This document shows, one piece after another, positions 1 through 22,206 of a DNA stretch of 22,206 nt; position 1 is the first letter of the stretch, and every line of letters starts with the position of its first letter. The stretch covers positions 1-22,206 of the IMG/VR virus record IMGVR_UViG_3300037517_000870, one strand, 5' to 3'. The translations under genes were made by a program, and so were the position numbers. Origin of the DNA: a virus. The notes beneath the pieces were generated by a model. That model did not search any database. It was not told the origin of the DNA and saw nothing but the letters and a program-made list of their open reading frames with translations.

Positions 1-582
1 AGTGGGAATTTGGGGGTGGGGACTACAAGTCCTCAAAACGATTCAAACTACGGAGGGTTTACGCTCAACGGAACCAGCGGTTCAATCATCACGCTCCGCG
101 CAGGAAATGCAAATTCTGGTCGCATCTACACAACTACTGTTGACCAAATAAACATTGATGCCAATGGAACGGCAAGTGGCACTATCCTTTTTAGAACTGG
201 AACGGGCTCCACCGAACGCGCCCGTATCACCAGCGGTGGGGACTTTCAAACATCGTCTGGCGGCAGCGTCCAAGTCGGTGGCACGGCTGCCCGTGCGACA
301 ACGGCAGGAACAAACCGAGTTGACATCTTCGACGGCACGGCTCCTGTTGGCACTCTGGCAAACGGGGTATCCTTTTATTCAACCGCAGGTGAAGCAAGAG
401 TTATGGATGCAGCCGGTAACGCCACGCTGCTATCTCCGCACGATACTGAAACGAACGAATGGATTTTCCATTCCAAGCACACCCCGACAGGAAAAGTCCT
501 GCGGATTGATGTCGAGCGTCTGCTGAAATTCGTTAACGACCATTTCGGTCTTGACGCGGTTCACGAATTCATTGAGGAGTAA
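1..582 (+). CDS. Phage fibre-like protein, 5' end cut off by window
   Basis: The reading frame is open from base 1 and gives 193 visible residues; the true start lies upstream. The visible N-terminus contains GNLGVGTTSP, a motif common in repeats of phage tail and head fibres. It is followed by Gly/Ser/Thr-rich beta-type sequence with ITLRAGN and TILFRTGTG segments. The last ~60 residues (VMDAAGNATLLSPHDTE onward, ending in a charged helix) look like a separate C-terminal domain that I have seen at the ends of other phage fibres in place of an S74 chaperone. The role is inferred as a trimeric fibre or head fibre. It lies upstream of the scaffold gene, on the capsid side of the map and away from the tail fibre at 8244, so a head-fibre role is possible. 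Its stop overlaps the Shine-Dalgarno (SD) sequence GAGGAG of the next gene. Confidence 0.8.
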   Translation, partial: SGNLGVGTTSPQNDSNYGGFTLNGTSGSIITLRAGNANSGRIYTTTVDQINIDANGTASGTILFRTGTGSTERARITSGGDFQTSSGGSVQVGGTAARATTAGTNRVDIFDGTAPVGTLANGVSFYSTAGEARVMDAAGNATLLSPHDTETNEWIFHSKHTPTGKVLRIDVERLLKFVNDHFGLDAVHEFIEE

Positions 583-585
583 ATA

Positions 586-903
586 ATGACCCCCGTCTGG
601 AAAATCGAATGGATGAACACCACACCGACCTCTGCTGATCCCGCCGAAGCGGTGATCACCGTGGGCTGGCGCTGCAACGGCACACAGGACAGCTACAGCG
701 CAAGCGTGTACTCCACCTGCTCACTGCCCCCTGCTGACCCGGCAAACTTCACCCCCTACGCTGATCTGACGCAGGATCAAGTGCTGGGCTGGATTTGGGC
801 GAATGGCGTGGACAAAGACGCGACTGAGGCTGCGGTACAAGCTCAGATCGACAACCAAATCAACCCACCTGTGATTCAACCTCCTCTTCCCTGGGCAGCA
901 TGA
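586..903 (+). CDS. Conserved phage protein, DUF7936-like
   Basis: 105 residues. ATG follows GAGGAG at 7 nt. The middle and end (ADLTQDQVLGWIWANGVDKD, then INPP and PLPW) match the pattern of a small conserved phage family I remember as DUF7936; the name is from memory. The function is unknown. Family members usually sit among structural genes and may be virion-associated. There is no signal peptide or membrane segment. The stop TGA overlaps the ATG of the next gene (TGATG), so translation is probably coupled. I am confident that it is a gene and less so about the family number. Confidence 0.82.
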   Translation: MTPVWKIEWMNTTPTSADPAEAVITVGWRCNGTQDSYSASVYSTCSLPPADPANFTPYADLTQDQVLGWIWANGVDKDATEAAVQAQIDNQINPPVIQPPLPWAA

Positions 904-1061
904 TGCAAGAGTTCACCATCACCGTGACGGTTGAAGAAGCCAACATCATCGCTATGGGCCTGGGCAAACTGCCGCTGGAAGTGTCTGTTGCGATCTGGCA
1001 AAAACTGCGTGAGCAGATTCAGCAGCAAAGCAGCTTGACACCCGCCACGCAAAACGATTAA
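903..1061 (+). CDS. Small conserved phage protein (52 aa)
   Basis: A short gene that a 60-residue cutoff would miss. ATG at 903 overlaps the preceding TGA and it ends at TAA 1059-1061. The protein starts MQEFTITVTVEEANIIAMGL and continues LGKLPLEVSVAIWQKLREQIQQQ: a beta strand followed by two amphipathic helices. The pattern FT(I/F)TVTVEEAN..I...LGK.P.E...... is familiar as a small conserved phage protein often encoded near tail or head genes. Function unknown. Codon use and the TGATG overlap support a real gene translated together with its upstream neighbour. Confidence 0.75.
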   Translation: MQEFTITVTVEEANIIAMGLGKLPLEVSVAIWQKLREQIQQQSSLTPATQND

Positions 1062-1073
1062 CCTCAGTGCGTA

Positions 1074-1105
1074 CTGGTGCGCTACACCAGGGATTCTTCG
1101 GAATC
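1074..1105 (+). promoter_or_regulatory. Two adjacent RNA hairpins just before the scaffold start
   Basis: The 48-nt gap before the scaffold ATG contains two perfect inverted repeats. The first is CTGGTG (1074-1079) / CACCAG (1085-1090) with a 5-nt loop. The second is GATTC (1092-1096) / GAATC (1101-1105) closing a TTCG loop (1097-1100), the C(UUCG)G type that is unusually stable in RNA. The only SD-like GGA (1100-1102) lies in the second hairpin, and the stem ends 4 nt before ATG 1110. No U-run follows, so it does not look like a terminator. I infer translational control or RNA processing at the scaffold gene. Confidence 0.45.
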
Positions 1106-1109
1106 AACC

Positions 1110-1883
1110 ATGTCAGACCAAGAAGTAGCGGTACAGGTCGAACAGACCCCCGCGCCAGCAGAGCTCCAGGTTACGGCACCTGAACCCGCTGAAGCAGCAC
1201 CACAAACGCCGGAAGCGACCAAGACCTTCACTCAAGAAGAGCTTGACGCCATCGTTGCCAAACGGCTTGCGCGAGAGCAGCGCAAGTGGGAGCGCCAACA
1301 GCGCCCCCAGCAGCAAACGTCCGAGACGCCCAAGGAACTGCCGCCGGCAGAACAGTTTGAGTCGGTTGAAGCCTACGCGCAAGCGCTGGCCGAACAGAAG
1401 GCTCAACAGCTTCTCCAGCAAAGGGACATGGCGCGCCAACAGGCCGAGCTGCTGGAGACGTATGCGGAACGGGAAGAGCAAGCGCGGGACAAGTACGACG
1501 ACTTTGAAACGGTCGCCTACAACCCGAACCTGCGAATCACCACCGTGATGGCGCAAACGATTCAGGCTTCTGACGCTGGACCTGACCTTGCCTATTATTT
1601 AGGCAGTCATCCAAAGGAAGCTGATCGCATCTCCCGCTTGAGCCCGATTTTGCAGGCCAAGGAGATCGGCAAGATTGAGGCGAAACTCGCCAGCAGTCCA
1701 ATGCCGGTCAGGAAGCAATCGAGCGCCCCGGCGCCCATCACGCCTGTCACAGCGCGAACGGCTGGAACGCCCGCTTACGACACCACGGATCCTCGCTCGG
1801 TCAAAGCGATGGATGCTACTGCGTGGATCGAAGCGGAGCGCCAACGGCAGATCCGCAAGTGGCAAGCCCAACAGCAAGTTTAA
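1110..1883 (+). CDS. Capsid scaffolding protein
   Basis: 257 residues from ATG 1110 (MSDQEVAVQVEQ). A GTG 33 nt upstream is in frame but lies inside a hairpin and encodes an atypical leader. The protein has an acidic Pro/Ala-rich N-terminus, then TFTQEELDAIVAKRLAREQRKWERQ, a pattern typical of phage scaffold proteins. A long Gln/Glu/Arg-rich helical or coiled-coil middle follows, and then a C-terminal part (YLGSHPKEADRISRL.P) common to podovirus scaffolds. Scaffolds guide coat assembly into a procapsid and then leave. The position immediately upstream of the coat gene matches P22 gp8-gp5. The C-terminus (IEAERQRQIRKWQAQQQ) is basic and helical, as in P22 gp8, where the C-terminal helix-turn-helix binds coat protein. 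The start is preceded by hairpins, which could limit translation. Confidence 0.88.
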   Translation: MSDQEVAVQVEQTPAPAELQVTAPEPAEAAPQTPEATKTFTQEELDAIVAKRLAREQRKWERQQRPQQQTSETPKELPPAEQFESVEAYAQALAEQKAQQLLQQRDMARQQAELLETYAEREEQARDKYDDFETVAYNPNLRITTVMAQTIQASDAGPDLAYYLGSHPKEADRISRLSPILQAKEIGKIEAKLASSPMPVRKQSSAPAPITPVTARTAGTPAYDTTDPRSVKAMDATAWIEAERQRQIRKWQAQQQV

Positions 1884-1892
1884 GGAGCCATC

Positions 1893-3095
1893 ATGGCAAA
1901 TAACATTCTTACGATTGACATGATCACGAGGAAGGCTCTCGAAATCCTCGAAAACAACCTAGTGATCACTCGAAACGTGAATCGTCAATATGACGACTCG
2001 TTCGCGCAGGAAGGCGCCAAGATTGGTACGACCCTTCGTATCCGTCTGCCGGACCGCGCGCTGGTGACCGATGGTGCTGCGCTGCAAGTGCAGGACGACA
2101 ATGAGCAGTTCACCACGCTCACCGTCTCTAGCCAGAAGCACATCGGCATCAACTTCACGACTGCTGAACTCACCATGCAGCTCGACGACTTCGCCGAGCG
2201 TGTGTTGAAGCCTCGGGTCAGTCAGTTGGCCTCCAGCATCGACGCCGATGTGGCGAACTCCTACCAAGGCATTTTTGCCTCGGTTGGCACGCCTGGCACC
2301 GTTCCGTCGACCAGCCTGGTGCTGCTCCAAGGTCAGCAGAAGCTGAACGAGGCCGCCGCGCCAATGAGCCCGCGCTACGCCACCGTTAACCCGGCTGCCA
2401 ACGCCGGTCTGGTTGAGGGCATGAAGGGCTTGTTCAACCCGGTGTCGACCATCAGCCGTCAGTTTAAGTCGGGCCTGATGGGCGAAGGCATTCTGGGTTA
2501 CGACGAGATGGCAATGTCGCAGTCGATCAAGCAGCACACGACCGGCACCCGTACTGGCGCGCACACGGTGACCTCCACCGTCAGCACGCAGGGCGCGACG
2601 ACCATCGCAATCACCGGCACCGGCACGCAGACCATCAAAAAAGGTGACGTGTTCACCGTTGCGAACGTCTATGCGGTCAATCCGCAAACCCGTGAGTCGA
2701 CTGGTGCTCTTCAGCAGTTCGTAGCGACCGCCGATGCTGTTGCGGTGGCGGGTGCGTACACGGTCAGCGTCAGCCCGGCGATCTACACCTCCGGTCAGGC
2801 TCTGGCAACCGTGGACTCGTTCCCGCAGGCAACTGCAACTGTCACCTTCTTGGGCAGCGCCAGCACCCAGTACCCGCAGAACCTGCTCTATCACAAAGAC
2901 GCAATCGCGTTTGCAACCGCTGACCTTGTGATGCCGCAGGGCGTGGACATGGCGAGCCGCCAAGTTCACAACGGGATCTCCATGCGGATCGTGCGCCAGT
3001 ACGACATCAACAACGACAGGATGCCCTGCCGTATTGACGTCCTCTACGGCTACTCGGTCATTCGTCCGCAACTCGCTTGCCGTATGTGGGGTTAA
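1893..3095 (+). CDS. Major capsid protein, P22 coat protein family
   Basis: 400 residues, against 430 for P22 gp5. The start is well set by AAGGAG 7 nt before ATG 1893. The N-terminus (MANNILTIDMITRKALEILENNL) and the following RIRLPDRALVTDGA segment fit the P22-type coat family, which has the HK97 fold. Residues ~220-320 form a Thr/Ala/Gly-rich beta insertion (GDVFTVANVYAVNPQT, ATVTFLGSAS), as expected for the inserted I-domain of P22 coat. The C-terminus (RIDVLYGYSVIRPQLACRMWG) is also typical. It forms the icosahedral shell together with the scaffold encoded just upstream. This is one of the firmest assignments in the window. Confidence 0.93.
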   Translation: MANNILTIDMITRKALEILENNLVITRNVNRQYDDSFAQEGAKIGTTLRIRLPDRALVTDGAALQVQDDNEQFTTLTVSSQKHIGINFTTAELTMQLDDFAERVLKPRVSQLASSIDADVANSYQGIFASVGTPGTVPSTSLVLLQGQQKLNEAAAPMSPRYATVNPAANAGLVEGMKGLFNPVSTISRQFKSGLMGEGILGYDEMAMSQSIKQHTTGTRTGAHTVTSTVSTQGATTIAITGTGTQTIKKGDVFTVANVYAVNPQTRESTGALQQFVATADAVAVAGAYTVSVSPAIYTSGQALATVDSFPQATATVTFLGSASTQYPQNLLYHKDAIAFATADLVMPQGVDMASRQVHNGISMRIVRQYDINNDRMPCRIDVLYGYSVIRPQLACRMWG

Positions 3096-3119
3096 ACCCT
3101 TTCTGTAAAGGAACAAATC

Positions 3120-3527
3120 ATGGCTCTTTCTAATGGTGCAGGCGGCTATCAGGTCGGCGCTGGCAATCGTGCAGAAACCACGATGGGCTATGCGGACACA
3201 CCGCAAACCGCAACTTCCACGGCGACCCTGACCGCCGCCCAGATTTTGGGCGGTATGCTGGTAGCCAACCCTTCCACTTCTGCTGCAACCTACACGCTGC
3301 CGACCGCTGCTCTGATTGATACGGCACTGCCCAACGCTACTGTTGGCAGTACGTTTGATCTGAACTTGGTCAACATCGGTACGTCAAGCGGCACCGTCAC
3401 GTTAGCTACGGCGACTGGCATCACAGATGGCGGCAACGCCTTTGTTGTGGTAGCCATCACCTCAAGCGCAGCGTTTCGGTTCCGCAAGACCGCAGAGGGT
3501 GCGTACACGGTCTACAAGATTGCCTAA
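3120..3527 (+). CDS. Head-associated beta-rich protein (putative decoration protein)
   Basis: 135 residues. AAAGGA precedes ATG 3120 by ~8 nt. The sequence is rich in Thr, Ala, Ser and Gly with predicted beta strands. It includes LTAAQILGGMLVANPST, YTLPTAALID and VGSTFDLNLVNIGTSSGTVTL, a pattern seen in small proteins encoded right after phage coat genes and in some fibres. I infer a capsid surface or decoration role from its place directly after the coat gene and its own good SD, which suits high expression. No cysteines or membrane segment. It is possibly distantly related to the next gene; both share a short N-terminal region followed by one beta domain. Confidence 0.78.
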   Translation: MALSNGAGGYQVGAGNRAETTMGYADTPQTATSTATLTAAQILGGMLVANPSTSAATYTLPTAALIDTALPNATVGSTFDLNLVNIGTSSGTVTLATATGITDGGNAFVVVAITSSAAFRFRKTAEGAYTVYKIA

Positions 3528-3539
3528 AGGAGCTACGTC

Positions 3540-3899
3540 ATGCCGAATACTAAATCTGTTGGCGTGGCGTACTCCGATCCGGCGCTGACGTCGTTTTACC
3601 TCAACGCTCCGGTCACCAAGACCGCCAGCTTTACGCTGGGCGAAGATGAAAACTACGTCATCTGTAACGGCTCCGCTGCCAACGTCACTGTGACGTTGCC
3701 CAGCGGGGCTGCTTACATCGGACGGACCGTCTACCTCAAAAACTTGTCGGGCACTTACACGGTCATTTCCGCGTCGTCTAACGTCAAGCCGCGTACCTCA
3801 AACACTGCTGCCACGGCCATTTTGGCCGCGTCAGCGGGTGCTTGGGCAACGCTGGTTTGCGAAGATGGCACGAATTGGGTCGTTATGGCCGGCAACTGA
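3540..3899 (+). CDS. Beta-rich fibre-domain protein (putative head decoration or fibre)
   Basis: 119 residues. AAGGAG precedes ATG 3540 by ~7 nt. A short variable N-terminus is followed by one beta domain with NYVICNGSAANVTVTLPS, TVYLKNLSGTYTVISASSN, and an end reading AWATLVCEDGTNWVVMAGN. This pattern occurs as a repeated module in phage fibres and base-plate or head decorations. Here it stands alone as a small protein in the capsid gene group. A strong hairpin follows 5 nt after its stop, so it closes the highly expressed capsid block. Decoration is inferred; a small fibre is the alternative. Confidence 0.78.
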   Translation: MPNTKSVGVAYSDPALTSFYLNAPVTKTASFTLGEDENYVICNGSAANVTVTLPSGAAYIGRTVYLKNLSGTYTVISASSNVKPRTSNTAATAILAASAGAWATLVCEDGTNWVVMAGN

Positions 3900-3903
3900 T
3901 GGA

Positions 3904-3927
3904 CAGCGGGGGCTTCGGCCCCCGCTG
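3904..3927 (+). terminator. Perfect 10-bp UUCG hairpin after the capsid genes
   Basis: CAGCGGGGGC (3904-3913), loop TTCG (3914-3917), GCCCCCGCTG (3918-3927): ten perfect pairs, eight of them G-C, closed as C(UUCG)G, an exceptionally stable RNA hairpin. It starts 5 nt after the stop at 3899 and ends 8 nt before ATG 3935. No T-run follows, so it is not a canonical Rho-independent terminator. It may attenuate transcription, or it may be a 3' stabiliser or processing site that sets capsid expression above that of tail genes. Confidence 0.5.
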
Positions 3928-3934
3928 CATACAC

Positions 3935-4126
3935 ATGGCAATAATTTACCTGCGGCACCCCAACCACGGCGAAAAAGTCGCTACGATGGAGCTGGAGGCC
4001 GAACAGGATGAAAAGAATGGCTGGGTGCGGTATGATCCGGACGAGGCCGAGGCGCCTTCGACCAACGAGCTAGCCGCGCCTGCGCGGCGGCGTCGGAAGG
4101 ACACCGCTCATGCAGAGCTACTATGA
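3935..4126 (+). CDS. Small conserved phage protein (63 aa)
   Basis: 63 residues from ATG 3935 (MAIIYLRHPNHGEKVATMELEA). A longer frame from a TTG at 3842 would run through the end of the upstream gene and the hairpin, so it is rejected. The N-terminal (M)IYLRHP.HG.KVATME.EA pattern recurs in small proteins of P22-like environmental phages. The C-terminus is basic (APARRRRKDTAHAELL). Function unknown; a virion-associated or nucleic-acid-binding tail is possible from the basic end. There is no clear SD, because the hairpin occupies the upstream region. It overlaps the next gene by 17 nt. Confidence 0.7.
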   Translation: MAIIYLRHPNHGEKVATMELEAEQDEKNGWVRYDPDEAEAPSTNELAAPARRRRKDTAHAELL

Positions 4127-5240
4127 CATTGTCACAGACAGCGGCAACAACCCGATCAGCGGCGCGCTGGTCTACGTCTATGACTCGCTAGGCGCGCTCG
4201 CAACAATCTATTCCGATGATGGGCTGACGCTTCAGTCAAACCCCATCACGACGAACGCTTCCGGCGGCTGGATCTTCTACGCAGCCAACGGCATCTACAG
4301 CGCCGTCATCACCGCTGCTGGCTACACCAGCAAGACTATCACCGGCATCACGTTGAACGACCCGACACCCTCGCAGGGCGCCGTCGACATCCAAGAGTTC
4401 ACAACGGCCGGCACATCGACTTGGACGAAGCCGCTCGGCGCTCGGTACGTTGAGGTGCTGATGTACAGCGGCGGCTCTGGTGGTGGGTCTGGGCGGCGCA
4501 GAAGTGCATCTACTGTTAATTCAGCTTGGGGTGGCGGCGGCGGTGCTGCGGGCTCACGCATGGAGATTCGTGTTCCGGCCAGTGCTTTAAGTGCAACAGA
4601 AACGATAGTTGTCGGCGCTGGCGGCGCTGGGGGCGCGGCGCAAACGGTTGACGAAACTAATGGTAATGACGGTAACCCAGGCGCAAGCACTCAGTTTGGT
4701 TCTTTTACTGTCGCCAGTAGTTTTGGTGGCGGCGGTGGTGGAACGTCAGGCGGCGGCAGTGGTGGCGTAATGCGTCAACGGCTAGCAGAGTATCGATCTG
4801 GGTCTGTGTTTTACGCAGGTGCCGGTGGGTCTGGGACAGCTACCAATGGAAATCCGGGGGGAAGGGGTGGCTATGTGTCTGGTGGTGGTGGCGGTGGTAG
4901 TGGCTTTGGTGGCGGATCTACAGCGTCCGCGACTGGCGCAGCGGGTGGGCTAGGCGGCGCATTTTTTTCGGGCGATCCTGCAACGGCAACCGGCGGCGGC
5001 GGTGCTGCTGGAACCGCTGGCGGCAACGGCGGCGTAGGGGCTGACGGTCTGCTGGACTACTTTGTCGGCGGTTCCGGTGGCGGTTCTGGAGGCGGTACTG
5101 ACTTAGTAGCAGGCGCTGGCGGAAAAGGCGGCTACCCTAGCGGCGGTGGCGGTGGCGGCGCTGCTGCGTCTGGAGCGTTTGACTCCGGGGCAGGTGGCGA
5201 CGGTGGCGACGGGTTCGTGCGCGTGGTGACCTACCTATGA
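4110..5240 (+). CDS. Glycine-rich tail fibre / adhesin
   Basis: 376 residues. ATG 4110 follows GGAAGGA at ~9 nt. Residues 1-90 (YYDIVTDSGNNPISGALVYVY ... NGIYSAVITAAGYTSKTITG) are a beta-rich N-terminal domain like the virion-binding domains of phage fibres; the first 90 residues of the fibre at 8244 follow the same layout. From ~95 comes FTTAGTSTWTKPLGARYVEV, the start of a known glycine-rich phage domain. Residues ~120-370 contain many polyglycine runs (GGGGGAAGS, GGGGGGTSGGG, SGGGGGGSGFGGGS). Such runs can fold as stacked polyglycine-II helices, as in S16-type gp38 adhesins. The C-terminus GDGFVRVVTYL is typical. I infer receptor binding. It lies between the head genes and the tail adaptor. 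Confidence 0.82.
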   Translation: MQSYYDIVTDSGNNPISGALVYVYDSLGALATIYSDDGLTLQSNPITTNASGGWIFYAANGIYSAVITAAGYTSKTITGITLNDPTPSQGAVDIQEFTTAGTSTWTKPLGARYVEVLMYSGGSGGGSGRRRSASTVNSAWGGGGGAAGSRMEIRVPASALSATETIVVGAGGAGGAAQTVDETNGNDGNPGASTQFGSFTVASSFGGGGGGTSGGGSGGVMRQRLAEYRSGSVFYAGAGGSGTATNGNPGGRGGYVSGGGGGGSGFGGGSTASATGAAGGLGGAFFSGDPATATGGGGAAGTAGGNGGVGADGLLDYFVGGSGGGSGGGTDLVAGAGGKGGYPSGGGGGGAAASGAFDSGAGGDGGDGFVRVVTYL

Positions 5241-5449
5241 AACAATTTCTGCTCAAGCCTGACGGCACCTTCCCGCCCAACACCAACGTCGAAGCGTTGA
5301 AAGCCGCTGGCATTCGCTTTGTGCTGCCTACGCCGCGCCCTCGTCCGTCGCCCGGCATGACGCTGCGCGATACTGAGCCTGAACTGATCAATGGTGTCTG
5401 GCACCAGCGGTGGACTGAGGTGCCGGCGCCCGAGGAGCCTACGGAATGA
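5237..5449 (+). CDS. Small phage protein next to adhesin (70 aa)
   Basis: 70 residues. ATG 5237 overlaps the adhesin stop (ATGA) and its own stop overlaps the next ATG in the same way. The sequence (MKQFLLKPDGTFPPNTNVEAL ... WHQRWTEVPAPEEPTE) is Pro-rich and soluble, with conserved-looking Trp residues near the end. The layout recalls short proteins encoded beside phage fibres that have a '...GVWHQ.W.E...' C-terminus. I do not know its function; an assembly helper for the adjacent fibre is a guess based only on position. Confidence 0.7.
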   Translation: MKQFLLKPDGTFPPNTNVEALKAAGIRFVLPTPRPRPSPGMTLRDTEPELINGVWHQRWTEVPAPEEPTE

Positions 5450-6186
5450 CCATCCTCACGCTATCCGGCGCCGGCGTCTCGGCAGGCGACCTGATCAACG
5501 GGGCGCTGCGCCTCATCGGTCAGTTGGCCGAAGGTGAGACGCCTTCGCCTGAGACATCGGACGACGCCTTCACGGCGATGAACCAAATGATCGACTCTTG
5601 GTCGACCGAACGTCTGTCGGTGTTCTCGACGCAGGATCAAGTCTTTACTTGGCCCGCCAACACAATCAGCCGATCGCTTGGGCCGACTGGTGACTTCGTT
5701 GGGCAGCGCCCCATCCTGCTTGATGACAGCACCTACTTCAAGGACACCAGCAGTGGTCTGTCCTACGACATCCTTTTCATCAACCAAGACCAGTACAACG
5801 GGATTGCGTTGAAGACTGCGGGGAGCACGTTCCCACAGATGATGTGGGTCAACATGACCTTCCCCAACGTCGAGATGTACCTGTACCCGCGTCCGACGAA
5901 GGATCTGGAATTTCATCTGGTGTCGGTGCAGCCGCTCACGCAGGCTGCGTCGCTTAACACTATCCTTCAGTTCCCGCCAGGCTACCTGCGGGCGTTCCGG
6001 TACTGCCTCGCGTGCGAGCTCGCGCCTGAGTTTGGTGTTGAGCCGCCGCCCACCGTGCAGCGGATTGCGATGGCGTCCAAGCGCAGCCTGAAGCGCATCA
6101 ACAATCCCGACGACATCATGGCGCTGCCGTACAGCCTGATCGCGCGCCGTAGGCAGCGTTTCAACATCTTCGCAGGCGGCTACTGA
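5446..6186 (+). CDS. Tail adaptor / head completion protein, P22 gp4-like
   Basis: 246 residues (P22 gp4 is 166). ATG 5446 overlaps the previous stop. The N-terminal helical part (SAGDLINGALRLIGQLAEGE, DAFTAMNQMIDSWSTERLSVF) is typical of the gp4-like tail accessory family, which attaches under the portal after packaging and closes the head. The middle (YDILFINQDQYNGIALKTAGS, FPNVEMYLYPRP) and the C-terminal ...RSLKRINNPDDIMALPY segment are also typical. The gene directly upstream of the gp10-like hub matches P22 order, so the family call is strong. The length beyond gp4 is usual in environmental relatives. Confidence 0.88.
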   Translation: MTILTLSGAGVSAGDLINGALRLIGQLAEGETPSPETSDDAFTAMNQMIDSWSTERLSVFSTQDQVFTWPANTISRSLGPTGDFVGQRPILLDDSTYFKDTSSGLSYDILFINQDQYNGIALKTAGSTFPQMMWVNMTFPNVEMYLYPRPTKDLEFHLVSVQPLTQAASLNTILQFPPGYLRAFRYCLACELAPEFGVEPPPTVQRIAMASKRSLKRINNPDDIMALPYSLIARRRQRFNIFAGGY

Positions 6187-7697
6187 TGAAGACGCCCATT
6201 CTTGGCGCTTCTTATGTCGCGGCGAGCATCAACGCCGCAAACGACCGCTGCGTCAACCTCTATCCGGAAGTAGTGCAGCAAGGCGGCAAGGAGCCTGCTT
6301 TTTTGCGGCGCACGCCAGGGCTTAAACCTGTCGTGCAACTTACAGGCGGGCCGATCCGGGGAATGTTTGTTCTTCCGCAAAACAAATCTAACCCGCAAGT
6401 GCCGCAAAACGACGGGCTGGACTTGTTGTTGGTAGTCACGTCAGACGATGCGCTAGGCACCAACACTCGTTTTTGGCTGGTGGAATCTGACTACGGTACG
6501 ACGCTTCGAACGACCGTCAGCGCTAATTTGGGCGCTGGGCCAGTGTCGATCGCCTACAACGGCGTTCAAGTATTCTTTGCGTGTAGCGATCCATCTGGCA
6601 GCAGTTTTATCTACAACGTTGACACCAACCAATTTCAACAGATCACGGACCCTGACTTTCCCGGCGCGTCTTCGGTTGGCCTTATAGACGGATACTTTGT
6701 GTTCGCCGAGCCTAACAGCCAAAAGCTATGGGTGACCGCGCTGCTGGACGGCACGTCGGTCGACCCGCTGGACTTCGCAAGCGCTGAAGGGGCGCCTGAC
6801 AACATTGTGTCGGTGTTGGTTAGCAACCGTGAAGTGTGGGTGTTTGGCGAGACGTCAACTGAGGTCTGGTACAACGCGGGCGGGCCTGACTTCCCGCTTG
6901 AGCGCATCGCAGGCGCCTTTAACGAGATTGGCTGTGTGGCCAGGTACTCGACCACCAAAGTGTCTAACCGCGTCTTTTGGCTCGGCCGAAATGCGGAAGG
7001 CCAAGGAATTGTCTACCGGTCCAACGGCTACGTTGGCGAGCGCGTCAGCACGCATGCGATTGAAACGGCGATCCGCGCTTACGGCGACATATCAAATGCA
7101 ATTGGCATGGCGTACCAACAGGACGGGCATCCGTTCTACGTCCTGACCTTTCCGACCGTGGCTAAGACGTGGGTCTATGACCTGAGTACGCAATTGTGGC
7201 ATGAGCGTGCAGGTTGGATTGACGGCGCCTTTACGCGCTACAGGCCCAACACGATGGCGCTTTTCAACGGCAAGATCATCGCGGGCGATTTTGAGAACGG
7301 CAAACTTTACGAACTGGACCCCGACGTCTACACCGACAATCTGCTGCCGCAAAGGTGGCTGCGGTCTTGGCGGGCGCTGCCCACAGGCCAAAACAACCTC
7401 AAGCGCACGGTGCAGCACAACCTACAGCTCGACTGCGAGTCAGGCGTGGGGCTGGTAACCGGGCAAGGCTCCGACCCGCAGGTCATGCTGCGTTGGTCGG
7501 ACGACGCTGGCCACAACTGGTCAAGCGAGCACTGGCGGTCGATGGGCGCGATCGGCGCCACCGGCACGCGGGTCATCTGGCGGCGGCTGGGCAGCACGGT
7601 AAGGCTGCGCGACCGCGTCTACGAGGTGAGCGGCACCGACCCGGTCAAGATCGCGATCATGGGGGCTGAACTCACCGCGAGCGCCACCAATGCCTAA
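6186..7697 (+). CDS. Packaged DNA stabilisation protein, P22 gp10-like tail hub
   Basis: 503 residues (P22 gp10 is 472). The start overlaps the previous stop (TGATG). The N-terminus (MKTPILGASYVAASINAANDR, then VNLYPEVV and FLRRTPGL) is the signature of the phage stabilisation family. Beta-propeller-like repeats follow (PVSIAYNGVQVFFACSD, VGLIDGYFVFAEPNSQ, VWVFGETSTEVWYNAG, VFWLGRNAEGQGIVYR). In P22 this protein forms the hexameric hub between gp4 and the tail needle and holds packaged DNA in the head. Neighbouring genes match that role. It ends 8 nt inside the next gene. Confidence 0.9.
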   Translation: MKTPILGASYVAASINAANDRCVNLYPEVVQQGGKEPAFLRRTPGLKPVVQLTGGPIRGMFVLPQNKSNPQVPQNDGLDLLLVVTSDDALGTNTRFWLVESDYGTTLRTTVSANLGAGPVSIAYNGVQVFFACSDPSGSSFIYNVDTNQFQQITDPDFPGASSVGLIDGYFVFAEPNSQKLWVTALLDGTSVDPLDFASAEGAPDNIVSVLVSNREVWVFGETSTEVWYNAGGPDFPLERIAGAFNEIGCVARYSTTKVSNRVFWLGRNAEGQGIVYRSNGYVGERVSTHAIETAIRAYGDISNAIGMAYQQDGHPFYVLTFPTVAKTWVYDLSTQLWHERAGWIDGAFTRYRPNTMALFNGKIIAGDFENGKLYELDPDVYTDNLLPQRWLRSWRALPTGQNNLKRTVQHNLQLDCESGVGLVTGQGSDPQVMLRWSDDAGHNWSSEHWRSMGAIGATGTRVIWRRLGSTVRLRDRVYEVSGTDPVKIAIMGAELTASATNA

Positions 7698-8247
7698 TCC
7701 AACCCCCTTCCGCATTCCAGCGCAGCGCGTGCCGCTGCTTGAGGCCGGGACCGCTGACCTGATGTCGCGGGAGTGGTATCGGTTTTTGAACCGCAGCCCG
7801 CGCTACGGATCGTTCTACGACACCACAACGCAGACCGCTGCTGCGATTGACACACCCTACGCGGTCACGTTCAACAGCGAGACGGTATCGTTTGCCATTC
7901 AGCGTGGCACGCCAACTTCGCGCATCTTTGTGCCTGATGTAAGCGTCTACGAAATCCAATTTTCGCTGCAACTGGACAAGACCTCAGGCGGCGTAGGCAG
8001 TGTCTTTATTTGGCCGCGCATCAATGGAATTGACGTACCGTTTTCAGCCGGCCGCGCCCGCATTCAAGGCAACAACGCAGAGTTGGTTGCCGCGTGGTCG
8101 TTTATGCTGAACATGCAAGGCGGCAGCTACTTTGAACTGATGTGGGCGGTCGACACGACTTCGGTACAATTGATCGCAGAAGCGGCGACCGCCTTCTGCC
8201 CGGCCATTCCATCGGCCATTCTGACCGTTTCTGAGGTGGCCCTATGA
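7690..8247 (+). CDS. C1q/TNF-like virion protein at the tail-needle position
   Basis: 185 residues. The N-terminal ~40 residues (FRIPAQRVPLLEAG, MSREWYRFLNRSPRY) look like an anchoring peptide. Residues ~42-185 form one beta domain (TPYAVTFNSETVSFAI, SVYEIQFSLQLDKTSGGVGS, VFIWPRINGIDVPFS, YFELMWAVDTTSVQL, PSAILTVSEV) that matches the common phage C1q/TNF-like trimer module. In P22-type genomes the gene after gp10 encodes the tail needle gp26, and the Sf6 needle ends in a TNF-like knob. No long coiled coil is present here, so a full needle is unlikely. A short plug or knob is inferred, with a host-contact domain as the alternative. Confidence 0.8.
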   Translation: MPNPTPFRIPAQRVPLLEAGTADLMSREWYRFLNRSPRYGSFYDTTTQTAAAIDTPYAVTFNSETVSFAIQRGTPTSRIFVPDVSVYEIQFSLQLDKTSGGVGSVFIWPRINGIDVPFSAGRARIQGNNAELVAAWSFMLNMQGGSYFELMWAVDTTSVQLIAEAATAFCPAIPSAILTVSEVAL

Positions 8248-9527
8248 GCTTTAATTTATCTCCCGCACCCCGGCTACAGTTCTTCGACAACGACGGCAAT
8301 CCGCTCGTTGCCGGCAAACTGTACACCTACGCGGCTGGCACGACCACACCGCTTGCGACCTACACAGACTCGACCGGCGCGACGCCCAACACCAATCCGG
8401 TGATTTTGAACTCGCGCGGCGAGGCGAACATTTGGCTAGGACAAGACCCCTACAAGTTCTTGTTGAAGACCTCGACCGACTCCACGATCTGGACGGTCGA
8501 TAACGTCAGTTCCAACATCTCAGCCGCGCGGATCTTGGGTGCGAATGGCACGGCCGCGCTGCCGACCTATTCGTTTGCCAACGATAGCGACAGTGGCCTG
8601 TACCGCGTGGCTGCTGGCCAGTTGGGTCTGTCCGTTGACGGTAAGCCTGTGTTGCGGTCAACCAACGCCGCCATGACCTTTGGCCAAAATTTTACGACTG
8701 ACACGCTCAACATTATCCAGTTTGGCACATTTAATGGCATCTATGTTGGAACAGGCCGCGCCAACAGTTTGCCCACCAACACCGCTGTTGGTCTTGACGC
8801 GCTATATACCAACTCAGCAGGCACAAGCAACACCGCAATCGGCGAAAGCGCGCTGTACGACTCTACAGGAAGCAGCAACACCGCCGTAGGCGCTGCTGCG
8901 GGGTTTGAGGTTACAAACGGTGAGTTCAATGTGCTGGTTGGCGCTGACGTAGCCCTTGGCACGACGAGCGGCACTGCGCTTGAAACTGGCGATTACAACG
9001 TTATTATCGGCGCCGAAGCTGACGTGTCGGCTTCTTCCAGCAGCAACCAGATTGTCATCGGCAACCGCGTCACAGGGTTTGCCAACGCCTATGCGACACT
9101 AGGTGACCAGACCAACAAAGTATACATTCAACTAAATGGTGTAGCTACGACATGGACGGCTGCTTCTGACGCGCGGCTGAAGACTGACATCCAAGACTAC
9201 AACGTCGGGCTTGCCTTCGTAAACGATCTGCGGCCAGTAACGTTTCGTTGGAAAGCCAAGCGCGACGTGCCGCCCGAGTTTGAACGGCTGCACGCAGACG
9301 ACGCCGCGCCGTGCATGGGCGCATCTGATACGACCTACGAAGGCTTCATTGCTCAAGAGGTCAAAGCGGCGATTGACAAGCATCAATTGCCCAACGGTCA
9401 ATCAATCTGGCATCAGGGCGACGACGGCACGCAGAGTCTGTCGCCTGGCGCGCTCGTCCCTGTTCTTGTGCGCGCGATTCAAGAACTGAGCAAACAAATA
9501 GATGAGCTGAAAGCGCTAAAAGCATGA
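8244..9527 (+). CDS. Tail fibre with S74 self-cleaving chaperone domain
   Basis: 427 residues; ATGA overlap with the previous gene. Residues 1-92 are a virion-binding-type domain (LQFFDNDGNPLVAGKLYTYA ... NPVILNSRGEANIWLG). Residues ~179-275 hold YadA-like beta-roll repeats: NTAVG at 179, NTAIG at 196 and NTAVG at 212, then NVLVG, NVIIG and NQIVIG. Residues ~300-427 are a peptidase S74 / endosialidase-type chaperone with SDARLKTDI. Ser308 and Lys313 are the expected catalytic pair, predicting cut-off of the C-terminal chaperone just before Ser308 after trimer folding. GFIAQEV and a terminal helix (AIQELSKQIDELKALKA) complete the family pattern. Likely the main receptor-binding fibre. Confidence 0.9.
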   Translation: MSFNLSPAPRLQFFDNDGNPLVAGKLYTYAAGTTTPLATYTDSTGATPNTNPVILNSRGEANIWLGQDPYKFLLKTSTDSTIWTVDNVSSNISAARILGANGTAALPTYSFANDSDSGLYRVAAGQLGLSVDGKPVLRSTNAAMTFGQNFTTDTLNIIQFGTFNGIYVGTGRANSLPTNTAVGLDALYTNSAGTSNTAIGESALYDSTGSSNTAVGAAAGFEVTNGEFNVLVGADVALGTTSGTALETGDYNVIIGAEADVSASSSSNQIVIGNRVTGFANAYATLGDQTNKVYIQLNGVATTWTAASDARLKTDIQDYNVGLAFVNDLRPVTFRWKAKRDVPPEFERLHADDAAPCMGASDTTYEGFIAQEVKAAIDKHQLPNGQSIWHQGDDGTQSLSPGALVPVLVRAIQELSKQIDELKALKA

Positions 9528-9982
9528 ACGTTCGTAACGCAGACAAGCCAGACTTGGCAGCGTTGGTTGATATGGGGGCCAAGTTCCACGCGATGTCACC
9601 AGTGCATCAAGCGATTCCGTTTGACTACGAGAGCTTTTATCGTTTTTGTGACACGTCGCTTGACAACCCTGACATTGGCTTTTGGGTAGCAGACCAAGAC
9701 GGCGCATTAGTGGGCATGACCGCTGCAATTGTCTACCCAGCCTACTTCAACGCACAGCGCCATATCGCGCAGGAGTTGTTTTGGTGGGTAGATGAAGCCG
9801 CTCGCGGCGTCGGCGCCGGAAAAGCGCTGGTAGAGGCTATTGAAAACTGGGCGCAAAGCACGGGTGCAGACGCTGTCTTCATGCTTGCGTTGGCTGACAA
9901 AAACGAGGAAAAGATGCACAATCTGTACGCCCGCCGTGGCTACCGTCCGCTTGAGCGGACGTTTATAAAAGAGGTGCTGTAA
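9524..9982 (+). CDS. GNAT-family N-acetyltransferase
   Basis: 152 residues, ATGA overlap with the fibre gene. The fold pattern is that of GNAT enzymes: N-terminal RNADKPDLAALVDMG, strand GFWVADQDGALVGMTAAIV, then motif A ELFWWVDEAARGVGAGKALVEA with the acetyl-CoA pyrophosphate loop R94-G-V-G-A-G99, and motif B YARRGYRPLERTF near the C-terminus. It would transfer acetyl from acetyl-CoA to an unknown amine. It sits between the tail fibre and ejection proteins, where similar GNAT genes occur in other phages. The substrate is unknown; a virion protein, a host protein or a small molecule are all possible. Confidence 0.85.
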   Translation: MNVRNADKPDLAALVDMGAKFHAMSPVHQAIPFDYESFYRFCDTSLDNPDIGFWVADQDGALVGMTAAIVYPAYFNAQRHIAQELFWWVDEAARGVGAGKALVEAIENWAQSTGADAVFMLALADKNEEKMHNLYARRGYRPLERTFIKEVL

Positions 9983-11007
9983 TGGCTATCGGAACCGCAG
10001 GGGCAATTATTGGCGGCTCGCTACTAAGCGGCGCGATGGGCGCCCGCGCGTCCCGCAAAGCAGCCGCCACGCAAGCGCAGTCTGCCCGCGAGGGCATGGA
10101 GGCGCAAGAGCGGATGTTTGAGCGCCAGCTTGAAACTCAAGCGCCGTTCCGGCAAGGCGGTTTGGCAGCGCAAAATATGCTGATGCGTGAGCTGCGGCGC
10201 CCCCGACAGTACCGCCCTTCAGCCGGACTGTCGGCTGCGGACATTAATAGCCAACAGTTTCAGCAGACGGCGGGGCTGTCACCGGGCGAGATTGCAGCGC
10301 AACAGTACGCGCCTTCCGAAGGGCTAGGGATTAACGAACTGGCCGCGCAACGGTTCAATTTTGAAGCCGACCCCGGCTATGCGTTCCGGATGTCCGAGGG
10401 GCTGAAGGCGCTTGAGCGCAGCGCCGCTGCACGCGGTGGGCTCCTGTCAGGCGGCGCCGGCAAGGCGTTCCAGCGGTTTGGCCAAGGTTTAGCCTCGCAA
10501 GAGTACGGCAACGCCTTCCAGCGGTTCCAGCAAGAGCGCGCGGCCCGTGCAGGCTTGGGCCAAATGGAGTACGGTCGGTTTGCAAACGAGCAGGCGCGCC
10601 GCGCCGGGCTTGGCCAGACCGAGTACGGCAGGTTTGCTGATGAACAGGCTCGGCGTCAGGCGCTGGGCCAGATGGAGTACGGCCAGTTTGCAGGCGAGCG
10701 CAGCGCGCGCCTCTTGCCGCTTATGCAGATGCAGCAGTCTGGCCAAGGGCTTGCGTCCAACATCGCAGGCCAGATGGCAAACCTTGGCGCGGCCCAAGCG
10801 GGCGCTGCCGGTCAGATCGGCGCTGCTGGCGCTGCTGGCCAGATCGGCGCTGCAAACGCGCTGACCGGCGCGTTTGGCACTGGGGCAAACCTTTATATGC
10901 AAAACCAGTTTATGAACCAACTGGCTGCGCGAAACCCCTACATAGGGCTGACTTATGGCGGCGATCCATACGCCTACGCAGCCAGCTACGGCCAAGGCAG
11001 CCTGTAA
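9982..11007 (+). CDS. Ejection (internal virion) protein, P22 gp7-like position
   Basis: 341 residues. ATG 9982 shares one base with the previous TAA. The N-terminus has a hydrophobic glycine-rich stretch (GTAGAIIGGSLLSGAMG), common at the start of podovirus ejection proteins, followed by charged helices (AREGMEAQERMFERQLETQA). FEADPGYAFRMSEGLKALERSAAARGGLLSGG is a recognisable conserved block of gp7-like proteins; the string is interrupted here at about residue 127-158. Two sets of internal repeats follow or precede it (residues 81-128 and 189-242), plus AGAAGQIGA twice at 273-290. Ejection proteins leave with DNA and form the conduit across the cell envelope. Synteny with P22 gp7 supports this. 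Confidence 0.85.
   Translation: MAIGTAGAIIGGSLLSGAMGARASRKAAATQAQSAREGMEAQERMFERQLETQAPFRQGGLAAQNMLMRELRRPRQYRPSAGLSAADINSQQFQQTAGLSPGEIAAQQYAPSEGLGINELAAQRFNFEADPGYAFRMSEGLKALERSAAARGGLLSGGAGKAFQRFGQGLASQEYGNAFQRFQQERAARAGLGQMEYGRFANEQARRAGLGQTEYGRFADEQARRQALGQMEYGQFAGERSARLLPLMQMQQSGQGLASNIAGQMANLGAAQAGAAGQIGAAGAAGQIGAANALTGAFGTGANLYMQNQFMNQLAARNPYIGLTYGGDPYAYAASYGQGSL
10222..10365 (+). repeat. Three 16-residue coding repeats in the gp7-like gene
   Basis: Residues 81-96, 97-112 and 113-128 align as (A/E)GL(S/G)x(A/G/N)(D/E)(I/L)xxQ(Q/R)(F/Y) units: AGLSAADINSQQFQQT, AGLSPGEIAAQQYAPS, EGLGINELAAQRFNFE. The period is 48 nt. The DNA copies have diverged, so this is an old protein-level repeat, probably a short helical repeat. 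Confidence 0.7.
10546..10707 (+). repeat. Three 18-residue coding repeats in the gp7-like gene
   Basis: Residues 189-206, 207-224 and 225-242 are RAGLGQMEYGRFANEQAR, RAGLGQTEYGRFADEQAR and RQALGQMEYGQFAGERSA, a 54-nt period with high similarity at the protein level and partial similarity at the DNA level. The 18-residue spacing equals five alpha-helical turns, so identical residues would line up on one helix face. Confidence 0.85.
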
Positions 11008-11016
11008 GGAGTCAGC

Positions 11017-12462
11017 ATGGCAATCAACCAACTGATCGCCGCCGGCATTCAGCAGCCTCGGTTTGAGTCTCCGCTGAACATGATGGCGCAGTTCGCCCAG
11101 CTTCAGCAGGCGCAGCAAGCCAACGCGCTGAACCAGATGCGGATGCAGCAGATGGAACGCCAGATGGCGCATGAAGAGGCGCTGGGCGGCATGGACTACG
11201 CGACGCTGTCGCAAAACCCGGAGGCAGCCTTGCGTTACGGCGCGCCAGGACGTGCGCTGTACGGCGAGATGTTGAAGGGTCAACGTGAGCGTCGGCAGGG
11301 CGAGCAAGCCCAGCGTGACGCAGAGCTTAAATCGCTTGGCACATTGCGTTTCGCCCTTGCAGATGTCAATGACCAACCGTCGTATGACCGTTGGCGTGGG
11401 CTTGTTGGGCAGTTGGCGCCCAGTTTGAAAGACGCAGTCAAGCCAGAGTACGACCCGGAAGTGGTCAAACGCTATCAAGTTGAAGCGGACAAACGGCTTG
11501 AAGCGTTCTCGCCAAAACCCACCCAAATGCGGCTGGGCGATCGTGTCGTGACGATCGATACGAACCCCAACAGCCCGACCTACAATCAAGAGATCAGCAC
11601 GCGGGCGATGGGCGTCGAACCCAAGTCGCCAGAAGAACTTGCGCGCATTGGCGCCGAAACCCAGCGAGCACTTGCGGCTACTGATGTATCGCGGGCTGAA
11701 CTGGCGGGCACGCTGCCGGCCCGACCGGGCGTGCAAACAGAGTTGACACGCCTGCTCGCGGAGCGCGACAGACTCGCGCCTAACGACCCCAATCGTGCGG
11801 CGTATGACGCGCGGATTGAAGCGTTGGGCAGGGTTGGTGGTACGACCGTAAATGTTGGCGCAGGCGAACGGGAAGAAGAAAAAGCTCGCGGCGCAGGGTT
11901 GGCTAAAGAAGAAGAAACAGTGTCGACGCTGGCGCAATCTGCCCGTCGTCAGTTGACCTCCATCGATTCTGCACAACGAGTGCTGGACGCAGGCTTTCGC
12001 ACTGGGTTTGGTACGGATGTAAAAGCCAAAGCGGCTAATTTTTTGGCGGCGATGGGCGTCAAAGATGCTGGCAAGTTTGCCACTAACGCACAAACTTTCT
12101 TGCAAGCAATTAAAGAAAATGTGCTTGCAAAGCAGCTTGAGCAGAAAGGTGTGCAAACTAACCAAGACGCCGAGCGAATTGAACAAACGTTTGCTCAACT
12201 TGGCAATACGCCTGAAGCCAACCAATTCATGTTGGATGTAGCTCGCGCTCAAGCTAAACGCTCAATTGAGCAAGACCAGTTCTATCGCAAATGGATTGCG
12301 GAAAACAAAACGATGCGCGGCGCTCGCGACGCATGGTTTGAAACAGAAGGCGATAAGTCGCTGTTTGAGCGGCCCGAACTGCAACGCTACGCACCGCAAC
12401 AGCGTGGTGCGGTAGGTGGTGAGCAGCCGGAAGTAATTGACTTTCGGAGTCTAAAGCGATGA
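11017..12462 (+). CDS. Ejection (internal virion) protein, P22 gp20-like position
   Basis: 481 residues. It has its own strong SD (AAGGAG, 6-7 nt before ATG 11017), one of few in the tail block. Residues ~24-56 are Gln/Met-rich and helical (FAQLQQAQQANALNQMRMQQ). The C-terminal third is helical (NAQTFLQAIKENVLAKQLEQ, RIEQTFAQLGNTPEANQFML) with a WIAENKTMRGARDAWFETEG segment that is common in phage internal virion proteins. Its position between the gp7-like and gp16-like genes matches P22 gp20. I infer it travels into the cell with the DNA and helps form the ejection conduit. Family identity is from order and composition more than from a motif. Confidence 0.78.
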   Translation: MAINQLIAAGIQQPRFESPLNMMAQFAQLQQAQQANALNQMRMQQMERQMAHEEALGGMDYATLSQNPEAALRYGAPGRALYGEMLKGQRERRQGEQAQRDAELKSLGTLRFALADVNDQPSYDRWRGLVGQLAPSLKDAVKPEYDPEVVKRYQVEADKRLEAFSPKPTQMRLGDRVVTIDTNPNSPTYNQEISTRAMGVEPKSPEELARIGAETQRALAATDVSRAELAGTLPARPGVQTELTRLLAERDRLAPNDPNRAAYDARIEALGRVGGTTVNVGAGEREEEKARGAGLAKEEETVSTLAQSARRQLTSIDSAQRVLDAGFRTGFGTDVKAKAANFLAAMGVKDAGKFATNAQTFLQAIKENVLAKQLEQKGVQTNQDAERIEQTFAQLGNTPEANQFMLDVARAQAKRSIEQDQFYRKWIAENKTMRGARDAWFETEGDKSLFERPELQRYAPQQRGAVGGEQPEVIDFRSLKR

Positions 12463-15215
12463 ATGTTCGTTTGCCTGATGGTACGGTCATACAAAACGTG
12501 CCTGACGGCACGACACGCTCGCAACTTATTCAAAAACTGGAGGCCAACGGCTACGACGTGTCCGCTCTAAAAGCGGAAGTAGAACCGGCGCCCGCTACCC
12601 GCACAACTGTTGCGGAAGCGATCCCGTTTATTCCAGGAGAAACGCGGCAGGAGCTTGGCCAAACCGTTCGCCAACTGCGAGCGGGGGCAACGCAAGCGCT
12701 GATGACACCCGCTCAGATCACAGGCGCGGCGCCTATGCTAGGGCTGCCCGCACGGGGCGCTCAAACTGAAGCGTATTTGCGCGAAGTCTACGGTGTTGAC
12801 CCAACGACAACCACTGCAAAGGTTGGTCAGATCGGCACAGAAGTTGCGCTAGGAATGCCGATTGTACGGGCGGCTGGCGCAGCGCTTGGGGCGGCGTCGC
12901 CCGCGTTTGGGCAAGCCGTTAGAACAGGTGGATTCGAGATTCCGGCGGCTGTTCAGGGCGCCAAAGGCATAGGGCTGCGAGCCGCTGGCGGCGGCACAGC
13001 AGCAGTTGTCGGCACCGCGCCGTTCAGCCCTGAAGACGTGATGATGGCGGGGCCGCTTGGCGCCGTCCTAGCGCCCGTTTTCAGGTTAGGGCTCGGTGCG
13101 GCTCGGTCTGTAAAAGGTATGCTGACTCCCGCCGAACAAATTGCAGAGAACGCGCTTTTGAGCGCGGCTGGCGCAGAAGGGGTTAACGCGCTTCGCGCTA
13201 CGCAAGGTATGCGAACAACCCCTGGCTATGTGCCGTCTGTGTCGGAGCGCGTTGTTGAGGGCGGCGTTGAGAACATTGCTTTGGCGGCGCTACAAGACCG
13301 CATTAAACGAGCGCCGCAAGCCGCGCAAATTCAGTTTGATGCAGTGCAAAAGAACATGGGTTATCTGCGCGGTCAGCTTGACCGCATTGAACAGCAGATA
13401 GCGCAGGAAGGCACCCAGCTTGCGCCAGCGGATCTGACGCGGTTGTCAGAAGTCAGAAACAATCTGCAACGCCAAATTGCTGGCGAGGAGCAAAACCTTA
13501 ACGCGCTGATGACATCACTTCGAGGTGAACTACCGGCTAAAACGGTATACCCGGAAGGCGCGGCGCCAGGTGAAGTCATTCAATCACGCGCAGAAGCGCT
13601 GCGGCGCCGTATGCGGGCGCAGGAAGTTCAGCCGGCCTACGCCGCTGCGTTCAACGCCGCTGAAGGCGCTCAGATTGACGTTACTCCGATCGCTGACGCA
13701 GCGCGAGCCGCGCTTGGGCGCCCGCTGGCTGAGTTCGCACCGGAGTCCGCGCCAGCTATCGCGCGAGCGCTAGCTCCGCTTCAGCCCACGCCTACGGCGG
13801 GGCTCATCATTGGCCCAAACGGGCGCCCGCTGACGACCGGTGTCGAATTGCCTACTATGTCGCTTGAGCAGTTGGACGCGCTGCGTAAAGCAATCAATTC
13901 CGACATCGCCAGCGCCCAACGTAGCATGGCAGGGCTGACGCCAGCGCAAGTGCCCGATTTGATGGCGATGCACCGGCAGATTGATGAAGTGATTGCCAAC
14001 ACACCAAACTTGTCTGACGAGGCAAAAGCGTTGTATGGCAGAGCGCTGGAAACCTATCGGCTGCGGTTTGCGCCCGCGTTCAAAGACAACGTCACCGGAC
14101 GACTGCTTAAAGATTCTGCGTTTGGTGAGACGCGCATCCTGCCAGAGAACACGGTCGCGGCCTACTTCAAAGATCCGACCGACACTCGTCAGTTCCTGAC
14201 CACCTTTGGCCAAGACCCGCAAGCGCGCGCAGCGTTTACGCGCGGCATTCAAGACATGTTCCGCGACGCGGTGATCGACCCTGTCACAATGCGAGTGCGG
14301 CCTGACGCGGCCGCAACATTCCTGCAAAAGCATTCCGACAAACTTCAGTTGCTGGAGCAAAACGGCGTCCCCGTGCGTCAGCAGTTAGACCGAATCCAAA
14401 CCGAAGCGGCGCGCCTTACGCAAGGGCTGGATGAGATTGGTTCGTTGCGTGGCGTTTATGGGCAAGAAAACCCGCAAGACATTGTGCAATCTTTGCTCCG
14501 TAGCCCAGCGCAAATGTCTGATGCGTTGCGGCGGTTGTCGCCAGACGGCCGCGAAGCTATTCAAGCCTCTGTAGTGCAGCGCGTCACCAACATGATCTCA
14601 GGCGACAAGCCTGACATTGGTGCGGCAGTCAAACTGCTGGCAGAGAACAGCGGTAGCATTAAACAAGTTATGGGCCGAAGCGGCTTTGCTGACTTGGAAG
14701 CGTTGGTTGAGCGCGCTGGTCAAGTTCGTAAAGTAGCGGCTGAGTTTCAGCGGTCATTGCCTGATGCTCGCGTGCAGCCTAAAGTCCAGCAAATTGTCGG
14801 CAATTTTAGTCGTGAAGACCTCACCGACCTATCTTCTGTTGCAGCCGACATCGCTCGTTTTCAGCGCGCAGAAGGACTTGCAGCCCGAGGTGAAGCGGCG
14901 TCGCGCCCATCCGCGCAACGCCTTGCTACTGAAGCCGCAGAAGAGACTTCTCCAATTCGCGGCTACAATCCGCTTGATCAAGCCACGCAGCTCGCCCTAC
15001 GGGTCAGTCGACATCTTGAACAGCGTATCAACGACAAAGCGGCGACTGAACTGGCAGTGCTGATGTATCAAAAGCCTGATGAAGCCTTGGCGGCTATGCA
15101 GCGGGCGCTAGCGCGTAAAGAGCGGCGCACAATGTTTAGCGGCGCTGCGGGCCGCGCGACGGCTGTGGCAGTGCCTCCTGTAGCTGCGCCGGTTGTTAGC
15201 TTTAGTGAGGACTGA
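12459..15215 (+). CDS. Large ejection protein, P22 gp16-like position
   Basis: 918 residues, ATGA overlap with the upstream gene. The N-terminal ~35 residues (MNVRLPDGTVIQNVPDGTTR, then SQLIQKLEANGYD) are a small domain found at the start of many large podovirus internal virion proteins. Residues ~130-215 contain Gly/Ala-rich hydrophobic stretches (VALGMPIVRAAGAALGAASP, GPLGAVLAPVFRLGLGAA) that could insert in membrane. Residues ~290-350 and 650-830 are long charged helices. The C-terminus (GRATAVAVPPVAAPVVSF) is hydrophobic. P22 gp16 (609 residues) helps DNA cross the inner membrane; this longer protein holds the same map position. No lytic transglycosylase motif is seen. Confidence 0.8.
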   Translation: MNVRLPDGTVIQNVPDGTTRSQLIQKLEANGYDVSALKAEVEPAPATRTTVAEAIPFIPGETRQELGQTVRQLRAGATQALMTPAQITGAAPMLGLPARGAQTEAYLREVYGVDPTTTTAKVGQIGTEVALGMPIVRAAGAALGAASPAFGQAVRTGGFEIPAAVQGAKGIGLRAAGGGTAAVVGTAPFSPEDVMMAGPLGAVLAPVFRLGLGAARSVKGMLTPAEQIAENALLSAAGAEGVNALRATQGMRTTPGYVPSVSERVVEGGVENIALAALQDRIKRAPQAAQIQFDAVQKNMGYLRGQLDRIEQQIAQEGTQLAPADLTRLSEVRNNLQRQIAGEEQNLNALMTSLRGELPAKTVYPEGAAPGEVIQSRAEALRRRMRAQEVQPAYAAAFNAAEGAQIDVTPIADAARAALGRPLAEFAPESAPAIARALAPLQPTPTAGLIIGPNGRPLTTGVELPTMSLEQLDALRKAINSDIASAQRSMAGLTPAQVPDLMAMHRQIDEVIANTPNLSDEAKALYGRALETYRLRFAPAFKDNVTGRLLKDSAFGETRILPENTVAAYFKDPTDTRQFLTTFGQDPQARAAFTRGIQDMFRDAVIDPVTMRVRPDAAATFLQKHSDKLQLLEQNGVPVRQQLDRIQTEAARLTQGLDEIGSLRGVYGQENPQDIVQSLLRSPAQMSDALRRLSPDGREAIQASVVQRVTNMISGDKPDIGAAVKLLAENSGSIKQVMGRSGFADLEALVERAGQVRKVAAEFQRSLPDARVQPKVQQIVGNFSREDLTDLSSVAADIARFQRAEGLAARGEAASRPSAQRLATEAAEETSPIRGYNPLDQATQLALRVSRHLEQRINDKAATELAVLMYQKPDEALAAMQRALARKERRTMFSGAAGRATAVAVPPVAAPVVSFSED

Positions 15216-15216
15216 C

Positions 15217-16017
15217 ATGGCTGACCCGCTCGCCAACCTCCTCGCCGAAAGTGGCGGGCTGACCTTCAACCAAGCGTTCGCCAACGCGCGAGCGCGGGGC
15301 GAGACGACCTTCCGCTGGCGCGACCCCAAGACCAACCGCGTCCAGACCTACACGACCGTGCGGGCTGACGACCGGCCCGCGCGGCCCAGCAACAACGCCA
15401 TGCTGGAGGCGACCCGCGCTCGTCGCGAGGCGACCGATCTGATGGGCCTGCCGATGATGCCCGCTGACCTGCCGGCCAAGGACCGCGAACTGTGGCAGTA
15501 CTACACCTCGCAGGCGCGAGAGGGGCGCATGGCCGAGTCGGACGCCGCTGCCGACCGCCGTCTGATCCAGCGCGCCACCGCGCAGACCGAGGCCGACGCT
15601 GCCGAGCAGCAGTCGCTCGCCGACTCCAGCGACCGCGCGAAGATCTTGGGGCTCAACCGGCAGGCCGCTGACGAGCATCTGGCCGCCATGCGCGACTTTG
15701 AGATGCGAAACGCGATTGAGAGCCAGGTCAACGAGGCGTTCGAGCCGCGCCGGCTGATGATGGAGCGGCTGATCCAGCAGACGAACGAACGTGCTGCGGA
15801 GGTCGCGCTCAACAATTTACGCGCCTACGAGGGCCGCGAGCAGGCTGCCGAGGACGCTTACCGCCAGCAGCAGTACCAGAACCAGTTGCGCGCGCAGGCG
15901 CTTCAGCCGGTGTATCCGGAGGCACTCCTGCCGTTTACGCGTGGGCTGAACGCGCTGCGTGGCTTGTTTGTCAGACCAAGGGCTCCGGCGCAGCCGCGCA
16001 TCGAGCCGACGCTTTGA
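15217..16017 (+). CDS. Uncharacterised alpha-helical phage protein
   Basis: 266 residues from ATG 15217, one base after the previous stop. In-frame codons further upstream would extend into the ejection gene. I do not recognise a family. The N-terminus (MADPLANLLAESGGLTFNQA) is followed by a small domain (TTFRWRDPKTNRVQTYTTV). The rest is almost all helix with high Ala, Arg, Gln and Glu (ATAQTEADAAEQQSLADSSD, RAAEVALNNLRAYEGREQAA), compatible with a coiled coil. There is no membrane segment. Third codon positions are markedly more G/C than in the ejection genes before it. The position after the ejection block suggests a last virion or assembly protein; this is inference only. Confidence 0.78.
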   Translation: MADPLANLLAESGGLTFNQAFANARARGETTFRWRDPKTNRVQTYTTVRADDRPARPSNNAMLEATRARREATDLMGLPMMPADLPAKDRELWQYYTSQAREGRMAESDAAADRRLIQRATAQTEADAAEQQSLADSSDRAKILGLNRQAADEHLAAMRDFEMRNAIESQVNEAFEPRRLMMERLIQQTNERAAEVALNNLRAYEGREQAAEDAYRQQQYQNQLRAQALQPVYPEALLPFTRGLNALRGLFVRPRAPAQPRIEPTL

Positions 16018-16031
16018 ATGGAGTCTTATCA

Positions 16032-16196
16032 ATGGGAAGCATCAACGAAGTGGAGGCCCGACTGATGACGCACGAAGAAGTTTGCGCGGTGCGCTACGAA
16101 GGCATCAACGCTCGCCTCAAGCGGCTGGAACAGATCCTGATCGGCAGCGCCGGCGCTATCATCCTGATGTTGATCAGCTTGGTCATCAAACTGTGA
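16032..16196 (+). CDS. Small one-span membrane protein, XhlA/holin-accessory type
   Basis: 54 residues. ATG 16032 follows GGAG by 8 nt; a TTG at 16014 in the same frame overlaps the previous stop and is less likely. The first ~33 residues are charged and helical (MTHEEVCAVRYEGINARLKR), the rest is a single hydrophobic span (ILIGSAGAIILMLISLVIKL) at the very C-terminus. The layout 'HEE.C..RYE.I..RL..LE' plus C-terminal span resembles haemolysin XhlA-like phage lysis proteins. It is followed directly by a second small membrane protein and the endolysin, which supports a lysis role. A spanin part is less likely as there is no lipobox. Confidence 0.75.
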   Translation: MGSINEVEARLMTHEEVCAVRYEGINARLKRLEQILIGSAGAIILMLISLVIKL

Positions 16197-16203
16197 GGTC
16201 ACT

Positions 16204-16371
16204 ATGAACGCAACGATCTTCGCGGCGGTTGTCCGCCACGTCCTGACCGCCGTCGGCGGCGGTTTCGCGGTGTCTTGGGGCGTCGACGGTGAGACGCTGG
16301 ATGGGATCATCGGCGCGCTTGCCACGCTCGCCGGGCTGGGTTGGTCGGTCTGGGACAAGCGTGTCAAATGA
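16204..16371 (+). CDS. Putative holin, Pam3-gp28 type
   Basis: 55 residues; too short for common cutoffs. ATG 16204 with GAGG ~7 nt upstream; the stop TGA overlaps the endolysin ATG (ATGA). The pattern is N-terminal VRHVLTAVGGGFAVSWGV, a short polar link (DGETLDG), a second hydrophobic stretch (IIGALATLAGLGWSVW) and a basic end (DKRVK). It matches small two-span phage holins that I remember as the Pam3-gp28 family. It would form the membrane holes that let the signal-less endolysin reach the cell wall. Position directly before the lysozyme gives strong context. Confidence 0.82.
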   Translation: MNATIFAAVVRHVLTAVGGGFAVSWGVDGETLDGIIGALATLAGLGWSVWDKRVK

Positions 16372-16880
16372 CGCGGTTTGACGAGTGCCTGCGCTACGTC
16401 CTGCAACATGAGGGCGGCTACGTCAACAACCCCCACGATCCGGGCGGCCACACCAACCTGGGCGTCACCAAGGACACTTGGGAGCGGTGGGTCGGGCATC
16501 CGGTCAGCGTCGACGCCATCCGCGCGCTGACGGTCGAGCAGGTCACCCCGGTCTACCGTGACAAGTACTGGGACCGCCCACGGTGCGGCGCGCTGCCCGC
16601 CGGCATCGACTATGTCGTCTTCGACACGGCGGTCAACAGCGGGCCTGGCCGCGCGATCAAGTTCCTGCAAGAGGTGGCCGGTACCACGCCTGACGGCGTG
16701 CTTGGCCCTCGGACGCTGGCGGCGGTCGAGGCAATCGCGGCGCCGGATGTCATCAACGCGTACTGCGACAAGCGGCTCGCGTTCCTGCAAGAGCTCAAGA
16801 CGTGGGAACACTTCGGCCGTGGCTGGGGTCGGCGCGTGCTGGAGGTCAGACGGACTGCTCTGGTGATGGCAGCGGTCTGA
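16368..16880 (+). CDS. Endolysin, GH108 N-acetylmuramidase
   Basis: 170 residues from ATG 16368, overlapping the holin stop. The N-terminal half is glycosyl hydrolase family 108: RYVLQHEGGYVNNPHDPGGH with Glu15 as the expected catalytic residue, then TNLGVTKDTW and VYRDKYWDRPRC. The C-terminal half (DYVVFDTAVNSGPGRAIKFL, TPDGVLGPRTLAAVEA) is the PG_binding_3 peptidoglycan-binding domain usual in this family. It would cut glycan strands between MurNAc and GlcNAc. No signal peptide or anchor, so release depends on the holin. Its 3' end overlaps the last leftward gene by 35 nt. Confidence 0.92.
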   Translation: MTRFDECLRYVLQHEGGYVNNPHDPGGHTNLGVTKDTWERWVGHPVSVDAIRALTVEQVTPVYRDKYWDRPRCGALPAGIDYVVFDTAVNSGPGRAIKFLQEVAGTTPDGVLGPRTLAAVEAIAAPDVINAYCDKRLAFLQELKTWEHFGRGWGRRVLEVRRTALVMAAV

Positions 16881-16881
16881 C
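16845..16881. terminator. Inverted repeat spanning both convergent stop codons
   Basis: GTCAGAC (16845-16851) and GTCTGAC (16875-16881) are perfect 7-bp complements. Inside them CTGC (16855-16858) can pair with GCAG (16869-16872) around a 10-nt loop. The left arm contains the leftward gene's stop (16846-16848) and the right arm the endolysin stop (16878-16880). No T-runs flank it. It could slow polymerases from both sides where the two transcription units meet, but the stem is modest and chance is not excluded. Confidence 0.35.
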
Positions 16882-17022
16882 GTGGTAGTCGCCGCAGAAG
16901 CGGCATAGGTACACCACCCCGCCGCCCAGCGTCTGCGCGAGATGGACGGTCTGCTCCTTGGTCGGGCAGCGCCGCTCCAACTCGCGCCAGGCTTCTTCCT
17001 CCTCGGGTGTCCAGTCGGTCAC
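16846..17022 (-). CDS. Small Cys-containing phage protein (58 aa)
   Basis: 58 residues from a GTG at 17022; another in-frame GTG at 17025 is equally possible. AGGAGG lies 4-7 nt upstream and overlaps the stop of the gene before it, so it is the last gene of the leftward operon. The protein begins MTDWTPEEEEAWRELERRCP and contains YLCRFCGDYH. Cys40-x2-Cys43 with Cys19 and His47 could bind zinc. A longer opposite-frame reading over the endolysin lacks any recognisable pattern and was rejected. Function unknown. Confidence 0.72.
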   Translation of the reverse strand: MTDWTPEEEEAWRELERRCPTKEQTVHLAQTLGGGVVYLCRFCGDYHVRPLPSPEQSV

Positions 17023-17034
17023 CACGGCGCCTCC

Positions 17035-17538
17035 TCACTTACCAAGGACGCTGAACCAGCTTTGCGGCTGCGTCGGGGCTTTGGTTCGGGGTTTAGGGGC
17101 GGCTCGACTCTCCCCGTCTTCGATTCGGTAAACCCTGTTGGCGGGAACGGCCACGGGATCGGGCTGCGGTTTGGCGCGGGACTTGCGCGGCGCAGGCGGG
17201 GCGACCTCTTTGTCGACGAGGTGCCAGAGTTTGCGCCCTCGTTCCCCGAGTTTGAATTGGACACGGTTTTCCCTCTCCAGTTTTTTGATAGCGACCTGAG
17301 CCGCGTCAGTGCTGATACAGAAGTGACGGGCAATCGTCTCATACGACTGCCAGCCCTTGCGTTCTGACATGAACTTGATCAAGCGTTCTTCGGTCATGGT
17401 TCCAACCTCATAAAGGATGACCTCCTGCGTCTTGAAGCGAGCCTTGCAAGCGAGGCAGTTTCGTACCCTGAAAGCATCCGCATTCTTGCGCCATCGTTTG
17501 AAAGCCAACGCCGCGCCGCAGTTGGGGCAAGGCGTCAT
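17035..17538 (-). CDS. NrdR-like zinc ribbon plus winged-helix protein
   Basis: 167 residues from ATG 17538; AAGGAGA lies ~8 nt upstream inside the end of the preceding gene and the start overlaps that gene's TGA. Residues 4-40 are a zinc ribbon: CPNC (4-7) and CLAC (28-31), with FRVRNCLACKARFKTQE close to the NrdR pattern RRR.C..C..RF.T.E. Residues ~49-109 look like a winged helix (MTEERLIKFMSERKGW, YETIARHFCISTDAAQVAIK, KLWHLVDKE). The C-terminal ~55 residues are Pro/Arg/Lys-rich and probably disordered. NrdR's ATP-cone is absent. I infer a DNA-binding regulator; the target is unknown. Non-regulatory zinc proteins remain possible. Confidence 0.82.
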   Translation of the reverse strand: MTPCPNCGAALAFKRWRKNADAFRVRNCLACKARFKTQEVILYEVGTMTEERLIKFMSERKGWQSYETIARHFCISTDAAQVAIKKLERENRVQFKLGERGRKLWHLVDKEVAPPAPRKSRAKPQPDPVAVPANRVYRIEDGESRAAPKPRTKAPTQPQSWFSVLGK

Positions 17539-17888
17539 CCATTCTTCTCCTTCAGTTTTGCTTCGATGGCTCGGGCGAATTGGTACGGCAGCATCCGTTC
17601 GCCTTCGACGGACCCCTGCATCACGGCGGCGATCTCCTGATCCGTCAGCCCGACCCATTCACGTTGTGCTGCGGCATACAGCATTGTTCCGATTGGCAGC
17701 GCATCAACATCTTCTTGTTGATAGTCAAGGTCGTGCTTCTCACCTACACCGTAGCAAACCCACGCAACAGGCTCCTGCTTCTCTGCCTGTTCGATGGCGG
17801 TTCGGAGGGCGGCTCTTGCTGCGTTTACCTGCTCCCACGAATAAGCATCCAACGCCTCCAGCGCTTGTTTCATTGCTTCTATGCTCAT
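17535..17888 (-). CDS. Conserved phage protein, paralogue of the gene at 18183
   Basis: 117 residues from ATG 17888, with GGAGAAAGC directly upstream; a longer frame to 17939 would overlap the upstream gene. It starts MSIEAMKQALEALDAYSWEQ, has LRTAIEQAEKQEPVAW in the middle, and ends REWVGLTDQEI ... YQFARAIEAKLKEKN. This 'MKQALEAL / AIEQAE..EPVAW / LTD.EI / FARAIEAKLKEKN' layout is frequent in small early genes of environmental phages; function unknown. The 3' end encoding LKEKN doubles as the SD of the next gene. It is a clear duplicate of the gene two positions upstream. Confidence 0.82.
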   Translation of the reverse strand: MSIEAMKQALEALDAYSWEQVNAARAALRTAIEQAEKQEPVAWVCYGVGEKHDLDYQQEDVDALPIGTMLYAAAQREWVGLTDQEIAAVMQGSVEGERMLPYQFARAIEAKLKEKNG

Positions 17889-18190
17889 GCTTTCTCCACT
17901 TGTTCCAGTAGTTTGAGTTTCATACGCTCCAGAATCCACAAAACCTCGCCACCGTCTGCATAAGTCGATGCAAAATACTCCTGTCCGTCTATGTCGTACC
18001 CGGCAATCACAAACCCTTGCAACTTACCTTTTGTGTTTTCCAACACAAGGTCAGGATTCAGGTCTAATCTAGTAATACCGTTGAACAGGATGACATTGTT
18101 CACATCTGGCCTCATGTTTGCACCCCCATGTTTAGGTGAGGCGCAAGTCAGGCACTCTTTAGACGTTAATCCGTGTTCGCAATTAGGCAT
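17885..18190 (-). CDS. Small phage protein with N-terminal Cys/His cluster
   Basis: 101 residues from ATG 18190, preceded by AAGGAGAAG (which is also the coding end of the upstream gene). The N-terminus MPNCEHGLTSKECLTC has C4, H6, C13 and C16, a likely small zinc site common in tiny phage proteins. The rest (VNNVILFNGITRLDLNP, GFVIAGYDIDGQEYFAST, YADGGEVLWILERMKLKLLE) has strands and a terminal helix and is unfamiliar to me. An internal ATG (MRPDVNN) could give a shorter product without the Cys cluster. It sits between two duplicated genes. Function unknown. Confidence 0.78.
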   Translation of the reverse strand: MPNCEHGLTSKECLTCASPKHGGANMRPDVNNVILFNGITRLDLNPDLVLENTKGKLQGFVIAGYDIDGQEYFASTYADGGEVLWILERMKLKLLEQVEKA

Positions 18191-18542
18191 GGTTCTTCTC
18201 CTTCAGCTTTGCTTCGATAGCGCGGGCGAACTGATACCACGCACTTGCGGCTTCAAACTTGTAAAACTCTCTAGCAATCTCCTCATCCGTCAGCGGCTGG
18301 CGCTGTGCTGCGGGTGGGGTGGTGTAGAGGGGTCTAACGTCAGCTTGCGGTGGCTTGCGGTAATACAGGTCGGTCTTGTCGTACACACCCTGCCACGCCA
18401 CCGGCTCCTGCTCTGCCTGTTCGATGGCGGTGCGGAGGGCGGTGATGGCTGCGTCCTGATCTTGCTGAACCAGCGCCCCGACAATCTGCGGCCTTCCTCG
18501 CTCCAACGCCTCCAGCGCCTGCTTCATTGCGTCAAGGCTCAT
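18183..18542 (-). CDS. Conserved phage protein, paralogue of the gene at 17535
   Basis: 119 residues from ATG 18542, overlapping the previous stop (ATGA). It begins MSLDAMKQALEALERG, contains ALRTAIEQAEQEPVAW, then a linker with VRPLYTTPPAAQRQPLTDEE, and ends WYQFARAIEAKLKEKNHA. The EPVAW...PLYTTPP...LTDEEI order is the fuller form of the family; the shorter copy at 17535 has AAAQREWVGLTDQEI instead. DNA blocks of ~25 nt are nearly identical between the two copies (e.g. around 17785-17812 and 18415-18442). Function unknown. Confidence 0.82.
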   Translation of the reverse strand: MSLDAMKQALEALERGRPQIVGALVQQDQDAAITALRTAIEQAEQEPVAWQGVYDKTDLYYRKPPQADVRPLYTTPPAAQRQPLTDEEIAREFYKFEAASAWYQFARAIEAKLKEKNHA

Positions 18543-18880
18543 AACTTACCCCTTGCCCTAATTGCTTCGGGTACTGCGGTCACGCTGTGCGTATAGAACC
18601 GCGTCATTTTTTCAGCCACCTTCGCACACGCATCACGCTCTCGCTCTCTCACCTGCCACTCAAGTTCTTCGAGCAAGTCTTCTACTGTGTCGCCGTGCCC
18701 TGTCGCGTAGCTGAGTTCAATCATCCATGCAGCGACTTTGTTTCGTTCGGCAGCGGCGACGAGAGCGGCGAACCGCTTCAACGCATCTTCACCAAACACC
18801 CAAGCATTGGTGTTCCAGTCTTCCCGAGGAGACTGGTCTGCTGCCTCCTTCGCCATCCTAATGATGTCGTCGTCAGTCAT
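18539..18880 (-). CDS. Uncharacterised helical phage protein (113 aa)
   Basis: 113 residues from ATG 18880, with GGGAGA ~7 nt upstream. Begins MTDDDIIRMAKEAADQSPRE, then FGEDALKRFAALVAAAERNK and a helical charged segment (VEDLLEELEWQVRERERDAC). The 'DI..MA.EA ... L.RFA.LVAAAER' and 'RERDACAKVAE' motifs are widespread in small early phage proteins of no known function. Soluble; no membrane segment. The stop overlaps the start of the next gene by 4 nt. I do not assign a role. Confidence 0.82.
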   Translation of the reverse strand: MTDDDIIRMAKEAADQSPREDWNTNAWVFGEDALKRFAALVAAAERNKVAAWMIELSYATGHGDTVEDLLEELEWQVRERERDACAKVAEKMTRFYTHSVTAVPEAIRARGKL

Positions 18881-18881
18881 C

Positions 18882-19148
18882 TCAATTCTCCCTACTTTTT
18901 AGCTGCTCGTATGCGTGTCTGACTCTACGAAATGCATCGGCTTCAAGTTGGCGGACACGTTCAGCAGAAGAAACATCCAACTCGTCGGCGAGCTGCCGTA
19001 AAGTCAAAGCGTCTTTTTCGCTCAGCCATCGCGCTTCGAGAATTCGTCGCCTACGTGGCGAAAGACAATCAAGTATCTCCGGCACCTCTGCCACCATTTG
19101 CCGCAGTGCTTTCGCTATAAAGTAGTCAGCAATGTCTCGTACTCGCAC
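18882..19148 (-). CDS. Stand-alone sigma-70 family region 4 protein, RpoH-like
   Basis: 88 residues from GTG 19148, one base after the previous stop, with GGAG 6 nt upstream; a TTG at 19160 is a weaker alternative. Residues ~28-78 match sigma region 4: CLSPRRRRILEARWLSEKDA (4.1), then TLRQLADELDVSSAERVRQL and EADAFRRVRHA (4.2 helix-turn-helix). The segments ARWL.E, TL.ELAD and SAERVRQLE are those of RpoH (sigma-32). Compared with RpoH there is one extra residue (Ser60 or Ser61) in the helix-helix turn. Regions 1-3 are absent, so it cannot melt promoters alone. Likely binds -35-type DNA and/or the RNA polymerase beta-flap. The alphaCTD protein is encoded one gene upstream. Confidence 0.86.
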   Translation of the reverse strand: MRVRDIADYFIAKALRQMVAEVPEILDCLSPRRRRILEARWLSEKDALTLRQLADELDVSSAERVRQLEADAFRRVRHAYEQLKSREN

Positions 19149-19149
19149 G

Positions 19150-19383
19150 TCAGTCTCCAATCATCCGACCGATATTCGTCGGGTAGCCGATCAACGCTTT
19201 GATCTCAGGCGGGATCTTTGGCAAGGGGTGCCAGCCGATCCACCATTGATCTTTGCCGTCAAACCAACCGACCCCGGCTATACCACCCTTATTCAGCAGC
19301 AGGACTTTGGGACCGGCGGGGCAGGTGTCCATCGACCTCCAGAAGAGGTCTCCATCCGTTTCAGCCTCCTTGTTTGTCGTCAT
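19150..19383 (-). CDS. Small Trp-rich phage protein (77 aa)
   Basis: 77 residues from ATG 19383; GGGAGA lies ~8 nt upstream within the 3' end of the alphaCTD gene, which it overlaps by 23 nt. The core (FWRSMDTCPAGPKVLLLN, KGGIAGVGWFDGKDQWWIGW, HPLPKIPPEIKALIG) resembles small phage proteins of the DUF551-like 'W..MdtaP..G..vll ... W.PLP' type. Function unknown. It sits between the alphaCTD and sigma-region-4 genes; a functional link is possible but not shown. The overlap implies coupled translation. Confidence 0.75.
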   Translation of the reverse strand: MTTNKEAETDGDLFWRSMDTCPAGPKVLLLNKGGIAGVGWFDGKDQWWIGWHPLPKIPPEIKALIGYPTNIGRMIGD

Positions 19384-19831
19384 TCGGTTCGTCTCCCTTC
19401 AGGAACAAGCCACGCGACCGCAGCACCTCACGGATCTCATTCAAGGACTTCTTACCCATACCCGGGGCTCGGATGAGGTCCATTGCACGACGCTCACACA
19501 GCTGCTCGATGGTGTAGATACTCTCGGCGCGGAGGATGTTCTGTGCCCGCACGGTGAGATCGAGCTCGGTGAGAGGTGTGCCGTTCTTGGATTCTTCTTG
19601 TGCCTTTTTGTCTTGCTCTCTACGCCGTTCCAGCTCTTGAGCACGGTTCTCTTCTAACTTATCGAGTTCTTCCATGTGGTCGAGGATTTCCCGTCTTCTA
19701 TTCATCATCGCTCCCGCAACAGCGTATGCGCTGTTCGCCACTTGTTCTGCAGTAAGCATGTTCTTCTGGGGTGCGAGTGCTGCTGCCACACGTATCGCAA
19801 TCTCGTCCCACAGCTCCATTTCATTTGTCAT
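19361..19831 (-). CDS. RNA polymerase alphaCTD-like protein with coiled-coil N-terminus
   Basis: 156 residues from ATG 19831, with GGAG 7 nt upstream; it overlaps the previous gene by 11 nt. Residues 1-43 are helical, 44-83 strongly charged and likely coiled coil (DHMEELDKLEENRAQELERR). Residues 86-146 match the RNA polymerase alpha C-terminal domain: LTELDLTVRAQNILRAESIY, then APGMGKKSLNEIREVLRSRG. Against E. coli RpoA as I recall it, about half of ~59 positions agree. DNA-contact residues R265, N268, G296, K298, S299 and E302 are present as R95, N98, G126, K128, S129 and E132. Acidic D259 and E261, which face sigma region 4, are E89 and D91. The alpha N-terminal domain is missing, so it cannot replace alpha in the enzyme. 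Likely role: modifying host promoter recognition. Confidence 0.88.
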   Translation of the reverse strand: MTNEMELWDEIAIRVAAALAPQKNMLTAEQVANSAYAVAGAMMNRRREILDHMEELDKLEENRAQELERRREQDKKAQEESKNGTPLTELDLTVRAQNILRAESIYTIEQLCERRAMDLIRAPGMGKKSLNEIREVLRSRGLFLKGDEPNDDKQGG

Positions 19832-19985
19832 TTTGCGCTCCAATCTTTGCACGGGTGATCCTTGCTTCGACCACGATCTGGTCACACAGCTCCATGGCCT
19901 TCTTGAATTGCCCACTCAGCATCGCTTCATACATCTGCCGGGTGAGTTCTTTGATGGTGTGATGACCTTCTGCCCAATCATTCAT
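19821..19985 (-). CDS. Small helical phage protein (54 aa)
   Basis: 54 residues from ATG 19985, chosen because GGAG lies 6 nt upstream; the adjacent ATG at 19988 has only 3 nt spacing. It begins 8 nt inside the upstream gene and ends 11 nt inside the alphaCTD gene. Sequence MNDWAEGHHTIKELTRQMYE, then AMLSGQFKKAMELCDQIVVE, is almost entirely helical and amphipathic, like a TPR-type helical pair. A longer frame to a TTG at 20078 overlaps the upstream gene fully and is rejected. Function unknown; co-translation with the alphaCTD protein suggests a partner role, as inference. Confidence 0.7.
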   Translation of the reverse strand: MNDWAEGHHTIKELTRQMYEAMLSGQFKKAMELCDQIVVEARITRAKIGAQNDK

Positions 19986-20373
19986 CATCTTCTCCAAAGT
20001 CTGCTTCAGTGACTTGGTTCGCAAAGCGCCGCCACGTCGTGTAGTTGTAGCGGAAGTTCCTTCGTTGGTTAGACTCAAATCCGTTGATGGTCAGGGGCGA
20101 GTCGTTGTACATGGTGTCTTGCAACTTGCGCCGGAATTGCCCCGGATCAAAGTCAAGCCATGTCGCGTACTCGTTCAGCCCGGACACGCTCTCGTCGAAC
20201 ATGAACCGCAGCGCCGTGAGGGCGTCCACCGTAATGTGCGACAAGACCGCCTTGTCACCTTCTCGACGCTTGGGCGGTTGCGAGCAAGCGTCGGCCACGG
20301 CAAGCTGGATCACCGTGGCCAGCAGGTTTCGGCACGCTTGCGTCTGATCATGTCTGTCAAAAATTTCGATCAT
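19978..20373 (-). CDS. Conserved phage protein of unknown function (131 aa)
   Basis: 131 residues from ATG 20373, with AGGA ~8 nt upstream, overlapping the previous TGA by 4 nt. N-terminal part MIEIFDRHDQTQACRNLLAT is helical; the centre (ALRFMFDESVSGLNEYATWL, DFDPGQFRRKL) is a pattern repeated in many phages, where 'LRFlF....L..Y..WLd.DP..FR..L' precedes a basic C-terminus. Here the C-terminus has NQRRNFRYNYTTWRRFAN, rich in Arg and aromatic residues, possibly nucleic-acid-binding. Its place in the replication/early operon fits a DNA-linked role, but none is established to my knowledge. Confidence 0.83.
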   Translation of the reverse strand: MIEIFDRHDQTQACRNLLATVIQLAVADACSQPPKRREGDKAVLSHITVDALTALRFMFDESVSGLNEYATWLDFDPGQFRRKLQDTMYNDSPLTINGFESNQRRNFRYNYTTWRRFANQVTEADFGEDDE

Positions 20374-20501
20374 TTCATGTCCTTCAGTCGGGTAGGTTGC
20401 TGGGCGGCCGCCCACTTGGCCTGGTACTCGAGCTGCTCCGAGGGCGGCGTCCAGCCGTGCTTGCGCCAGGTGCGCTGGACGTCGGTCGCCGCTGCGATCA
20501 T
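20370..20501 (-). CDS. Tiny conserved phage protein (43 aa)
   Basis: 43 residues from ATG 20501, overlapping the previous stop as ATGA and ending with the same kind of overlap. Sequence MIAAATDVQRTWRKHGWTPP, then SEQLEYQAKWAAAQQ, carries 'DVQ.TWRK.GW.PPSE', a motif I have seen in very small phage early proteins. An upstream ATG at 20633 with a good-looking GAGGAG would give 87 residues, but its extra 44 residues read through another better-supported gene in a different frame, and GAGGAG there encodes Glu-Glu of that gene. Function unknown. Confidence 0.68.
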   Translation of the reverse strand: MIAAATDVQRTWRKHGWTPPSEQLEYQAKWAAAQQPTRLKDMK

Positions 20502-20686
20502 GTAGCGCTCGTCAAGCGCTTGAGCAGTTCCAGCCTCTCGCGCGAGTCGCGCAGCCTGCAAATTCTCATGTGCAGGCGTGTCGCAACGGACACGCGCCTC
20601 TTCCCTGTTACCTCTTCTTCCAGCAGCGCCCATAATTGCTCCTCAGTGAGTGAGTTTAGTTTTCGCAGAGTTTCTCGCCAGTTCAA
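20498..20686 (-). CDS. Small charged helical phage protein (62 aa), TTG start
   Basis: 62 residues from TTG 20686, preceded by GGAG at 7 nt. Begins MNWRETLRKLNSLTEEQLWA (initiator Met), then LLEEEVTGKRRVSVATRLHM and RICRLRDSRERLELLKRL. The 'L..L.EE.L..LL.EE..GKRR.S...RLH.R...LR..RER.ELL' pattern recurs in small early phage proteins. It overlaps the preceding coiled-coil gene by 44 nt in another frame, an unusually large overlap. A GTG at 20722 is a longer option without an SD. Function unknown; high charge suggests nucleic-acid or protein binding. Confidence 0.66.
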   Translation of the reverse strand: MNWRETLRKLNSLTEEQLWALLEEEVTGKRRVSVATRLHMRICRLRDSRERLELLKRLTSAT

Positions 20687-20813
20687 TTCGCTTCTCCAAG
20701 TTGTTGATCTGCACCAAGACACGGTCGAGCGCGCGCTTGGCAGCGTTGTAATCGCGCTGCCGTATGCGCGCCTCCAGCCGCGCCGCCTTCAGTCTCTCAG
20801 TCAAAGGGATCAC
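20643..20813 (-). CDS. Small coiled-coil phage protein (56 aa), GTG start
   Basis: 56 residues from GTG 20813; GGAGG lies ~8 nt upstream in the helicase 3' end and GTGA overlaps the helicase stop. Sequence MIPLTERLKAARLEARIRQR, then DYNAAKRALDRVLVQINNLE and KRIELARNSAKTK, is one long basic amphipathic helix, likely a coiled coil. It is too short for usual ORF cutoffs. Lying directly after an SNF2-type helicase, it could be a helicase partner or DNA-binding factor, but no family is recognised. Confidence 0.7.
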   Translation of the reverse strand: MIPLTERLKAARLEARIRQRDYNAAKRALDRVLVQINNLEKRIELARNSAKTKLTH

Positions 20814-22099
20814 CGTAAAGCCTCCATCGCAAGGTCAGACACCGTTCGCTTTTCAAACAAACCCTTCCAGATCGTGTCATCGACCGTCTTCTCGGTCAGC
20901 AACACATAGTTCCACACAGGCCGGCGCTGCCCGCTGCGGTGCAGGCGCCCGACCGCCTGTTCGTAGAGCTCCAGCGACCACGGTAGCGACAACCACACCA
21001 TCATGTGCTGGCCTTGCAGGTTGAGCCCGTGCCCGGCTGACTGCGGGTGCGCTGCCAAGAGTTCGATCTGGCCCGCGTTCCAGCGCGTGACGCTGTCCGG
21101 ATGGTTGAGCGTCTCGACGTGCGGGAAGCGCCGCTCAAGCGCTGCCAACTGCTCCTTGAACTGATACCAGACAAGCGTCGGCGCGCGCTGGTTCTCATCC
21201 AGTATGTCCGCGAGCGCGTCGAGCTTGTGGTCTGAGCGCCAGACCGCGTAGCCGTGGTTGTCGTAGACGAACCCGGCTGCGAGCTGCTGGAGCTTCATCG
21301 TCACCGCTGCGGCCGAGGGCGCGGTGATGATGGCGCTGCCGTATTGCAGCAGCATCTCCTTCTTCATCGCGGCGTAGTCGTCCATCCGCATCGGCAGGCG
21401 CCGCTCGACTGTGTTGAGTGGTGGCAGGCTGTCCTTGTAGTCGGCGTTCTCCAGCACATAAGTCCACGGTTTGATGCGCTGCATCACGCGCTCAAGCGCA
21501 CCAGGTAGCGGCGTCCACTGACCGTAGTCACGGTTCAGGCAGTGGAAGTACTGTTGCAGGAACGCGCCCTTGCTGCGGCCCAGCATCTGCTGGTCGATGA
21601 TCTTGCACTGGCCAAAGACGTCCTCCAGCCCGTTCGCGGTGAACGAGCCGGTCAGCCCCCAACGGATCTGCATGGGCTCGATCACTTTCGCGAGCGCCTT
21701 GTAGCGCAGCCCGCTCGGGTTCTTGAGCCGGGTCAGTTCGTCGAACACGATCACATCGAAGTTGAGCTTCTGCGTGGCGAGCCACTGAAGGTTGTCGTAG
21801 TTGGTCACCACCACCTGCGCGGCCGACGCGAGCGCCTTGGCGCGCTGGGTCGGCGTGCCGACCGCAACCGCGAGCTTGAGAGCAGGCGCCCACTTCACAC
21901 CCTCAACCGGCCAGACGTCGGTGCAGACCCGCTTGGGCGCGAGCACCAGCGCCCGCTTGGCGTGGCCCATGTCGAACAGATCCGCGAGCGCGGTCAGCGT
22001 AGTCGCCGTCTTGCCCGCCCCAACCGGTGCCAGCACCATCGCCCGGTCGTTGGCGTACAGAAAGTCGGCCGCTTCTTCTTGGTAGCCGCGTAGCTTCAT
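20810..22099 (-). CDS. SNF2-family DNA helicase / ATPase
   Basis: 429 residues from ATG 22099 (overlaps the previous stop). Helicase superfamily 2 motifs are in order: Q-type start LRGYQEEAADFL, motif I APVGAGKT (24-31), motif Ia VLAPKRVC, motif II DELT (120-123, in place of DEAH), motif III LTGS (149-152), motif V AGHGLNLQ (355-362) and motif VI QAVGRLHRSGQ (381-391). These define the small phage SNF2-like helicases found in replication or recombination modules, usually beside a VRR-NUC nuclease, as here. Expected ATP-driven DNA translocation or branch migration. Length and motif set are complete. GC-rich codon use differs from the smaller genes downstream. Confidence 0.92.
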   Translation of the reverse strand: MKLRGYQEEAADFLYANDRAMVLAPVGAGKTATTLTALADLFDMGHAKRALVLAPKRVCTDVWPVEGVKWAPALKLAVAVGTPTQRAKALASAAQVVVTNYDNLQWLATQKLNFDVIVFDELTRLKNPSGLRYKALAKVIEPMQIRWGLTGSFTANGLEDVFGQCKIIDQQMLGRSKGAFLQQYFHCLNRDYGQWTPLPGALERVMQRIKPWTYVLENADYKDSLPPLNTVERRLPMRMDDYAAMKKEMLLQYGSAIITAPSAAAVTMKLQQLAAGFVYDNHGYAVWRSDHKLDALADILDENQRAPTLVWYQFKEQLAALERRFPHVETLNHPDSVTRWNAGQIELLAAHPQSAGHGLNLQGQHMMVWLSLPWSLELYEQAVGRLHRSGQRRPVWNYVLLTEKTVDDTIWKGLFEKRTVSDLAMEALR

Positions 22100-22206
22100 A
22101 GCGTCCCCATGAGTTCGTCAACGTCCGACCGCGACCAGACCACGCAGACGCGTGCGCCGACGCCGCGCATCTCTGATATCGTTTGGTTCTGAAGGGCTGA
22201 CAGCCG
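22096..22206 (-). CDS. Probable VRR-NUC nuclease, C-terminal end only
   Basis: Only the last 36 residues are inside the window; the gene continues past the right edge. It ends at TGA 22096-22098, overlapping the helicase ATG. The visible part (RLSALQNQTISEMRGVGARV, then CVVWSRSDVDELMGTL) fits the usual C-terminus of VRR-NUC nucleases: 'LS..Q......mR..G..V.VV.S..DVd.L'. In phages this nuclease is commonly encoded next to an SNF2 helicase. The catalytic part is not visible, so the call rests on a short end and on context. Confidence 0.6.
   Translation of the reverse strand, partial: RLSALQNQTISEMRGVGARVCVVWSRSDVDELMGTL

Follow-up and report, generated by a model that had tools for sequence, protein, structure and literature searches.

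The environmental phage genome fragment analysed here (IMG/VR viral record IMGVR_UViG_3300037517_000870, 22,206 bases; hereafter the window) encodes copies of an RNA polymerase αCTD and of a σ region 4 as two small proteins of one operon. In RNA polymerase, R265 and adjacent residues let the αCTD recognise AT-rich UP DNA. The σ region 4 recognises the −35 element and also binds the β flap, and an αCTD placed next to the −35 element is in contact with it. We tentatively propose that both phage proteins act early in infection at this upstream, −35/UP half of promoters; the DNA binding and the timing are what we infer. Joint action of the two proteins is plausible. Other phages carry the same two domains fused in a single chain.

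Gene layout of the operon

The plus strand of the window holds structural and lysis genes, among them those for a major head protein (phrog_283), a head-closure protein (phrog_578), a DNA-ejection protein and an endolysin. On the minus strand lies an operon whose first gene encodes an SNF2-like helicase (phrog_62) and whose last, a Zn-ribbon/HTH gene, adjoins the endolysin gene (Table 1). The preliminary description had placed the αCTD and σ region 4 genes one gene apart, in overlapping genes on one strand, and both were found as placed. The uvr-like and αCTD genes overlap by 11 nt, the αCTD and 77-aa genes by 23 nt, and the σ-4 gene follows immediately. The two domains thus belong to separate genes here, with one gene between them, and not to a single-chain fusion. 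The ATG of the αCTD gene is preceded by a GGAG Shine-Dalgarno sequence. For the σ-4 gene, GTG is the likelier start because GGAG lies 6 nt upstream of it, whereas the alternative TTG overlaps that Shine-Dalgarno sequence. G+C content is ~0.47-0.62 in the cargo slot (17580-19960) versus ~0.60-0.72 in most helicase and structural genes. The sequence ATTGGAG, present at two gene junctions, was considered as a recombination linker and rejected (22 occurrences versus 22.5 expected).

Table 1. Features of the window and σ region 4/αCTD fusions in other phages.
Feature	Position	Strand	Description
αCTD gene	19361..19831	−	156 aa; ATG at 19831, stop at 19361
σ region 4 gene	18882..19148	−	88 aa from GTG (92 aa if TTG at 19160)
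77-aa gene, between αCTD and σ-4 genes	19150..19383	−	Independent cargo gene
54-aa UVR-motif-like helical protein	19821..19985	−	Belongs to the operon core in this phage clade
Zn-ribbon + winged-HTH protein	17035..17547	−	Final gene of the operon
Variable cargo slot, ~2.4 kb	17580..19960		Defined by blastn against L024 and L007; holds αCTD and σ-4 genes
18 single-chain fusions			L104, L135, L137, L158, L160, L165-L172, L174, L175, L181, L184, L210

The αCTD protein

Residues 75-138 of the αCTD protein match PF03118 (RNA_pol_A_CTD) with 57.4 bits, for a curated cut-off of 23.8 bits. Against full-length RpoA models the protein reaches at most 66 bits, with cut-offs of at least 227, and it has no αNTD, through which an α subunit dimerises and assembles the core. 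It comprises a helical hairpin (residues ~1-52) and a long charged helix (28-81), which serve as a phage carrier for the αCTD (86-147). The AlphaFold model has a pLDDT of 91, and 61 of its residues superpose on the E. coli αCTD within 0.5-0.7 Å. Structural matches include 3n97, in which αCTD and σ region 4 were solved side by side on UP/−35 DNA. The phage domain shares ~45-50% identity and its fold with the E. coli RpoA αCTD (1lb2, 3n4m, 3n97), from which it differs by a glycine at N294 and an isoleucine at C269. The acidic 261-type residues were reported earlier as kept, and they are: window residues E89, D91 and R95 align to E. coli D259, E261 and R265 (D259 to E, E261 to D). Equivalents of the whole UP-DNA contact set (R265, N268, G296, K298, S299 and E302) are also present.

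The σ region 4 protein

The product of the ORF at 19160-18882 matches PF04545 with 47.4 bits (cut-off 24.1 bits). Its closest solved relative is RpoH/σ32 (PDB match); the AlphaFold model has a pLDDT of 89 and its top Foldseek match is σ32 region 4. The protein shares with RpoH region 4 (8hkc) the fold, 46% identity to the E. coli RpoH segment, and the pattern A-E-R-Q at positions 584/585/588/589; R596 is retained as well. It differs from RpoH in lacking regions 1-3 and in having one additional residue in the HTH turn, and from σ70 in carrying D at position 593 and E at position 603 (K and R, respectively, in σ70). Only region 4 was matched, and the absent regions include region 2, with which a σ factor binds the core enzyme and recognises the −10 element. 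Both domain assignments are beyond chance, because the Pfam scores lie far above the cut-offs and the models are confident.

Since σ regions 2/3 and the αNTD are absent, neither protein can be a σ factor or an α subunit. With the rest of the polymerase subunits absent, the window proteins can therefore bind, compete or recruit, but not replace a subunit. A search of the window for an RpoH-type promoter found none. Comparison of the first σ-4 helix with the DYFAAKAM helix described below, from which it might have been copied, gave no significant match (E 5.5). Another type of free-standing region 4, a small σ-4-like protein containing '...GMTAERVRQIEEQFLRV...', is encoded at L271:618-995 (plus strand) and L272:1806-2129 (minus strand).

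Phage αCTD proteins as a family

The whole window αCTD protein found no relatives when used as a query, and profile scans alone worked. The first scan of viral contigs gave 46 contigs with αCTD proteins (41 distinct ORFs); a second scan, seeded with fusions, brought the set to 81 distinct αCTD proteins, phage-collection records included. R265 is invariant in 41/41 distinct phage αCTDs and E302 is present in 39/41, neither being demanded by the search pattern. They show no conservation of the 287 (activator) face.

One group is a hairpin-αCTD family of ~120-130 aa proteins on 27 contigs (L097-L132), with an N-terminal 'ELLDHLA...AYxxAExML.RR' hairpin. The window protein shares this hairpin (hhalign probability 95% over 44 columns; HMM E 5e-5 among 21,341 ORFs), which is a form of a common phage domain, 'TLRDYFAAKAM...AYxxADAMLKAR' (phrog_2201). 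No contig of the 27 carries a σ-4 match above the cut-off. The αCTD lies inside the phrog_2201 domain at L107:4815-5294 and L111:843-1322, and in front of it at L133:4180-4629. The 178-kb viral contig L203 holds two adjacent αCTD-like ORFs (2674-3267 and 3359-4243), the second a weak match (26 bits).

Cultured phages also encode proteins that match the αCTD: Bacillus phage Goe8 gp005 (L161:1959-2591) and Microbacterium phage Mazun gp26 (L163:2782-3207). Goe8 gp005 (vB_BmeM-Goe8, NC_048797, annotated 'RNA polymerase subunit alpha') is encoded fifth in the gene order of that phage. Like the window protein it is a phage αCTD-only protein (PF03118 78 bits), but its N-terminal domain differs from the window's, and the chain has no σ-4. 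Most of the INPHARED tblastn matches that we examined were host contigs filed as unverified phage and were set aside; Goe8, Mazun, L092 and the fusions L158/L160 were kept. Several phage-collection records labelled 'unverified phage' (L087, L088, L090, L091 and L159) are host DNA with a full rpoA. The α of a C. difficile 'plasmid' (L242) proved irrelevant, the record carrying a ribosomal-protein operon.

Judged from neighbouring ORFs, fused and αCTD-only genes lie in early or replication regions, and several αCTD homologues adjoin SSB, exonuclease or polymerase-like genes. Such neighbours would suit a helix-hairpin-helix module reused in replication or recombination and not in transcription, as would the HHH_5 score of the window protein (19.4 bits). 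We consider this reading highly improbable: the αCTD match is far stronger than that to HHH_5, αCTD-specific residues are retained, and in other phages the αCTD is fused to a domain that gives RNA polymerase its specificity.

Fusions of σ region 4 and αCTD

Eighteen of the 81 distinct phage αCTD proteins contain both σ region 4 and αCTD in a single chain (Table 1). Both scans and two records of the phage collection contributed to this set, in which every protein matches both families at E ≤0.001. Since fusions seeded the second scan, 18/81 should not be read as an unbiased frequency. The fusions of the first scan (L104, L135 and L137) are above both Pfam cut-offs. At the loci of the first scan, which was unbiased, σ-4 occurs in 3/41 distinct αCTD ORFs versus 0/1207 other ORFs (≥80 aa; Fisher p=3.3e-5). 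Used full-length as single queries, L135 and L137 matched themselves alone, and a genome-contig scan with the triple fusion gave one match, which was irrelevant.

In 11 fusions the σ-4 match is strong (≥40 bits), with a gap of 37-76 residues to the αCTD. Eight of these 11 are identical to σ70 at the −35-reading positions 584/585/588/589. R588 and Q589 are present in all 11, as is R265 of α, and R596 in 10/11. The acidic 261 face is found in 8/11 strong fusions versus 30/63 αCTD-only proteins, a difference that is not significant (p=0.19). Some fusions have an extra N-terminal HTH of Cro or MerR type (L167, L168, L174; L158, L160, L181, L210). In an αCTD tree built on 63 columns and poorly resolved, 17 fusions lie near the Firmicutes type and L104 near the proteobacterial type, with which the window αCTD is also placed. 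This split suggests that fusions may have arisen more than once.

The gene pair lies in a variable cargo slot

We fetched 80 relatives of the phage via its helicase and searched 50 of their records whole for PF03118 and PF04545. Neither family was found in any of the 50, which comprise the sister phages L024 and L007 and 48 others. Lack of co-occurrence in related phages had been named as one of two observations that would together refute the preliminary description, and it is what these relatives show. Up to ~19960 the window matches L024 at 97.6% and L007 at 92.7% identity (blastn), and the L024 flanks are 97.6% and 93.7% identical to it. Homology to both sisters ends near 19960 and restarts near 17580, close to the end of the operon, with different genes in between. 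Both genes therefore lie within one swapped stretch of 2.4 kb.

A second phage, L246, has an order syntenic with the window: p131, uvr-like, one small gene, αCTD and the 77-aa gene. Its αCTD (4694-5014, plus strand) is 40% identical to that of the window over 78 residues, with K at 261, and its N-terminus is zinc-ribbon-like (CPKC...CPAC) and not a hairpin. The 9-kb L246 contig contains no σ-4, so here an αCTD has filled the slot with no σ-4 beside it. Two records with the 77-aa gene (L271/L272; records of L245 and L264) encode a different small σ-4-like protein and no αCTD. The exact gene pair of the window was found in one genome only. Since the sisters and 48 further relatives have neither gene and L246 has the αCTD only, the two genes were brought together late, in a slot whose cargo varies.

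The neighbouring genes, earlier suggested as parts of one module with the pair, proved to be independent of it. The 54-aa gene is the last core gene after the helicase operon in 28/28 nearest relatives, all of them without αCTD or σ-4; its product scores 18.9 bits against UVR PF02151, under the 21.5 cut-off. A search with the 77-aa gene gave 28 loci, L246 among them. Nine helicase relatives without either domain carry this gene directly after the 54-aa gene, and among the relatives that have it, it adjoins an αCTD solely in L246 and a σ-4 in none. The gene at 17035 had been called NrdR-like, a third candidate regulator; we reject that name (Zn_ribbon_NrdR 12.6 versus 27.2 bits, no ATP-cone match). 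Its Zn-ribbon/HTH product scores 20.3 bits with HTH_36 (cut-off 25), and the gene is present in five relatives without αCTD or σ-4.

Such a slot raises the main rival to our proposal, namely that it holds two unrelated cargo regulators whose adjacency is coincidental and which do not act together. This is a distinct possibility. The slot is highly variable, L246 has an αCTD there without σ-4, L271/L272 have different σ-4 proteins without αCTD, and the hairpin-αCTD family never occurs with σ-4. However, both window genes lie inside the one swapped segment, and the fusions in other phages show that the two domains are useful jointly.

Discussion

If the two window proteins act at promoters as we propose, the αCTD on its helical stalk would bind AT-rich, UP-type DNA in the minor groove. 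The σ-4 protein would bind −35-type DNA and possibly, like σ region 4, the β flap of RNA polymerase. At the −35/UP part of a promoter they would help or displace the σ-4 and αCTD of the host enzyme itself, and the effect may be activation or shut-off. The 261 face may also bring the two proteins into contact; acidity at this position is not significantly tied to σ-4 in the fusions.

The preliminary description envisaged a composite of the two proteins at −35/UP. Its domains are real and the DNA-binding residues are kept, and with single-chain fusions recurring elsewhere it is reasonable to think of a composite that recognises −35/UP sequence. The gene pair does not recur in relatives, and the 261 face, although kept here, is not significantly linked to σ-4 in the fusions. 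Also counted against our proposal are the 27-contig hairpin family and L246, both without σ-4, as well as D593/E603 and the extra HTH-turn residue of the window σ-4.

Phage T4 takes over transcription by modifying or remodelling the host σ region 4 and αCTD through AsiA/MotA and Alt/ModA (PMC2988021). The window phage shares these two target surfaces, but it encodes copies of both parts whereas T4 alters those of the host, and homology was not found. No Pfam or PHROG match to an AsiA/MotA homologue appeared among the cargo proteins scanned from this record, a genome fragment. T4 likewise attacks R265 of the αCTD and σ region 4 (PMC2988021), which would fit host shut-off decoys, the αCTD occupying UP elements or host activators and the σ-4 the β flap or −35 element, so that host promoters fail and no phage promoter is recruited. 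Proteins with an intact R265 set that lack the αNTD and σ regions 1-3 could compete without substituting. We nevertheless think decoys improbable, as phage αCTDs do not conserve the 287 (activator) face and the Cro-type or MerR-type HTH of some fusions would be superfluous in a decoy.

Two further systems resemble the window proteins in part. Group 2 jumbo phages are described as encoding minimal single-HTH σ factors and gp33 (PMC7824862), and are thus alike in having a lone, phage-encoded σ-4-like HTH; these are different phages, and an αCTD partner is not mentioned for them in the part of that source considered here. The BREX protein PglW has a domain resembling the α-subunit CTD (PMC12839542). 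It is alike in placing an αCTD-like domain outside RpoA, but it is a host defence kinase and not a phage promoter factor.

We found no description of phage σ-4/αCTD fusions, or of the separate pair, in the open-access literature, although such an absence is weak evidence. More doubtfully, phages may repeatedly join copies of σ region 4 and αCTD, in one chain or as two co-encoded proteins, into "promoter-upstream readers" that would recognise the −35/UP half without the polymerase and would act as switches for a whole class of host or phage promoters.

Phage proteins known to take over transcription do so by modifying, covering or replacing polymerase parts. Combining σ-4 with αCTD looks like a recurrent means of controlling host transcription that has drawn little notice. 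If this is true, copying exactly the two domains that read the upstream promoter would be a strategy unlike known takeover. Such proteins would also supply a minimal tool, already made, for testing how far σ-4 and αCTD can recognise promoters without the enzyme.

Follow-up and report, generated by a model that had tools for sequence, protein, structure and literature searches.

A phage-encoded RNA polymerase alpha C-terminal domain and a nearby sigma region 4 protein as a candidate polymerase-free reader of -35/UP promoter DNA

What might a phage do with the C-terminal domain of the RNA polymerase alpha subunit (alphaCTD) when it is encoded as a protein of its own? The question is raised by the linear IMG/VR record IMGVR_UViG_3300037517_000870, whose 22,206 bases make up the whole stretch analysed here (the window). 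A sequence-only reading had placed an alphaCTD gene at 19361-19831; this position was exact, and the strand is minus.

Identity and genomic setting of the alphaCTD protein

The features considered first are:

1893..3095, plus strand: P22-type coat protein, 80% identical to its homologue in MW202483
20810..22099, minus strand: SNF2-type helicase, upstream in the run of the alphaCTD gene, 59% identical to its MW202483 homologue
19361..19831, minus strand: alphaCTD protein of 156 aa, ATG at 19831 with a GGAG Shine-Dalgarno
19589..19750, minus strand: long charged helix (residues 28-81) replacing the alpha N-terminal domain (NTD), from the AF2 model and composition
19418..19609, minus strand: RNA_pol_A_CTD domain (PF03118, Pfam), residues 75-138

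The P22-type coat protein identifies the contig as a podovirus. MW202483 is a podovirus from Manatee Spring, and the window virus is of a freshwater type. The alphaCTD gene belongs to a minus-strand run of small, tightly packed genes that has the helicase at its start and heads towards the genes for lysis and structure on the plus strand. Because it sits inside this packed run of a podovirus with a P22 coat, we rejected host contamination as its source. At the end of the run, a 207-aa ORF (17035-17658, minus strand) gives weak zinc-ribbon and helix-turn-helix matches and perhaps encodes another regulator. None of 42 related podovirus contigs, many of which are fragments, carries an alphaCTD gene, and three of them have a sigma region 4 (sigma4), two above the cut-off; the corresponding slot of the two nearest phages, MW202483 and OR003940, was read and the alphaCTD is absent in both. 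The alphaCTD gene, and with it the alphaCTD and sigma4 pair of the window, is therefore accessory. An annotated 'DNA-directed RNA polymerase' in OR003940 (phage DSL-LC05, L011; 10522-10614) is actually a 30-aa CxxC peptide, and the annotation is probably wrong.

The RpoA C-terminal signature noticed from the sequence was recovered by Pfam in the 156-aa protein with E=1.2e-15 and 57.4 bits, the cut-off being 23.8; a longer GTG-started form of the ORF is possible, but lacks a Shine-Dalgarno. The top phmmer match in the PDB is RNA polymerase alpha (8.7e-14), and the PDB sequence matches at E < 0.01 are exclusively RNA polymerase alpha chains. With the RpoA of gamma- and beta-proteobacteria the domain shares 50-56% identity. 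The UP-element contacts, R265, N268, G296, K298, S299 and E302 in E. coli, correspond to R95, N98, G126, K128, S129 and E132, so that all six are identical, as had been claimed. The sigma-facing residues D259 and E261 are also acidic here (E89 and D91), in agreement with the earlier alignment, and D258 is replaced by T88. The 287 determinant for activator contact is altered (T285R, E286A, V287M).

An ordinary helix-hairpin-helix DNA-binding protein that acts in replication or repair, scoring as an alphaCTD by chance, is a very improbable explanation. It would draw on the alphaCTD being itself of helix-hairpin-helix type, on the helicase gene nearby and on a weak match to the generic family HHH_5; that match, however, reaches 19.4 bits, under its cut-off of 27, and the alphaCTD model is ahead by 38 bits. 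The identity with proteobacterial RpoA and the complete set of RpoA DNA contacts likewise argue against such a protein. The profile comparison with the generic family, which had been put forward as a check, thus came out for RpoA, and so did structure prediction. The AF2 model, built on an alignment of 26 viral proteins, has a mean pLDDT of 90.8 and about 95-98 over the alphaCTD, and shows a helix at residues 4-24, a second helix at 28-81 and the alphaCTD fold at 94-139. Its superposition with the alphaCTD of E. coli gives about 0.6 A, and many solved alphaCTD structures match in Foldseek at rmsd 0.3-0.9 A, including 3n97, titled as alphaCTD and sigma region 4 on UP/-35 DNA. The C-terminus of the window protein is a true alphaCTD of RNA polymerase in which the surface for DNA contact is kept, and on its residues the protein is predicted to be a likely DNA binder.

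The alpha NTD, said to be missing, was indeed not found by any Pfam NTD family in the 156-aa protein, which also misses the NCBIfam RpoA equivalog cut-offs (at least 228 bits) with a best score of 66 bits. In its place the sequence-only reading saw a charged coiled coil. The long charged helix stands, with 62% charged residues between 44 and 82, but the coiled coil is not established: the heptads are weak (in the best stretch of 28 residues, no more than 5 of the 8 a/d positions are hydrophobic), and a charged single helix is equally plausible. The N-terminal 84 residues gave no match in phage records, and close relatives over the whole length were found neither among viral nor among genome contigs.

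AlphaCTDs in other phages

That no phage protein of this layout had been described was too strong a statement. UniProt/BFVD contains phage proteins with the name 'RNA polymerase alpha subunit C-terminal', including A0A6J5MNY7, A0A6J5M7I6 and A0A6J5NZM6 from uncultured Caudovirales phages, A0A2P1JY10 from Rhodococcus phage Finch and A0A5Q2WLP1 from Mycobacterium phage Mithril, and the first of these aligns across almost the whole window protein. In the first 50 kb of phage Finch no gene is named as alphaCTD. The cultured Bacillus phage vB_BmeM-Goe8 (MN043729, Herelleviridae) encodes an alphaCTD protein, c00050, of 210 aa (78 bits) in which all six contacts are present, with R at position 298:

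1959-2591, with a copy at 156106-156738: Goe8 alphaCTD gene (L336), in the terminal direct repeat

This repeat is identical for at least 7,436 bases, and in SPO1 the terminal redundancy is where the host-takeover module is located (PMC6873191). We found neither a functional study of a phage-encoded alphaCTD in the open-access literature nor a description of sigma4-alphaCTD fusions. Phage alphaCTDs thus exist as database names already, and their function is apparently unstudied.

Alignment-guided scans of IMG/VR, to which we added the window and a single faecal phage record, brought the number of viral loci encoding an alphaCTD protein to 122, a few contigs being counted twice. Charged helices are among the partner parts, which vary and also include excisionase-like or XRE-like HTH domains, DUF3310 and GNAT acetyltransferase. 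No recognisable full-length RpoA occurs at the 122 loci, where no ORF fits our RpoA-NTD motif, and the RpoA NTD was not seen among the long ORFs tested in Pfam. Most tblastn matches labelled 'phage' or 'plasmid' were host rpoA, judged by full-length ORFs, ribosomal-operon neighbours or annotation, and were discarded. Records such as MT837602 and AFYI01000003 in INPHARED and NZ_CP033217 in PLSDB carry host rpoA, some with the ribosomal operon, and represent contamination or mis-typed chromosome pieces. The acetyltransferase is joined to the alphaCTD in two IMG/VR loci (L061, at 5452-6348, and L062), which recalls phage Rac, a GNAT-like protein that acts on the alpha subunit (PMC7552054). Matches to alphaCTD beyond RpoA were seen in 6/76 bacterial genomes, all of one order; one genome (G092) has two ORFs of fusion length and another (G154) three extra alphaCTD ORFs, and these extra proteins presumably belong to prophages.

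Among 89 non-redundant viral alphaCTDs, the position of R265 is the least variable of all (entropy 0.09 bits), and all six contacts are kept in 49 when K or R is accepted at 298. Of 100,000 sets of six positions drawn at random outside the core, none was as conserved, although this test takes no account of relatedness. In the same alphaCTDs the 287 determinant varies freely, and the combination suggests selection on DNA contact. The window alphaCTD shares 33 identical residues with Comamonas and 22-23 with Firmicutes; that of L065 shares 44 with Lachnospiraceae against 23-25 with Proteobacteria, and that of L067 43 with Bacteroidota against at most 27 with others. This tracking of bacterial phyla makes repeated capture probable and suggests that phages took the domain several times, presumably from their hosts.

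The sigma region 4 gene and the sigma4-alphaCTD fusions

Two genes downstream of the alphaCTD gene lies a sigma region 4 gene, which, like the fusions described below, had no place in the earlier account of the alphaCTD gene:

19150..19383, minus strand: 77-aa ORF between the alphaCTD and sigma4 genes, overlapping the end of the former
18882..19148, minus strand: sigma-70 region 4 protein of 88 aa, GTG start preceded by GGAG, with an alternative form of 92 aa from TTG at 19160
18915..19073, minus strand: Sigma70_r4 domain match (Pfam), residues 30-82 of the 92-aa form

The two genes are separate, on the same strand and 201 bp apart; the 77-aa ORF between them gave no Pfam family above cut-off. 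The sigma4 protein matches PF04545 with 47.4 bits (cut-off 24.1), its alignment spans regions 4.1 and 4.2, and sigma regions 2 and 3 are missing from its 88-92 aa. It is of the sigma-32 (RpoH) type, with 54 bits for the NCBIfam sigma-32 model as compared to 36 for RpoD. In the helix that reads the -35 element E585, R588 and Q589 are retained and R584 is changed to S. Furthermore K593 has become D, and together with the D258 to T change in the alphaCTD this makes a direct contact of the E. coli kind between the two window proteins uncertain, as judged from their residues.

Separate sigma4 genes occur above cut-off in about 4/47 phages with a standalone alphaCTD, fusions excluded, and in 2-3/42 relatives of the window phage. 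These frequencies are similar, showing no enrichment, and the adjacency in the window alone could thus be chance. It is the fusions elsewhere, together with proximity, that argue for a functional link. At 41 of the 122 loci a single polypeptide combines a sigma region 4 with the alphaCTD, sigma4 being N-terminal in every case and the linker 19-69 aa long; at 80%, 27 of these proteins are non-redundant. Among the fusions tested in Pfam, ten have both domains above the cut-off; sigma4 was under it in L059 and L083 and unseen in L015, and the weakest calls (e.g. the L053 HTH-alphaCTD protein and L078) were made with our own sigma4 model as their only support. The fused sigma4 domains mostly retain the -35 readers R584, E585, R588 and Q589 (20-24 of 26). 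Several fusions have a third DNA-binding domain ahead of the other two, being excisionase-like HTH_17 in L030 and L067 and HTH_3 in L118. A second split arrangement resembling the window is found in L053, where a sigma4 gene and a pair of alphaCTD paralogues, one of which begins with a short HTH-like part, are consecutive at 5308-6880; this sigma4 gene scores 48 bits and lies 92 bp from an alphaCTD gene.

The free alphaCTD could also be a pure competitor that coats UP elements or diverts activators and other alphaCTD-binding factors, thereby lowering strong host promoters such as those of rRNA, with the sigma4 neighbour unrelated; we regard this as unlikely, though worth weighing. Without the alpha NTD the protein could not enter core polymerase in the usual way, its DNA surface is retained and the Goe8 homologue sits in a terminal repeat, all of which would fit a competitor. 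Other phages disable the same contact: T4 Alt and ModA modify R265 (PMC2988021) and phage G1 gp67 disrupts the alphaCTD-UP contact (PMC4495994), which makes this interface a known target of phages. The changed 287 determinant, however, speaks against titration of activators, and the number of sigma4 fusions suggests that the two domains belong together. The isolated alphaCTD is a weak DNA binder, and a monomeric competitor would therefore need high expression.

In another reading, to which we likewise give a low probability, the helix grips RNA polymerase or another protein of the phage, and the resulting complex is fixed upstream of phage promoters through the alphaCTD, comparable to the RinA/ArpU late regulators and, for sigma4, to T4 gp33. 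Such an activator or tether would be in line with the diverse N-terminal partners, with the weak similarity of the window sigma4 to the PHROG families phrog_36 (phage transcriptional regulator) and phrog_248 (activator), and with the fusion of L059, which directly precedes the genes for the terminase large subunit and the portal, and that of L065, shortly before terminase. The fusions of L112 and L076 lie, on the other hand, in replication or early regions, the window gene belongs to the helicase-led run, and the analysis defined no paired -35/UP site at a phage promoter.

Taken together, the sigma4 neighbour and the fusion family favour a two-part module reading -35 and UP DNA rather than a lone decoy. 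Domain identity, contacts, predicted fold, neighbourhood and fusions are what the data show; that the protein binds DNA, that it cooperates with the window sigma4 protein and that transcription is affected are what we infer. In the reading that we prefer, and to which we give an even chance, the alphaCTD protein is a polymerase-free reader of UP/-35 DNA which, paired with its sigma4 partner, biases the host RNA polymerase. The alphaCTD would have been taken from a proteobacterial rpoA and mounted on a phage-specific helical carrier, and its R265-type surface would bind AT-rich, UP-like DNA with the protein outside RNA polymerase. Together with the sigma4 protein encoded downstream it would form, or line up on DNA as, a pair reading -35 plus UP. 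Occupied -35/UP sites, possibly with the beta-flap engaged through sigma4, would then shift the start sites used by the host RNA polymerase and so belong to the changeover from host to phage transcription.

The fusion of the same two domains in many phages points to a widespread interference with host gene expression. It is tempting to generalise, with somewhat less confidence than in the window itself, that phages repeatedly took sigma region 4 and alphaCTD and used them polymerase-free, split or fused, as a -35/UP-reading factor that redirects or blocks host transcription; the window would be a split example of sigma-32 type, which might aim at heat-shock-type promoters. If this is true, the module represents a new class of takeover factor, in which the host's own promoter-recognition pieces are reused without the enzyme, and a natural two-headed -35/UP binder is on offer. 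It would become directly testable whether promoters respond to alphaCTD and sigma4 when core polymerase is absent, and Goe8, being a cultured carrier, makes experiments feasible and would be a good experimental model.

Comparison with known systems

The window protein shares with the C-terminal domain of bacterial RpoA the domain itself, the fold, the six UP contacts and the acidic residues at 259 and 261, and differs from RpoA in having no alpha NTD, in its changed 287 determinant and in being a separate charged-helix protein. Weak matches in the alphaCTD region to the hypothetical proteins of NCBIfam PRK07758 (95 aa) and to BREX PglW concern cellular models, with scores far under their cut-offs. 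T4 Alt and ModA and G1 gp67 target the promoter-upstream interface too, but are enzymes or inhibitors and not copies of the domain. The product of 18882-19148 resembles T4 gp33 and minimal sigma region-4-like co-activators, which are sigma4-like without regions 2 and 3 (PMC7824862); for these, however, an alphaCTD partner is not reported.

The named phage proteins and Goe8 c00050 bear an alphaCTD like the window protein and are mostly far shorter than RpoA, but the named proteins are only 22-44% identical to it where aligned. The IMG/VR fusions (L065, L067, L076, L079, L086, L103 and others) have the same two domains and a helical segment preceding the alphaCTD. They differ in being one polypeptide, mostly with an alphaCTD of Firmicutes or Bacteroidota type and a sigma-A-like region 4, whereas the window has two genes and is of the proteobacterial type.
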